Source of the DNA: an uncultured Pelagibacteraceae bacterium
Lineage (GTDB): Bacteria; Pseudomonadota; Alphaproteobacteria; Pelagibacterales; Pelagibacteraceae
Direction of reading: 5' to 3'
Length of the DNA: 57,386 nucleotides
Assembly: GCA_902624185.1 (NCBI GenBank)
Contig: CACNWU010000005.1
Span: forward strand, 1 to 57,386
Part shown: positions 1 to 57,386 of the stretch, piece by piece
Position numbering within the stretch: the first letter of the stretch is position 1
How the letters are laid out: each line of letters opens with the position of its first letter
The notes under the pieces: model-generated
Told to the model about the DNA's origin: nothing
Databases searched by the model: none
The model's input: only the letters and a program-made list of their open reading frames with translations
Position numbers and translations under genes: made by a program

Positions 1-831
1 CCCTTATTCATTTTTGGTTATGGATTTATTCCAGCCTTTGGTATTTCTGGATTAGCTATAGCAACTGTTGTCGCTCAGTTTATTGGCTTACTTTATTTGG
101 CCCATAAAGTTTATTGTTGTGAATTAAAACAATATTTAGAATTTCAATGCTTTATTCCAAAGTTCAATCTATTAAGAGAGCTTGTCTACCAGACCATTCC
201 TGTAATGTTTAGTATGTTGTTAATAGGTGTTGGGCTATTCAATATTCTTTATTTCATTGGTCAGTTTGGTGATTTAGCAACTGCAGGTTATGGTGCTGCC
301 TTAAGAATTGAGCAAGTTTTTTTACTTCCTGTAATTGGATTGAATACAGCGGTGTTATCTATTGGTGGACAAAATTTTGGTGCTAAAAGTTATGATCGTT
401 TGAGAGAACTATATAAAAAAGCACTTTTATTTGGATCTTCTTTTATGATTTGTGCAGGTATTATAATTTTTTTTGGGGTAGAATTTTTAGTTTCTTTATT
501 TACAGATAATTTAGAAGCGATTAAACATGGTGCAATTTATTTAAAAGTTGCTGCATTAATAGGACCAATTTATCCAGTATTTTTTATTACTACAGCAATA
601 TTTCAGGCAGTTAAAAAACCTTTGTATAGTCTTTATATGAGCATTTTAAGATTAACAGCTCTTCCGTTTTTAAGTCTTTGGTATGTCATAAATATCAAAG
701 GGGGAGATTATGAAGATATTTTTTACACTATATTAATAACAAACTGGTTAATGGGAATTGCAGTTTTAATATTTATTGGATATTTTTTAAATAATGTTTT
801 TAAACAAAATAAAAATTTTTTTACTAATTAG
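1..831 (+). CDS. MATE family multidrug/toxin exporter, C-terminal part (5' end outside window)
   Basis: The reading frame is open from base 1 and gives 276 residues up to the stop. It is rich in hydrophobic helices: about six membrane segments separated by short basic loops. The repeat-like motif GYGAALRIEQVFLLP followed by ALSIGGQNFGAK is characteristic of the second half of MATE antiporters, which export organic cations or metabolites using Na+ or H+ gradients across the inner membrane. An internal TTG near base 97 is not the start, because coding continues upstream without interruption. The last 38 bases overlap the next gene. The substrate cannot be told from sequence. Confidence 0.9.
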   Translation, partial: PLFIFGYGFIPAFGISGLAIATVVAQFIGLLYLAHKVYCCELKQYLEFQCFIPKFNLLRELVYQTIPVMFSMLLIGVGLFNILYFIGQFGDLATAGYGAALRIEQVFLLPVIGLNTAVLSIGGQNFGAKSYDRLRELYKKALLFGSSFMICAGIIIFFGVEFLVSLFTDNLEAIKHGAIYLKVAALIGPIYPVFFITTAIFQAVKKPLYSLYMSILRLTALPFLSLWYVINIKGGDYEDIFYTILITNWLMGIAVLIFIGYFLNNVFKQNKNFFTN

Positions 832-1321
832 TATCTGTCTTATTTTTTTCCTCTTGACATATAATGATGTAAAGTCGCAAGAACCAACAATCATTTCTGG
901 AATAGCAAAAGTTATTGATGGCGATACTATAAAGATTAGAAAAAACAAGATTAGACTTTATGGTATTGATGCACCTGAGAGTAAACAAATTTGTCAAAAA
1001 CCATGGTTAACAATATCTTTCTTATCATTTAATAAAGATTATTCTTGTGGAGAAATTTCTACGAAAAAATTGAAAAGTAAAATAAATAACAAACACATTT
1101 TGTGTAAATCATTCAATAAAGATAGATATAAAAGATTTATTGCGGAATGTTATGAAAATAAGACCAACATAAACAGATGGATGGTTCAAAACGGTTATGC
1201 GGTAGCTTACAGAAAATACTCAAATAAATTTATATCTTATGAAAATCTAGCTAAAAAAGAAAAATTAGGACTTTGGAGGGGAACATTTGAAATGCCATGG
1301 GTTTGGAGAAAGAAGAAATGA
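794..1321 (+). CDS. Secreted thermonuclease-like (SNase/TNase) protein
   Basis: A 175-residue protein with an N-terminal hydrophobic signal segment (residues about 5-24), then a staphylococcal-nuclease fold: VIDGDTIKI (about 40-48), IRLYGIDAPES (about 53-63) and a C-terminal NRWMVQNGYAVAYRKY. These hold the Asp/Arg/Glu positions that bind Ca2+ and cleave phosphodiester bonds in the family. It probably acts in the periplasm or outside the cell, degrading DNA or RNA for phosphorus or nucleosides. It overlaps the MATE gene by 38 bases and uses another frame, so the two are likely translated from one message. Confidence 0.85.
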   Translation: MFLNKIKIFLLISICLIFFLLTYNDVKSQEPTIISGIAKVIDGDTIKIRKNKIRLYGIDAPESKQICQKPWLTISFLSFNKDYSCGEISTKKLKSKINNKHILCKSFNKDRYKRFIAECYENKTNINRWMVQNGYAVAYRKYSNKFISYENLAKKEKLGLWRGTFEMPWVWRKKK

Positions 1322-1359
1322 TTTGGGAACAACAAAGATAAATAATAAGATGGTTTATT

Positions 1360-2523
1360 ATGATAAACAATAATTGGAATTATCCAACAACTATGTGGGT
1401 TGGTAAAAATCGTATCAAAGACCTAAGTGAGGCCTGTAAAAACTTAAATATTAAAAAACCTCTTTTAGTCACTGATAGTGGTCTTTCAGCAAAAAAAATT
1501 ATTCATAACGCTTTAAAAGATTTAAATAATAAAAAAATAAAATGTGAGATGTTTTCAAATGTTGTTGGAAACCCAACAGGGTCTAACGTTATCGAAGGTG
1601 TAGATTTTTTTAAAAAAAATAAGTGTGATGGAGTTATTGCAATGGGTGGTGGAAGCGCCTTAGATGTTGGTAAGGCTATTGCTTTTATGATCGGCCAAAA
1701 TTTACCTTTGTGGGAATTCGAAGATATTGGGGAAAATTGGAAAAAAGCTAACGAAAAAAAAATTTCACCAATCATCGCTGTACCTACTACAGCTGGTACA
1801 GGATCTGAAACTGGAAGAGCATCAGTTATTTTAAATGAAAAAACAGGCACAAAGAAAATCATTTTTCATCCAAAATTTTTACCATCTATTGTGATTTTAG
1901 ATCCAATATTGACAATTGATTTACCCCCAAATATTACAGCTGCAACAGGTATGGATGCCTTAGCTCATAATCTTGAAGCATATTGTGCTCCTGGTTTTCA
2001 CCCAATGGCCGATGGAATAGCTTTAGAGGGTATTAAATTAATTTATGAAAATTTGGTAAAGGTAGTGGATAATGGATCCGACATCGAAGCAAGAATGAAT
2101 ATGTTAACCGCAGCTAGTATGGGGTCTACTGCATTTCAGAAAGGACTTGGCGCAATACATTCATTAAGTCATCCAGTAAATGCAATGAACAACATCCATC
2201 ATGGACTATCAAATGCAATTTTTATGCCATATGTATTAAATTTCAATAAGAATTTTATTCAAAAAAAAATTTTGAAAATTTGTGATTACTTAAAATTTGA
2301 CGATAGATCTTTTAATGGATTTTTAGAATGGGTTTTAGAATTAAGACAAAGATTTAATATACCCCATAAATTATCAGAAGTAATATCATATAAAGATTTT
2401 AATATAGAAATATTATCTAAAATGGCACTTGAAGATCCATCTACACAAGGTAATCCTAAAAAACTTTCAATAGAAGATTTAAAAACTTTATACAAAAATA
2501 GTATGGAAGGAATACTTTCTTAA
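1360..2523 (+). CDS. Iron-containing alcohol dehydrogenase
   Basis: 387 residues, the full length of the group III Fe-ADH family. The N-terminal half carries the NAD(P)-binding GGGSALDVGKAIA and PTTAGTGSE motifs. The metal ligands appear as Asp and His in TGMDALAHNLEAY, then two His in the GAIHSLSHP...NIHHG stretch. Enzymes of this family oxidise or reduce small alcohols and aldehydes; SAR11 members have been linked to methanol and related alcohol oxidation, but the substrate here is unknown. The stop codon shares TTAA with the convergent permease gene (4-bp overlap). A 38-bp gap separates it from the nuclease gene; no clear Shine-Dalgarno is visible. Confidence 0.9.
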   Translation: MINNNWNYPTTMWVGKNRIKDLSEACKNLNIKKPLLVTDSGLSAKKIIHNALKDLNNKKIKCEMFSNVVGNPTGSNVIEGVDFFKKNKCDGVIAMGGGSALDVGKAIAFMIGQNLPLWEFEDIGENWKKANEKKISPIIAVPTTAGTGSETGRASVILNEKTGTKKIIFHPKFLPSIVILDPILTIDLPPNITAATGMDALAHNLEAYCAPGFHPMADGIALEGIKLIYENLVKVVDNGSDIEARMNMLTAASMGSTAFQKGLGAIHSLSHPVNAMNNIHHGLSNAIFMPYVLNFNKNFIQKKILKICDYLKFDDRSFNGFLEWVLELRQRFNIPHKLSEVISYKDFNIEILSKMALEDPSTQGNPKKLSIEDLKTLYKNSMEGILS

Positions 2524-3260
2524 TTATTAGAATCTTTTTTAAGATTGTTTTCTAATTTTCTAACAAAAAATGAAACTATTAATATTAAAATAAGATATTC
2601 TAAAATCAAAAAAGTATAAATTTCTAATGGTCTATATGTTGTTACTACTAACTCATTAGCTTTTCTTGTTAAATCACCAATACCAATTATTGATACTAAA
2701 GACGACATTTTTAGAACATAAACAAATTGATTACCAATAGCTGGTAAAATATTTTTAACCGCCTGAGGTAAAATAACAAGTCTTAACTTTCTTAAAAAAT
2801 TTAAACCGAGCGAGCTTCCAGCCTCCCATTGAGCTTTTTTAATTGAATTTATCCCAGCTCTAAATATTTCAGCTTGAAAAGCACTTTCACTTATCGATAA
2901 AGCAATAATTCCTGAAACAAATGGACTAAAACTTATTCCTGTCATAATAGGCAAACCATAATAAATCCAAAGAATTAAAACCAAAAGGGGGATAGCTCTT
3001 ACTATTTCAACATATCCAATATTTAAATAAGATAAAAGTTTATTTTTGGCTAAAGATGGTATTGCAACAATAAAGCCAATAAACATTGATATAATTATTG
3101 AAACAACTGAAATATAAATCGTTGTTGTTATCCCACTTAATAGAAATTTAAGATTGGTCAATCCCTCAATATTATTTGGGGATAAAATTAACCAATTGAG
3201 ATCACTTTTACCGCATGAGGTTAAAGGTAGTATCAGAAGTAAAAAAAATAAATTTCTCAC
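2520..3260 (-). CDS. Amino-acid-type ABC transporter permease with lipobox-like N-terminus
   Basis: 246 residues with about five membrane helices. The EAA loop that docks the ATPase is visible as QWEAGSSLGLNFLRKLRLVI, typical of the HisM/GlnP permeases for polar amino acids. The N-terminus is odd: a hydrophobic stretch ends in LPLTSCGKSD, which reads like a lipoprotein signal with the Cys at about residue 16, placed before the first permease helix (about residue 39 onward). No alternative Met would remove it without cutting into helix 1. It lies 40 bp downstream of the binding-protein gene in the same direction. No ATP-binding subunit gene follows; the next gene is convergent. Confidence 0.88.
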   Translation of the reverse strand: MRNLFFLLLILPLTSCGKSDLNWLILSPNNIEGLTNLKFLLSGITTTIYISVVSIIISMFIGFIVAIPSLAKNKLLSYLNIGYVEIVRAIPLLVLILWIYYGLPIMTGISFSPFVSGIIALSISESAFQAEIFRAGINSIKKAQWEAGSSLGLNFLRKLRLVILPQAVKNILPAIGNQFVYVLKMSSLVSIIGIGDLTRKANELVVTTYRPLEIYTFLILEYLILILIVSFFVRKLENNLKKDSNN

Positions 3261-3300
3261 TATCTGATTTATAAAGTATTAAAAAGTAATTACTAATTTA

Positions 3301-4068
3301 TTATAAGCTTTTTAGATTATATTTGCTCAATAGTTGAGTAAAGAAACCTGAGGATTTTTTCTTTTTAATCCATTCATTAACATAATTATTCCACTTATCA
3401 TCACCTTTAGGAACCATCATTGCTAAAAAAGCTGGATTTTTTTCTCCATCAGGAACTATTGCAAGTTGAGGATATTTAATTACTAATTTATTTGCTTCTG
3501 TTGAACTTGTAATATTTCCATCTGCTCTTCCAGCTAAAACTTCTTGAAAGTCTCTTGCAGGAGCTTCAACTGAATTTAATTTAGATTTTGGAAAAAATTC
3601 TTTTGCTTTTTCTTCTTGGGAAGTACCAAGTGTGGTTGCAATCGTCACATTTGAATTATTTAAGGAATCCCAAGTTGAAAATTTTTTTAAGTTCTTTTTT
3701 AGAACTAAAGGTACAGTTCCATATTTATAATAAGTATCAGTAAATCCAGCCACTTCAGCTCTTTTCGGTGTTTTGGTTACACTTGTTGAAATGTCATATC
3801 TTTCGGATGTAATACCTGAAACAATAGTTTTCCACTCTGCTGGAACAAATTCTACTTTAACACCCATATCCTTAGCTAGTTCATTCATTACATCAATATC
3901 AAATCCCTTATATTTATTTGTTGCTGGATCTTTCATTGTCATGGGATCCCAATCTCCGGTTGTTCCTACTTTTAAAATTCCAGCTGATAGAATTTTATCT
4001 AGATTTGATTCTGCGTTTAAAGAAAAGGGTAATAAAGCAAATATTGCTGATAAAATAAGTTTTTTCAT
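3301..4068 (-). CDS. Family 3 extracellular solute-binding protein (possible PheC-like fold)
   Basis: 255 residues with a Sec signal peptide (cleavage near LNAES, about residue 20) followed by the family 3 binding-protein pattern: [26 protein letters not shown], and [16 protein letters not shown]. It should bind a small amino acid or amine in the periplasm and pass it to the permease 40 bp downstream. Periplasmic cyclohexadienyl/arogenate dehydratases (PheC) share this fold and the TTGD start region, so an enzyme role cannot be excluded; permease linkage favours transport. It follows soxG by 34 bp, with an intercistronic hairpin between them, which suggests a substrate related to sarcosine or betaine metabolism (inference). 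Confidence 0.85.
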
Positions 4069-4080
4069 ATTTATTGATAA

Positions 4081-4100
4081 CCCATTTAAAAAATAATGGG
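4081..4100 (-). other. Intercistronic hairpin between soxG and the binding-protein gene
   Basis: Read on the minus strand, CCCATT and AATGGG form a perfect 6-bp stem around an 8-base A/T loop, 12 bases before the binding-protein ATG. No U-run follows, so it is not a typical terminator. It may cap the sox message 3' end or separate expression of the abundant binding protein from the sox genes (inference). Confidence 0.45.
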
Positions 4101-4102
4101 GA

Positions 4103-4666
4103 CTATAATCTTGACGCAGCGTCTTTCATCCAAGAATACAAATGTTGTGAAAAAGAACGTCTTACAAACAGATTTACAGCATTTTTTTCTTGATTATGAA
4201 CAATTATGTCAATTTTAGATAAAATTGTTTGTGCAACCGAACCTTTTTTATTTTGAAAATTATTGAAATTGAAAGGTGATCCAGTTTGAAATAAATCATA
4301 AATCTTATTACCTTTAAGACTAATCATAACAAATTGATCAGTAACGTCTATAATAGCACCAAGATTTAATTTAGAAATGTTATTGATTAACAGATCTTCA
4401 GTTTCATATTTATTTGTGCTTTCATCATTTGGCTCGTTAGAAAAAATTATCCATTCATCAGGACTTAACCAAAGTGCGGTAAGTTTATCACTTTGGGTAG
4501 AAGTGTTTGCTTCAGTTGGCAATAAAATATTTAATGATTTTCCTATAGCAGAAATAAATTCTCTCTTTTTTCCTCTTACTATCAATTTCATTATTGGTTT
4601 AATCTCCTTAATTTGAAGATCTTGTATTGACGTATCATTAGGTAGAGCTTGATTATAATTAAGCAT
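4103..4666 (-). CDS. soxG: Sarcosine oxidase gamma subunit
   Basis: 187 residues. The pattern is typical of SoxG, which resembles the T-protein-like fold: [12 protein letters not shown] in the middle, [13 protein letters not shown], then a C-terminal [18 protein letters not shown]. It is the small structural subunit of the heterotetrameric sarcosine oxidase, which demethylates sarcosine to glycine. It overlaps the end of soxA by 8 bases, so translation is probably coupled. Identity rests on this weakly conserved pattern plus its fixed place as the last gene of the soxBDAG order. Confidence 0.88.
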
Positions 4667-7664
4667 TTAATCTTTTATTCTCCTTGTCTAAAAAAACAGG
4701 GTCTGCGACAGTTACATTAATATTCTTTTTTTCCATTGGAATTATCAATTTTTGACCCATCATATTTTTTCCACCTTTAACAACACCTAAAGCAATAGAT
4801 TTTTTAAGATTAGGACTGTAGTAACTTGATGTAACATGACCCAGCATTTCAATAGGAGATTTATCTACATTTGCTACTATTTGAGCACCTTCCTCTAATA
4901 CTTCATCTGGGTTTTCTGTTAATAGACCTACAAGCTGTTTTCTGTCTTCTCTAATAGTGTCAGATCTGTATAAAGATCTTTTTCCTATAAAATCATATTT
5001 TTTCTTACTCACAATCCAATCCATTTGTAAATCTATTGGAGTCATCGTTGCGTCTGTATCTTGACCAACAATTATAAATCCTTTCTCAGCTCGAAGTAAG
5101 TGCATTGTTTCAGTACCATAAGGGGTAATATCAAAGTCTTTTCCACATTCAATACATTTTTCCCAAACTGATTTTGCATAATTAGCCTGAATATTGATTT
5201 CATAACTAAGCTCACCAGTGAAACTAATTCTCATAACTCTACAATTAATTTTTCCAATTTTTGCATCTTTAAATGACATATGTGGAAAACTTTCATCTGA
5301 CAAATCTAAATCTGGTATTACTTTAGATATAATCTTTTTACTATTTGGCCCACAAACACTTACAGTAGCAAAATGATCAGTGACAGATGTTAAGTAAACG
5401 TCTAATTCTGGCCATTCAGTTTGAAGGTAATCTTCTAGTTTACTCATAACATTTGCAGCTCCACCAGTAGTAGTCGTCATTATATAATGATTTTCTCCTA
5501 ACCGAGTAGTAACTCCATCATCATAAACCATACCATCTTCATTTAGCATTAAACCATATCGACATTTACCAATTGCAAGTTTAGACCAAGCATTTGTATA
5601 AACACGGTTTAAAAATTCTGAAGCATCTGTACCTTGAATATCAATTTTACCTAAGGTTGATGCATCTAGAATACCAGCACTTTCTCTTGCTGCTTTACTT
5701 TCCCTTTGAACTGCCTGGTGCATATTTTCATTTTCTTTTGGATAGTACCAAGCTCGTTTCCATTGACCTACATTTTCAAACTTTGCATGATGTTCAACGT
5801 GCCAATTATGAATTGGAGTTTTTCTAATTATATCAAAATATTCACCAACGTTTCTTCCAACAATAGTTCCAAAAGTTAATGGTGTATAGGGTGGTCTAAA
5901 TGTTGTCGTACCTAATTCACCCATTTTTGCTCCCGCTGTTTCGGAAATTATACCAAGCGCATGCATATTACCCAATTTACCTTGGTCTGTTCCCATACCC
6001 GTTGTTGTATATCTTTTTACATGTTCAATGGATCTAAAACCTTCTCGTAAGGCTAATTTAATATCTTTAGCAGTGGCATCATTTTGATAATCTACAAAAG
6101 ATTTTGTTTTTCCTAAAACTTTATCTGATGGTAATAACCAGATGTTTCTTTTTGATTTGTTTGTTGAAGATACAATATCTAAATTATCATACTCAGTATT
6201 ATTTATATTTAAAAAATCTTTTAAAGATTTTGGAGCATTTATTAGAATTTCATCTAAAGTAAAATCCCCATTACAAGAACCTATACTTAATTGATCTGAG
6301 GAATAAATATTTGGAATAAATACTTGATCCTCTTCTCTAAATTTTAATTTTCCACCAGATTGAGTAAATAAATGTACTGCTGGAGTCCATCCACCTGAAA
6401 TTCCAAGACAATCACAAGATAGATTTATTCTAGAACCCACAACTTTTTGTCCATCTTTAGATAATTTTTTTATGGAAATTTTATTTATTCTTTTGTAACC
6501 GAAGGTGTTGATTACTGTGAAGCCTTTGAAAATCTTAATATTATTTTTTTCCACCTCATATAGCAATTTTGATTCAACTTCTTCTCTATTATCAATTATA
6601 GCTTCAACATTAATTCCTTTTTGAATTAAGCTAATTGCAGTTTCATAAGCGCTATCGTTATTTGTTAAAAGGATATTTTTTTCGCCAGTGGCAACTCCAA
6701 AAAAATCAGCATAACTCTTAATTGCAGATGATAGTAAAATTCCAGGACGATCGTTATTATCAAATATCATTGGTCTTTCTATTGACCCAGTAGCAGTAAT
6801 AACTTTTTTTGCTCTTATTTTAAGTAGTCTATGTCTTATTTTATTTTTTCTTTGATCAATAGGCAAATGATCAGTAAGATTTTCACGAGCTAACAAAAAA
6901 TTATAACCATGATAAGCAGCAACACTTGTTCTTATTTTTATCTCTAAATTTTTTAATTTCTTAATTTCATTTATTTCTTTCTCCAACCATGAACTTGAAG
7001 TTTGATTATTAATTTTGAAGTAATCAGTTTTCTGGTAAATTGTTGATCCTCCAAGGTATGGTTTTTCATCAACTAGAAGAGTTTTAAAGCCATTTTTAGC
7101 AGCTGTTTTTGCTGCTAAGACACCTGAAATACCTGATCCTACGACTAACACATCACAATGAATATATTTATGCTCATATATATCTGGATCTGGTTCAGTG
7201 GGCGACTTTCCTAATCCAGCTGATCTTCTTATGAAATATTCGTATTTTTCCCAAAAACTAGCAGGCCACATAAAAGTTTTATAATAAAAACCTGCTGGCA
7301 GTAATGGTGATAAAAAATTATTTATTCCGCCAATATCAAACTTTACACTTGGCCAACAATTCTGACTTGATGCCTCTAAACCTTCATAAATTTCCACTTC
7401 AGTTGCTCTAACATTTGGTTCTGTTCTAGATGAATTGTCATGAAGTTGAACAATAGCATTGGGCTCCTCAGAACCAGCGGTCATAATACCTCTAGGTCTA
7501 TGATATTTAAAACTTCTACCAACTAAGTGAACATCATTTGCTAAGAGAGCAGATGAAAGAGTGTCTCCTTTAAATCCATAATAAGTTGATCCATTAAATT
7601 TAAAAGAAATTCTATAAGTCTCATCTATAAATTTTCCAGATTTAACTCTCAAATTTTTTGTCAT
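4659..7664 (-). CDS. soxA: Sarcosine oxidase alpha subunit
   Basis: 1001 residues, full length. An N-terminal fer2_4-like domain (about 1-100) contains SFKYHRPRGIMTAGSEEPNA. An FAD/NAD domain begins at VVGSGISGVLAAK (GSGISG at 176-181), and the C-terminal half (about 610-1001) is a GcvT-like tetrahydrofolate-binding domain with AGILDASTLGKIDIQG and GELSYEI. The subunit takes electrons and the methylene group from the beta-subunit site and transfers the C1 unit to tetrahydrofolate as 5,10-methylene-THF. It lies 3 bases downstream of soxD and overlaps soxG by 8 bases, in a single operon. The product glycine and C1 unit feed GlyA, encoded further along. Confidence 0.96.
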   Translation of the reverse strand: MTKNLRVKSGKFIDETYRISFKFNGSTYYGFKGDTLSSALLANDVHLVGRSFKYHRPRGIMTAGSEEPNAIVQLHDNSSRTEPNVRATEVEIYEGLEASSQNCWPSVKFDIGGINNFLSPLLPAGFYYKTFMWPASFWEKYEYFIRRSAGLGKSPTEPDPDIYEHKYIHCDVLVVGSGISGVLAAKTAAKNGFKTLLVDEKPYLGGSTIYQKTDYFKINNQTSSSWLEKEINEIKKLKNLEIKIRTSVAAYHGYNFLLARENLTDHLPIDQRKNKIRHRLLKIRAKKVITATGSIERPMIFDNNDRPGILLSSAIKSYADFFGVATGEKNILLTNNDSAYETAISLIQKGINVEAIIDNREEVESKLLYEVEKNNIKIFKGFTVINTFGYKRINKISIKKLSKDGQKVVGSRINLSCDCLGISGGWTPAVHLFTQSGGKLKFREEDQVFIPNIYSSDQLSIGSCNGDFTLDEILINAPKSLKDFLNINNTEYDNLDIVSSTNKSKRNIWLLPSDKVLGKTKSFVDYQNDATAKDIKLALREGFRSIEHVKRYTTTGMGTDQGKLGNMHALGIISETAGAKMGELGTTTFRPPYTPLTFGTIVGRNVGEYFDIIRKTPIHNWHVEHHAKFENVGQWKRAWYYPKENENMHQAVQRESKAARESAGILDASTLGKIDIQGTDASEFLNRVYTNAWSKLAIGKCRYGLMLNEDGMVYDDGVTTRLGENHYIMTTTTGGAANVMSKLEDYLQTEWPELDVYLTSVTDHFATVSVCGPNSKKIISKVIPDLDLSDESFPHMSFKDAKIGKINCRVMRISFTGELSYEINIQANYAKSVWEKCIECGKDFDITPYGTETMHLLRAEKGFIIVGQDTDATMTPIDLQMDWIVSKKKYDFIGKRSLYRSDTIREDRKQLVGLLTENPDEVLEEGAQIVANVDKSPIEMLGHVTSSYYSPNLKKSIALGVVKGGKNMMGQKLIIPMEKKNINVTVADPVFLDKENKRLNA

Positions 7665-7667
7665 TAT

Positions 7668-7943
7668 CTATTCTACTGGTGGTTTTTCACCCATTTTATA
7701 AACTGCTTTTATTTTATCGTTTGATGTATCACGAACCATATTAAACCATTTTCTACATCCATGTGCGTGATTCCATCTTTCAAATTGAACTCCTTTTATA
7801 TTTTTTCTCATAAAAAGATATTCAGCCCACTGATCATCACTTAATTCTGTAGGTTGCTTTGGTCTAACGATGTGAGCTTCACCACCAGCTTTAAATTCGC
7901 TTTGTTCGCGTTCTCCACAGAAAGGACAATTAATAATAAACAT
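7668..7943 (-). CDS. soxD: Sarcosine oxidase delta subunit
   Basis: 91 residues, the normal size. The zinc ligands are visible: CPFCGER near residue 6, a His in GEAHIVRP, and HAHGCRKWF towards the C-terminus, matching the Cys3His site of the delta subunit. It is a small structural subunit bridging the other chains of the cytoplasmic heterotetramer. Its ATG overlaps the soxB stop by one base (TAATG), and soxA starts 3 bases after its own stop, which points to translational coupling and fixed stoichiometry. Confidence 0.95.
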   Translation of the reverse strand: MFIINCPFCGEREQSEFKAGGEAHIVRPKQPTELSDDQWAEYLFMRKNIKGVQFERWNHAHGCRKWFNMVRDTSNDKIKAVYKMGEKPPVE

Positions 7944-9196
7944 TAGTGCGCCACAGCAGCTGCACCATGTTCATCCACAAGGTCACCACTTACAAATCTA
8001 TTAATATTAAATGCTGCATTGAGTTTATGCGGTTCATCATTAGCTATTGTGTGAGCAAATAAATCTCCAGATCCGGGAGTTGCTTTAAATCCTCCAGTTC
8101 CCCAACCACAATTAAAATATAAACCTTTGATAGAAGTTTTACTTATTATTGGACTAGCATCAGGACAAATATCAACAATGCCTCCCCACTGACGAAGCAT
8201 TCTCATTCGACTAAATATTGGGTATAATTCTAAAATAGCATTTAAAGTTCCTTCAACAATATCATGACTACCTTTTTGAGAATATGAAACATAATCATCT
8301 GTTCCAGCCCCTATAACTAATTCACCTTTATCTGACTGACTTACATAAGCATGAACAGCATTGGACATAACAACGGTATCAATAATTGGTTTCACGGGTT
8401 CAGAGACTAGTGCTTGAAGTGGTTTACTTTCAAGAGGTAATTTTAAACCGGCCATATTAGCTATAACACTTGAATGACCTGCTGCAACAACACCTATTTT
8501 ATTTGTTTTAATAAAACCTTTTGTAGTTTCAATACCTTCAACATTATCTCCATTTCTTTTAATACCTTTAACCTCACAATTTTGAATAATATCAACCCCC
8601 ATTTCATCAGCACCTCTAGCATAACCCCATGCAACAGCATCATGCCTTGCTGTTCCAGCTCTTCTCTGTAGAGTTCCACCTAAAACTGGATAACGAATAT
8701 TAGGTGAGGTATTTATAATTGGACAAAACTTTTTGACCTGCTCTGTATTTAAATAAACAGCATCAATTCCATTTAATCTATTTGCATGTGTTCTTCTTTT
8801 CAAATCTCTTACATCTTGAAGATTATGAGCTAAATTCATAACACCTCTTTGACTGAACATTACATTGTAATTTAATTCTTGGGATAGACCTTCCCAAATT
8901 TTTAAAGCATGATCATAAAGACCTGCACTAGCATCCCATAAATAATTAGATCTAATAATTGTTGTATTTCTTCCTGTGTTTCCACCTCCGATCCAACCTT
9001 TTTCTACAACTGCAATATTTTTCATATCATGCTTTTTAGCAAGATAATAAGCAGTAGCTAGGCCGTGTCCTCCACCACCAATTATTACTACATCATATTC
9101 TTTTTTTGGCGCAGGATCTTTCCATGCTTTTTCCCAATTTTCGTGATAAGAAAAAGCATTCTTTATAAGTGAAAATATTGAATACTTATTTTTCAT
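7943..9196 (-). CDS. soxB: Sarcosine oxidase beta subunit
   Basis: 417 residues. After about 30 residues comes the dinucleotide-binding [20 protein letters not shown] (GGGGHG at 40-45), then [15 protein letters not shown]. The [14 protein letters not shown] stretch contains His185, equivalent to the His that carries covalent FMN in characterised heterotetrameric enzymes. The C-terminal [13 protein letters not shown] is also typical. This subunit holds the sarcosine-oxidising site and produces H2O2 when O2 is the acceptor. It is the first gene of soxBDAG. Upstream are 65 bp to tRNA-Ser on the other strand, so the operon promoter must lie there. Confidence 0.96.
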
Positions 9197-9261
9197 AATT
9201 AATGAATAATTACTTTATTAATATTGATTATTCAATACAATCGGGGAGCGACAAATTTCTA

Positions 9262-9353
9262 GGAAGAGTGGGTGAGAGGCTTAAACCAGTCGTTTGCTAA
9301 ATGACCGTGCGAGGAAACTTGTACCGAGGGTTCGAATCCCTCCTCTTCCGCCA
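9262..9353 (+). tRNA. tRNA-Ser (anticodon GCU)
   Basis: 92 bases including an encoded CCA. Acceptor GGAAGAG pairs with CTCTTCC, discriminator G. The anticodon stem GTCGT/ATGAC encloses TTGCTAA, giving anticodon GCT, which reads AGU/AGC serine codons. A long variable arm, as expected for class II serine tRNAs, precedes the T stem GAGGG/CCCTC with loop TTCGAAT. It is convergent with the lytic transglycosylase gene, whose stop is 4 bases beyond the CCA. Confidence 0.96.
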
Positions 9354-9357
9354 CATT

Positions 9358-11565
9358 TTAAAATAATGGGTTATTTTTGAAAAAATCTTTCATTGGGATA
9401 GGTTTTTGTTCCAAAATATATCTATAGACATTATAGTTTTCCAAAACTCTTTGTACGTAATTTCTTGTTTCTTTAAATTTTATTAATTCAATCCAATCAA
9501 TATAGTTAATTTGATTTTTTTGAGGATTTTTATTTATTTTTTTCCAATATCTTACTCTTTTGGGCCCTGCATTATATGCTGCTATCGCAAATGGATAAGC
9601 CCCTTCATATTCGAGAATTAATCCAGCAATATAATGGGACCCTAGATTAATATTGTATTCAGGATCAGTAGTTAATCTTGATCTTGAATAAGGAAGTTTA
9701 GCCTGCTTAGCTACAAGTTTTGCAGTGTAGGGCATAAGTTGCATTAAACCTTTAGCTCCTGCATGACTATTTGCACTAAGATCAAATTCACTTTCTTGTC
9801 TTATTATAGATAAAATAAAAGCACTTTCAGGAATTTTTCTTCCATTTATATAATTTGGAGTGCTTATAATCGGGTAATTAAATTTATTGTGAAATCTTTT
9901 TTCATAAGATGCTATTTTTGAAATTTGGATAGCAAAGTCAAAACGTTCTATATTTGTTGCAAGTTCGGCAGCTAAAACCTCACTGCCACTTTCAACATTA
10001 TCATTCGCTAAATGTCGAAGTATGTGTTTAGTGTATTTATCTTCATCTAATTCATCAAGTAAATATATCAATCTAACAATTTCCTTTTTAAAAAAATACT
10101 CACGATATTCTTTTTCAATTTTAATATCTTTTGAGAGTTCAAAAGTATTTTTAGGATCTAGCTCCATAAATGCTAGTTGACCATAATATGTTGTTAAATA
10201 TTTTGCAGCTTCTTTAAACCATTTATTAGATAAATCATCATTATCTAATTTTTTATGTGTTCTACCTAACCAATACGCACCTCTTGCTACGCTGATAGGA
10301 TACCCAACATTGTTATAAAAATTTTCAAAATGATCTTTTGCTAACACTGGATCATCTAAAAAACTTAAAGCTATCCATCCACTCATCCACTCTGCAGCTG
10401 CAAACTCTGGCCCCTCAGTCATTGCATGATTGCTAGATATTTTATATGCAAGTTCGTATTTTTTTTTATATATTAAAGATCTTGAAATTATTTCTCTTTC
10501 AGCCCACCATTTGTCTGGTCTAACTAAATAATTTTTTGTATTTTTTATTTTTAATAAAATTTCAACAGAGCTATCGACTCTTCCTCTTTTTCTTCTCCAT
10601 TTTAGTCTATCATAATTTAATCCTGCATCATTTTTAAATTTATCTGGAACTTTTGAAATTGCATTATCAACACCATAAGATTTACTCATTAATAATTGTC
10701 TTGCGTTATACAGAAGTTCATAATCTTTTGGCAAGTATCTTAAAAGTCTTTTTAAGTCCCAGTATTTGTTGTTCCATGCTAGATAATCAGCTCGCTGAAT
10801 ATAGTCTTCAGCATTGAGATATTTCTTAAATTTCTTTCTATAGAATCTTAAATCAGATTTAGATAATTCTGCTGTGATCCATCCATCTTTAATAAGTTTT
10901 ATTCCTCTTTCTTTATTTCCTGTTAAAATAAAACTTTCTCCTAATATCATCTTACCAAAACCACTTAAGGGTTCAGATGAACTGTACCAATCAATAATCT
11001 TTTTTGGAGAAATATTATCAGTTGAAAGCTTGTGCTCTGCTAAATATTTAACACGTCCTATTCTTGGATAATCTTCATTTCTATCTATAAAGCTTTTGTA
11101 GTCATAGTATGAGGCTTTATTTCCCTTAGTTAGTAGATGTCTCCATTGAATAAAATTATAAATTGTCTTATCTTTCGCTTTCTTTGCTGTTTTTAATGCT
11201 GAAGGCCATTGAGCTTTTTTCATCTCTGAAATAGCTTTATTAGCTAAGTTAAAATCTTTTTTGCTATAATATTTAGATATTTTGATATCCTTTACTTTTT
11301 TTGATCCAGCAATTAAAGGTTTTTTCTTTGGTAAAATAAGCCCTATTTTTTTTTCTTTTTCGACAACCACTTTCTTTTCAACATTCTTTATCTCAGTTTT
11401 ATCTATAGGTTTTGGTAATGGCTTTAATACATCAATAAGTAATTTTTTTTGAGTTTCTTCTTTTGTTTGGATTGGTTTTTTTAGAGGAATAATTTCAGAT
11501 AAAGCAAAGCTTGTTATACTTGTAAAATGAAACAAAACTATAAAAAATAAGATTTTTTTTAACAT
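9358..11565 (-). CDS. Soluble lytic murein transglycosylase (Slt family)
   Basis: 735 residues from the chosen ATG at 11565. A TTG eight codons earlier would add residues before the signal peptide MLKKILFFIVLF and is unlikely. After the signal come a Pro/Lys-rich linker (about 20-75), a long alpha-helical superhelix with TPR-like repeats (about 90-560), and a C-terminal SLT catalytic domain (about 575-700) with RQESEF carrying the catalytic Glu, GAKGLMQLMP and AIAAYNAGP. It cleaves peptidoglycan glycan strands in the periplasm to give 1,6-anhydro ends. It diverges from dapA with 42 bp between start codons. A TATAGT hexamer lies 7 bases before the ATG. Confidence 0.93.
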   Translation of the reverse strand: MLKKILFFIVLFHFTSITSFALSEIIPLKKPIQTKEETQKKLLIDVLKPLPKPIDKTEIKNVEKKVVVEKEKKIGLILPKKKPLIAGSKKVKDIKISKYYSKKDFNLANKAISEMKKAQWPSALKTAKKAKDKTIYNFIQWRHLLTKGNKASYYDYKSFIDRNEDYPRIGRVKYLAEHKLSTDNISPKKIIDWYSSSEPLSGFGKMILGESFILTGNKERGIKLIKDGWITAELSKSDLRFYRKKFKKYLNAEDYIQRADYLAWNNKYWDLKRLLRYLPKDYELLYNARQLLMSKSYGVDNAISKVPDKFKNDAGLNYDRLKWRRKRGRVDSSVEILLKIKNTKNYLVRPDKWWAEREIISRSLIYKKKYELAYKISSNHAMTEGPEFAAAEWMSGWIALSFLDDPVLAKDHFENFYNNVGYPISVARGAYWLGRTHKKLDNDDLSNKWFKEAAKYLTTYYGQLAFMELDPKNTFELSKDIKIEKEYREYFFKKEIVRLIYLLDELDEDKYTKHILRHLANDNVESGSEVLAAELATNIERFDFAIQISKIASYEKRFHNKFNYPIISTPNYINGRKIPESAFILSIIRQESEFDLSANSHAGAKGLMQLMPYTAKLVAKQAKLPYSRSRLTTDPEYNINLGSHYIAGLILEYEGAYPFAIAAYNAGPKRVRYWKKINKNPQKNQINYIDWIELIKFKETRNYVQRVLENYNVYRYILEQKPIPMKDFFKNNPLF
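9360..9377 (+). terminator. Possible terminator hairpin after tRNA-Ser, inside the 3' end of the transglycosylase gene
   Basis: AAAATAA and TTATTTT form a perfect 7-bp A/T stem around TGGG, ending in a short T-run on the plus strand. It starts 7 bases after the tRNA CCA and overlaps the last codons of the convergent gene. A stem of only A-T pairs is weak, so this is a tentative call. Confidence 0.35.
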
Positions 11566-11593
11566 AATCTTTACTATATGAATCAACAATCTA

Positions 11594-11602
11594 TGTTATA
11601 AG
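11594..11602 (+). promoter_or_regulatory. Extended -10 promoter of dapA (predicted leaderless)
   Basis: TGTTATAAG matches the extended -10 pattern TGnTATAAT with one change. Exactly five bases separate it from the dapA ATG at 11608, so the expected start of transcription falls on or beside the A of ATG. No Shine-Dalgarno is present. Confidence 0.55.
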
Positions 11603-11607
11603 TATTT

Positions 11608-12489
11608 ATGTTTAAAGGTTCAAATGTTGCTTTAGTCACTCCATTTAAAAATAATAAACTTGATGACGAAACTTATATCAAGTTAATTCATTTTCACATT
11701 AAAAATGGTACAAATGGTTTAGTTCCAGCAGGAACAACCGGTGAATCTCCTACTTTAAGCCATGATGAGCATGAGAGAGTTATAGAATTATGTGTCAAAG
11801 AAAGTGAGGGAAAATTACCTGTTTTTGCAGGTACCGGTTCAAATTCAACAGAGGAAGCTATTTCTTTAACAAGCCATGCAGAAAAAATAGGTGCTAATGG
11901 AGCTCTTATTGTTACGCCTTACTATAATAAACCAACTCAAGAAGGATTATATCAACATTACAAAGCAATTAATGACAAATGTGGGATACCTATTATTATA
12001 TATAATATTCCAGGTAGATCAGTGATTGATATGACGGTAGATACAATGGCAAGGTTATACGAACTTAAAAATATTATTGGTGTAAAGGATGCTACTGGAG
12101 ATCTAAGTAGAGTGGATCAAACTTTAAAAAAAATGGGTAAAGATTTTATACAATTAACTGGTAACGATGATAATGCATTAGAATTTAATAAAAGAGGAGG
12201 CGTAGGTGCAATAAGCGTTACTGCAAATATTGCTCCTAAACTTTGTTCAGAATTTCAAAAATATTCAGTCATGAGTGATGAAAAATCAAAATCTGAAGCA
12301 AATAGACTAGACAAAGTACTTCAACCTATTCATCAATCTATGTTTGTAGAGAGTAATCCAAGTCCTGTAAAGTATGCCGCCAAATTACTAAACCTTTGCG
12401 AGGATGATGTTAGGTTACCGCTTGTAAAAGTAACGAATTCTACAAAAGAAATTGTTAAACAAGCTCTTCATTCTGCAGAATTAATTTAA
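11608..12489 (+). CDS. dapA: 4-hydroxy-tetrahydrodipicolinate synthase
   Basis: 293 residues, normal length for this (beta/alpha)8-barrel aldolase. It condenses pyruvate with aspartate semialdehyde in lysine and diaminopimelate synthesis. Visible motifs are [17 protein letters not shown] near residue 40, the catalytic Tyr in [10 protein letters not shown] (about 130-140) and the Schiff-base Lys in [14 protein letters not shown] (about 160). It is the first gene of a short operon with smpB and folK. Its stop TAATG overlaps the smpB start by one base. It probably starts from the extended -10 element five bases upstream with no leader. Confidence 0.97.
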
Positions 12490-12959
12490 TGAATAGAAAG
12501 ACCACTTCTGGTTTGAAAATAATTTGTTTAAACCGTAAAGCTAGTTTTAATTATTTTTTTGAGGATTTATTAGAAGCTGGAATCGTTTTAAAAGGCTCAG
12601 AAATTAAGTCGATAAGAGATGGAAAAGTAAATATTGCAGATTCTTATGCTATTGAAAAAAATGGTGAAATAGTTTTAATTAACTCTCACATAGCATCTTA
12701 TAAACAAGCAAGTTATTCAAATCATCGACCACTTGATGAAAGAAAGCTTCTTTTAAATAAAAAAGAAATTAATAAGCTTATAGGAAAAATGCAAAGAGAT
12801 GGATTTACAATTGTTCCAACAAAAATGTATTTTAAAAAGGGTAGGGCTAAAGTAGAACTTGCAATTGCAAAAGGGAAAAAACAATTTGATAAAAGAGCTT
12901 CGAAAAAAAATAGAGACTGGAATCGCGATAAGGCAAGATATGTTAGAAAGTCAAGTTAA
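12489..12959 (+). CDS. smpB: SsrA-binding protein (tmRNA-binding)
   Basis: 156 residues. It shows SmpB landmarks: [20 protein letters not shown] near the N-terminus, [18 protein letters not shown], and the basic C-terminal tail [17 protein letters not shown] that enters the ribosome A site. It works with tmRNA in trans-translation to rescue stalled ribosomes and tag nascent peptides. It overlaps dapA by one base and folK by 20 bases. The tmRNA gene itself is not in this window. Confidence 0.97.
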
Positions 12960-13437
12960 TACTGTTTATCTAGGAATTGGCTCTAATTTAGGAAATAAGA
13001 TTAATTTTATCGAGAAAGCTAAATCTAAATTAATTGAAAATAATATAAAAATACTACAATCTTCAAGTTATTATGAAAGTTTGTCTTGGCCAGATATAAA
13101 AAATCCAAAATTTATAAATATTGTTCTAAAGATAAATACAATTCTAAAGCCTCTAAAATTACTTAAAATATGTAAGAATATTGAAAAAGAGCTAGGAAGA
13201 AAAAAAATGCCTAAAAACTCTCCACGAGAATGCGATATAGATATTCTTGATTACAATAGCAAAAAAGCGACTGGTGATGTTAACCTACCTCACCCAAGAA
13301 TACATTTGAGGAATTTTGTACTTTTACCTCTTTTTGAATTAAATAAAGACTGGGTTCATCCAATATCAAAACATCATATAAAAACGCTTATCTCATCACT
13401 CCCAAATAGAGACATAAGATCTATTAAACTAATTTGA
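12940..13437 (+). CDS. folK: 2-amino-4-hydroxy-6-hydroxymethyldihydropteridine pyrophosphokinase
   Basis: 165 residues from the ATG at 12940. A longer frame from 12859 would only add 27 residues that shadow the smpB tail. HPPK motifs are clear: [12 protein letters not shown] at the N-terminus, [12 protein letters not shown] in the middle and [16 protein letters not shown] near the end. It pyrophosphorylates hydroxymethyldihydropterin in folate synthesis, which supplies the THF used by sarcosine oxidase and GlyA. It overlaps smpB by 20 bases. Its stop is 20 bases before rsh. Confidence 0.95.
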
Positions 13438-13442
13438 TTTAG

Positions 13443-13451
13443 TGATATAAT
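13443..13451 (+). promoter_or_regulatory. Perfect extended -10 promoter of rsh (predicted leaderless)
   Basis: TGATATAAT is a perfect TGnTATAAT element in the 19-base gap between folK and rsh. Five bases (AAATA) separate it from the rsh ATG at 13457, so the mRNA is expected to begin at or within a base of the start codon. No Shine-Dalgarno is visible. Confidence 0.6.
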
Positions 13452-13456
13452 AAATA

Positions 13457-15202
13457 ATGCTAAATTCTGAAGATTTAATAAATAAAGTAAAAATTTATAA
13501 TAAATTTTTAAATCCTGAAAAATTAAATAAAGCTTATGATTTCGCAGTAAAGGCCCATAGTAATCAAAAAAGAGCATCTGGAGATCCTTATTCTGTCCAT
13601 CCAATAGAGGTAGCTAATATACTCACTGACCTTAAACTAGATAGTGCAACAATTACAACAGGATTATTACACGACACTATAGAGGATACCTATGCCACTT
13701 ATGAAACAATCAAAGGTGAATTCGGTGATGAAGTGGCTGATTTAGTTGATGGTGTAACAAAAATATCTGTTTTTGAAAACACAGCTACAACAAATTCTAA
13801 AGCAGAAAATTTTAGAAAATTAATTTTAGCTACATCAAAAGATATAAGAGTTTTGTTAGTAAAAATTGCTGATCGTCTTCACAATATGAGAACAATTAAA
13901 GCAATTGACAAAGTTGAAAAAAGAAAACGAATTGCTCAAGAAACAATGGAAATTTATGCCCCATTAGCTGACAGAATGGGGATGCATAGAATACGAGATG
14001 AACTTGAAGACCTTTCTTTTGAAATTCTAAATAATGAAGCGCGAACTTTAATACAAAAAAGACTTGATGAAATTAAATTTGATAAAAAAGATATTTTTGA
14101 AAATCTTTCAAGTGAATTTGATAAACTGTTAAAACAAAATAATATTAAATCAGAAATTTATGGTAGAGAAAAAACACCTTTCTCTATTTGGAGGAAAGTA
14201 CAAAAAAAAAGAGTCTCACTTGAGCAGATAACTGACATAATAGGCTTTAGAATAATTTTAGAAAATATTGATGATTGTTATAAAACTTTAGGTTTTATTC
14301 ACAAAAAATATAACTGTATACCAGGTAAATTTAAAGACTATATATCCTCAGCAAAAATAAATGGCTACAAATCAATTCACACTGCCGTAATTGGTTCTAA
14401 CAAAAAACCAATTGAAATTCAGATAAGAACCAAAGAAATGCATGAATTTGCTGAAAGGGGTATAGCTTCGCACTGGCAATACAAGTCTTCTGAAAAATTT
14501 AGTTCTTTAACTTGGAAAGAGTATGATTGGTTAAAAGATCTTGTCGAGATTATCGAAAAAAATGAAAATCCTGAACACTCTTATGAATACACAAAGTTAC
14601 AAATGTTCCAGGAAAATGTTTTTTGTTTCACTCCCAAAGGATCTGTCATCAAACTACCAAAAGATGCCACAGCTATTGATTTTGCCTATGCCGTCCATAC
14701 AAAAATAGGTGACACTGCAACTGGATGTGAAGTAAATGGTAATAAAAGTGAACTTCAAACAATTTTAAGAAATGGAGATAGAGTAAATATAATTACCTCA
14801 AAAAGCCAATCACCTTCTTTGCATTGGATTCCAACAACAAAGACTGGAAAAGCGCGTGCGGCTATAAGAAGATATTGGCATGACCGGGGTGAAAAAAAAC
14901 AAGAAAGAATTAAAAAATACAATACAACATTATGGATTTCGTTGCCCGATAAGCCAGGGCAATTAGGTAATGTAAGTTCTTTAATAGGTGAACATAAACT
15001 AAATATATCAAATTTAGAAATGACTGGTAAAAACCCACATTATATTAATTTTAAGTTTCAACTAATAATAAGAGATCTTAAAAATTTTACTAATTTTATT
15101 GCAGAGCTCAAACAAAAGGGTATAAAATTTAAAATAATTAGACACGAAGATAAAAGAAATGCTTTCACACAAAAAATCCTTAAATATTTTAAGAAAAACT
15201 AA
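13457..15202 (+). CDS. rsh: RelA/SpoT homologue, bifunctional (p)ppGpp synthetase/hydrolase, shortened C-terminus
   Basis: 581 residues, against roughly 700-750 in most proteobacterial long Rsh proteins. Domains in order: HD hydrolase (about 20-180, with LLHDTIEDT at 71-79 and ADRLHNM at 138-144), synthetase (about 230-340, with NGYKSIHTAV at 302-311 and IEIQIRT at 319-325), TGS (about 386-447) and ACT (about 490-561). Only about 43 residues lie between TGS and ACT, so the helical and zinc-finger/RIS regulatory domains are missing. Both catalytic sites look intact, so it should both make and degrade (p)ppGpp. The 3' end overlaps pyrE by 44 bases. Confidence 0.93.
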   Translation: MLNSEDLINKVKIYNKFLNPEKLNKAYDFAVKAHSNQKRASGDPYSVHPIEVANILTDLKLDSATITTGLLHDTIEDTYATYETIKGEFGDEVADLVDGVTKISVFENTATTNSKAENFRKLILATSKDIRVLLVKIADRLHNMRTIKAIDKVEKRKRIAQETMEIYAPLADRMGMHRIRDELEDLSFEILNNEARTLIQKRLDEIKFDKKDIFENLSSEFDKLLKQNNIKSEIYGREKTPFSIWRKVQKKRVSLEQITDIIGFRIILENIDDCYKTLGFIHKKYNCIPGKFKDYISSAKINGYKSIHTAVIGSNKKPIEIQIRTKEMHEFAERGIASHWQYKSSEKFSSLTWKEYDWLKDLVEIIEKNENPEHSYEYTKLQMFQENVFCFTPKGSVIKLPKDATAIDFAYAVHTKIGDTATGCEVNGNKSELQTILRNGDRVNIITSKSQSPSLHWIPTTKTGKARAAIRRYWHDRGEKKQERIKKYNTTLWISLPDKPGQLGNVSSLIGEHKLNISNLEMTGKNPHYINFKFQLIIRDLKNFTNFIAELKQKGIKFKIIRHEDKRNAFTQKILKYFKKN

Positions 15203-15746
15203 CGCATTATTAGAGGGACATTTTGTTTTATCTTCAGGATTACATTCCTCTAAGTATATTCAATGTGCTAAACTCTTAAGCTTTCCCACAAAAGCTGAAA
15301 AAATTAGTAAATCTTTAGCAAATAAAATTAAAAAATCATTTAAAAAGATTGATTTAATTTTAGCACCTGCAATGGGAGGAATAATAATTGGATATGAAAT
15401 AGGAAGGCTTTTAAAAAAAGAGACAATTTTTTGTGAAAGAGTTAAAGGCAAATTTACTTTAAGGAGAGGGTTCAAAATTAAAAAAAGTTCTAAAGTCTTA
15501 ATTATTGAGGATGTAATAACAACAGGAAAATCAAGTTTGGAGTGTGTAAAATTAGTTAAAAAAGCAAAAGCATCTATTATCGGTTTTGCAACAATTATTG
15601 ATAGATCAACAAAAAAGTCTTTAAAAATAAAAAAAAAGATTGTTTCTCATTTGAAGATAGATGTTCCTACTTTTAAGGCAAATAAAATACCAAAAGATTT
15701 AAAATTAATACCAATAACTACCCCAGGAAGCAGATTTATTAAGTGA
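15159..15746 (+). CDS. pyrE: Orotate phosphoribosyltransferase
   Basis: 195 residues. An N-terminal LLEGHFVLSSGLHSSKYIQC is typical of the alphaproteobacterial PyrE. The PRPP-binding loop is VLIIEDVITTGKSSLECV (about 112-130). It adds ribose-5-phosphate from PRPP to orotate to give OMP in pyrimidine synthesis. It overlaps the rsh 3' end by 44 bases in another frame and the pdxJ start by 4, as part of a tight rsh-pyrE-pdxJ-acpS-lepB-rnc-recO run. Starting at the next in-frame Met would remove the conserved N-terminus, so the overlap is probably real. Confidence 0.95.
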   Translation: MLSHKKSLNILRKTNALLEGHFVLSSGLHSSKYIQCAKLLSFPTKAEKISKSLANKIKKSFKKIDLILAPAMGGIIIGYEIGRLLKKETIFCERVKGKFTLRRGFKIKKSSKVLIIEDVITTGKSSLECVKLVKKAKASIIGFATIIDRSTKKSLKIKKKIVSHLKIDVPTFKANKIPKDLKLIPITTPGSRFIK

Positions 15747-16468
15747 TACGTTTAGGTGTTAATATTGATCATGTCGCAACATTAAGAAACGCTCGAGGTG
15801 AACTACACCCCGATCCTATTGATGCTGCCAAATTTGTAAAAAAAGCTGGGGCACATTCAATTACAATTCATTTAAGAGAAGATAGAAGACATATAAAAGA
15901 TTTGGATGTTAAACGAATATGTTCAATTAAAAATCTTAAAGTTAATTTAGAGATTTCAACAAATCCCCAGATTATAAACATTGCCCTTAAAGCAAAACCT
16001 GATTTTATATGTATAGTTCCAGAAAATAGAAAAGAAATTACCACAGAAGGAGGTTTGAATTTAAAAAGAAATAAAAAACAACTTAAAAAAATTATTTCAA
16101 AGTTTAGAAATAAAAAAATTCGAACAAGTTTATTCATAAATCCATCGATTGGAGATATTAAGATTTCAAAAGAATTAAATACTGATTGCATTGAAATACA
16201 TACTGGTAAACTAGCAAATTTAGTAAAATCAAAAAAAAAATATCAAAAAGAACTTGAACGGATAAGTGAATGTTCTCGTATTGCGAATAATCTTTCAATA
16301 GATGTTCATGCGGGTCATGGCCTAGATTACAAAACAACAAAACTATTAACTAAAGTGAAACAAATAAAAGAGTTTAATATAGGACACTATTTAATAGGTG
16401 AGTCAATTTTTTATGGCTTAAATACTGTCATTAAAAACTTTAAAAAGTTATTAAAAAGAAAAAAATGA
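15743..16468 (+). CDS. pdxJ: Pyridoxine 5'-phosphate synthase
   Basis: 241 residues from a GTG start overlapping the pyrE stop (GTGA). The N-terminus RLGVNIDHVATLRNARG and the following HPDPIDAAKFVKKAGAHSI are diagnostic, as are TIHLREDRRHI and the C-terminal VHAGHGLDYKT and FNIGHYLIGESIF. It condenses deoxyxylulose phosphate with 3-hydroxy-1-aminoacetone phosphate to make vitamin B6 de novo. PLP is then used by GlyA and MetY, encoded in this window. It overlaps acpS by 4 bases. Confidence 0.97.
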   Translation: MIRLGVNIDHVATLRNARGELHPDPIDAAKFVKKAGAHSITIHLREDRRHIKDLDVKRICSIKNLKVNLEISTNPQIINIALKAKPDFICIVPENRKEITTEGGLNLKRNKKQLKKIISKFRNKKIRTSLFINPSIGDIKISKELNTDCIEIHTGKLANLVKSKKKYQKELERISECSRIANNLSIDVHAGHGLDYKTTKLLTKVKQIKEFNIGHYLIGESIFYGLNTVIKNFKKLLKRKK

Positions 16469-16851
16469 AAATTTTAGGTATAGGGGTTGATGTAATTCAA
16501 AACAAAAGAGTTAAAAATTTACTTAATAAAAAATTTTTTATAAAAAGAAATTTTGGAAAAAATGAAGTAAAGTTTTCTAAAAAAATTTCTAATAAAACTA
16601 ACTATTTTGCAAAAAGATTTGCAGCAAAGGAAGCATTTGCTAAATCTCTTGGAACTGGTTTTAGAAATAATTTGAGTTTAAAAGACATAGAAATTTTAAA
16701 TGATAAAATTGGTAAACCTTATTATTTCAAATCAAAAAAAATCGATAAGATCATTCATGATATATTTAAGATAAAAAAATATGATTTATTTCTTTCTATA
16801 TCTGATGAAAAAGATTATTCAGTAGCTTTTACAATTTTACAAACAAAATGA
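16465..16851 (+). CDS. acpS: Holo-[acyl-carrier-protein] synthase
   Basis: 128 residues. It has ILGIGVDVIQNKRV at the N-terminus, with the Mg2+-binding Asp, and RFAAKEAFAKSLGTG in the middle, with the second metal ligand Glu. It transfers 4'-phosphopantetheine from CoA to the acyl carrier protein, activating fatty acid synthesis. It overlaps pdxJ and lepB by 4 bases at each end (ATGA junctions), so translation is likely coupled along the operon. Confidence 0.96.
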   Translation: MKILGIGVDVIQNKRVKNLLNKKFFIKRNFGKNEVKFSKKISNKTNYFAKRFAAKEAFAKSLGTGFRNNLSLKDIEILNDKIGKPYYFKSKKIDKIIHDIFKIKKYDLFLSISDEKDYSVAFTILQTK

Positions 16852-17585
16852 TATTTAATAAAAAATTTTTTATAGAAAACACTAAAACACTAGTTTATGC
16901 ATTAATAATAGCTATTATTATTAGGTCACTACTTATACAACCGTTTTATATTCCCTCATCTTCAATGGAACCAAACTTATTGGTTGGTGATAGACTTTTT
17001 GTAACAAAATATTCTTATGGTTATAGCAAACACTCTTTTCCTTTTAGTCCTCCAATTTTCGATGGAAGACTAATTGAAACAAAACCAAAAAGGGGCGATG
17101 TTGTAGTTTTTAAAACACCTGCAGATAATAGAACAGACTATATAAAGAGATTAATTGGATTACCTGGCGATCAAATTCAATTTATTGATGCTAATTTATA
17201 TATTAATAATACTGAAGTTCTTAAATCTATCGTATCAAAAACTGATGAAATTTATTGTGGGAAAAAAATTATAGATGTTTTTACTTTCGAGGAACAATTA
17301 TCTAATAATATTAGGCATAAAACAGTTTATCTAAAAGATTATTCGTATCAAAATTCAGATACATTTGTAGTTCCGAAAGATCATTATTTTTTTTTAGGTG
17401 ATAATAGAGACTGTTCTAAAGATAGTAGATTTTTAACGAGTGTAGGTTATGTCCATAAAGATAATCTTGTAGGAAAAGCTCAATTTATTTTTTTTTCATC
17501 AGATAAAAACATCGGTAATTTATTTTCTTTTTGGAAATGGGATAAATCTATTAGACTCGAAAGATTTTTTAAAAGAATTAATTAA
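16848..17585 (+). CDS. lepB: Signal peptidase I
   Basis: 245 residues with one N-terminal membrane helix (about 14-30). The catalytic Ser is Ser39 in FYIPSSSMEPNL and the general base Lys is Lys100 in DYIKRLIGLPGD. Box E is visible as FFLGDNRDCSKDSR. It cleaves Sec and Tat signal peptides on the outer face of the inner membrane. It overlaps acpS by 4 bases and rnc by one base. The lepB-rnc-recO order is common in proteobacteria. Confidence 0.96.
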   Translation: MIFNKKFFIENTKTLVYALIIAIIIRSLLIQPFYIPSSSMEPNLLVGDRLFVTKYSYGYSKHSFPFSPPIFDGRLIETKPKRGDVVVFKTPADNRTDYIKRLIGLPGDQIQFIDANLYINNTEVLKSIVSKTDEIYCGKKIIDVFTFEEQLSNNIRHKTVYLKDYSYQNSDTFVVPKDHYFFLGDNRDCSKDSRFLTSVGYVHKDNLVGKAQFIFFSSDKNIGNLFSFWKWDKSIRLERFFKRIN

Positions 17586-18253
17586 TGAAAATCGATTATC
17601 AAAATTTAGAAAAAAAAATTAAGATAAATTTTAGAAATAAACAATTATTAATAAGGTCATTAACACATAAAAGTTTTAATAAAGAAAATAACAATGAAAA
17701 ACTAGAATTTCTTGGCGATAGAGTTTTAGGTTTAGTTATGGCCAAAAAACTTTTAGAAATTTATCCAAATGAAAAAGAGGGTATACTAGATAAAAAATAT
17801 GCAGCACTTGTTAATAAAAAAACCTGTTTGCAAATTGCTAAAAAGCTTGATTTACAAAAGTATATATTAACATTAAATGCAAATAGTAAAAAAAATATTA
17901 TAGAAGATAAAGTTTTAGCTGATAGTTGTGAAGCATTGATTGGTTCAGTTTACTTGGAAAAAGGGTTTAGTTCCGTCGAAAAACTTATATTAGATATTTG
18001 GTCTGATCATATTAAAGACAGTATAAATACTCAAATAGATGCGAAAACAAAATTACAAGAATTCTCATTAAAAAAATTTAAGAAACTACCATTGTATAAA
18101 TTAATTTCAAACACGGGGCCTCGTCATAAACCTCTTTTTAAAGTAGGTGTAAAATTGATTGATACAAAATTATTTATTTCTGAGGGTAAATCTAAAAAAG
18201 ATGCAGAACAAAATGCTGCAATATTATGCTTAAAGGGTATTAAAAAATTATGA
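17585..18253 (+). CDS. rnc: Ribonuclease III
   Basis: 222 residues. The RNase III signature NEKLEFLGDRVLGLVMAKK (about 37-55) carries the metal-binding acidic residues, and LADSCEALIGSVYLEKGF holds the second set. A double-stranded-RNA-binding domain occupies about 150-222, ending in KSKKDAEQNAAILCLKGI. It cleaves structured RNA in rRNA processing and mRNA turnover. It overlaps lepB by one base and recO by 4 bases. Confidence 0.97.
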   Translation: MKIDYQNLEKKIKINFRNKQLLIRSLTHKSFNKENNNEKLEFLGDRVLGLVMAKKLLEIYPNEKEGILDKKYAALVNKKTCLQIAKKLDLQKYILTLNANSKKNIIEDKVLADSCEALIGSVYLEKGFSSVEKLILDIWSDHIKDSINTQIDAKTKLQEFSLKKFKKLPLYKLISNTGPRHKPLFKVGVKLIDTKLFISEGKSKKDAEQNAAILCLKGIKKL

Positions 18254-18930
18254 TTTGGGATGATGTTGGTTTTCTATTATCTAAGAATAGATATAATGAA
18301 AATTCTGTAATAATAGAAATATATACCAAGGATCACGGTAAAGTTTCCGGAATAATTTTTGGTGGAACATCAAAAAAAATTAAAAACTATTTACAAATAG
18401 GTAATAATTTATACGTAAATTTTAAATCAAAATCTGATAATAGACTTGGATATTTTAAAATTGAAATTCAACAAGCTCATACCCCATATTATTTTGATAA
18501 TCAAAAAAAATTAACATGTATTTCCTCCGCGATGCACTTAATAAAACTTTTGACAGCTGAGTCACAAAAAAATCAAATAATTTTTGAACTTATTAATGAT
18601 TTCTATAAGTTATTAAAAGACGATAATTGGATTAAAAAATATATTTTCTGGGAATTAGAATTTTTTAAACAAATTGGATATGATTTAGAATTTAAAAATT
18701 TAGTCGAAAAAAAATTTATTGGAGATCAAATACAATACGTATCTAAATCTTCTTCAGATAAAAAAATTGTACCAAATTTTTTAATAGAAAAATCTTCAAA
18801 TCCTGAGGATATTCTAAAATTACTTGAGGGATTAAAATTAGTAGGCGATTTTTTAGATAAAACTATATTAAAACCTAACAATCTAACTCAACCTCTTAGT
18901 AGATTGCTATTCATAAACTCACTGAGATGA
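18250..18930 (+). CDS. recO: DNA repair protein RecO
   Basis: 226 residues. It starts with the OB-fold pattern DDVGFLLSKNRYNENSVIIE followed by KDHGKVSGIIFGG. The C-terminus LSRLLFINSL matches the family. The usual zinc-binding Cys cluster of many RecO proteins is not evident, as is common in some alphaproteobacteria. It loads RecA with RecF and RecR at single-strand gaps. It is the last gene of the operon; its stop directly abuts the convergent hemB stop with no gap. Confidence 0.88.
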   Translation: MIWDDVGFLLSKNRYNENSVIIEIYTKDHGKVSGIIFGGTSKKIKNYLQIGNNLYVNFKSKSDNRLGYFKIEIQQAHTPYYFDNQKKLTCISSAMHLIKLLTAESQKNQIIFELINDFYKLLKDDNWIKKYIFWELEFFKQIGYDLEFKNLVEKKFIGDQIQYVSKSSSDKKIVPNFLIEKSSNPEDILKLLEGLKLVGDFLDKTILKPNNLTQPLSRLLFINSLR

Positions 18931-19920
18931 TTACTTTAAGATTTTATCAAGTCTATCAGCGTAATAACTAACTATTGCATTCGCACCAGCTCTTTTAAAT
19001 GAAATTAAACTTTCTAAAATTACATTTTTATCAATTAAACCTTTACTGATCCCATTTGAGAGCAAGCTGTATTCACCCGAAACTTGGTATGCCATTACTG
19101 GAATCTTAAAGTTTTCTTTTATTAATTTAATTATATCTAAATATGGCAACCCAGGTTTTACCATTATCATATCAGCTCCCTCTTTTACATCTAAAGCAAC
19201 TTCTCTTATTGCTTCATCACTATTTCTAAAATCCATTTGATAATTTTTTTTGTCACCTTTTAGTTGACCCTTTGAACCTACTGCATCCCTAAATGGACCA
19301 TAAAAACTTGAAGCATATTTTACTGCATATGATAAAATTTGAGTCATCTTAAATCCATTTTTATCTAAAGATTTTCGAATTTCACCAATTCTTCCATCCA
19401 TCATATCTGAGGGAGCCAGTACATCACAACCCATTTGTGCTTGTAGTAAAGATTGTTTTATTAAAATATTTACAGTCTCATCATTAAGAACATAACCGGA
19501 ATTACGTAATCCATCATGGCCATGAGATGTATAAGGGTCTAAAGCTACATCGCACATTACACCTATTTCATTCTTGTATTTTTTTTTGATAAGTTTTAGT
19601 GCATTACAAACTAAATTATCATCATTTAAAGCTTCTGAGCCTACTAAATCTTTCTTTTTAGTTTCTGTAGATGGAAATAAGGCAACCATAGGCAACCCTT
19701 TTTTTAGTGCGTTATCAATTACGTAAGGTAATCTATCTATCGAGTAACGATAAACATCAGGCATAGATTTAATTGGTTGTTTTGAATTTTTTCCATTTTT
19801 TATGAATATTGGTAAAATAAAGTCGTTAGGCGTTAAGTTGTTTTCTTCAATTAGTCTTCTAGACCAATCATTTTTTCGACTGCGTCTAAGTCTCAAGCTT
19901 GGATATTTTCCTATAATCAT
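18931..19920 (-). CDS. hemB: Delta-aminolevulinic acid dehydratase (porphobilinogen synthase)
   Basis: 329 residues, full length. The metal-site stretch reads DVALDPYTSHGHDG, with Asp/Ala where zinc enzymes have Cys; this is the Mg2+-type pattern found in many alphaproteobacteria and plants. The Schiff-base Lys lies in MIMVKPGLPYLDII, and SYYADRLDKIL ends the protein. It condenses two aminolevulinates to porphobilinogen for heme, including the heme A made by CtaA. It diverges from the 20012 gene across 91 bp. A TATATT hexamer lies five bases before its ATG. Confidence 0.97.
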   Translation of the reverse strand: MIIGKYPSLRLRRSRKNDWSRRLIEENNLTPNDFILPIFIKNGKNSKQPIKSMPDVYRYSIDRLPYVIDNALKKGLPMVALFPSTETKKKDLVGSEALNDDNLVCNALKLIKKKYKNEIGVMCDVALDPYTSHGHDGLRNSGYVLNDETVNILIKQSLLQAQMGCDVLAPSDMMDGRIGEIRKSLDKNGFKMTQILSYAVKYASSFYGPFRDAVGSKGQLKGDKKNYQMDFRNSDEAIREVALDVKEGADMIMVKPGLPYLDIIKLIKENFKIPVMAYQVSGEYSLLSNGISKGLIDKNVILESLISFKRAGANAIVSYYADRLDKILK

Positions 19921-20011
19921 GTTTAAATATATTTAAATAATGCGACAAATGTAATATACAAATATATCTTAAAAAGGATATTAAACAACATAAGGAGACA
20001 ATTAGCTACAA

Positions 20012-20602
20012 ATGGATTTAAATTTTAATGATTTTCAGAAACAAGATGTCAAATTTGACATTGATAAGCTCCAAAAAGCTTACAAAGAAATTTTAGCTTT
20101 AAAAGATTTCAGTGGACCAGAAGGAATATCTAATTTTGGTGCAATCTCTCTCACGCGAATTCCTGGTGATCCAGATTCTATAAAGGGACACAAGGCAAGG
20201 GGTGTGTTTTGGACAAAGCCAGATGCATCTGGAAAAGAAGTTATTAGAGATGAAAAAATTGATGAGGCTGCTTACTCAGAATTTATAGATGAGTATAAAA
20301 ACACTTATTTCAAAGAAGTTTTTGATGTATTATCTTCCAAATATAAATTAGGTCGAGTAAGAATTTTACTTAAGCAACCTAGGTCAACTTTAAGTTGGCA
20401 CAGAGATCCTGAGCCCAGACTACACATACCAATTATTACAAATCCTGGATCAATAATGGTAATAGATAATATTGCTAAACATTTACCCGCAGATGGCTCT
20501 GTGTGGATTACAAACAATACAAAATATCACAATGCTTTTAATGGTGGAGAGGAAAATAGAATTCATCTTGTAGCTTGTGTTTTAGATCATAAGTTTAATT
20601 AA
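20012..20602 (+). CDS. Aspartyl/asparaginyl beta-hydroxylase-like 2-oxoglutarate/Fe(II) oxygenase
   Basis: 196 residues with no signal peptide. The C-terminal half has the jelly-roll iron triad: His130 and Asp132 in LSWHRDPEPRLHIPI, then His173 in TKYHNAFNGGEENRIHLV, with Arg183 placed to bind the 2-oxoglutarate carboxylate. The arrangement matches the aspartyl/asparaginyl beta-hydroxylase family. The N-terminal about 110 residues are not recognised. The substrate is unknown: proline or amino-acid hydroxylation or protein modification are possible. A good AAGGAG lies 14 bases before the ATG, farther than usual. It is followed one base later by rpiB. Confidence 0.7.
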   Translation: MDLNFNDFQKQDVKFDIDKLQKAYKEILALKDFSGPEGISNFGAISLTRIPGDPDSIKGHKARGVFWTKPDASGKEVIRDEKIDEAAYSEFIDEYKNTYFKEVFDVLSSKYKLGRVRILLKQPRSTLSWHRDPEPRLHIPIITNPGSIMVIDNIAKHLPADGSVWITNNTKYHNAFNGGEENRIHLVACVLDHKFN

Positions 20603-20603
20603 T

Positions 20604-21029
20604 TTGAAAAAAATATTTATTTCATCTGACCATGCTGGATTTAATCTTAAGGAACAAATAAAAAAAAAATTTTTAAAAAAATACAAATTTCAAGATTTGG
20701 GCACGAATAATTCAAAAATATCTGTAAATTATCCAGATTATGCTCACAAACTTTGTAAAAAGGTTGCAAATAGTAGCAAAAATATGGGTATATTGGTTTG
20801 TGGATCAGGTATGGGAATGTCTATGGCGGCAAACCGACACAAAAAAATAAGAGCTGCAGTGTGTTATTCTACCAAAAATGCAAAATTATCTAGATTGCAT
20901 AACAATGCAAATATTATTACATTAGGGTCTAGGTTAACAAAAAAAAATACTGCTTTTAAATGTATTGATGTTTTCATGAATACTAAATTTGAGGGCGGAA
21001 GACACAAAAAAAGAGTAAGAAAGATTTAG
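20604..21029 (+). CDS. rpiB: Ribose 5-phosphate isomerase B
   Basis: 141 residues from a TTG start one base after the previous stop. It has IFISSDHAGFNLKEQIKK, VNYPDYAHKL, the catalytic-Cys-region motif GILVCGSGMGMSMAANRHK, and NIITLGSR. It interconverts ribose 5-phosphate and ribulose 5-phosphate. The TTG start is supported by family alignment: there is no room upstream and the next Met is internal. It sits 6 bases upstream of glyA, a pairing common in alphaproteobacteria (rpiB-glyA-nrdR-rib). Confidence 0.95.
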   Translation: MKKIFISSDHAGFNLKEQIKKKFLKKYKFQDLGTNNSKISVNYPDYAHKLCKKVANSSKNMGILVCGSGMGMSMAANRHKKIRAAVCYSTKNAKLSRLHNNANIITLGSRLTKKNTAFKCIDVFMNTKFEGGRHKKRVRKI

Positions 21030-21035
21030 GGATTT

Positions 21036-22349
21036 ATGTCTAGTGAAACAAAATATATTAATTCTAATTATCAAGACTTTTTTGAAAAAAGTCTATCCAA
21101 AACTGATCCAGATTTATTTAAAGCAATTAATGACGAATTGATCAGACAACAAAATCATATAGAATTAATAGCATCTGAGAATATAGTTTCTCAAGCAGTG
21201 TTAGAGGCACAAGGATCTGTACTTACGAATAAATATGCAGAAGGATATCCAGGAAAAAGATATTACAATGGATGTGAACATGTTGATGTTGCAGAGCAAT
21301 TAGCATTAGAACGGATTAAGAAACTTTTTAATTGTGAATATGCTAATGTACAACCCCATTCAGGAGCTCAAGCTAATGGAGCTGTATTTTTAGCATTGTT
21401 AAAACCGAATGATACTTTTATGGGAATGAGTTTGAATTCCGGTGGTCATATAACTCATGGTTTAAAGATCTCTATGTCTGGAAAATGGTTTAATGCTATA
21501 AGTTACGATGTAGATAAAAAATCTGAACTTATTGATTATGAAAATGTTGAAAGATTAGCGTTAGAGCATAAACCAAAACTTATTATTGCTGGTGGAAGTG
21601 CATATTCAAGAGTAATCGATTTTAAAAAGTTTCGAGAGATTGCTGATAAAGTTGGAGCTTATCTGATGGTCGATATGGCTCATTTCTCAGGTTTAGTTGC
21701 GGGAAAAGGTTATCCTAATCCATGTGATTATGCTCACGTGGTTACATCAACTACACATAAAGTTTTTAGAAGTGCTAGAGGGGGAATAATTTTGTCTAAT
21801 GACCCTGAGCTTGGCAAAAAATTTGATACTGCAGTTTTTCCTGGTTATCAAGGCGGACCTTTAATGCATATTATTGCAGCGAAGGCTGCTGGTTTTTATG
21901 AAGCATTAAAACCAGAGTTCCAAACTTACATAAAAAATGTTTTGGCTAATGCAAAAATACTTGCTGAGACATTAAAAAATAATGGTTTTAAAATTTATTC
22001 TGGTGGAACAGACACGCATCTAATGTTAGTTGATTTAAGACCTTTTAATGTAAAAGGAAATTTAGCTGCTGAGAGTTTATGTAGAGCAAACATTACTTGT
22101 AATAAAAATGGCATACCATTTGATACAGAAAAACCAATGATCACATCTGGTATAAGACTTGGGTCTCAAGCAGCCACAACTCGAGGTTTTGGATTGAAAG
22201 AATTTGAAAAAGTTGGAGAATTAATAACTAAAGTTATTAAAGGTCTTTCTGAAACTCCTGATGATAATAGAAAAGTTGAGGATGAAGTAAGAAATGAAGT
22301 TGTAAATTTGTGTTCTGCTTTTCCAATTTATAAAAACTTGAATAAATGA
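21036..22349 (+). CDS. glyA: Serine hydroxymethyltransferase
   Basis: 437 residues, full length. It has [38 protein letters not shown], and the PLP Lys in [14 protein letters not shown]. It interconverts serine plus THF with glycine plus 5,10-methylene-THF. In this organism it can use the glycine and the C1 unit released by sarcosine oxidase. No glycine riboswitch precedes it: only 6 bases separate it from rpiB. It overlaps nrdR by 4 bases. Confidence 0.98.
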
Positions 22350-22804
22350 TTTGCTCTATATGTAAAAAGGGTGAGACCTCAGTTGTTGACTCTCGTCCAA
22401 CTGAGGATGGTACCGCTATACGTAGAAGAAGATTGTGTGTTTGTGGAGCAAGATTTACAACATTTGAGAGAGTTCAATATAGAGAAATAATGGTTGTAAA
22501 AAAAAATGGGAGAAAATCAGCTTTTGATCGAGACAAACTTGCAAAATCAATTTTTATTGCTCTAAAAAAAAGACCTATAGATACCGAAACAACGGAAAAA
22601 TTTATTAGCCGAATTTCGAGATCTTTAGAAGAACTAGGACAAAGTGAAATTTCAACTAATACAATTGGAACAATGGTGATGGAAGGACTTAAAGAACTCG
22701 ATCCCGTCGCTTATGTTAGATTTGCCTCTGTTTATAGAAATTTTAGAGAGGAAAAAGATTTCGTACAATTTGTGGACAAACTAGATGTCTACAAAAAAAG
22801 ATAA
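22346..22804 (+). CDS. nrdR: Transcriptional repressor NrdR
   Basis: 152 residues. The N-terminal zinc ribbon (1-45) has Cys3 and Cys6, then [18 protein letters not shown]; the ATP-cone follows (about 48-138, [20 protein letters not shown]). It represses ribonucleotide reductase genes in response to bound (d)ATP. The third and fourth Cys are spaced CxC (31 and 33), where other NrdR proteins have CxxC (31 and 34), and the DNA shows one codon fewer. It overlaps glyA by 4 and ribD by 20 bases. Confidence 0.95.
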
Positions 22805-23891
22805 ATTTTCAAAAAAAGATAAAAATTTTATGAGACTTGCGATAAATTTAGCAAGGGCTCGAATTGGTTTAACAGGTGATAATCCTTCTGTTGGTTGTGT
22901 TATAGTTAAAGATGATGAGGTTATTTCTATTGGTCAAACAGGTTATGGGGGCAGACCGCATGCTGAAAATAGTGCGATTAAAAATTCATTTCAAAATTTA
23001 AAAGGAGCAAAAATTTATGTTACTTTAGAGCCTTGCAATCATTACGGCAAAACACCACCCTGTACAAAAATTATAATTAAAAGTGGTATTAGTGAAGTCT
23101 ATTATTCAATTGATGATATAGATAAAAAAGTTAAAGGAAAAAGCCATAACATCTTATCCAGAAAAAAAATAAAAGTAAAAAAAGGGCTTTTAAAAGATGA
23201 GGCTGATAAGTTATATGTCTCTTATAAGAGAAATAGAATAAGTCAGTTGCCTTACGTTACTGGTAAAATTGCAACTTCTAAAAATAAGTTAATATATAAA
23301 GAAGGTGAAAGAAGAATAACTGACCAAACTTCAGATAAATTATCTCATTATTTAAGGTATAAAAATGATGCTATAATGATTTCAAGCAGGACATTAAATA
23401 TAGATAATCCAAAATTAAATTGTAGGCTTAAGGGCTTTGAAAAATTTTCTCCAATAAGAATAATATTAGATAGAAAATTAGATATTAATTATAATAGTTA
23501 TATTATTAAGTCTGCAAAAAATACAAATACAATTATATTTCATAATTCTTCAGATTTATCAAAAATAAATTTTTTGAAAAAAAAGAAAATTCAACTTGTA
23601 AAATCCTTAATAGATAAAAATAAAAATTTTGATTTAAAGAAAATACTCAAAAAATTATTTGTTTTAGGTATAAGGAATCTACTTGTTGAAGGAGGAGACA
23701 GAATCACAAAAAGTTTTATTCAAAAAAGATTATTTGATCAATTTTATCTATTTATAAGCAAAAAAAAACTCATAAAAAATAAAAAATATTTAATTTTTAC
23801 ATCTCATAGTATATTAAATAAGAATTATAACATAAATCCAAAAATTAGTTCAAAGCTAGTTAAGGACAACATTATCATTTATAAAAAATAA
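22785..23891 (+). CDS. ribD: Bifunctional riboflavin biosynthesis deaminase/reductase
   Basis: 368 residues. The N-terminal deaminase domain (about 10-150) has the zinc site in [11 protein letters not shown] and [14 protein letters not shown]. The C-terminal reductase domain (about 155-365) has [30 protein letters not shown] and [14 protein letters not shown]. It converts diaminohydroxyribosylaminopyrimidine phosphate to the ribitylamino form. It overlaps nrdR by 20 bases and is followed one base later by ribE. Confidence 0.95.
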
Positions 23892-23892
23892 A

Positions 23893-24486
23893 ATGTTTAA
23901 CGGAATTATATTTAATAGAGGTTTAATAACAAATATTTCTAAAAGACCAAAGGGAATAAACATTTTTATTAAATCTGATCTAAAATTATCATCTAAAGAT
24001 ATAGGAGTATCTGTTGCATGTGATGGAGTTTGTCTAACACTAATAACAATAAAAAAAAAAATTATGGAATTTTATCTATCGAATGAAACATTGAAGAGAT
24101 CAAAATTTCAACATATTAAAAAAAATGATCTTATCAATTTAGAACTTCCTCTAAAATATGGTCAAAAAATCTCAGGTCATATTTGTCAAGGACATGTCGA
24201 TACAATAGGAAAGATCTCTAGTATTAAAAAGATAGATAAATCATATATATTTAATTTTGAAATTAGTTTAAAAGAACGAAAAAATATTATTGAAAAAGCA
24301 TCTATTTGTATTAATGGGATTTCTTTAACAGTTTCAAAGATAACCAATAAAGGTTTTCAAATTTGGGTAATTCCTCACACATATAATTTAACTAATTTAT
24401 CAAAATTAAAAAAAGGTAGTTTTGTTAATATTGAAATAGATATTCTCTCAAAATACGTTAAGAATTTTTTTCATGAAAAAAAGTAA
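23893..24486 (+). CDS. ribE: Riboflavin synthase alpha chain
   Basis: 197 residues made of two similar barrels, as in the family. The start MFNGIIFNRGLI is slightly altered from the usual MFTGI. Repeat motifs include GVSVACDGVCLTLI, SGHICQGHVDTIGKI, and in the second half KASICINGISLTVSKI and WVIPHTYNLTNLS. It dismutates two 6,7-dimethyl-8-ribityllumazines to riboflavin. It overlaps the next gene by 14 bases. Confidence 0.94.
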   Translation: MFNGIIFNRGLITNISKRPKGINIFIKSDLKLSSKDIGVSVACDGVCLTLITIKKKIMEFYLSNETLKRSKFQHIKKNDLINLELPLKYGQKISGHICQGHVDTIGKISSIKKIDKSYIFNFEISLKERKNIIEKASICINGISLTVSKITNKGFQIWVIPHTYNLTNLSKLKKGSFVNIEIDILSKYVKNFFHEKK

Positions 24487-25573
24487 CTATTCATCTATTG
24501 AAACTATTATTAGTGTTGCAAGGAGAGGAGGCATGTTTATCTTAGTTGATGATGAAAAAAGAGAAAATGAGGGTGATTTAGTAATATCAACAACAGATTC
24601 AAATGCAAAAAATATAAACTTCATGGCTAAATATGGGAGGGGATTAATTTGTTTAGCTCTTGATAGTTTACAAGCCAAAAGATTAAATTTATCTTTGATG
24701 TCACCAATAAATCAATCTAGAAACAAAACAGCATTTACGGTGTCAATAGAAGCAAAAAAAGGTATTACAACTGGTATATCCGCCAAAGACAGAGCGAGAA
24801 CAATTAGAATAGCTTCCAAAAAAAATGTAACTAAAAAGGATATTGTTTCACCAGGACATATTTTCCCAATTATTGCTAGAGATGGAGGTGTTCTAGTAAG
24901 AGCAGGACACACAGAAGCTTCTGTTGATATTTCAAAATTAGCAAAAAAAAATAATTCAGCAGTTATATGTGAGATCATGAATGAAGATGGAACAATGGCA
25001 AAAGGCAATGATTTACTAAATTTTGCTAAAAAGCATAAATTAAAAATAGGTAAAATTGAAGACTTAATTTCTTACCGACTTAAAAAAGAAAAATTAATTA
25101 GATTAAAAAAATCGTCAGACATTAAAGTCAAAAATCAAACTTACAAAATAAAGATATATGAAAATTTACTAGATGGATCTGAACACTTTGCTTTAGTGAA
25201 GGGAAAGATTAAAAAGGATGTTATACCTAGAGTCAGAGTTATATCTTCAAACGTTGTTCATAATTATCTTATCAATCAACAATTACCAAATTCATTTAGC
25301 AAAACACTTAATTATTTCAAAAAATTCAATAATTGTGTTTTAGTTTTTATAAAAGATACAAATCTTAAATCTGTAACCCAAACTCTCAAGGATTATAAAA
25401 ATAAAGACTTTTATAAAAAAGGTAATGATAAACTCATTAGAAATTATGGTATAGGTGCACAAATCATAAAAGATTTAAAAATTAAAAAGATGATTTTAAT
25501 TACAAAATCCCCAAAAAAGGTTATCGGATTAGAAGGATATGATATAAAAATTACAAAACAAGAAATAATATAA
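24473..25573 (+). CDS. ribBX: 3,4-dihydroxy-2-butanone 4-phosphate synthase fused to a degenerate GTP cyclohydrolase II domain
   Basis: 366 residues. The N-terminal DHBP synthase (about 5-205) is intact: VDDEKRENEGDLVI, GITTGISAKDRARTIR, GGVLVRAGHTEASVDI. The C-terminal part (about 215-366) aligns with GTP cyclohydrolase II at EHFALVKGK and YGIGAQIIKDLKI, but the three zinc-binding Cys and the catalytic RQEGR-like motif are absent. This matches the RibBX variant described in proteobacteria, in which the fused domain lacks cyclohydrolase II activity. A separate GTP cyclohydrolase II must then exist elsewhere. It is one base from ribH. Confidence 0.9.
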   Translation: MKKSNYSSIETIISVARRGGMFILVDDEKRENEGDLVISTTDSNAKNINFMAKYGRGLICLALDSLQAKRLNLSLMSPINQSRNKTAFTVSIEAKKGITTGISAKDRARTIRIASKKNVTKKDIVSPGHIFPIIARDGGVLVRAGHTEASVDISKLAKKNNSAVICEIMNEDGTMAKGNDLLNFAKKHKLKIGKIEDLISYRLKKEKLIRLKKSSDIKVKNQTYKIKIYENLLDGSEHFALVKGKIKKDVIPRVRVISSNVVHNYLINQQLPNSFSKTLNYFKKFNNCVLVFIKDTNLKSVTQTLKDYKNKDFYKKGNDKLIRNYGIGAQIIKDLKIKKMILITKSPKKVIGLEGYDIKITKQEII

Positions 25574-25962
25574 TGAAAAAAAATTTATTAATAGTCAGTG
25601 CAAATTATTATAAAGAAATATCATCGGGTTTGTTGAAAAGTGCGTTAAGTTTAATTCCTAAAAATTTTAAAGTAAAAATTATAAATGTACCAGGTGTATT
25701 TGAAATTCCTGTTACAATTTCAAAAAATTTGAAAAAATTTGATGCATTTATTGCACTTGGTTGTGTAGTAAAAGGTCAAACACCACATTTTGATTTTATA
25801 TCTCAAGCATCTACAGATGCGATTATGAGTATATCTATAAACTCAAAAAAACCAATAGGAAACGGTATTATTACTTGTTTGAATAAGAAACAAGCACAAG
25901 CAAGAAAAAAAAAGGGTGCGGAAGCAGCTAATGCAGTGTTATCTGTTTTATCTCAAAAATGA
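25573..25962 (+). CDS. ribH: 6,7-dimethyl-8-ribityllumazine synthase
   Basis: 129 residues, slightly short for the family (about 140-155). It has VNVPGVFEIPVTISK, ALGCVVKGQTPHFDFI with the catalytic His, and GNGIITCLNKKQAQARKK. It condenses the ribitylamino-pyrimidine with dihydroxybutanone phosphate, immediately before riboflavin synthase in the pathway. It overlaps the upstream stop by one base and nusB by 4 bases, continuing the rib-nusB-thiL order seen in alphaproteobacteria. Confidence 0.95.
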   Translation: MKKNLLIVSANYYKEISSGLLKSALSLIPKNFKVKIINVPGVFEIPVTISKNLKKFDAFIALGCVVKGQTPHFDFISQASTDAIMSISINSKKPIGNGIITCLNKKQAQARKKKGAEAANAVLSVLSQK

Positions 25963-26363
25963 GAACTTCTTTTAGTCCAAAAAATAATCCAAGGGTAATA
26001 ATCATTCAAATGTTATATGGAAAATTCTATAACAAAGATGAAGAATTGTCTTTTCCAAAACATAGATTTAAAAAATTCATCAAAGATATTGTATCGGGTA
26101 CATTAGAACGTAATGACATTATCCTAGAAGAATTGGATAAAAATCTTGGGGATCAATTCTCTTTAAACAAACTCGATAAATTATTTCAAGTAATTTTAAA
26201 ATCTGCTACTTACGAATTTTTATACAAACCCAATTCATCTATAAATATAATTATTAAGGAATATTTAATTGCATCAAATTTTTTTTTAGATAATTCCCAG
26301 ATAAAATATTTAAACGCATTATTAGATAATGTTGCAAAAAAATTAAGATCCTCAAATGCATGA
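25959..26363 (+). CDS. nusB: Transcription antitermination factor NusB
   Basis: 134 residues. All-helical and basic at the N-terminus, with RVIIIQMLYGKFYN, FIKDIVSGTLERNDIILEEL and SATYEFLYKPNSSINIIIKEYLI. Conservation with well-studied NusB is moderate, but the ribH-nusB-thiL position is fixed. It binds boxA RNA with S10 for rRNA antitermination. It overlaps thiL by 8 bases. Confidence 0.85.
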   Translation: MRTSFSPKNNPRVIIIQMLYGKFYNKDEELSFPKHRFKKFIKDIVSGTLERNDIILEELDKNLGDQFSLNKLDKLFQVILKSATYEFLYKPNSSINIIIKEYLIASNFFLDNSQIKYLNALLDNVAKKLRSSNA

Positions 26364-27321
26364 ATTTCAACTTATAGAAAAATATTTTTTAAAACTAGCT
26401 AAAAAAAATAAAAGCTCACTCAACCTAAATGATGATGTTTTTTTTGATAAGTCAAAAAAATTAGTTATTTCCATAGACACTTATGTTGAAGGAGTACATT
26501 TTGTTAATTTTAAAAAGCCTGAACTTGTAATAAAGAAGATAATTAGATCATCTATATCAGATCTAATATGCAAAGGGGTAAAACCAAAATACTATTTTAT
26601 TTCGGGAGCAGGAAATAAAGATACTTTTTTACCAAAAATTTTAAAAAAAATCTCAAAATCTTTAAAAGAAGAACAAAAAAAGTTTGATATTTCATTATGT
26701 GGTGGAGACACAGTTCTATCTAAAAAGTTAAGCTTTAGTATTACTTCAGTAGGTTTTTCTAAAAAAATTATTTTTAGAAATAATGCTAAAATTAATGATG
26801 ATATATATGTGACAGGTAATTTAGGTGATAGTTCAGTTGGCTTAAATATTTTAAAAAAGAGAATAACTACTAGCAATGATTTAACAAAATATTTTATTAA
26901 CAAATATTATTTGCCAGATCTAAAATTAAAGCTTGCTGAAAAACTATTATCTTTTGCTAATACATCTATTGATTTATCAGATGGTTTAATTACAGATCTT
27001 GAGAAATTACTTAATAGACAAAAATTATCCTATAAATTGTATTTGAACTCTATCCCAATTTCACAAAATTTAAAAAAATTGCTAGATCTGAAAAAATTAA
27101 GCAAACTTTCATTTATTTCCCAAGGTGATGATTATCAAATTTTATTTACTGCAAATTCTTCTAAATCAAGAATCATTGCAAAAATAAGTAAATCTTTAGG
27201 TATAAAAATTTCTAAAATAGGAAAAATTTGTTCATACTCTCAAAATCCTGAAATTATCGATCAAAAAGGGAAGAAAATTGCCATTAAAAATAAAGGTTAT
27301 TATCATAATTTTAAAAGTTAA
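26356..27321 (+). CDS. thiL: Thiamine-monophosphate kinase
   Basis: 321 residues. It has NDDVFFDKSKKLVISIDTYVEG, with the metal-binding Asp residues, SSISDLICKGVKPKYYF, SLCGGDTVLSKKLSFSIT, and SIDLSDGLITDLEKLL. It phosphorylates thiamine monophosphate to the active cofactor TPP. It is the last gene of the rib-nusB-thiL run; a 74-bp gap separates it from hppA. Confidence 0.93.
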   Translation: MHEFQLIEKYFLKLAKKNKSSLNLNDDVFFDKSKKLVISIDTYVEGVHFVNFKKPELVIKKIIRSSISDLICKGVKPKYYFISGAGNKDTFLPKILKKISKSLKEEQKKFDISLCGGDTVLSKKLSFSITSVGFSKKIIFRNNAKINDDIYVTGNLGDSSVGLNILKKRITTSNDLTKYFINKYYLPDLKLKLAEKLLSFANTSIDLSDGLITDLEKLLNRQKLSYKLYLNSIPISQNLKKLLDLKKLSKLSFISQGDDYQILFTANSSKSRIIAKISKSLGIKISKIGKICSYSQNPEIIDQKGKKIAIKNKGYYHNFKS

Positions 27322-27395
27322 TTATTGCCTTTTACATCTTTTTTTGTATTGTCCGGATTTTAAAATAAACAAGCAACAACTTAATTAAGGTTAAT

Positions 27396-29501
27396 ATGAA
27401 CTCATCTGTAGAAACTATACTTTTATATACTATTGCCGCAGGATTTTTATCAATCGTTTATGGATATTTCACTGGTAAAAATATTTTAAATTCAAGCTCA
27501 GGTAATAGTAAAATGCAAGAAATTGCATCAGCTATTCAAATTGGTGCTAAGGCATATTTAGCTAGACAATATAAAACTATAGCAATTGTGGGTATTGTTG
27601 TTTTAATAATTGTGAGTATTGCCTTCAGTCCTTTAGTTGGTTTAGGATATTTAATAGGTGCTGCTTTGTCTGGTATAGCAGGTTATGTTGGAATGTTAGT
27701 ATCAGTCGAGGCAAATGTAAGAACTGCCGAAGCATCTAGAAAAGGTTTGGCTTCAGGGCTATCAGTTGCATTTAAATCTGGTGCAGTTACGGGTATGCTG
27801 GTCGCGGGATTAGCTTTATTGTCTATAGCTGTTTATTATTATTTGTTATTAAAATTTAATGTTGATGAGAGAGAAATTGTAAATGCATTAGTTGCATTGG
27901 GATTTGGTGCTTCTTTAATCTCAATTTTTGCAAGATTAGGTGGAGGAATTTTTACAAAAGGAGCAGATGTTGGTGCAGATTTGGTAGGTAAAGTTGAGGC
28001 TGGTATACCAGAAGATGATCCAAGAAATCCTGCAGTTATTGCAGATAACGTGGGGGATAACGTAGGTGATTGTGCGGGTATGGCTGCAGATTTATTTGAA
28101 ACTTATGCCGTAACTATCGTTGCTACAATGGTTCTATCTTCAATATTTTTTCCAGGTGATATGTCTATGATGATTTATCCTTTAACTATTGGTGGCGCTT
28201 GTATTTTAACTTCTATTTTAGGAACATTTTTTGTCAAACTTGGTAAAAGCAAAAACGTCATGAATGCATTATATAAAGGCTTTGTTGTGTCGGCTGTTGC
28301 CTCACTAGCAATTCTTTATCCAGTTACTGATTATGTTTTAGGTTTAGAAAATACTTATAATTTAAACAATAAATCTTTTTCAGGTATGAGCTTATATTAT
28401 TGTGGTATCATTGGCTTAGTTATCACAGGTCTCTTAATATGGGTTACTGAATATTATACAGGTACAAATTATAGACCTGTAAGAAGTGTTGCAAACTCAT
28501 CAACTACTGGTCATGGGACAAATGTTATTCAAGGTCTGGCTATATCATTAGAAGCTACAGCTATACCTGCTTTAATAATAGTAGCAGGAATTCTTCTTAC
28601 AAATCATATAGCTGGTCTTTATGGTATAGCTATTGCAGTTACAACAATGTTGGCTTTAGCTGGAATGGTTGTTGCGTTAGATGCTTATGGACCAGTAACT
28701 GACAATGCTGGTGGTATTGCAGAAATGTCTAAGTTACCTAATAATGTTAGAAAAACTACTGACGCACTAGATGCAGTTGGTAACACAACTAAAGCAGTGA
28801 CTAAAGGGTATGCTATTGGATCTGCAGGTTTAGGTGCATTAGTACTTTTCGCAGCTTATACAGAAGACATAAAACATTTTTCAAAAGTAGCTGGTTCCAA
28901 ACTTGAGGGTATTGTTGTCACTTTTGATTTATCCAATCCATATGTAGTGGTGGGTTTATTAATCGGTGGTATGCTTCCTTACCTTTTTGGTTCTATGGGA
29001 ATGCAAGCTGTGGGTAGAGCAGGTGGAGCTGTTGTTGTTGAGGTGAGAAGACAATTTAAAAAATATCCAGGTATCATGAAAAGAAAACAAAAACCTGACT
29101 ATGCAAAATTAGTTGATTTATTGACAGTTGCTGCAATAAAAGAAATGATAATCCCATCATTATTACCTGTTTTATCTCCAATAGTTTTATATTTTATAAT
29201 TTTTGCTATTGGCGGACAAGTAGCAGCTTTAGCTTCAGTAGGTGCTATGCTTCTTGGTGTAATAATTACAGGACTTTTTGTTGCTGTATCAATGACAGCC
29301 GGGGGCGGCGCTTGGGATAATGCTAAGAAATATATCGAAGACGGAAATCATGGCGGAAAAGGTTCTGAAGCTCACAAAGCAGCAGTAACTGGGGACACAG
29401 TGGGTGATCCATATAAAGATACAGCAGGACCAGCAGTTAATCCAATGATTAAAATTACAAATATTGTAGCTTTATTATTGCTTGCTGTTATAGCAGGTTA
29501 A
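27396..29501 (+). CDS. hppA: Membrane-bound proton-translocating pyrophosphatase
   Basis: 701 residues with about 16 membrane helices. The PPi site is seen as [20 protein letters not shown], with [20 protein letters not shown] and [14 protein letters not shown]. The motif [18 protein letters not shown] has Lys where K+-dependent enzymes have Ala, so this should be a K+-independent H+ pump. It uses PPi from biosynthesis to energise the inner membrane, which fits a streamlined heterotroph. An AAGG Shine-Dalgarno-like sequence precedes the ATG. The stop shares TTAA with convergent bamE. Confidence 0.97.
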
Positions 29502-29962
29502 TCCCTTTTTCTTTTTCCAAGGGGATCGTTGACTTTTTGTCTCATACTAGAAAGAAAGTCATAAATAAAATCCTGTTTCTGATAGTCAACAGATGTTTCT
29601 GCTGAAACTATTTTAAGCTTTTTCATTTTATTTAAATCGAAAAACTCTTTTTTGGCTGTAATTCCTCGATTGTCAATTTCAATAATTAAAACGTTATTTT
29701 CTAAAAATTTTTGTTTACCAAGTTTTATCAAGGGTTTAGTGGTAATTTTTCTTTCTATATAAAAATATAAATCATTGTCAAAAGTACTTATAGTTGAGGG
29801 TGGACCAAGGAGCTTTATTACATCATTTTTGTTTGTTTCAGCAACAATTATGTCTTCACTCTTTTTTTTTAACATATGAACACCATGATGATCTACACGT
29901 TTTTTGAAACCACAATTGTTTAGTATTGTAAATAAAAATAATAGTAATAATATTTTTTTCAT
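29498..29962 (-). CDS. bamE: Outer membrane assembly lipoprotein BamE (SmpA/OmlA)
   Basis: 154 residues with a lipoprotein signal ending in ILNNC (Cys at about 17). The SmpA/OmlA domain follows: [20 protein letters not shown] (about 45-65) and [12 protein letters not shown]. BamE is an outer membrane-anchored member of the BAM complex that inserts beta-barrel proteins. Its ATG shares CATG with the start codon of the divergent chaperone gene, and its stop overlaps hppA by 4 bases, so it has no intergenic DNA on either side. Its promoter must lie inside the neighbouring gene. Confidence 0.88.
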
Positions 29963-30443
29963 GAAAGAAAATTACATATATATCTATAATAAATTAATCG
30001 AATTGACTAGAAATAAAGAACTTTATAAAGATTTCAATAAACCAGATGATTTTTCAGATCGGTTAGTTTTTTTCTTGATACATTTTGCCTTTTTTTTTAA
30101 GAATTTTAAAAATGAAGAAAATAGAGAAATTCTTCAAGAAATCTATGATTTTACTTTTAGACAACTTGAGCTTAGCATTAGAGAAATTGGTTATGGAGAT
30201 CAGTCAATTAATAAAAAGATGAAAGATTATTTAAATTTATTTCATGATATTTTAGATAAGATACATTTTTGGGAAAATTTAAAAAAAGACCAAAAAAATG
30301 AATTATTAAAAAAATATGTTTTAAATTCAGCTAATCCATCATTATTAACCAATTATTTTGAAAATTACTTTGAAATACTTAAAAAAAACACTTTAAATTC
30401 TTATATAAAAAGTGTAATTAATCCAAATTATGGCAGTTCCTAA
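29961..30443 (+). CDS. Ubiquinol-cytochrome c chaperone (CBP3-like)
   Basis: 160 residues from the ATG at 29961; a frame from 29904 would run antisense into bamE and is less likely. The all-helical CBP3 pattern is visible: [55 protein letters not shown]. In mitochondria CBP3 assists cytochrome b assembly into the bc1 complex, and alphaproteobacterial members usually lie beside bamE as here. The 3' end overlaps rpmF by 14 bases. The DUF177 gene often found next in alphaproteobacteria is absent. Confidence 0.85.
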
Positions 30444-30612
30444 GCGAAAACAAACACCATCAAGAACAGGTATGAGAAGATCTCAGAATATGAAATTTTC
30501 ATCAAAAAATATTGTTGAGGATAAAAAATCTGGTGAATATAGATTGTCTCATCATTTAGACTTAAAAACTGGTATGTATAAGGGAAGACAAGTTTTAGAA
30601 CCTAAAAAATAA
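30430..30612 (+). CDS. rpmF: 50S ribosomal protein L32
   Basis: 60 residues starting [20 protein letters not shown], which is diagnostic of L32, then a basic tail with [17 protein letters not shown]. It is a zinc-free form: no Cys pairs are present. It overlaps the chaperone gene by 14 bases and precedes plsX by 16. rpmF-plsX adjacency is common in bacteria. Confidence 0.96.
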
Positions 30613-30628
30613 AAAATAAAATAAAAAA

Positions 30629-31633
30629 ATGACTGATTTGATTAAAATTGCAGTTGATGCAATGGGCGGTGATGGTTCACCAAAAAAGATTATTGATGGA
30701 ATTATCCACAATCATATATCAAATCGTGAAAATTTTTTTAGAATTTTTGGAAATGAAAATGAAATTAATCCTTACATTGAAAAAAAAATTGATAAAAAAT
30801 TCTATGAAATCGTTCATACAGAAAATGCAGTAAAAAGCACAGATAGTCCTCTTGAGGCTGCTAAAAAAGGGAAAGACACAAGCATGTGGCTATCTATTGA
30901 AAGTGTTAAAAAAAAAGAGAGTGATATAGTAATATCTGCAGGTAATACAGGAGCTTTGTTAGTGATTGCCAAATTGAATCTTAAAATGATTGAGAATATT
31001 GATAAACCTGCTTTATCAGCTTTATGGCCTAATAAAAAGGGAATGAGTGTTGTTTTAGATCTTGGAGCTAATATTGAATGTAGTTCTAAAAATCTAGTTG
31101 ATTTTTCAATCATGGGAGCGTCTCTATATAAATCTTTATATCCAAATAAAAATCCTAATGTTGCTTTGTTAAACATAGGATCAGAAGAATTAAAAGGTAA
31201 TGAAATAATAAAAGAAACTTTTCAGAAATTAAATGAAAAAAAAAATAATAATTTTAATTTTTCAGGGTATATTGAGGGCAATCAGCTTATGAATGGTGAA
31301 GTCAATGTAATAGTTGCGGATGGATTTACAGGCAATGTGGCACTTAAAACGGCAGAAGGCACAGCCAATTTTATAACAGATGAGCTCAAACAAGCTTTAA
31401 GCGGAACAATTATGGGAAAAATATCATCTTTCTTAAATATATCTAATCTTAAAAAATTTAAAAAAAGATTAGATCCTAGATTGTATAACGGTGCAATATT
31501 TATTGGACTAGATACACCTGTAGTTAAAAGTCATGGAGGTACAGACTTTATTGGATTTTCTAATTCATTAGATGTTTGTAATAAGATAATCAAAGGTAGT
31601 TTGATAAACAAAATTAAAAATAATATAAGTTAA
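30629..31633 (+). CDS. plsX: Phosphate acyltransferase PlsX
   Basis: 334 residues. It has IAVDAMGGDGSPKKIIDG at the N-terminus, VISAGNTGALLVIAKLNLK, VVLDLGANIECSSKNLVDF, VIVADGFTGNVALKTAEGTA and KSHGGTDFIGFSNSL. It converts acyl-ACP to acyl-phosphate, the first step of phospholipid synthesis in the PlsX/PlsY pathway. In many alphaproteobacteria fabH follows; here ihfA starts one base after the stop, so fabH is missing from this place. Confidence 0.97.
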   Translation: MTDLIKIAVDAMGGDGSPKKIIDGIIHNHISNRENFFRIFGNENEINPYIEKKIDKKFYEIVHTENAVKSTDSPLEAAKKGKDTSMWLSIESVKKKESDIVISAGNTGALLVIAKLNLKMIENIDKPALSALWPNKKGMSVVLDLGANIECSSKNLVDFSIMGASLYKSLYPNKNPNVALLNIGSEELKGNEIIKETFQKLNEKKNNNFNFSGYIEGNQLMNGEVNVIVADGFTGNVALKTAEGTANFITDELKQALSGTIMGKISSFLNISNLKKFKKRLDPRLYNGAIFIGLDTPVVKSHGGTDFIGFSNSLDVCNKIIKGSLINKIKNNIS

Positions 31634-31634
31634 T

Positions 31635-31940
31635 ATGCGTATTAATTTGACTAAAAAAGATTTAGTTAATCTTGTTTATATGCAATTAGGATTTTCTAAA
31701 CAAATTTCAGAACATTTAATTGATGATTTTTTTCTTACAATAGCAGACAATTTAAAAGAAAATAAAATTTTGAAATTATCAAATTTTGGCACATTTTCTT
31801 TAAGATTGAAAAAATCTAGATTAGGTAGAAACCCAAAAACAAAAGAAAAAAAATCTATCTCTGCAAGAACAGTTGTCTTATTTAAGCCAGCTAAAGAATT
31901 TAAGCTTTTAGTAAATCATGAATTCAATGAAAAAAAATGA
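31635..31940 (+). CDS. ihfA: Integration host factor alpha subunit (HU/IHF family)
   Basis: 101 residues. It shows the family pattern LTKKDLVNLVYMQLGFSKQ, then VLKLSNFGTF-type sequence and RLGRNPKTKEKKSISARTVV, with the RNPKT arm that inserts at bends in DNA. IHF bends DNA for replication, recombination and transcription. It is called alpha from its place after plsX and before a MerR-type gene, the standard alphaproteobacterial order. It overlaps the next gene by 23 bases. Confidence 0.92.
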   Translation: MRINLTKKDLVNLVYMQLGFSKQISEHLIDDFFLTIADNLKENKILKLSNFGTFSLRLKKSRLGRNPKTKEKKSISARTVVLFKPAKEFKLLVNHEFNEKK

Positions 31941-32289
31941 AAATGCATATAAAACAATAGGGGAAGTTGCAAAAATACTAAATCTTAAAAATGATAAAAA
32001 AGGAACCTTTTCAACTCATACAATAAGATTTTGGGAAAAAGAATTTAAACAAATAAAACCAATAATTTTAAATGGCAGAAGGAGATATTTTGATAACAAG
32101 ACTATTGACTTGTTAAAAAAAATTAAATTTTTATTAAAAGACAAAGGGATGACCATAAATGGAGTTAAAAAGATACTAGAATCAAAACAGACATTATCCC
32201 TTGACGAAACAGCTAATCTTTCTATAAAGACAAGTAAATTAAGAAATAAAATTTTAAATATTTCAAAATTAATTAAAACTTTAAAATAA
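31918..32289 (+). CDS. MerR-family transcriptional regulator
   Basis: 123 residues. An N-terminal winged helix has YKTIGEVAKILNL and THTIRFWEKEFKQIKPIILN, followed by RRYFDNKTIDLLKKIKFLLK. A short helix (about 85-123) could dimerise. No metal-binding Cys are seen, so it is not a metal sensor of the MerR/CueR type. This orthologue regularly follows ihfA in alphaproteobacteria; its targets are unknown. The start may be 31918 or 31927, both inside the ihfA end. Confidence 0.85.
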   Translation: MNSMKKNENAYKTIGEVAKILNLKNDKKGTFSTHTIRFWEKEFKQIKPIILNGRRRYFDNKTIDLLKKIKFLLKDKGMTINGVKKILESKQTLSLDETANLSIKTSKLRNKILNISKLIKTLK

Positions 32290-32296
32290 TAATTTT

Positions 32297-32488
32297 ATGG
32301 CAAAAAAAACACATGTGAAGATTAGAATGGTCCCTGAACAAAAGCCAGATAGTCCATTTTATTATTATTTAAAAAAACCTGCCGGTGGTGAAAAAGCTAA
32401 AGTAAAGTTAAAAGCTAAAAAATATAATCCTGTAACAAGAAAACATGAAATTTTTGTAGAAAAGAAACTTCCACCACATAGTAAATAG
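32297..32488 (+). CDS. rpmG: 50S ribosomal protein L33
   Basis: 63 residues. It starts MAKKTHVKIRMVPE and has KYNPVTRKHEIFVEKKL, matching the L33 pattern KYDPVARKHVEFKE. It is slightly longer than the usual 55 residues owing to an insertion after residue 14 and a C-terminal tail. No zinc-binding Cys are present. It lies 7 bases after the MerR gene and its stop is 2 bases from the convergent aroQ stop. Confidence 0.85.
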   Translation: MAKKTHVKIRMVPEQKPDSPFYYYLKKPAGGEKAKVKLKAKKYNPVTRKHEIFVEKKLPPHSK

Positions 32489-32490
32489 AA

Positions 32491-32778
32491 TTATTTTTTA
32501 AAATTCCTTTTTTCAAAATCAATATAAGACCATATCATATTTTTCCAAATTCTATTTGTAATCTTAGGGTCGATATTATTTTTTAGAGATTTTTTCTTGA
32601 TATTATTTAAAATCTTTTTAATTCTTTTCTGATCAATAATTTGATTTTTTTTTTCTTTTAAAGCTAAAACTTTTTTTACTAAATAAGTTCTTTTTTTTAT
32701 GATTTTTATAAGAGAATTATCTAGTTTATCTAATTCAGATCTAATTTTACTTAACTTTTTTCTTTTTAAAGGCGACAT
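32491..32778 (-). CDS. Chorismate mutase type II (AroQ)
   Basis: 95 residues, all helical. It has LSKIRSELDKLDNSLIKIIKKRTYLVKKVLALK, in short the AroQ pattern of an N-terminal Arg followed by LxxLL-type spacing and a conserved Lys, ending WKNMIWSYIDFEKRNF. It rearranges chorismate to prephenate for Phe and Tyr. It is a stand-alone domain. It diverges from ctaA with 43 bp between start codons. Confidence 0.82.
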   Translation of the reverse strand: MSPLKRKKLSKIRSELDKLDNSLIKIIKKRTYLVKKVLALKEKKNQIIDQKRIKKILNNIKKKSLKNNIDPKITNRIWKNMIWSYIDFEKRNFKK

Positions 32779-32821
32779 TTATATATTTGGATATTTAAAA
32801 AATTATTATATTTATCCGCTT

Positions 32822-33838
32822 ATGTATACAACAAATACAAAAATTAATTATCAAATTTCAATTTGGCTAATTACAATGTTTTGGATTATTTCAATAATGA
32901 TAATAGTTGGTGGACTAACTCGTTTAACTGACTCGGGTCTTTCTATAACTGAATGGGAACTATTTTTAGGTTTTTTTCCTCCAATGAATCAGAAAGATTG
33001 GGAGATTTATTTTAATCTATATAAGGAAATTCCAGAATTTCAATTACAAAACTATAACATGACTTTGCAAGAATTTAAATTTATTTTCTGGTGGGAGTGG
33101 GGTCATAGATTTCTTGGGAGATTGATTGGCATAAGTTTTCTAATACCTTTAATTTATTTCTCATTTAAGATTAAATTTTCAAACATGATAAATTTGTACT
33201 TAATTTTTTTTCTTATTTGCTTTCAAGGGTTTTTAGGTTGGTATATGGTAAAAAGTGGATTGGTAGATAAAATAGATGTAAGTCATTTTAGACTTTCAGT
33301 TCATTTACTTTTTGCTTTTATAATTTTATCGTTAATTTTTTGGAATTACTTAAAGATGCAAAAAAGAAACATAATCGTAAATAAGATAAATTCAATAATA
33401 CCTTTATCCTTTTTAATTTTAATTTTTATTCAAATTATTTTAGGTGCTTTTGTTTCTGGAATGGATGCTGGAAAAATCTATAATTCTTGGCCATTAATGG
33501 GTAGCACTTATTTCCCAGATGACAACATCCCAAAAAATTTATTTAAATTGTCTGCTTTTAGCGATCCATCATTAGTTCAATTTATGCATCGTAATATAGC
33601 TTATGTAATAGTAATTTTTTATTTAGGTATATTTTACATGGTTTATAAAAATAAAATGTATGATTTATATAAATCCGTAAATATTTTGGGTTTCTTTATA
33701 ATTCTACAGGTTATTTTAGGTATATTAACAATTATGTTTGGTGCACATATTTTAATTGCCTCCTTGCACCAAATTAGTTCAATTTTTCTAGTTAGCTCAA
33801 GTATTTATTTTTTTTATTTAAATACTGAGCTTAACTAA
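32822..33838 (+). CDS. ctaA: Heme A synthase
   Basis: 338 residues from the ATG at 32822. A frame opening at 32699 would add residues that run antisense to aroQ and is rejected. About eight membrane helices are visible, with IIVGGLTRLTDSGLSITEWE, the heme-ligand His in WWEWGHRFLGRLIG, SHFRLSVHLLFAF, FMHRNIAYVIVIF and ASLHQISSIFL. It oxidises heme O to heme A for the aa3 cytochrome oxidase. The stop overlaps the metY 3' end by 8 bases. Confidence 0.95.
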   Translation: MYTTNTKINYQISIWLITMFWIISIMIIVGGLTRLTDSGLSITEWELFLGFFPPMNQKDWEIYFNLYKEIPEFQLQNYNMTLQEFKFIFWWEWGHRFLGRLIGISFLIPLIYFSFKIKFSNMINLYLIFFLICFQGFLGWYMVKSGLVDKIDVSHFRLSVHLLFAFIILSLIFWNYLKMQKRNIIVNKINSIIPLSFLILIFIQIILGAFVSGMDAGKIYNSWPLMGSTYFPDDNIPKNLFKLSAFSDPSLVQFMHRNIAYVIVIFYLGIFYMVYKNKMYDLYKSVNILGFFIILQVILGILTIMFGAHILIASLHQISSIFLVSSSIYFFYLNTELN

Positions 33839-35159
33839 CTGCTTTTAAATTTCCTTTAGAAGATTTATTTAAAGCTTGATCTAAATCATCAATAATATCA
33901 TCAATATGCTCTATACCAATACAAAGTCTCACATAACTTTGGGTAACACCAGAAGCCGCAAGTTCTTTTTTATTTAATTGACTATGTGTAGTGCTAGCAG
34001 GGTGAATAGCTAAACTTCTAGCATCACCAATATTAGCAACATGGTAAAACATTTTAAGAGATTCTATAAACTTTTTACCTGCCTCTATGCCACCCTTCAG
34101 TTCAATCCCAACCATAGGTCCATTACCACCTTTTAAATATTTTTTAGCTCTATCAGCTATTGGTTTACTATGTTCAGTAGAATATATTACTTTTGAAACT
34201 TCATTATGTTTTTTTAAAAAATTTACAACTTTATTAGCATTTTCACAATGTTGTTTCATTCTAAGTGCTACTGTTTCAAGACCTTGTATAATTGCGAAAG
34301 CATTATCTGGCGCTAAAGCTGAACCTAAATCTCTTAATAAACAGACTCTGGCTCTGACGGCAAATGGAACATTTGCTCCAGTAAGCTCTGGAACAGCTTT
34401 TCCCCAAACTACACCACCATAACTATTATCGGGCTCATTAAATAACGGTTGTCTCTTGGGATCAGCTGTCCAATCAAAATTACCACTATCAACAATGCTT
34501 CCAGCTATAGCCGTTCCATGACCACCAATATATTTAGTTAAAGAATGAATTACTACTGCAGCACCATGATCAATAGGTTTACAAATTACTGGTGCAGCTG
34601 TGTTGTCCATAATTAAAGGGATATTATATTTCCTACCAATATCAGAAACTTCCTTAATTGGAAAAACTCTTAGATAAGGATTTGGCAATGTTTCACCATA
34701 AAAAGCTCTTGTTTTATCATCTATTAATTTTTCAAAGTTGTTTGGGTCACTTGGATCAGCATATCTAATTTCAATTCCAAGTTTACTCAAAGTATGTGTA
34801 AATAAAGAGACTGTTCCTCCATAAAGATCAGTTGAGCTTACTATATTATCACCAGCCTGAGCAACATTCAGAACTGCAAATGTTGATGCTGTTTGTCCTG
34901 ATGAAACAGTTAAACATGCCAGCCCACCTTCTAAAGCCGCAACTCTTTTTTCTAAAACATCATTAGTTGGATTCATGATTCTTGTATAAATGTTTCCAAA
35001 TTCTTTTAATGCAAATAGATTTGCAGCATGCTCTGTGTTTTTAAATTGATATGAGGTTGTCCTATAAATTGGTACTGCTACAGCGTTAGTAGTTGGATCA
35101 CTTCTATAATCACCCCCATGAATAGCAATAGTTTCTGGGTTATTTCTTTTTTTTGTCAT
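33831..35159 (-). CDS. metY: O-acetylhomoserine sulfhydrylase
   Basis: 442 residues. It has TIAIHGGDYRSDPTTNAVAV, YTRIMNPTNDVLEKRVAALE, and the PLP Lys in VVIHSLTKYIGGHGTAIAG. The internal insertion and length fit the MetY (long) branch of the Cys/Met PLP family, rather than MetB or MetC. It makes homocysteine from O-acetylhomoserine and sulfide. Its leader carries two SAM-II/SAM-V-type aptamers, the nearer one including the AAGGAG ribosome site 4 bases before the ATG, so expression should fall when SAM is high. Confidence 0.95.
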   Translation of the reverse strand: MTKKRNNPETIAIHGGDYRSDPTTNAVAVPIYRTTSYQFKNTEHAANLFALKEFGNIYTRIMNPTNDVLEKRVAALEGGLACLTVSSGQTASTFAVLNVAQAGDNIVSSTDLYGGTVSLFTHTLSKLGIEIRYADPSDPNNFEKLIDDKTRAFYGETLPNPYLRVFPIKEVSDIGRKYNIPLIMDNTAAPVICKPIDHGAAVVIHSLTKYIGGHGTAIAGSIVDSGNFDWTADPKRQPLFNEPDNSYGGVVWGKAVPELTGANVPFAVRARVCLLRDLGSALAPDNAFAIIQGLETVALRMKQHCENANKVVNFLKKHNEVSKVIYSTEHSKPIADRAKKYLKGGNGPMVGIELKGGIEAGKKFIESLKMFYHVANIGDARSLAIHPASTTHSQLNKKELAASGVTQSYVRLCIGIEHIDDIIDDLDQALNKSSKGNLKAVS

Positions 35160-35163
35160 TTTA

Positions 35164-35220
35164 CTCCTTTTTTAGTGTTTTAGCATAATGCAAGGCTCAC
35201 AATATAGTTCAAATGCCTAC
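35164..35220 (-). promoter_or_regulatory. SAM-V-like riboswitch aptamer at the metY ribosome site
   Basis: On the minus strand a stem (AGGC 35218-35215 with GCCT 35196-35193) encloses the loop ATTTGAACTATATTGTGA, followed by GCATTATGCTAAAAC and then AAAAAAGGAG before the ATG. The ATTTGAA...TATTG...GCTAAA core is shared by SAM-II and SAM-V aptamers. The ribosome site lies in the 3' part that would form the pseudoknot, as in SAM-V control of translation. The class is assigned from memory of the consensus. Confidence 0.72.
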
Positions 35221-35234
35221 CGATTTTATGATGA

Positions 35235-35280
35235 TATTCCTGTTTAGCTGTATGCCCGCAATAGGATCAAATCGGCAATT
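35235..35280 (-). promoter_or_regulatory. SAM-II-like riboswitch aptamer, first of a tandem pair before metY
   Basis: Minus strand: the stem TGCC/GGCA encloses GATTTGATCCTATTGCG, followed by ATACAGCTAAACAGGAA. The GATTT..A.CC.TATTGC core and the AGCTAAA.AGG tail closely follow the SAM-II pattern, including the TCCT/AGGA pairing that closes the pseudoknot. Tandem SAM-II/SAM-V leaders have been reported in Pelagibacter. A competing helix to the downstream side is described under findings. Confidence 0.75.
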
Positions 35281-35323
35281 TAAATATAACAAATAAACAG
35301 CATAAAACAATATAAATATCAAT

Positions 35324-35351
35324 TTGACTTTATATATATTAATAGTATTAA
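35324..35351 (+). promoter_or_regulatory. Probable promoter of rplM-rpsI
   Basis: TTGACT (35324-35329) and TATTAA (35346-35351) are separated by 16 bases. The rplM ATG at 35362 is 10 bases after the -10, so the leader would be only a few bases long. No Shine-Dalgarno is visible in between. Chance A/T matches are common here, so confidence is moderate. Confidence 0.45.
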
Positions 35352-35361
35352 TCCACGCACA

Positions 35362-35820
35362 ATGACAAAATTTGTTAAAAAAGACCAACTAACATCATCT
35401 TGGTACGAAATTGATGCTAAAAATGCAATTGTTGGAAGATTAGCAACAATTATTTCTAAAATAATAAGAGGAAAGAATAAGACCACTTACACACCACATA
35501 TGGATGATGGTGATTTTGTTGTAGTAAAGAATATTGAGCAAATAAAATTTTCTGGAAAAAAATTTCAAGATAAAAAATATTATAGACACACAGGTTATCC
35601 TGGAGGTATTAAAGAAACAACACCAGAAAAACTTCACAAAAAAAAACCAGGTGAAGCTCTTAAATTAGCTGTAAAAAGAATGCTCCCAGGTGGTGTTTTA
35701 GGTAAAAAACAGTTAACAAAATTAAAGATTTATTCTGGAGAAAAACACCCTCATACCGCACAAAATTTAAAAGTTGTGGAAATTGCAAAACTAAATCCAA
35801 AAAATATTATTAGAAATTAG
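35362..35820 (+). CDS. rplM: 50S ribosomal protein L13
   Basis: 152 residues. It has WYEIDAKNAIVGRLATIISK, TTYTPHMDDGDFVVVKNIEQ, and the C-terminal GVLGKKQLTKLKIYSGEKHPH. It binds 23S rRNA early in large-subunit assembly. It is cotranscribed with rpsI, which begins one base after its stop, the universal rplM-rpsI pair. It diverges from metY across a 202-bp region that contains the SAM aptamers on the other strand. Confidence 0.98.
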   Translation: MTKFVKKDQLTSSWYEIDAKNAIVGRLATIISKIIRGKNKTTYTPHMDDGDFVVVKNIEQIKFSGKKFQDKKYYRHTGYPGGIKETTPEKLHKKKPGEALKLAVKRMLPGGVLGKKQLTKLKIYSGEKHPHTAQNLKVVEIAKLNPKNIIRN

Positions 35821-35821
35821 T

Positions 35822-36259
35822 ATGGAAACTGCTCAAACAAATAATAAAAAAACTAAATTAAAGTTAGATTTTAAAGATAGTAAATATGCAACCGGAAGAA
35901 GAAAGACTTCCATAGCAAGAGTTTGGTTGAAAAAAGGAACAGGACTTATTTACGTGAATGGCAAATCTTTTAATGAGTATTTTGCAAGTGAAAATCACAA
36001 AATGCAAATTACTAGACCTTTCGAGATAATTAATCAACCAACTGAGTATGATGTACGTTGCAATGTGAAAGGTGGGGGGCCTACAGGTCAAGCAGGTGCC
36101 ATGGTACATGGTATTTCAAAAGCCTTAGTTCAGTTTGATGAAAATTTTAAAACTACTCTTAAAACTGAAAAATTAACTACCAGAGATTCTAGGGCTGTTG
36201 AGAGAAAAAAACCTGGAAGAAAAAAAGCAAGAAGAAGCTTCCAATTCTCAAAAAGATAA
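35822..36259 (+). CDS. rpsI: 30S ribosomal protein S9
   Basis: 145 residues with a short N-terminal extension (about 1-20) before the conserved YATGRRKTSIARVWLKKG. VKGGGPTGQAGAMVHGISKAL and the C-terminal RKKPGRKKARRSFQFSKR are diagnostic; the final Lys-Arg reaches the P-site tRNA. Its stop is followed by a T-run of ten, without a convincing hairpin, and then the argC promoter. Confidence 0.98.
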   Translation: METAQTNNKKTKLKLDFKDSKYATGRRKTSIARVWLKKGTGLIYVNGKSFNEYFASENHKMQITRPFEIINQPTEYDVRCNVKGGGPTGQAGAMVHGISKALVQFDENFKTTLKTEKLTTRDSRAVERKKPGRKKARRSFQFSKR

Positions 36260-36279
36260 TTTTTTTTTTAACTTTTAAC

Positions 36280-36288
36280 TGCTATAAT
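36280..36288 (+). promoter_or_regulatory. Perfect extended -10 promoter of argC (predicted leaderless)
   Basis: TGCTATAAT matches TGnTATAAT exactly. Five bases (ATTAA) separate it from the argC ATG at 36294, the same spacing as in front of dapA and rsh. No Shine-Dalgarno and no clear -35 hexamer are present; the expected -35 region is a T-run. Confidence 0.6.
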
Positions 36289-36293
36289 ATTAA

Positions 36294-37316
36294 ATGTACA
36301 AGCTTAATGCTTTAATTGCTGGATCTACAGGATACATAGGTGTCCAATTAATAAAATTATTAGTTAGACATAAACACATTAATATTAAATATTTATGTGG
36401 CAACACTTCTGTTGGAAAAAAAATTTCATCTTATGATCATTTATTAAACTTAAAAAAATTACCTAAGATAACAAAATATAATAAAAGTTTTTTGAATAAT
36501 GTAGATATAGTATTTACTGCTTTACCGAATGGTGAAGCTCAAAAAATTTCAAGACAATTACTTAAGAAAAATACTTTAATAGATTTAGCGGCAGACTTTA
36601 GATTAAAAAATAGTTCAGAATATTTTAAATGGTATAAACAAAAACATAAAGCAATATCAAATATAAAAAATAGTATTTATGCGCTCCCTGAAATTACAGG
36701 AAAAAAAGTCAAACAGTTCAATATAATAGGATGTCCTGGCTGTTATCCAACTTCTATACTTTTGCCATTGATACCCCTGATTCAAAAACAATCTATTAAC
36801 TTAAAGAATATCATTATTGATTCAAAATCAGGATATTCTGGAGCTGGTAGAGGAGTACATAAAAAATATAGAAAAAAAAATTTATATGAGTCTTTAAGTG
36901 CATATGGTGTTGGTTTTCACAGACACAACTCTGAAATTAATCAAGAATTACAAAATTTTACTAATTCAAAGATTAATTTTACGTTTACTCCGCACTTAAC
37001 TCCAATGTTTAGAGGTATCTTGAGCACTATATATGTTGATTTAAAATTAGGTTTTTCTATAGATAAGATCAAAAAAATCTTAAAACAATTTCATAAAAAA
37101 AATAATTTTGTCAAAGTTTTAAGAAATGATTCATTAATTAGTACAAATGATGTTATTAATACAAATAATTGTTTTATTTCAGTGTGTAAAACAAAGTATA
37201 AAAATAAGATTATAATATTGTCAGCAATTGATAATCTAATTAAAGGTGGGGCAGGTCAAGCAGTACAGAATATGAACTTAAAATTTGGCTTCAATGTTAA
37301 AGAGGGTTTGCAATGA
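36294..37316 (+). CDS. argC: N-acetyl-gamma-glutamyl-phosphate reductase
   Basis: 340 residues. The NADP motif is ALIAGSTGYIGVQLIKLLVR, and the catalytic Cys is in NIIGCPGCYPTSILLPL (about 140-157). SGYSGAGRGVHKKYR and SFTPHLTPM-type sequence (FTFTPHLTPMFRGILSTIYV, 20 residues) complete the family pattern. It reduces N-acetylglutamyl phosphate in arginine synthesis. Its TGA overlaps the ATG of the following small lipoprotein gene. Confidence 0.96.
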   Translation: MYKLNALIAGSTGYIGVQLIKLLVRHKHINIKYLCGNTSVGKKISSYDHLLNLKKLPKITKYNKSFLNNVDIVFTALPNGEAQKISRQLLKKNTLIDLAADFRLKNSSEYFKWYKQKHKAISNIKNSIYALPEITGKKVKQFNIIGCPGCYPTSILLPLIPLIQKQSINLKNIIIDSKSGYSGAGRGVHKKYRKKNLYESLSAYGVGFHRHNSEINQELQNFTNSKINFTFTPHLTPMFRGILSTIYVDLKLGFSIDKIKKILKQFHKKNNFVKVLRNDSLISTNDVINTNNCFISVCKTKYKNKIIILSAIDNLIKGGAGQAVQNMNLKFGFNVKEGLQ

Positions 37317-37474
37317 AATATTTTTCTTTGATCATGATTTTTTTTCTTATTTCTTGTAGTTCGAAAGTTACAAATAATAATATTAATTTTTCAGATGAAA
37401 TGAGTTTTTCAGAATTTAAGATTAAACTTATGAAATATTCAGAAAATAATTCGTACCCCAATATAGATAATTAA
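37313..37474 (+). CDS. Small predicted lipoprotein, 53 residues
   Basis: Not in standard long-ORF lists. The ATG overlaps the argC stop (ATGA) and the TAA is immediately followed by the hom ATG, with no gap. The product starts MKYFSLIMIFFLISC, a lipoprotein signal with the Cys at residue 15, and the mature chain is about 39 polar residues with FSEFKIKLMKYSENNSYPN. Exact fit between two genes and the signal peptide argue that it is a real gene. Function not recognised; an envelope lipoprotein is the only supportable call. Confidence 0.7.
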   Translation: MKYFSLIMIFFLISCSSKVTNNNINFSDEMSFSEFKIKLMKYSENNSYPNIDN

Positions 37475-38767
37475 ATGACTAAATTTGTAAATATAGCAAT
37501 TGTTGGTTTAGGACAGGTAGGAATATATCTTTATAATGAGCTTAAATCCAAATCAAAAGCGATCGAAAATAAAACTGGAAAAAAAATTCGTATAATTGCA
37601 ATTTCAGCTAAAAACAAGAATAAAAAAAGAAGATTTCAAATAGATAAAAAAATTTTCTACTCGAACCCTTTGAATATTTTTAAAAAAAATAAGATTGATA
37701 TATTGTTTGAATGTGTTGGGTTATCTAATGGAATATCAAAAAAAATTGTTGAAACAGCTCTGATTAATAAAATAAATGTTATTACACCTAATAAAGCTCT
37801 TATAGCTAAAAATGGTGACTATTTAGCTAATCTTGCCGAAAAAAATAAAGTTAATTTAGAATTTGAAGCTTCTGTTGCTGGAGGCATTCCAATTTTAAGA
37901 ACAATAAAAGAAGGTCTAGCAACCAATAAAATTTATAAAGTCTATGGAATTCTAAATGGGACAACCAATTATATCTTAACTGAAATGGAAAAAACTGGAG
38001 AAACTTTCGATAAGGTTTTAAAAAAAGCCCAACTATTCGGTTATGCAGAACCAGGTAATCCAAAGTTAGATTTAAATGGCTTTGATGCTTTCGCAAAAAT
38101 AAGAATTTTGTCTGCTCTTTCATTTAATACAAAGATTTCTAAAAAGAAATGTATTATGGAGGGTATTGAAAATATTAAACTAGAAGATATTAAAATTGCT
38201 GCTCAATTGGGTCTTAGAGTGAAATTACTTGGGATCTCAGAAATTATTAATGGCCAATTATTTGAAACAGTACATCCATGTTTAGTAAGTAAAAATACTT
38301 ATATAGGTAATGTTAATGGTGTTATGAATGCAGTTATTACTGAAGGTAAACCTGTAGGTGAAAGCGTTTTCCAGGGTGAGGGTGCTGGACCTGGTCCTAC
38401 TTCCTCCTCCCTATTATCAGATTTATTATCGATTTTAAGAGGAAATACAAAATATCCATTTGGTATCTCATCTAATAAAAGAATATCTATCAAGCCATTT
38501 AATAATGATAAATATACTAATTCTTTATATCTAAGATTTGATGTTAAAGATAAGCAAGGTGTTCTTTCATTAATCACAAATAGACTAGCTAAATATAAGA
38601 TATCAGTTAAAAGAATAATTCAAACACCCGATAAGAAAAATAAAAAAGCGACAATCGTAATTATTACTCATAAAACAACTGAAATTAATGCAAAAAATTG
38701 CTTATCAATATTTAAAAAGAATAAAAATATTCTCAAATTTCCAACTTTAATTAGATTATATAATTAA
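37475..38767 (+). CDS. hom: Homoserine dehydrogenase
   Basis: 430 residues. An N-terminal NAD(P) domain (NIAIVGLGQVGIYLYNEL), then VITPNKALIAKNGDYLA, EASVAGGIPILRTIKEGLA and ILNGTTNYILTEME. The catalytic domain has FGYAEPGNPKLDLNGFDAFA and EGAGPGPTSSSLLSDLL. A C-terminal ACT domain (about 345-430, KDKQGVLSLITNRLA) likely senses threonine. It makes homoserine for methionine and threonine, feeding MetY. It starts directly after the small lipoprotein stop and overlaps the next gene by one base. Confidence 0.96.
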   Translation: MTKFVNIAIVGLGQVGIYLYNELKSKSKAIENKTGKKIRIIAISAKNKNKKRRFQIDKKIFYSNPLNIFKKNKIDILFECVGLSNGISKKIVETALINKINVITPNKALIAKNGDYLANLAEKNKVNLEFEASVAGGIPILRTIKEGLATNKIYKVYGILNGTTNYILTEMEKTGETFDKVLKKAQLFGYAEPGNPKLDLNGFDAFAKIRILSALSFNTKISKKKCIMEGIENIKLEDIKIAAQLGLRVKLLGISEIINGQLFETVHPCLVSKNTYIGNVNGVMNAVITEGKPVGESVFQGEGAGPGPTSSSLLSDLLSILRGNTKYPFGISSNKRISIKPFNNDKYTNSLYLRFDVKDKQGVLSLITNRLAKYKISVKRIIQTPDKKNKKATIVIITHKTTEINAKNCLSIFKKNKNILKFPTLIRLYN

Positions 38768-39669
38768 TGGATATCTACTATAAGCTTTTTGAAGTTTTGT
38801 TTCCTGTATTTTTTGTTGTTGGTATTGGTTATTATTTGGGTAAAAAAAATCCAAAGATAGATACAACATTTATTACTAATTTTGCGGCAAATGTAGGAAC
38901 GCCTGCAATGATTATTTATGCTTTAAACCCTGTAAACATTTCATTTAACATTTTTATAAATTATTTTTGGTATTATGCCCTTGCTATTTGTGGATTTATA
39001 ATTACTGGAATTATAATTCTATATCTTCTAAATACTAAAGATATTATTAGAGAACTTCCTCCTTTAGCAATGCCTAATACAGGAAACATGGGTTTACCTA
39101 TATGTTTATTTGCTTATGGCTCTCAAGGCCTTGGTGTTTCAGCGGGAATATCAGCTTTAATTATTTTATGTCACTTTACTTTAGGGGTTTTTTTAGCTGA
39201 CAGAAAATTTAGTATAAACGTTATAATTAAAAGTCCTCCTTTCTATGCAATAATAGTAGCTGTATTTTTACTTTATTATGATTTAGAGCTTCCAGGTTTT
39301 GTTGAAAACACCACTTTCTTATTAATGTATGCAACTATATTTCTAATTTTAATGTCTTTAGGTATAGCTTTAACAAGACTAAAGGTTTTTTCTCTTGATA
39401 AAGCTATATTCTCTTCTATAGGACGTGTAATCATTGGACCTATAATTGGATATTTACTAATTCTATATTTCAATTTGGAAGGTTTTGCTGCCGGTGTTTT
39501 ATTAATTCAATGTTCAATGCCTAGCGCCGTTCTAAATTACTTGGTTGCTTCAATATATTCACCAAAAAAAATTGTTGATAGTGTTGCCAGTACTATCGTT
39601 GTGTCAACGTTAATGTCATTTATAACTATCCCAATTGTTGTATTCTTTGCTTTAAAATACTTTAATTAA
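38767..39669 (+). CDS. AEC (auxin efflux carrier) family transporter
   Basis: 300 residues with about ten membrane helices arranged as two inverted halves. The pattern GYYLGKKNPK near the N-terminus, the proline-containing GTPAMIIYALNP, NTGNMGLPICLFAYG and SMPSAVLNYLVASIY match AEC permeases. These export or import small carboxylates or amino-acid derivatives; the substrate here is unknown. It overlaps hom by one base and so is probably in the argC-hom operon. Confidence 0.85.
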   Translation: MDIYYKLFEVLFPVFFVVGIGYYLGKKNPKIDTTFITNFAANVGTPAMIIYALNPVNISFNIFINYFWYYALAICGFIITGIIILYLLNTKDIIRELPPLAMPNTGNMGLPICLFAYGSQGLGVSAGISALIILCHFTLGVFLADRKFSINVIIKSPPFYAIIVAVFLLYYDLELPGFVENTTFLLMYATIFLILMSLGIALTRLKVFSLDKAIFSSIGRVIIGPIIGYLLILYFNLEGFAAGVLLIQCSMPSAVLNYLVASIYSPKKIVDSVASTIVVSTLMSFITIPIVVFFALKYFN

Positions 39670-39689
39670 TCTATATCCTTCCTCTAAAA

Positions 39690-40541
39690 ATGAAGGCTAT
39701 AACTTTTAATTTGTTGGCATGGGTAATGCTTCCTATAATGGATGGATTCGCAAAATATTTAAGTGCTGATCTTCCAGTATTACAAATTACATGGGCAAGA
39801 TATTTTTTTACAGTAGCTTTCACTTTTCCAGTTATGTTTTTCTTTTTTCGAAAAAATCTTGTTTGGACAGATAAACCGAAATTACAATTCATTAGAGGTT
39901 TAATTCTTTTAACTGCTAATATTTGTTTCTTTTACGCAATTTCAGTTATTTCTTTAGCAAAAGCATTAACTCTGGCCTTTGTTGCTCCTTTAATTGTTAC
40001 AGCTTTTTCTCCAATTTTTTTAGGTGAGAAGGTAGGATTTAGAAGATGGTCTGCTGTAATCATAGGTTTTATAGGTTCTTTAGTAGTTATTAGACCGGGC
40101 TTTGTTGAAATTAATTTAGCAAGCATAGCTGCTCTTGGAACAGGAGTAATGTATGGGTTTTATTTAATTATTACTCGTAAACTAAGTACTTCAGATAATC
40201 CTTTGTTAACTTTATTATTAACTGGTGTAGTAGGGGCCATAATTATTTCAACTGTAATGCCCTTCGTGTGGGTTAAACCTAGCTTAAATCAGTGGTCAAT
40301 GATGGCTGCTATAGGTATATTTGCCTGTATAGGGCATTTATTCTTAATATTGTCTCTTAAATACGCTGACGCCTCTAAATTAGCTCCATTTAGCTATTTT
40401 GAGATCATTACGAACATTATAATAGGCTATTATTTCTTTAGTGATTTCCCGGATAATTGGACTTTCCTAGGATTATTTATTATTGTTCTAAGTGGTATCT
40501 ACATCTCAAGAAGGGAAAATTTAGTTAAAAAAGTTAAATAA
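39690..40541 (+). CDS. DMT-superfamily (EamA) transporter
   Basis: 283 residues with ten helices in two EamA repeats (about 1-135 and 145-278). It starts LLAWVMLPIMDGFAKYLS and has ITWARYFFTVAFTFPVMF and GEKVGFRRWSAVIIGFIGSL, then in the second half LLLTGVVGAIIISTVMPF and APFSYFEIITNIIIGYYFF. It probably exports or imports amino acids or related metabolites across the inner membrane. It is 20 bp after the AEC gene and is the last gene before the 449-bp non-coding stretch. Confidence 0.88.
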   Translation: MKAITFNLLAWVMLPIMDGFAKYLSADLPVLQITWARYFFTVAFTFPVMFFFFRKNLVWTDKPKLQFIRGLILLTANICFFYAISVISLAKALTLAFVAPLIVTAFSPIFLGEKVGFRRWSAVIIGFIGSLVVIRPGFVEINLASIAALGTGVMYGFYLIITRKLSTSDNPLLTLLLTGVVGAIIISTVMPFVWVKPSLNQWSMMAAIGIFACIGHLFLILSLKYADASKLAPFSYFEIITNIIIGYYFFSDFPDNWTFLGLFIIVLSGIYISRRENLVKKVK

Positions 40542-40723
40542 TAGGTATTATTTATTTACTATTATTTAAAGTATTACATTAAGTAATTAATATAAACTAC
40601 TGTATTTATTATATTTTATTAATAATATAAATAATGCAATTATTAGAATATTTTCAATTATTTCATAAATATGCTGTGTAATAGTTTAGATTTTTGGCAA
40701 ATTATAAAAAACATCAAATAATC

Positions 40724-40745
40724 CTTAAAAATAAGGGCTTTTTTC
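40724..40745 (+). terminator. Possible rho-independent terminator
   Basis: CCTT and AAGG form a short stem around an A/T loop, followed by GCTTTTTT on the plus strand. It could end the transport-gene message about 180 bases after its stop. An inverted copy of AGGGCTTTTTT occurs at 40972-40982, reading on the minus strand after the ogt stop. Confidence 0.4.
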
Positions 40746-40753
40746 GATGCCAG

Positions 40754-40869
40754 TAATGAAAATTTCCTTAAAATAGGGGAGTTTAAAATCATTGATATAG
40801 TTGAATAGTAGAGCGATGCACTAATTGAATATACCATTTAAACGCCCGTAGAGGGGTCTATTTTCATTA
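40754..40869. repeat. Large imperfect inverted repeat, candidate structured RNA or recombination site
   Basis: Directly readable pairings: TAATGAAAA (40754-40762) with TTTTCATTA (40861-40869); AAAATAG (40770-40776) with CTATTTT (40858-40864); and GGGAGTTTAAA (40777-40787) with TTTAAACGCCC (40837-40847, one mismatch). The first two share bases 40861-40864 and are alternatives. The second and third stack into about 17 pairs with a 10-base bulge on the right side. The 49-base apical part contains two direct TARTTGAATA repeats. A TATAAT reading on the minus strand lies at its right edge (40866-40871). Function unknown. Confidence 0.5.
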
Positions 40870-40990
40870 TAGCCTCATATATGGTACAACTGAAGGGTGA
40901 ATTGTTATATTTAGTTATAAATCACGTAAAAAGGTTAAAAAAATGTTGATTTTACTAACTTTTTTAAGTTAAAAAAGCCCTAAAATAAGC

Positions 40991-41260
40991 CTAAATCGCT
41001 ACCTTTTCAGATCTAAGTAATTTAAGCTTTTGCCTAATTCCACCTCTCCCAGAGTAGCCACCAAGGGCTCCATCGGACCTAATCACTCTATGACAGGGTA
41101 TTTTTGGAGAATATGGGTTTTTAGCACAAGCATTAGCTACAGCACGAGCCGATTTAGGGCTTTTTATGCCAATAGCCACTTGTTTATAGGTTTTTACCTT
41201 ACCTCTTGGTATAGTTTTAAGATATTTCCAGACTTTTAATTGAAATTTCGTTCCCTGCAC
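40991..41260 (-). CDS. Short methylated-DNA-protein-cysteine methyltransferase (DNA-binding domain only)
   Basis: 89 residues from a GTG start; a stop codon directly precedes the GTG, so it cannot be longer. It contains only the C-terminal Ogt/MGMT domain: the helix-turn-helix GKVKTYKQVAIGI, the Arg finger region SARAVANACAKNP and the active site IPCHRVI with Cys56, then GGYSGRGGIRQKL. It should remove O6-alkyl groups from guanine in a suicide reaction. Because the acceptor Cys is present it is not a classical ATL protein, in which Trp or Ala replaces it. It lies 6 bases downstream of the small membrane protein gene. Confidence 0.85.
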   Translation of the reverse strand: MQGTKFQLKVWKYLKTIPRGKVKTYKQVAIGIKSPKSARAVANACAKNPYSPKIPCHRVIRSDGALGGYSGRGGIRQKLKLLRSEKVAI

Positions 41261-41266
41261 TTATTT

Positions 41267-41443
41267 TTAGCGTGGAATTAATAAAATAATGTAACTTACA
41301 AAGAATATAATAGCCATTACAGATAAAAATATCGTGTTAAAGCTCTTACCAGTGTTTCTGTATTGAATAAAAGTCAATATAACAAAACCTATCGAGCTTA
41401 TTAAAAACCATACTGCTGGTATTTCTCCATCAATTGAACCCAT
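41267..41443 (-). CDS. Small membrane protein, 58 residues, unknown
   Basis: Too short for usual ORF lists. ATG at 41443, TAA at 41267-41269. It begins MGSIDGEIPAVWFLISSIGF, and two hydrophobic helices (about 11-26 and 38-56) flank a polar turn YRNTGKSFN. It ends six bases before the ogt GTG, so the two are probably cotranscribed leftwards. Its start is 79 bp from the divergent recombinase start. No family recognised. Support comes from composition, its fit to the gap and position, without homology. Confidence 0.55.
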   Translation of the reverse strand: MGSIDGEIPAVWFLISSIGFVILTFIQYRNTGKSFNTIFLSVMAIIFFVSYIILLIPR

Positions 41444-41463
41444 AATTTTTTTAATTTAAACTA

Positions 41464-41492
41464 TTGACATAAAAATTCACCTATTATATAAC
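41464..41492 (+). promoter_or_regulatory. Sigma-70-type promoter of the recombinase gene
   Basis: A perfect TTGACA (41464-41469) and TATAAC (41487-41492) are separated by 17 bases, the optimum. Transcription should start near 41499, within the palindrome at 41493-41517, giving a leader of about 24 bases. This is the best -35/-10 pair seen in the window. Confidence 0.7.
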
Positions 41493-41517
41493 TTCCGATA
41501 ATTAATGGTTATCGGAA
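41493..41517. promoter_or_regulatory. dif-like palindrome (9-bp arms, 7-bp spacer) over the recombinase transcription start
   Basis: TTCCGATAA (41493-41501), spacer TTAATGG (41502-41508), TTATCGGAA (41509-41517). The arms are perfect inverted repeats; three bases further out they still match with one mismatch. Inner ends GATAA...TTATC resemble the CATAA...TTATG inner ends of Xer dif sites, and the spacer is in the 6-8 bp range of tyrosine recombinase cores. It could be a recombination site, an autoregulatory operator, or both. The palindrome is seen directly; the role is inferred. Confidence 0.55.
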
Positions 41518-41522
41518 ATTAA

Positions 41523-42476
41523 ATGAATAAATTGTTAACAGATCTAAAAAGCTTAGAATTAGAAACATTAAAAAATTTAAAAAATTCTAAATCGAATAAT
41601 ACATTAAGAGCCTATCAATCAGACTTTAAAGATTTTTCATCTTTCTGTGCTAAAAATGGTTTTACTTCAATCCCAACACAACCAAAAATTATTGCTTTAT
41701 ACCTAACTAGTTTGTCTAAATTAGCTAAATTTAGTACTTTAAAACGAAGAATAGCCTCAATAAGCGTAATTCATAAGTTAAAAGGGCATTATTTAGATAC
41801 AAAACATCCTATAATTATGGAGAATTTACATGGAATTAAAAGAACTTTAGGCTCAAGACAGAAAGCCAAAAAACCTATATTAATCAATGATTTAAAATTA
41901 ATTATTAATGCAATAAATGAAGATAAAATAAGTGCTAAAAATTTAGTTGAAAGTAAAATTAAAGGCCTAATTAAGCTTAGAGATAAGGCTTTAATACTAA
42001 TTGGTTTTGCAGGTGGATTTAGAAGATCAGAGTTGGTGAATATTGATTACGAGGATTTAGAATTTGTAACTGAAGGTGTTAAAATATTAATTAAGAGATC
42101 TAAAACAGATCAATCAGGAGAGGGAATTATAAAAGCTATCCCCTACTTCGATAATAAAGAATTTTGCCCAGTTATAGCTCTTAAAAATTATATCAAATAC
42201 AAATTTTCTAGCAATAAGGGTGGAAAAGTTTTTGAAATTTCAGATAAATCAGTAGCTTTAATAATTAAAAAATACGCAGAAAGGTCTGGTTTAGATTCAT
42301 CTAAATATGCAGGACATAGTTTAAGATCTGGTTTTGCAACAACAGCAGCTGAATTTGGAGCTGAAGAAAGAAATATAATGGCAATGACAGGTCATAAAAC
42401 TACACAAATGGTTAGAAGATATATCCAGGAGGCAAATTTATTCAAAAATAATGCTTTAAATAAGATAAAGATTTAA
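41523..42476 (+). CDS. Tyrosine site-specific recombinase/integrase
   Basis: 317 residues. The N-terminal SAM-like DNA-binding domain (about 5-110) has NTLRAYQSDFKDFSSFC. The catalytic domain (about 115-305) shows Arg168 in GGFRRSELVNI, Lys194 in KRSKTDQSG, His265 and Arg268 in GHSLRSGFAT, His291 in MTGHKTTQMV and the nucleophile Tyr300 in RRYIQEA. All catalytic residues are present, so it should be active. It is too divergent to call XerC or XerD. The GT gene begins one base after its stop. It starts 5 bases after the dif-like palindrome, which overlaps its promoter. Confidence 0.93.
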   Translation: MNKLLTDLKSLELETLKNLKNSKSNNTLRAYQSDFKDFSSFCAKNGFTSIPTQPKIIALYLTSLSKLAKFSTLKRRIASISVIHKLKGHYLDTKHPIIMENLHGIKRTLGSRQKAKKPILINDLKLIINAINEDKISAKNLVESKIKGLIKLRDKALILIGFAGGFRRSELVNIDYEDLEFVTEGVKILIKRSKTDQSGEGIIKAIPYFDNKEFCPVIALKNYIKYKFSSNKGGKVFEISDKSVALIIKKYAERSGLDSSKYAGHSLRSGFATTAAEFGAEERNIMAMTGHKTTQMVRRYIQEANLFKNNALNKIKI

Positions 42477-42477
42477 A

Positions 42478-43326
42478 ATGAAGAACTTATTAACTGTTGT
42501 AATACCATCATATAAATCTGGAACAAAAATACATAAACATGTGCAAAATATTTCCAAAAAAATTAAAATAATAATAATAGAAAATTCACAAGATAAAGAA
42601 TTAAAAAAAAGATTAGAGAAAAAAAATAGAAATGTGAAAGTTTATTTACAAAATAATATCGGTTATGGAAGAGCTATAAATTATGGAGCCAAATTTGTAA
42701 AAACAAAATTTTTTTTTGTAATAAATCCTGACACAAAAATTTTTAAAGAAACTTTAAAAAATTTAGTAATTGCAGGTACAAAGATTAAAAAATTTGGTGC
42801 AATAAGTCCTAAATTATATGGAAAAAAAGAAAAGAAGATTAAAAAATTGATTAAACTTGAAAAAACACTCAATGGTGGTGCTATGTTTTTTAAAACAAAA
42901 ATATTTAAAAGCATAAATGGATTTGATGAAAATATATTTCTTTATTATGAAGATAATGATTACTTTACCAAATGCCGAATTAAAAAGTTAAAACTTTATA
43001 CAGCATTAAATGCTTATTTTTATCATAAAAAAAAGGGAAGCTCTTCAGCAACATTTAAGAATTCTCAAGAAAAAAATTATGCTGATTTAATTAATGCATG
43101 GCATGGACAATGGTCCAAGTTTTATTATATAAAGAAATATAATGGTTACCTTTATAGTTATATGAAAGGTGTACCACGATTGTTTTTATTGATAATTCAA
43201 TTAATTTTGAATTCAATAATTAACATAAAAAAAACAAAATATATCTATTTCAAGATAGAAGGTCTTTTTTGCTCCATGATTGGTATCAAATCTTTCAAAA
43301 GGACTAAATATGATCAAAACTCATAA
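42478..43326 (+). CDS. Family 2 glycosyltransferase (rhamnosyltransferase-like)
   Basis: 282 residues. A GT-A fold N-terminus (TVVIPSYKSGTKIHKHVQNI), then NNIGYGRAINYGAKF, FFFVINPDTKIF with the DxD-type acidic pair, and GGAMFFKTKIFKSINGFDEN followed by LYYEDNDYFTKCR. This resembles rhamnosyltransferase-like GT2 enzymes of surface polysaccharide synthesis. The C-terminal region is Lys-rich with one hydrophobic stretch. It begins one base after the recombinase stop and probably shares its promoter. Its end overlaps the convergent reductase gene by 13 bases. Confidence 0.85.
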   Translation: MKNLLTVVIPSYKSGTKIHKHVQNISKKIKIIIIENSQDKELKKRLEKKNRNVKVYLQNNIGYGRAINYGAKFVKTKFFFVINPDTKIFKETLKNLVIAGTKIKKFGAISPKLYGKKEKKIKKLIKLEKTLNGGAMFFKTKIFKSINGFDENIFLYYEDNDYFTKCRIKKLKLYTALNAYFYHKKKGSSSATFKNSQEKNYADLINAWHGQWSKFYYIKKYNGYLYSYMKGVPRLFLLIIQLILNSIINIKKTKYIYFKIEGLFCSMIGIKSFKRTKYDQNS

Positions 43327-44165
43327 TTATTTTTTAGCATAAAATTTTTCAATTCTTTTACTAAAATTGTCCAGGATTTAACCTTGTAATTGGTTAATTT
43401 TTGAAATTTTTTCGAATTAAGAGATCTATCAATTTTAAAATCTTTAAATTTAATAATATCTATCTTTTTTTTGAATATTTTTTTAATAATTATTAAAAGA
43501 TTATATTTTGAAATCTTTTTGCCACCAACATGTAAAACGTCGTTATATAGATTATTTTTTTTAATAAAAAATTTGAAGATAATTTTAGATAATTCAAGAG
43601 ATGTTAGACCTGAAAAAAAAGCATTTGTATAACCTGTTGTTGAGTTAGATTGAGATAAAAACCAATTAAGAAGAGATTTATTGCCATTCTTCTCAGGTCC
43701 AATAAATGAAGTTCTGATTGTAGTAGAAAATTTATTTTTAACTTCTCCAAGGTTTTTACTCAAACCATATAGATCTTTGGCGTCTTTTTTCGAATTTTCT
43801 TTATAATTGCCTTTAGTTCCCAAGAAAACACAATCAGTACTTATATGAAGAAAATAGATTTTTTCTTTAAAACAAAGATTAGACAAAAAAATTGGTAATT
43901 TGATATTAATTTTTTTTGTTACTTTTTTATTTTTATAAGATTCATGAAATTTAGTCACACCTAAACAATTTATTATATAATTTGGATTTATCTTAAGAAT
44001 TAAATCTTTTAGTTTTCTATAGTTTGAGAAATCCTTTAAATAATAATAATCTTTATTTAAATTTTTTCTTCTGGATATATAAAAAAGTTTTATTTTTTTT
44101 GTTTTAAGATATTTAACTAATGAACTTCCTAATATACCTGTAGATCCGAGTATAAGTACTTTCAT
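43314..44165 (-). CDS. RmlD-like NAD(P)-dependent sugar-nucleotide reductase
   Basis: 283 residues, an extended SDR of the dTDP-4-dehydrorhamnose reductase type. It has VLILGSTGILGSSLVKYL (GxxGxxG), INPNYIINCLGVT, HISTDCVFLGTKGNY and the catalytic Tyr/Lys in DLYGLSKNLGE. It should reduce a 4-keto sugar nucleotide to supply a sugar donor for the adjacent glycosyltransferases. The other rml genes are not in the window, so the exact sugar is unknown. It begins two bases after the GT2 gene upstream on the same strand. Confidence 0.82.
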   Translation of the reverse strand: MKVLILGSTGILGSSLVKYLKTKKIKLFYISRRKNLNKDYYYLKDFSNYRKLKDLILKINPNYIINCLGVTKFHESYKNKKVTKKINIKLPIFLSNLCFKEKIYFLHISTDCVFLGTKGNYKENSKKDAKDLYGLSKNLGEVKNKFSTTIRTSFIGPEKNGNKSLLNWFLSQSNSTTGYTNAFFSGLTSLELSKIIFKFFIKKNNLYNDVLHVGGKKISKYNLLIIIKKIFKKKIDIIKFKDFKIDRSLNSKKFQKLTNYKVKSWTILVKELKNFMLKNNYEF

Positions 44166-44167
44166 AA

Positions 44168-45025
44168 TTAATAAAAAAATTTGAGATAAAGATAGTTGAA
44201 TTTACAAATTATTAAATCAATATAATATGATACTGATTTTTTTGGTTCACTTAAAGGTGATATATATTTTATGTCTGAATTAAGATAATATTTTTTAAAA
44301 AATTTAATTGATATTTTCCATTTTAATAAGAAAATCTTACCACCTTTACTTCCAGATTCTGTTTTTATTGTTGGATGATTTTTATATTTACGTGTAACTA
44401 TTGATCCAAAATGATATACTTTGCAATTATTGAGACCTTTAAAGACCCTCACCCCTTCATTCCACAATTTCATATTTAAATCTGGATCTGATCCAGTACC
44501 TGGAAAAAATTCTTCACTAAATCCCCCAACTTTATTCCATAAATCTTTATGTATTAAATGTGGAGCCCAAGTTGATCCTTGAAAATCATAAAGATTATAA
44601 TTTTTATATTCATTAAGTAATCTTTTTTCGTCAAAATCATTTATGCTATTTCCACAATTAAATTTAATAGGACCATTATTCATCATTATTCCAGATAAAT
44701 AAAAGTTATTATGTCCAATTTTATCTACCTCCTCTCTCATTATTTTGTCCCAACCTGGACAAAAATAAAAATCATCATGAGCATATAAAATATATTCAAA
44801 TTTAGCTTTTTTTGCAGCCAAATTCATTCCTTTACATATACCAGCGTTATCATTCGTATATGTGTGATCAATATTATTTTTATCTAAGTAAGTTTTTGTT
44901 CCATCTTCACCAACATTGACATGTGGTATTATTTGATGTTTGTATGTGGAGTTTTTGTCAATACTTTTTAGACATAATTTGAGATAATCTAAATTATTGA
45001 ATGTTGGGATGATAATTGAAAACAT
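44168..45025 (-). CDS. Family 2 glycosyltransferase
   Basis: 285 residues. The N-terminus FSIIIPTFNNLDYLKLCLKS is the GT2 nucleotide-binding start, followed by NAGICKGMNLAAKKAKFEY and the metal-binding ILYAHDDFYFCPGWD. LIHKDLWNKVGGFSEEFF and the acidic SDPDLNMKLWNEGVRVF supply the acceptor-side and catalytic Asp. It is one base from the large GT upstream and two bases from the reductase downstream, forming a minus-strand polysaccharide unit. Acceptor and sugar unknown. Confidence 0.87.
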   Translation of the reverse strand: MFSIIIPTFNNLDYLKLCLKSIDKNSTYKHQIIPHVNVGEDGTKTYLDKNNIDHTYTNDNAGICKGMNLAAKKAKFEYILYAHDDFYFCPGWDKIMREEVDKIGHNNFYLSGIMMNNGPIKFNCGNSINDFDEKRLLNEYKNYNLYDFQGSTWAPHLIHKDLWNKVGGFSEEFFPGTGSDPDLNMKLWNEGVRVFKGLNNCKVYHFGSIVTRKYKNHPTIKTESGSKGGKIFLLKWKISIKFFKKYYLNSDIKYISPLSEPKKSVSYYIDLIICKFNYLYLKFFY

Positions 45026-47143
45026 TTATTTAATATTTTCCCAATAGTATCTCTTATTTAACCCAAAAGATTTATTCAATATAAATTCAGCAACTTCAGT
45101 TGAATTAAAATATTTGAAATATTTATCTCTGCCCTTTCTTGCAATTTTATTTCTAAGATTATGATCATTTGTAAATTTTATTATCTTTTCAGATAAATCA
45201 GATTTATTTTTGTATAAAACAATTTCATCTTTATTAAAAAAATTTCCAATTTTAGTATTTTCATCAATCATTACTAATAGTCCATTTCCAATTAATTGAG
45301 AAAATCTGTCACTACTATAATATTTTGCTGGTTTTCCTTGACTTAAATTTAATCCAATTTTTGATTGTGATATTGCAATTAAGTAATCATCTGCCCATAG
45401 TGGCTGAATGTTATTCATTCCATATAAATCAAATCTTACATTAGGTGTTATTTTCATAAGATTGTTAATAAAAATTTCTCGCTGATCAAATTTACCTTTT
45501 TTGAGAACCCCTCGATGAACCCCATGGCTCATTGCAAAAAAAACATCGTTATTAAAGTATTTATTATTGTAATTTTCAAGGGTTTCAAAAGATAAATCAA
45601 CAGGATTTGGCATATAAAAAACATTATGTTTTTTATTTAGTTTTAATGATTTTGGGTCTGTTGTACAAAAACTAGCATCCATTAAATCAATTTTATCAAG
45701 GAACCTACTCTTGTTATTTAACCATTGACTGTCCATTCTATCTAAAAACCATTGTGCCATTTTAATATTTGGATAATTTTTTTTAATATAATCAAGAGTG
45801 TCTTTTTTAATCAAATCTGCATGTCCCAATATTAAAATATCTGGTACATAATTTGAGATCACTTCAAGTAATTTCTTATTGAGTCTCTTTGAACCATTTA
45901 AATCATTTATATTTCTATAATAGCTAACAATATCGCGATCACTAAATTCTAGAACACTATGATTTAATCTTACGAAACCATTATTAATTCTTTTCCCAGT
46001 ATTATAAAATAATCTTCCATTATGACGTTCATTAAAGTTTGTTACATGAAGAATCTTAAGTTTCTTAATGTTATTTTTTTTGTTAAAATTTAAAATAAAT
46101 TTTCCATATATTTCTTCTCTATAATTATCAATTTTATTACAAATGTATCGATCTGTAAGATGAAAGTTTTTGTAAGACTCTTTTTGTAGATATTGTAATT
46201 TTTTTTTATCTAAAATTAAATTTTCTATTGCTTTAAATAAGGTAAGAGAGTCTAAATTTCGTAAAATTACTCCATTTGTAATTGTTTCAGGCAAGCCACC
46301 TCGATTAGAAATTATAACAGCACATCCTCTACTAGCTGCTTCTAAACTAGTTCTTCCAAAGGGTTCTTCCCATCTAGAGCAAGCAACTGCAATACTAGTT
46401 TTAGAAAAAGTTTCCAAAACTTTTTTATGATTTTGAAAACCTAAATTTTTTAGATTCTTATGAAATAATTGAATTTTTTCACGAGGCTCATCACCTATAA
46501 CTAAAGATTTCCAATCTGAGTATTTATCTAAAATTTTTGTTACAGCATTTCCAAAAATGTCATAACCTTTTGCTGAGTTTAATTTTCCTACAAAAGTAAT
46601 TAATTTTTCTTTATTTCTAAAATTAATTTTTGATTTATTGGTAGATTGATGAATTACTTCAAGTTTTTTTGATTTATGGTAAAAATTTTTAAGATCTTTA
46701 AGAAATTGTCTTTTTGACCATTCGCTATTAAATATTATCTTTGAACATGTATTTAATAAATCAATTCTTTCTTGGACAGTTTTAGAGCCAATCATACTCA
46801 CTGGATCATTATGAAAATATAAAACTAATTTAGTCTCAAGTTGCGTTAAATTTTTGATATAAACTGGTCGGTTATGAATTTCAATAATATCAGGCTTATT
46901 TTTTTTTTGAATTTCTAAAAACTTTTCAACATATTCTTTTGACTGACTTCTCAAAATTTTTTTTGAAAGATGTATATTCACATAATTTTTCGCTAATTTT
47001 CTTTTATGATTAGTTGAGCCAAATACAGTTAAACTTTTTCTATATTTACTAACATTATTTGTTGAATTAACAAAAATAGATACAGCACCTGGATAATTTG
47101 GTGAGTAATTTTCTTTATAAGGTAATAAAATAGAAATCTTCAT
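45026..47143 (-). CDS. Two-domain glycosyltransferase (GT4-like plus CgeB/GT4-like)
   Basis: 705 residues made of two GT-B units. The first (about 1-360) has a GT4 pattern: IIEIHNRPVYIKNLTQLETK, IIFNSEWSKRQFL, LITFVGKLNSAKGYDIFG, and CSRWEEPFGRTSLEAASRG with the donor-binding Glu pair. The second (about 370-705) starts LKILHVTNFNERHNGRLFYN and has ALDRM-like QWFLDRMDSQWLN and a C-terminal RFSQLIGNGLLVMIDEN resembling CgeB/GT1_2 domains. It may add two sugars in sequence (inference). The 3' end touches the next GT gene; the 5' end overlaps the GIY-YIG gene by 4 bases. Confidence 0.82.
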   Translation of the reverse strand: MKISILLPYKENYSPNYPGAVSIFVNSTNNVSKYRKSLTVFGSTNHKRKLAKNYVNIHLSKKILRSQSKEYVEKFLEIQKKNKPDIIEIHNRPVYIKNLTQLETKLVLYFHNDPVSMIGSKTVQERIDLLNTCSKIIFNSEWSKRQFLKDLKNFYHKSKKLEVIHQSTNKSKINFRNKEKLITFVGKLNSAKGYDIFGNAVTKILDKYSDWKSLVIGDEPREKIQLFHKNLKNLGFQNHKKVLETFSKTSIAVACSRWEEPFGRTSLEAASRGCAVIISNRGGLPETITNGVILRNLDSLTLFKAIENLILDKKKLQYLQKESYKNFHLTDRYICNKIDNYREEIYGKFILNFNKKNNIKKLKILHVTNFNERHNGRLFYNTGKRINNGFVRLNHSVLEFSDRDIVSYYRNINDLNGSKRLNKKLLEVISNYVPDILILGHADLIKKDTLDYIKKNYPNIKMAQWFLDRMDSQWLNNKSRFLDKIDLMDASFCTTDPKSLKLNKKHNVFYMPNPVDLSFETLENYNNKYFNNDVFFAMSHGVHRGVLKKGKFDQREIFINNLMKITPNVRFDLYGMNNIQPLWADDYLIAISQSKIGLNLSQGKPAKYYSSDRFSQLIGNGLLVMIDENTKIGNFFNKDEIVLYKNKSDLSEKIIKFTNDHNLRNKIARKGRDKYFKYFNSTEVAEFILNKSFGLNKRYYWENIK

Positions 47144-47427
47144 CTAATATAAATTAATGAATTGAATTTTTTTTTTAAATAATCATTTTTTATTTTTAAT
47201 CTTAATTTATAATTTTTTTTTAATTTATACTCTTCCTTCATAGCTTTTGTTTTTGACGAATATTTGTTCGAGTAAATTAAAATCCACTTTTTCCCTTTTG
47301 TAAATTTTGCACCTTTTGAATTATTATGCAACATAAGACGTTTGGAAGGATTTGAAGAATACCCTACATAACTTATATGTTTATTTTTGATTTTAGCTAA
47401 AATCATATAAACAAAATATTTGGGCAT
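47140..47427 (-). CDS. GIY-YIG domain protein (UPF0213/YhbQ-like)
   Basis: 95 residues. The domain shows FVYMILAKI (the GIY strand, altered), HISYVGYSSNPSKRLMLHN (YIG strand and Arg), a Lys-rich KGAKFTKGKKWILIY and the conserved Glu in MKEEYKLKK. Single-domain members are of uncertain function and may nick branched DNA. Its ATG lies only 4 bases after the CCA end of tRNA-Glu on the same strand, so its mRNA is probably released by tRNA 3' processing without a leader. Confidence 0.85.
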   Translation of the reverse strand: MPKYFVYMILAKIKNKHISYVGYSSNPSKRLMLHNNSKGAKFTKGKKWILIYSNKYSSKTKAMKEEYKLKKNYKLRLKIKNDYLKKKFNSLIYIR

Positions 47428-47431
47428 AATA

Positions 47432-47506
47432 TGGCGGTCCCTAGGGGAATCGAACCCCTCTTTCGAGGATGAAAACCACGTGTCCTAACCGATAGACGAA
47501 GGGACC
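47432..47506 (-). tRNA. tRNA-Glu (anticodon UUC)
   Basis: 75 bases with encoded CCA. Acceptor GGTCCCT pairs perfectly with AGGGACC; D arm contains GTCTATCGGTTAGGAC; T arm AGGGG/CCCCT with loop TTCGATT. The anticodon loop TTTTCAT gives UUC. The anticodon stem CGTGG/CCTCG has one U-U mismatch at the middle pair (29-41). It is the only tRNA-Glu in the window and marks the right border of the glycosyltransferase islet. Confidence 0.95.
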
Positions 47507-47512
47507 ATTTTG

Positions 47513-47535
47513 AGGTCTTTTATTTGAAAAGTCCT
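47513..47535 (-). other. Hairpin between recJ and tRNA-Glu
   Basis: AGGTCTTTT (47513-47521) and AAAAGTCCT (47527-47535) pair at 8 of 9 positions around a 5-base loop, starting 7 bases before the tRNA 5' end. It lacks a U-run in either direction; it may be a processing element for the tRNA precursor. Confidence 0.35.
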
Positions 47536-47555
47536 TATTTATCAAGTCTAATAAA

Positions 47556-49250
47556 TCACAATACCAAATCTTTAATTATTATTTGAAGATTTTTTTTATT
47601 ATTCCAAAAATTTTCGTTAATTTGTCCCATCACATTTAAATATTTTTTATAATTTAATAAGTAATCCCCTACTTTTGTATTAATGGCATTAAAACATATT
47701 GAGTTCATTGAAAAGCCAATTTTGGATTTTAAAACGCATGATATATGTTTTTCACTTAATATTTTTGATTTTATAATCTTTAATTCTTTAAATAAAAAAA
47801 TTGGTAAAGGATTTCCTGCACCAAAAGGTCCTATCCTTTTAATGTCATTAAAAAATTCTTTATTAAAACCAATTGATGAAATTTCAGCATCATAATTTAA
47901 TTCGAGATTTAGTGTATTATATTTCTTTTTAATATCAGTTATTAAGAAATTTTTAAAAGTTAAAAGATTTTCTTTTTTAAGAGAAAAACCTGCTGCTGCA
48001 CTATGACCACCCCCATTCAAAATAATATTTTTATTCAATGAAATTTTAATAGATCTACCTATATTATAATTTTCAACGGACCTAGCAGATCCTTTAAGCA
48101 AATTATTAGAATTTGTGATTACAATGGCTGGTTTATTAAAATAATCCTTCAATCTAGCAGCTATTATACCTATTAATCCTTCATTAATATTTTGCTCATA
48201 ATAAAAAATAATTTCTTTGTTTTCTTTATTGATCTTTTCGTAATTAATATTATTCAAAATATTTGTCTCAATTTTTTTTCGTTTATTATTTAACTCAATT
48301 AATTCAAATAATTTATGGTCTATCTCTTCTTTATTATTTGATGATAATAATTCTACTGCGTATGAAGATTTACCTAAACGTCCACCAGCATTTAATATGG
48401 GTCCAACCAAAAAAGATAAATCATCTATATCAATTTTTTTTTTTATATTTGTTATTTCATATAATCTTTTTAAAATAGCACATTTATTAAGGTCAAATTC
48501 TTTAAGTGTGTTTATTGCAATTAATCTATTTAATTTACGAATTGGCATAACATCACAAACAGTTGCTAACAAAACATATATTAGGTGTTTTCTTAGATTA
48601 ATTTTTGTTTTAACTCTTTTTTTTAAAATTTCTAAAAAGAAATAAACAAGGGATGTTGCGCAAAGATAATCATATTCAATATAGCCATTATTTTTTTTGG
48701 GATTAATAATAACATTTGATTTTGGATAGGGTCTATCTATTTCATGATGATCAATTATTAAAGATTTGATATTATTTCTATTTAAAAAATCGATAGCCTC
48801 CACTGATGAAGATCCGCAATCAACCATAATTATTAATTTTGGTTTGTTTAAAATTAATTTTTTAAATAATTTTATACTAGCACCATAACCATCTTTTACT
48901 CTATCGGGGATATAATAAAAAAATGGATGATTTAAATAGTCAAAAAATTTTACAAATAAGGATGTTGCCGCTGAGCCATCCACATCATAATCGCCAAGTA
49001 TACATATCTTTTCTTTTTTTTTTATTGTGTTAGAAATTATTTCTATTGCATTTTTAAAGTCTAAATTATTAGAAAACATATTTACTAGATCTAAATTTTT
49101 AGTTATTTGATAAATTTCATTTTTATCGAAATTCCTAGATACTATTAACTGAGATAAAATTCTTGAAAAACCATGTTCTTGTTGAGTTTTTTCTAATATA
49201 TTTAAGTTAACTTTTTTTTCTTGCCACTTTTTATCAGTAACAGATATCAT
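47556..49250 (-). CDS. recJ: Single-stranded-DNA exonuclease RecJ
   Basis: 564 residues, typical length. DHH phosphoesterase motifs: CILGDYDVDGSAATSLFVKF, LIIMVDCGSSSVEAIDFL, IIDHHEIDRPYPKSN, and NAGGRLGKSSYAVELL. The DHHA1 part has NGGGHSAAAGFSLKKENL, and an OB-like C-terminus follows. It degrades 5' single-stranded ends in recombination and mismatch repair, working with RecO encoded elsewhere in this window. It lies 19 bases after glpX on the same strand. Confidence 0.95.
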   Translation of the reverse strand: MISVTDKKWQEKKVNLNILEKTQQEHGFSRILSQLIVSRNFDKNEIYQITKNLDLVNMFSNNLDFKNAIEIISNTIKKKEKICILGDYDVDGSAATSLFVKFFDYLNHPFFYYIPDRVKDGYGASIKLFKKLILNKPKLIIMVDCGSSSVEAIDFLNRNNIKSLIIDHHEIDRPYPKSNVIINPKKNNGYIEYDYLCATSLVYFFLEILKKRVKTKINLRKHLIYVLLATVCDVMPIRKLNRLIAINTLKEFDLNKCAILKRLYEITNIKKKIDIDDLSFLVGPILNAGGRLGKSSYAVELLSSNNKEEIDHKLFELIELNNKRKKIETNILNNINYEKINKENKEIIFYYEQNINEGLIGIIAARLKDYFNKPAIVITNSNNLLKGSARSVENYNIGRSIKISLNKNIILNGGGHSAAAGFSLKKENLLTFKNFLITDIKKKYNTLNLELNYDAEISSIGFNKEFFNDIKRIGPFGAGNPLPIFLFKELKIIKSKILSEKHISCVLKSKIGFSMNSICFNAINTKVGDYLLNYKKYLNVMGQINENFWNNKKNLQIIIKDLVL

Positions 49251-49269
49251 TTTTTAACTATGGTCATAA

Positions 49270-50220
49270 TTAAAAGATTATTCTATTTTTAATAATTTCT
49301 TGATTATAATTACTTAAAGCTGAAAATGTAACTAGTGTTTCAGTATTGAAAATTTTATTAGCTTCTTTAGTTACACCTTTTAAATTTAATGTATTTGTTA
49401 TCGCAGTAGCACAAAAAATTGCATCACCCTTAACTATATCTTTTAATTCATATTTTTTGTCGAGCTCAGTAATTCCCATTTTTTTTGCATCACTAATATT
49501 CTTCTCATTATCAAAAATGAACTTACCTTGAAAATGACATTCGTAAGCATCTAAAGCTGCGGCAGCAAGTACACCTTCTGGACCACCACCAATACCCAAA
49601 AAAATATCTACATTATATATTGGTTTAGTAACTAAAAGCGCACCTGCGACATCACCATCAGAAATTAATTTAATTTTAACTTTTAAATTAGCTAGATCAT
49701 CAATAATTTTTTTATGTCGAGGACGATCTAAAATGCATGCTGTTAAGTTAGAAGGAGTTGTATTTTTAAATTCTGCTAAATTCTCAATGTTCTTTTTAAC
49801 TGAAAAATCTAAATCAATTAATCCTTTTTCAACTTTTGTTGTTGCAATTTTATGCATATAAGTTTCAGGTGCTTTAAATAAATTCCCTTTTTCAGCTACA
49901 GCTATTACTGATAAAGCACCGGGTAAATTGTTAGCAGCAAAATTAGTCCCTTCTAAAGGATCAACAGCTATATCAAACTCAGGGCCGCTTTTCTTACCAA
50001 GAATTTCACCAGTAAATAACATTGGAGCTTCATCTAGAGCACCCTCACCAATAACAATTTCACCTGTCATATCTATTTTATTTAATTCAGATCTCATGGC
50101 GTCTACTGCAGCTTGATCTGCAGAGATTTTATTTTTTTTTCCAACTAAATGTGATGAAGCTATAGCAGCTTTGGTTGTAACATTGATAAATTGATCTATA
50201 TATTTTTTATCTATTGTCAT
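49270..50220 (-). CDS. glpX: Class II fructose-1,6-bisphosphatase
   Basis: 316 residues. It has GEIVIGEGALDEAPMLFTGE, DIAVDPLEGTNFAANNLPGA, ILDRPRHKKIIDDL and FLGIGGGPEGVLAAAALDAY, the GlpX pattern with the metal-binding Asp/Glu residues. It dephosphorylates fructose 1,6-bisphosphate in gluconeogenesis, needed by an organism living on amino acids and C1 compounds. Its ATG lies inside the 3' end of the small TM gene (14-bp overlap). Confidence 0.95.
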   Translation of the reverse strand: MTIDKKYIDQFINVTTKAAIASSHLVGKKNKISADQAAVDAMRSELNKIDMTGEIVIGEGALDEAPMLFTGEILGKKSGPEFDIAVDPLEGTNFAANNLPGALSVIAVAEKGNLFKAPETYMHKIATTKVEKGLIDLDFSVKKNIENLAEFKNTTPSNLTACILDRPRHKKIIDDLANLKVKIKLISDGDVAGALLVTKPIYNVDIFLGIGGGPEGVLAAAALDAYECHFQGKFIFDNEKNISDAKKMGITELDKKYELKDIVKGDAIFCATAITNTLNLKGVTKEANKIFNTETLVTFSALSNYNQEIIKNRIIF

Positions 50221-50380
50221 TATTTTTTTTATAATAATGTCTTTTCAAAATACCTTTTTTTTCAAGTTCATTTTCATGATCATTTATACGTTTTACTAAT
50301 TTTCTATCATAAGCATGAACAGAAAATATTATGATTACTATAAATAGTACAATTAATAATAATAAGGTTGTTTCGCTCAT
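50207..50380 (-). CDS. Small single-TM protein, 57 residues, unknown
   Basis: Too short for usual ORF lists. ATG at 50380 and TAA at 50207-50209, in a frame that overlaps the glpX start by 14 bases and starts 5 bases after the preceding gene's stop. An N-terminal helix (about 5-22, ETTLLLLIVLFIVIIIFSVH) is followed by a charged tail with DRKLVKRINDHENELEKKG. The size and topology resemble small subunits or assembly factors of membrane complexes, but no family is recognised. The fit between two genes supports it. Confidence 0.6.
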   Translation of the reverse strand: MSETTLLLLIVLFIVIIIFSVHAYDRKLVKRINDHENELEKKGILKRHYYKKNNDNR

Positions 50381-50385
50381 AAAGT

Positions 50386-51417
50386 TTATGCTCTAGCAAA
50401 TCTTTCTAAATTATATTCAAATTCACTTAAACGTTTATAAATACTTCTTAGTTCTGTAATAGTCGTCCAATTATGTAAAAATAAAGCAAAACCACCATGA
50501 ACTCTAGCAAATGCATTAGAGACTTGAACAAGAACTCCTAGGGTAATTAAACCAGTGAATAATCCTGGACCCATAATCAAATAAGGAGCTATAATCATAA
50601 ATTGATCATATGTTGTCATCCATCCATCGAAATATCCATAATGAAGGAAAAGTCTATTGTAATTATATTTTATTCCCGTAAACAAGTCTTTTAGAACACT
50701 TGTTTGAGCATAATCTTTTTTATTATCCTCCCCTAGAACTAAATCTTTTCTAAAGGCAGCCTCAACTCTTTGATTGTTATATTCAAGACCAGGCAATTTT
50801 ATACCTACAAACCATGATATAATTAATCCACCAAGGGAAACTACTAGAGAAAACCAAACCAATGAACCTTCTATGTCCCTTAAAACAGGTATATCCACCT
50901 TATCACTTAAACCCCATAATATCGGAATAAAAGCTATTAAAGTCATAATTGCTCTTATTACTTGTAGTCCTAAAGTTTCTACAATTTTTGCAAATTTATA
51001 ACAATCATCTTGAATTCTTTGACTGGCACCCTCGATTTCCTCTTCTACAGTTTGCCATCTTGGTATGTAATTAAAAGTGATAGCTTCTCTCCATTTCAAT
51101 CCATAAATTCTAGTAAACCAACCTGTAAAAATAGCTATGAAAATATAAGGAAAAACAATTTCTGCAAAAGAAATATCACCCTCAAAACCATTTAAAGTAT
51201 ATTGAACTGAGATTAATTTAGAATAGAATATTGAAATTCCCTCTAGGGGATTTTCTTTATAATCTGCAGAATTTTGTAGGAGATCATAAAAGCCACCGTA
51301 CCATGTGTTTATAGCGACTGTCAGGCTGACTTGTATCCATAGAGAAATAATTAATACAAGTAAACCTCCCCACGACCATAATCTCCAATTTTTGTCATAA
51401 AAAAAACTTTTTAACAT
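50386..51417 (-). CDS. SbmA/BacA-like peptide transporter family protein
   Basis: 343 residues, shorter than the roughly 400 of SbmA. It has the family pattern NTWYGGFYDLLQNS in the first periplasmic part, IYGLKWREAITFNYIPRW, EGASQRIQDDCYKFA, and ALFLHNWTTITELRSIYKRL at the end; about six membrane helices. SbmA and BacA import peptide antibiotics and, in symbionts, affect lipid A fatty acids, using the proton gradient without an ATPase domain. It probably accounts for peptide or modified-peptide uptake here. It is 6 bases after the NDUFS4-like gene. Confidence 0.88.
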   Translation of the reverse strand: MLKSFFYDKNWRLWSWGGLLVLIISLWIQVSLTVAINTWYGGFYDLLQNSADYKENPLEGISIFYSKLISVQYTLNGFEGDISFAEIVFPYIFIAIFTGWFTRIYGLKWREAITFNYIPRWQTVEEEIEGASQRIQDDCYKFAKIVETLGLQVIRAIMTLIAFIPILWGLSDKVDIPVLRDIEGSLVWFSLVVSLGGLIISWFVGIKLPGLEYNNQRVEAAFRKDLVLGEDNKKDYAQTSVLKDLFTGIKYNYNRLFLHYGYFDGWMTTYDQFMIIAPYLIMGPGLFTGLITLGVLVQVSNAFARVHGGFALFLHNWTTITELRSIYKRLSEFEYNLERFARA

Positions 51418-51423
51418 AATGTG

Positions 51424-51705
51424 TTAGTTTAAAAAATTATCTGCATAAGATTTTTTAATAGTTTTTCTTTTCTTAGGTTCTATTATCTCAAAATCTATTT
51501 TCATTTTTTTGGCATAATTAACAGCGAGTTCTTTAGATGAAAATTCCAACCTTAATTCCGATAAAGTATCGTTTGAACTTTCCCAGCCCATCAATGGATT
51601 TCTTGTAGGATCATTAGTTTCATATTCTAATATCCATTTATCAGATTTACCTAAACCTGATTGCATAGGACTTTTATTAGGAATATAAATTTTTGCTTTT
51701 CTCAT
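51424..51705 (-). CDS. NDUFS4-like complex I subunit
   Basis: 93 residues from the ATG at 51705; a longer frame from 51753 would run through tRNA-Pro and is rejected. It has KIYIPNKSPMQSGLGKSDKW, ILEYETNDPTRNPLMGWESS and the following DTLSELRLEFSSKELAVNYA, matching the ETC complex I conserved region of the 18-kDa (NDUFS4) accessory subunit that alphaproteobacteria share with mitochondria. It stabilises the N-module of NADH dehydrogenase. Its ATG lies 4 bases after the tRNA-Pro CCA. Confidence 0.88.
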   Translation of the reverse strand: MRKAKIYIPNKSPMQSGLGKSDKWILEYETNDPTRNPLMGWESSNDTLSELRLEFSSKELAVNYAKKMKIDFEIIEPKKRKTIKKSYADNFLN

Positions 51706-51709
51706 ATAA

Positions 51710-51786
<77 letters not shown>

Positions 51787-51866
51787 AGAGAATTACTAAT
51801 ACAGTACTTATCAATTTTTTCAATGTATAAAGCTAATCAAATTAAGGAAATTTCGATTATATTTGA

Positions 51867-51872
51867 TATATA
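51867..51872 (+). promoter_or_regulatory. Possible extended -10 of the zinc-ribbon gene (near-leaderless)
   Basis: TATATA is preceded by TGA (51864-51866), giving a TGnTATATA element 6 bases before the ATG at 51879. It is similar to the dapA, rsh and argC arrangement, but the hexamer is less perfect and chance matches are more likely. Confidence 0.35.
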
Positions 51873-51878
51873 GATTAT

Positions 51879-52340
51879 ATGATAATTGAATGTAAAAATT
51901 GCAAAAAAAAATTTGAGCTTGATAGCAATTTAATACCTGAAAAAGGTAGGTTGATACAATGTGGCTCATGCAATTATACCTGGTTTTTTACTCCTAATGA
52001 AAGAGAGTCCATTTCTGATGACGAAAAGCAAACTATCCAAAAAACAACCAAAGATATTCCAATCCAAAAAATAGAGAAAAAGAATATAGATAATTCAAAA
52101 AATAAGATTAAAGAAAAAACAAAATTTAAGGAAAATAATAAAGATTCAAATTCTATCTCTTATATTAGAGTAATTTTTTCTTTTTTGATTGTTTTCGTTG
52201 TTTCTTTAATAGCTATAATAATATTGATAGACACTTTCAAAGTTCCTTTAGGTTCATTGATACCAGATATAGAGTTATATTTATTTAGTTTATATGAGGT
52301 GTTTATTGATATTAAGTTATTTGTTAAAGATTTAATTTAG
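51879..52340 (+). CDS. MJ0042-type zinc-ribbon membrane protein
   Basis: 153 residues. The N-terminus is an MJ0042 zinc ribbon: CKNCKKKFELDSNLIPEKGR followed by LIQCGSCNYTWFF, with two CxxC knuckles. A charged, low-complexity Lys/Asn linker (about 50-92) leads to a single membrane helix (about 95-120) and a short C-terminal part. Alphaproteobacteria have such genes (DUF3426-like) often near cell-division genes; function is not established. It precedes nhaA by 7 bases. Confidence 0.75.
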   Translation: MIIECKNCKKKFELDSNLIPEKGRLIQCGSCNYTWFFTPNERESISDDEKQTIQKTTKDIPIQKIEKKNIDNSKNKIKEKTKFKENNKDSNSISYIRVIFSFLIVFVVSLIAIIILIDTFKVPLGSLIPDIELYLFSLYEVFIDIKLFVKDLI

Positions 52341-52347
52341 GAAATAA

Positions 52348-53520
52348 ATGATAAATTATATTTCAAAACCTTTTAAATGGTTTTTTAAACTGGAAGCCGC
52401 AAGTGGTTTAGTTTTACTTTTTGCTGCCATAATAGCATTAATAATAAGTAATTCTTATTTATCAGATCTATACTTCTCAACTTTAAACAAATATTTATTT
52501 ATAGGTATAAATCAATTTGGATTAAAATTGTCAATTATTCATTGGATTAATGATGCATTAATGGCTATCTTTTTCTTTTTTGTCACTTTAGAAATAAAAA
52601 GAGAGTTTTTACAAGGTGAGCTATCAAATATTAAACAGGCACTTTTACCAATAATTGCTGCCGTTGGTGGAATGGTAGTTCCAGCAGGAATCTATATTTT
52701 TATTAACTTTAGTGATAGCGAAACATTAAATGGTTGGGCTATACCTTCTGCTACTGACATTGCTTTCTCCTTAGGAGTTCTTTCTTTATTAGGTAAAAGA
52801 GTACCTTTGTCTTTAAAAGTTTTTTTAACAGCACTTGCCATAATTGATGATCTTGGTGCAATTGTAATTATTGCCCTCTTTTATTCTGGTGACTTAAGTA
52901 TCAAATATTTGTGCTTAATGCTGATTGCATTCATAATCTTATTAATCATTAATAAATTCAATATTAAAAAATTTTTACCTTATCTAATAGTTGGATTATT
53001 TCTTTGGGATTTTACTCATAATTCAGGAATACATGCCACCATAGCAGGTGTATTATTGGCATTAACAATACCCCATAGAAAAAAAGAAAAAGATTTTTCT
53101 CTTTTAATAAAAATAGAACACGCAATAAGCCCTTACGTAGCATTTGGTATTATGCCATTATTTGCTTTTGCAAATGCAGGTGTTTCTCTAGAAGGATTAT
53201 CTTTTTCGTCTTTATTAGATAAAGTTCCATTAGGAATTGTGCTTGGTTTATTTGTTGGAAAACAATTAGGAGTGTTTGTGTTTTCGTATTTTTCTATTAA
53301 ATTAAAGATTGCCCAGATGCCAAATAATTCAAACTGGTATAATTTTTATGGAGTTGGTATTTTAACTGGAATTGGATTTACTATGAGTCTTTTTGTTGGA
53401 AATCTTGCTTTTGTTGAAAATATTCAATATATGGATGGTGTAAAAATTGGTGTCTTAACTGGGTCATTATTATCCACTTTAACTGGATACTTCTTGATAT
53501 TACTTACACCAAATAAATAA
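52348..53520 (+). CDS. nhaA: Na+/H+ antiporter NhaA
   Basis: 390 residues with about 12 helices. The ion-binding Asp pair is Asp167-Asp168 in ALAIIDDLGAIVIIALF, with NGWAIPSATDIAFSLG upstream and NAGVSLEGLSF and GVGILTGIGFTMSLFVG downstream. It exports Na+ in exchange for H+ and matters in a marine setting. A GGAAA Shine-Dalgarno-like sequence lies before the ATG. It is followed 8 bases later by the peroxidase gene. Confidence 0.96.
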   Translation: MINYISKPFKWFFKLEAASGLVLLFAAIIALIISNSYLSDLYFSTLNKYLFIGINQFGLKLSIIHWINDALMAIFFFFVTLEIKREFLQGELSNIKQALLPIIAAVGGMVVPAGIYIFINFSDSETLNGWAIPSATDIAFSLGVLSLLGKRVPLSLKVFLTALAIIDDLGAIVIIALFYSGDLSIKYLCLMLIAFIILLIINKFNIKKFLPYLIVGLFLWDFTHNSGIHATIAGVLLALTIPHRKKEKDFSLLIKIEHAISPYVAFGIMPLFAFANAGVSLEGLSFSSLLDKVPLGIVLGLFVGKQLGVFVFSYFSIKLKIAQMPNNSNWYNFYGVGILTGIGFTMSLFVGNLAFVENIQYMDGVKIGVLTGSLLSTLTGYFLILLTPNK

Positions 53521-53528
53521 ATTTATAA

Positions 53529-54074
53529 ATGAAAAAAATTGTACTAATAAGTCTATCAATAATTATGTTTTTTTTAAAAGATACTGCTGTAGCTAACTAT
53601 GAAAAAGTTTTTTATGATTTTAAAATTGAAAGTATTAATGGAGAAATTATTGATCTTAAAGATTATAACAATAAAGTCGTATTGATGGTAAATACTGCAA
53701 GCTATTGTGGTTTTACAAGACAATATGAAGATTTACAAAAACTACATAATCAATTTGAATCAAAAGGTTTAGTCGTACTAGGTGTTCCTTCAAATTCGTT
53801 TAATCAAGAAAAAAAAAATAATAAAGAAGTAAAAGATTTTTGTGAGGTAAATTTTAATATTAATTTTCCCTTAACATCGATTACAGAAGTTAAGGGTGAA
53901 GAAGCTCATGAAATATTTAAATGGGCTCAAAAAAATTATGGAAAACCAGCAGTTCCCAAATGGAATTTTCATAAGATTTTAATAAATAGAAGTGGAAAAA
54001 TAGAGGATACATTCTCATCATTTACAAGTCCAATATCAAAAAAAGTAGTAGATAAAATAGAAAAAATTTTATAG
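53529..54074 (+). CDS. Glutathione peroxidase family protein, exported
   Basis: 181 residues with a signal peptide (about 1-23, ending AVA). Peroxidatic Cys60 lies in NTASYCGFTRQYEDLQKL; the family Gln is in VPSNSFNQE and the Trp/Asn in PKWNFHKILI. It uses Cys in place of selenocysteine, so it is likely a thioredoxin- or glutathione-dependent peroxidase acting in the periplasm on H2O2 or lipid hydroperoxides. H2O2 made by sarcosine oxidase is one possible source of stress (inference). The stop overlaps the convergent MBL gene by 6 bases. Confidence 0.92.
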   Translation: MKKIVLISLSIIMFFLKDTAVANYEKVFYDFKIESINGEIIDLKDYNNKVVLMVNTASYCGFTRQYEDLQKLHNQFESKGLVVLGVPSNSFNQEKKNNKEVKDFCEVNFNINFPLTSITEVKGEEAHEIFKWAQKNYGKPAVPKWNFHKILINRSGKIEDTFSSFTSPISKKVVDKIEKIL

Positions 54075-54839
54075 TTTTATTATTAAGCCGTCATATGCAG
54101 GAAAAACATTTTTTGGCAATTTCTTTTTTAAATTATCATAATCTAACTCTGAATGAAGATTGGTTAATATAGCTTTCTTTGGTTTGAATTTATCTATTAA
54201 CTTTAGACTACCTTCTAAATTAAGGTGAGATGGGTGTTTTCTTATCCATAAACAATCAATAATAAGATATTCTAAATCTCTAAAGTATTTAAAATCTTTC
54301 TTATCTATGTAACTTACATCGCTTATATAAGCCAGTTTTCGGTCTATTATATAACAAATACAATCAACTTTACCATGCTTAACCTTTACTGTTTGTATCA
54401 AAATTTTTTTATTACCATGTTTAATAAAAAAATTTTTCTTAATATCTTTAAGTTTAAGAGTTGCTGGATATTCTTTACTATAATTAGTAAAGCAATAACT
54501 AAAGGTTTTAAGCAAATATTTTTTTGTTGGATTGTCAGCATATATTGGAATTGGTTTTTTGTTTTTTATGTAAAAAACTCTTAAATCATTAATACCATGA
54601 GTTTGATCTGCATGCATGTGCGAATAGAAAACTCTATCAATATTTTTAATCTTATTTTTAATCAATTGATGTCTTAAGTCTGGTGAGGAGTCTATTAATA
54701 TAGTTTCACTTTTCGTTGAAATCAAAGCCGAACACCTCGACCTGAAATTCTTTTTATTTTTTGGATCACATTTACCAAAATAACCATCAGATCTAGGCAC
54801 ACCCATTGAACTTCCACAACCTAAAATAATAAATTTCAT
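54069..54839 (-). CDS. MBL-fold metal-dependent hydrolase (PhnP-like)
   Basis: 256 residues. The metal site is YSHMHADQTHGINDLRVFY, with other ligands in ILTNLHSELDY and LIDSSPDLRHQLI. Near the N-terminus the sequence GCGSSMGVPRSDGYFGKCD resembles the PhnP/YcbL-like phosphodiesterase branch. Its regular place next to tatD and metG in alphaproteobacteria suggests a housekeeping phosphodiesterase, but the substrate is unknown. It lies 7 bases after tatD on the same strand. Confidence 0.85.
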   Translation of the reverse strand: MKFIILGCGSSMGVPRSDGYFGKCDPKNKKNFRSRCSALISTKSETILIDSSPDLRHQLIKNKIKNIDRVFYSHMHADQTHGINDLRVFYIKNKKPIPIYADNPTKKYLLKTFSYCFTNYSKEYPATLKLKDIKKNFFIKHGNKKILIQTVKVKHGKVDCICYIIDRKLAYISDVSYIDKKDFKYFRDLEYLIIDCLWIRKHPSHLNLEGSLKLIDKFKPKKAILTNLHSELDYDNLKKKLPKNVFPAYDGLIIKL

Positions 54840-54846
54840 AAAAATA

Positions 54847-55617
54847 CTAATTAAATAAAGTATTGAAATTAGAAGAAGTTACCTTAACTAAATCATTATT
54901 TGTTAATTCTTTAATTTCTGCTAATTTTTCTGCAGTGTATTTGACAAATGAAGGTTCATTTTTTTTCCCCCTTTTAGGCTCAGGTGCCAAGAATGGGCTG
55001 TCTGTCTCTATAAGTAATTTTTCTAATGGAATAAATTTGAAGGTTTCTTGTAAATCTGTTGAGTTTTTAAAAGTTATAATTCCACTTGCTGAGAAATAAG
55101 CATTTAAATCTAATAGTTTTTCAGCAAATTTTTTTGAGCCCGTATAACAATGCATTAAAATCTTAAGATTTTTATTTTTATATTCGTTCAAAATTTCAAA
55201 TGTTTCATTTTCAGCATTTCTTGAATGAATAATAATAGGTATATTTAATTTTATTGCAGCATTTATATGTTCTTCTAAACTTCTAAACTGATCAGTTTTT
55301 TGACTGTTATTATAGTAAAAATCTAATCCAGTCTCTCCTACTCCAATAATTTTTTTATTATTCTTTACTTCTTTTACAATTAAATCGCTTGTTACACGAT
55401 CATTTTGCGCTTCATGTGGATGAATACCATAAGTACCATAAATAATTTCATCTTTTTTAACAATTTCCTTAATTTTTTTAAAACTGCTTAAAGTAGTGCA
55501 AATAGTTAGTATTTTTGTAATACCAACTTTTTTAGATCTTTCAATGACAGCTTCTAAGTTACTTTTAAGTGGCTCATGGTCTAAATGACAGTGTGAATCA
55601 ATCATTTTTTTTTTCAA
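54847..55617 (-). CDS. tatD: TatD family metal-dependent DNase
   Basis: 256 residues. It has MIDSHCHLDHEPLK at the start, TYGIHPHEAQND, GVGETGLDFYYNNSQKTDQ, PIIIHSRNAENE, LMHCYTGSKKFAEKLL and LLIETDSPFLAPEPKRGK. These supply the His/Glu/Asp metal ligands of the TatD TIM barrel, a 3'-5' exonuclease or 2'-deoxyribonuclease. The 5' end overlaps metG by 20 bases. metG-tatD-MBL is the usual alphaproteobacterial order. Confidence 0.94.
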   Translation of the reverse strand: MKKKMIDSHCHLDHEPLKSNLEAVIERSKKVGITKILTICTTLSSFKKIKEIVKKDEIIYGTYGIHPHEAQNDRVTSDLIVKEVKNNKKIIGVGETGLDFYYNNSQKTDQFRSLEEHINAAIKLNIPIIIHSRNAENETFEILNEYKNKNLKILMHCYTGSKKFAEKLLDLNAYFSASGIITFKNSTDLQETFKFIPLEKLLIETDSPFLAPEPKRGKKNEPSFVKYTAEKLAEIKELTNNDLVKVTSSNFNTLFN

Positions 55618-57139
55618 CTTTCTTAAATAATATATCGATATTTTTTAAACTTAAATTTGCTTTAAAATAATTATGATTTTCCAATGTTGAGAATATTATA
55701 TCTTTTTCTTTGATATTGAAAATATTGAGTGCTTTCAAAACTGATTCTGGAATAATAGGATAAAGCATATAGCTAATTTTCCTCACAATTTCTAATGTAG
55801 TATATACAATAGTATTAAGTCTAACCGAGTCATCTTTTTTTTTCCATGGTTCTTGGTCATTAAAATACTTATTTGTTTCAAATAAAGAATTAACAATAAA
55901 ATCTATATAAAAATTTATATCCTGTTCGTCTATTTTAGTCCTAATTAAATCTAAATTATTTTTAAATCTATCTAAAATTTTAAGATCTTCCTCTTTAAAT
56001 TCTATTTTATCAGGAATTTTGCCATCGCAATTCTTCTTAGCAAAAGCCGTAACCCTTTGGCATAAATTCCCAAAATTATTAGCTAAATCACTGTTAATAC
56101 AATCTTCAAGCCTTTCTTGGGAAATATTACCGTCGTTACCAAAAGAAACTTCTTTTATTAAATAATACCTTAGAGGATCCAAACCATATTTATTAATAAT
56201 TTCTATCGGGTCTAAAATATTTCCTTTAGATTTTGACATTTTTTCCTCTCCTGAAAGTATCCAGCCATGTCCATATACTTTATTGGGCAAAGGTAAATTT
56301 GCAGCCATTAGAAAGGCAGGCCAGTATATGGCATGAAATCTCAGAATATCCTTACCTATTAAATGAATTGAAGCGGGCCAAAACTTTTTAAACATATTAT
56401 CTTGTGTATCAGGGTAATTTAATGAACTAATATAATTTGTTAATGCATCAAGCCATACATAAATTACATGTTCTTTATCATCAGGTACGGGAATACCCCA
56501 AGAAAAACTTTTTCTGCTCACTGAAAGATCTTTCAAACCACTTTTAACAAAACTTATTACCTCATTTTTTCTTGATTGAGGAGAAATGAAACTTGGATTT
56601 TTTTCATAATATTCAAGAAGAGGTTTTTCCCATTTCGATAATCTAAAAAAATAAGATTCTTCATCTAGCCATTCAACAGGAGACTTGGAATTAATTGCTC
56701 TTTTCGAATCTTCAAATTCCTCCACTTCATCTTCGGAATAAAAAGCTTCATCTGAGACCGAATACCAGCCTGAATATTTTGATAAATAGATATCATCATT
56801 TTTTAATAGCTGCTTCCATAGATTTTGAACTGACAATTTGTGTCTATTTTCGGTGGTCCGAATAAAATCTGTATTAGATAAATTTAGTGTTTTTGAGAGG
56901 TTTCTGAAAGTTTCACTGATTTCATCACAAAATTTTAATGTATCTAAACCTCTTTTTTCTGCAGCTCGTTGAATTTTTAGACCGTGCTCATCAGTTCCAG
57001 TTAAAAAATGAACATCAAAACCATCAATAATTTTAAATCTAGCAAAAAAATCGGCAATAATACTTGAATATGCATGCCCCATATGTGGTTTTGCAGAGGG
57101 GTAGTAAATCGGAGTAGTAATATAAAAAGATTTATTCAT
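55598..57139 (-). CDS. metG: Methionyl-tRNA synthetase
   Basis: 513 residues, the short form without a C-terminal tRNA-binding (EMAP-like) domain. The HIGH motif is PSAKPHMGHAYSSIIADF and the KMSKS motif is GEEKMSKSKGNILDPIEI. The connective region lacks CxxC zinc knuckles, placing it in the zinc-free class. It charges tRNA-Met. The start overlaps the upstream probable holB by 8 bases, and the 3' end overlaps tatD by 20. Confidence 0.96.
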   Translation of the reverse strand: MNKSFYITTPIYYPSAKPHMGHAYSSIIADFFARFKIIDGFDVHFLTGTDEHGLKIQRAAEKRGLDTLKFCDEISETFRNLSKTLNLSNTDFIRTTENRHKLSVQNLWKQLLKNDDIYLSKYSGWYSVSDEAFYSEDEVEEFEDSKRAINSKSPVEWLDEESYFFRLSKWEKPLLEYYEKNPSFISPQSRKNEVISFVKSGLKDLSVSRKSFSWGIPVPDDKEHVIYVWLDALTNYISSLNYPDTQDNMFKKFWPASIHLIGKDILRFHAIYWPAFLMAANLPLPNKVYGHGWILSGEEKMSKSKGNILDPIEIINKYGLDPLRYYLIKEVSFGNDGNISQERLEDCINSDLANNFGNLCQRVTAFAKKNCDGKIPDKIEFKEEDLKILDRFKNNLDLIRTKIDEQDINFYIDFIVNSLFETNKYFNDQEPWKKKDDSVRLNTIVYTTLEIVRKISYMLYPIIPESVLKALNIFNIKEKDIIFSTLENHNYFKANLSLKNIDILFKKVEKKND

Positions 57140-57386
57140 GCATTAATTTCATTCTTAATTTTGTAAATAGATTTTCATTATCTAAATTAAAAATTTTAGC
57201 ATCATTAACAAATTTTATATAACCCTTATAATCTTCAAAATTTTGATTTAATTTTGTTCTTTTTAAATAAAGCATATGAATTAAGTCGTAGATTAAATCT
57301 TTAATGTCTGAATCTTTTTTATAAAAATTACCATCAATAATCTTTATCAAAAAATTATCTAAATTTAATTCTGAGATATCAATTTT
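57132..57386 (-). CDS. holB: Probable DNA polymerase III delta' subunit, C-terminal part (5' end outside window)
   Basis: 84 residues are visible, open to the right edge; an internal TTG at 57350 is not the start. The sequence is helical, Leu/Lys/Asp-rich, with LIYDLIHMLYLKRTKLNQNF, and ends RMKLMHE. Nothing in this fragment is diagnostic. The call rests on the common alphaproteobacterial order tmk-holB-metG-tatD. It overlaps metG by 8 bases. Confidence 0.5.
   Translation of the reverse strand, partial: KIDISELNLDNFLIKIIDGNFYKKDSDIKDLIYDLIHMLYLKRTKLNQNFEDYKGYIKFVNDAKIFNLDNENLFTKLRMKLMHE

Follow-up and report, generated by a model that had tools for sequence, protein, structure and literature searches.

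A predicted single-recombinase dif/Xer module in SAR11 bacteria, with copies of its site in pelagiphages

The locus described here lies in a 57,386-nucleotide stretch of DNA from an uncultured Pelagibacteraceae bacterium (SAR11), referred to below as the window. A dif-like palindrome overlaps the promoter of a tyrosine recombinase gene, and a glycosyltransferase gene follows the recombinase after a single base. This arrangement raises the question of whether the palindrome switches the genes behind it, regulates them, or has a role for the chromosome as a whole. From comparisons of sequences we consider it very likely that palindrome and recombinase form a single-recombinase dif/Xer module of SAR11, in which the palindrome is the chromosome dif site. 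This reading draws on computed features, namely conservation, single copy, position at the terminus, the absence of XerC/XerD, the match between arm type and recombinase type, and an FtsK with a gamma domain; from these we infer binding, strand exchange, dimer resolution, FtsK dependence and autoregulation.

The locus and its recombinase

The features of the locus are listed below, with the source of each assignment in brackets.

40991–41260, minus strand: ogt-like methylguanine methyltransferase (DNA_binding_1), on the conserved upstream side (Pfam)
41464–41469, plus strand: -35 element TTGACA of the recombinase promoter (sequence)
41487–41492, plus strand: -10 element TATAAC, which abuts the dif-like site (sequence)
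41493–41517, no strand assigned: dif-like palindrome of type A, TTCCGATAA-TTAATGG-TTATCGGAA, with the left arm TTCCGATAA at 41493–41501, the 7-bp centre TTAATGG at 41502–41508 and the right arm TTATCGGAA at 41509–41517 (sequence and conservation)
41523–42476, plus strand: Xer-like tyrosine recombinase, 317 aa (Pfam)
42231–42236, plus strand: place, after F237, at which type-B recombinases carry 12 additional residues, absent in the window recombinase (alignment)
42478–43326, plus strand: GT2-family glycosyltransferase, 282 aa, an accessory neighbour that opens the variable region and lies outside the module (Pfam)

The two promoter elements are separated by a 17-bp spacer. Five bases (ATTAA) lead from the palindrome to the recombinase ATG at 41523, and a single base separates the TAA stop of the recombinase from the GT2 open reading frame (Glycos_transf_2, E 2.4e-8). 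All of these elements, from the promoter to the intact recombinase gene and the GT2 gene one base on, had been described in the original prediction and were confirmed at their positions. The earlier impression that the site occurs in only one full copy was likewise borne out, as the arm pattern, searched at up to three mismatches, has one match in the whole window, compared to a mean of 0.07 over 100 shuffles.

Conservation of the neighbourhood is confined to the upstream side. Among 150 recombinase loci, tblastn matched the ogt-like gene in 121 (at a median of 0.8 kb ahead of the recombinase start), an AEC-like gene in 104 and an EamA-like gene in 102, but the GT2 gene of the window in only 13, which places the beginning of the variable region at dif. 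In the window, the variable stretch after the recombinase (42478–47427) is rich in glycosyltransferases (GT2, RmlD-like, GT2 and a 705-aa double glycosyltransferase), and it includes a 95-aa open reading frame (47140–47427) whose start, YFVYMILAKIKNKHISYVGYS, presumably recalls GIY-YIG nucleases. The 1-bp gap makes the proposed co-transcription of recombinase and GT2 a fair guess for the window; against it, among the 139 loci with enough downstream sequence, only 7 have the GT2 gene immediately 3′ of the recombinase, and a functional link between recombinase and glycosyltransferase was rejected on that count.

The recombinase combines a Phage_integrase domain (PF00589, E 4.3e-18) with a SAM-like N-terminal domain (PF02899, E 0.00017). 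Alignment to XerD and XerA places its catalytic set at R167 (or R168), K194, H265, R268, H291 and Y300, and these six residues (seven positions) are invariant in all 150 loci. The curated models of known Xer subfamilies score it below their cut-offs: 70.9 bits for XerD (cut-off 329.6), 65 for XerC (335.15), 71 for PRK00283 (279), 60.1 for XerS (267) and 70.8 for archaeal XerA (220). Judged in this way, the window recombinase is neither XerC/XerD proper nor XerS or archaeal XerA proper, and its resemblance to Xer proteins is distant. Among solved structures, archaeal XerA and E. coli XerD come closest in sequence. A fold search matched Cre (Z about 18), XerA (Z 16.2) and XerH (Z 15.5) as well as the SroF and YopR structures; since the fold model is middling (pLDDT 74.8, and under 50 at residues 291–301), the order of Cre above XerA and XerH was not used to rank families. 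In a tree with XerC/XerD and integrases, the SAR11 recombinases form a separate clade on a long branch, with two integrases as the nearest rows, and no origin was read from this tree. As a check for a viral origin of the recombinase, two viral scans for relatives of its type-A or type-B form (defined below) returned none apart from one partial match, a fragmentary type-B relative of 41 residues with 61% identity at positions 5001–5123 of a 56-kb viral contig (L522).

The draft genome of the window (about 80% complete) yielded only one PF00589 protein. An orthologue is present in 150 of 197 Pelagibacteraceae genomes, including 69 of the 77 near-complete ones and all 11 complete (single-contig) genomes. 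It is the sole PF00589 protein in 8 of these 11, and three complete genomes (G009, G017 and G063) have one further integrase-like open reading frame each. Extra integrase-like SAR11 proteins, unlike the Xer orthologue, were read at L280 (G172), L344 (G017) and L345 (G009). Seven of the eight near-complete genomes that lack the recombinase were searched again: six (G176, G012, G019, G028, G048 and G070) have zero PF00589 proteins, and one has a different protein of 464 aa. In such genomes, dif/Xer can have been lost or the terminus can lie in an assembly gap. A protein above the cut-off of the XerC/D subfamily model occurs in 45 of 53 genomes from the sister family of the same order, mostly accompanied by another copy that scores lower, and in 159 of 190 genomes of the class at large, compared to none of 144 Pelagibacteraceae genomes, all counts across genomes that are related by descent and hence not independent. 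Pelagibacteraceae thus have one divergent recombinase where their relatives have a pair.

Conservation, copy number and chromosomal position of the site

The 150 loci consist of 30 loci (the best orthologue matches and the window), 80 among the nearest public contigs listed and 40 further matches picked by hand, and they encode 146 distinct proteins that are 51–100% identical to the window recombinase. Searching relatives for the palindrome next to orthologous recombinases had been suggested at the outset, and all 150 loci have the pattern GATAA-N7-TTATC ahead of the recombinase gene, more than chance would give. The core ends 4–20 bp before the start in 145 loci and 58–65 bp before it in the other five, where the start codon is uncertain. 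Its centre is TTAATGG in 119 loci and TTAATTG in 21, together 140 of the 150. TTGAC lies 31–34 bp before the core in 148 of the 149 loci with enough upstream sequence, from which it follows that the site overlaps the recombinase promoter everywhere, and a loose -10-like pattern was found in 146 of these 149. The palindrome is very probably the recombinase's own site, as originally proposed, in the form of a predicted dif-like core.

In a search at up to two mismatches, each of 16 genomes contains exactly one perfect 17-bp core together with a few matches at two mismatches and, rarely, at one; wherever its position was compared in these genomes, the perfect core is the copy adjoining the recombinase. 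Across the family, the perfect core is present in 288 of 397 genomes, once in each (table scored by eye), and missing in 109, including 19 of 140 near-complete genomes. The control pattern, the core written backwards, gave only a handful of matches among the 397.

The site lies opposite dnaA in all 11 complete genomes, at 0.418–0.487 of the genome length in ten and at 0.436 in the eleventh. Relative to the site, the maximum of the cumulative GC skew falls at +569 bp in G003 (400 kb contiguous), +2371 bp in G040 (260 kb) and −2851 bp in G026 (340 kb), and in the 57-kb window alone it lies 2.8 kb away. Sampled block skew also peaks near the site in G003 and G040; in G026 its peak is 33–98 kb (one to two blocks) beyond, so that in this genome the peak falls at the site only by contiguous reading and not in the coarse whole-genome skew. 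FtsK is present in 12 of 12 genomes, and that of the window genome carries an FtsK_gamma domain. The location of the site at the terminus of replication argues for a role in chromosome dimer resolution. Within 200 kb on each side of the site in G003, there are octamers with a switch in strand bias (for example AAAAGAGG, 53 to 13). These mostly A-rich octamers may be candidates for orienting FtsK, yet base skew may explain them, and we make no KOPS claim.

Five marks of a dif/Xer system can be computed, and all were found: an intact recombinase, no XerC/D, a single inverted-repeat site, a position at the terminus, and linkage of site and gene. Taken with the precedent of XerL described below, they lead us to regard the module as a new single-recombinase dif/Xer system. 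In the proposed mechanism, two recombinase monomers would bind the two arms of the palindrome. At division, the two copies of the site on a dimeric chromosome would come into contact, probably through FtsK, and the exchange of strands across the 7-bp centre would yield two chromosome monomers. Recombinase bound at the site would probably also limit its own expression, because the site overlaps its promoter. One Pelagibacteraceae enzyme appears to do the job that XerC plus XerD perform in the sister family.

Two arm types and copies of the site in pelagiphages

The sites of the 150 loci fall into two types. Type A, with the arms TTCCGATAA/TTATCGGAA, comprises 118 loci, and type B, with arms of about ACTAAYGATAA/TTATCAATAGT, comprises 32. 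Both arms are of one type in every locus (118 A/A, 32 B/B, no mixed), and a 12-residue insert before the HxxR motif is present in 32 of 32 type-B but 0 of 118 type-A recombinases. That arm type tracks recombinase type is evidence for the enzyme recognising the site. A tree of 83 recombinases shows a single change of arm type, compared to a shuffled mean of 25.6, as would be expected of a gene and site that move or evolve jointly as one cassette. Genus changes 21 times on the same tree (70 labelled rows, 12 genera), and five genera hold both types. The A/B split has a support of 87, unstarred, in a tree that joins two long type-B branches and includes the insert region.

To our knowledge, the abundant HTVC010P-type pelagiphages have been regarded as lytic or as without a known route into the chromosome. 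In viral sequences, the exact core was found in 45 stretches, flanked by at least one type-A arm in 19 and by both type-B arms in three; L283 and L321, flagged as type B by script, were discounted. Many of these core-bearing stretches encode a terminase (TerL) of the HTVC010P/HTVC106P kind. A viral scan with the arms alone found at least 120 stretches for type A and 58 for type B. Among the matches listed, 87 of the 168 arm-found loci examined have such a TerL, with the site 314–610 bp before it in 79 of the 87; 24 of the other 81 are GC-rich and look like chance or unrelated matches. Perfect TTCCGATAA-N-TTATCGGAA arms also occur in four GC-rich viral contigs (L364, L372, L378 and L381) that lack a related TerL; these may be chance matches or belong to another system. 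A site is present in 95 of 96 TerL loci with enough upstream sequence, which were picked for the site, compared to 2 of 240 shuffled regions.

Two sites less than 60 bp apart were found in 40 TerL loci among the matches listed, of which 37 are A+B and three BA|BB, with none of the same type; once identical pairs are removed, 28 of 30 are A+B and two BA|BB. Tandem A+B dif-like units about 30 bp apart before terL were seen in L346 to L356, L288, L309 and L324. The common centres of the arm-found fragments (TTAAACG, TTAAATG, TTAATCG and TTAATTG) are near the host TTAATKG.

Among named pelagiphages with a related TerL, 11 of 12 lack a PF00589 protein, and in these 11 the best site-like unit precedes terL, by eye lying 150–260 bp before the small open reading frame that precedes terL. 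Scores of the named-phage sites range from 16.3 (HTVC010P) to 28.3 (Greip); those of HTVC010P, HTVC024P and Lederberg are not above the best shuffle, so that the fixed place carries their case. The centres of the named-phage sites differ from the host centre. The integrase-bearing HTVC028P has no site in the stretches read (scores 9.0 and 9.7), the integrase phages HTVC019P and HTVC011P score 14.7 and 13.1, within noise, and the control Venkman, a methylotroph phage with a related TerL, scores 8.0. On the host side, none of the 288 genomes has a second core that would mark a prophage at dif, and the flanks read in the 150 recombinase loci contained no TerL of the HTVC010P/HTVC106P kind. Of the marks of a phage that uses the host Xer, the lack of its own integrase and a mimic of host dif were thus found, and a prophage integrated at host dif was not. 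According to the portion of the source available to us, many HTVC010P-type phages encode an integrase (PMC11094077).

We think it somewhat probable that those HTVC010P-type and HTVC106P pelagiphages that lack an integrase use their mimics of the site to have the host enzyme act on phage DNA. A more specific proposal, to which we give slightly less than an even chance, is that HTVC010P-type phages borrow the host's single Xer through dif mimics, often A+B about 30 bp apart so that either recombinase type serves, and that SAR11 lineages swap whole A/B dif-xer cassettes, with the 12-residue insert helping to set arm specificity. There is also a substantial, if smaller, chance that the phage copies are not attachment sites and instead resolve phage genome multimers or are regulatory. 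The named-phage centres fit this alternative, as their difference from the host centre would hinder host–phage but not phage–phage exchange, and so does the lack of a second core in any genome. The host-like centres of the arm-found fragments, the lack of a site in HTVC028P, which has its own integrase, and the combination of both host arm types in the tandem pairs argue against it.

Alternative readings of the site and comparison with known systems

The palindrome could be an operator only, through which the recombinase or another repressor controls the promoter while the enzyme has its recombination job elsewhere. The site does lie between the -10 element and the ATG in nearly all loci, and repressors with a tyrosine-recombinase fold exist (SroF and YopR, both among the fold matches). 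However, nothing requires an operator to lie opposite the origin at the maximum of the GC skew, the genomes contain no other perfect core for the enzyme to act on, its catalytic residues are intact in every locus, and in phages the site is found far away from recombinase genes. We therefore regard an exclusive operator as improbable; autoregulation is compatible with the dif reading, not opposed to it.

Considerably less probable still is a phase-variation or island-integration site that switches recombinase and glycosyltransferase, which the original prediction had developed into a self-controlled variation system for surface polysaccharide. The single base between recombinase and GT2 in the window and the variable, glycosyltransferase-rich region downstream would suit such a system, but switching requires two sites, and a core in single copy (16 of 16 genomes, and 288 genomes of the family) has no partner for inversion or excision within one chromosome. 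This largely refutes the proposal. The site is also near-invariant, the glycosyltransferase is not conserved beside it, phage TerL is lacking in the flanks read, and no variable insertions bounded by two copies were seen. A translation-controlling RNA hairpin in the leader of the recombinase can hardly be credited: the predicted transcription start does place the greater part of the 9-bp inverted repeat in the 5′ leader, but type-B sites keep the same mismatched half-site pair (for example TAACGATAA vs TTATCAATA) with no compensating changes, the centre is conserved, and the phage copies sit outside recombinase leaders.

The best reading of the SAR11 module is that of a new single-recombinase dif/Xer system akin to XerS/difSL, XerH/difH and XerL/dif, and distinguished by its promoter overlap and its two coupled types. 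XerL of the Legionellales is the closest precedent. In the sections of PMC9765430 available to us, it is described as the one recombinase of a lineage listed as without dif/Xer, found through a mobile element, LME-1, that carries a dif mimic, and its dif has perfect dyad arms near the GC-skew maximum. The gene neighbourhood of that dif varies in L. pneumophila (same sections of PMC9765430), whereas the SAR11 site adjoins the recombinase gene in every locus read and overlaps its promoter. SAR11 further differs in its two coupled specificity types, in a comparison with XerL made by description and not by sequence.

In Streptococcus and Lactococcus, XerS is encoded immediately beside its own terminus site as a module, as in SAR11, but the protein is 356 aa long and the centre of difSL 11 bp (PMC5357621, in part), compared to 317 aa and 7 bp here. 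In the proteobacterial Helicobacter and Campylobacter, XerH is likewise the single recombinase and is often linked to its site, difH; the protein has 354–362 aa, and its site has the unlike arms AGTTATGAAAA and AAAAGTTTGA (excerpts of PMC2731167 and PMC5357621). The likeness of XerH to the SAR11 recombinase is a fold match (Z 15.5), kinship by sequence not having been compared. The XerC/XerD-dif system of most alphaproteobacteria, including the sister family, shares with the SAR11 module a terminus site, inverted arms with ATAA/TTAT inner ends and an FtsK gamma domain, but uses two recombinases and a 6-bp centre, the usual length in dif, where SAR11 has one recombinase, a 7-bp centre and promoter overlap. 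For the phages, the nearest likeness is to VGJphi and TLCphi, which, as covered in part of PMC5357621, are Vibrio phages with no integrase of their own and a dif mimic on the phage; here, the carriers are tailed pelagiphages, which often have two neighbouring mimics that differ in arm type, and their integration is only putative.

SAR11 is among the most abundant cell groups in the ocean. A 2009 survey listed Pelagibacter ubique as without a dif/Xer system and read this as genome streamlining (PMC2731167, in the part available). Among the papers listed in the literature searched, none reports a dif/Xer system of SAR11 or SAR11 phage sites that resemble dif; some of what is described here for the phages may already be covered by Du et al. 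2021, a study of HTVC010P-type pelagiphages. If almost all of the family carries a single-recombinase module at the terminus, the 2009 statement, as given in that part of PMC2731167, would be overturned. Such a module would also add a further case of XerC/XerD yielding to one enzyme, within an order whose sister family kept the pair. In types A and B, nature would then provide two orthogonal single-recombinase/site systems, and a hypothesis for the specificity determinant is at hand.
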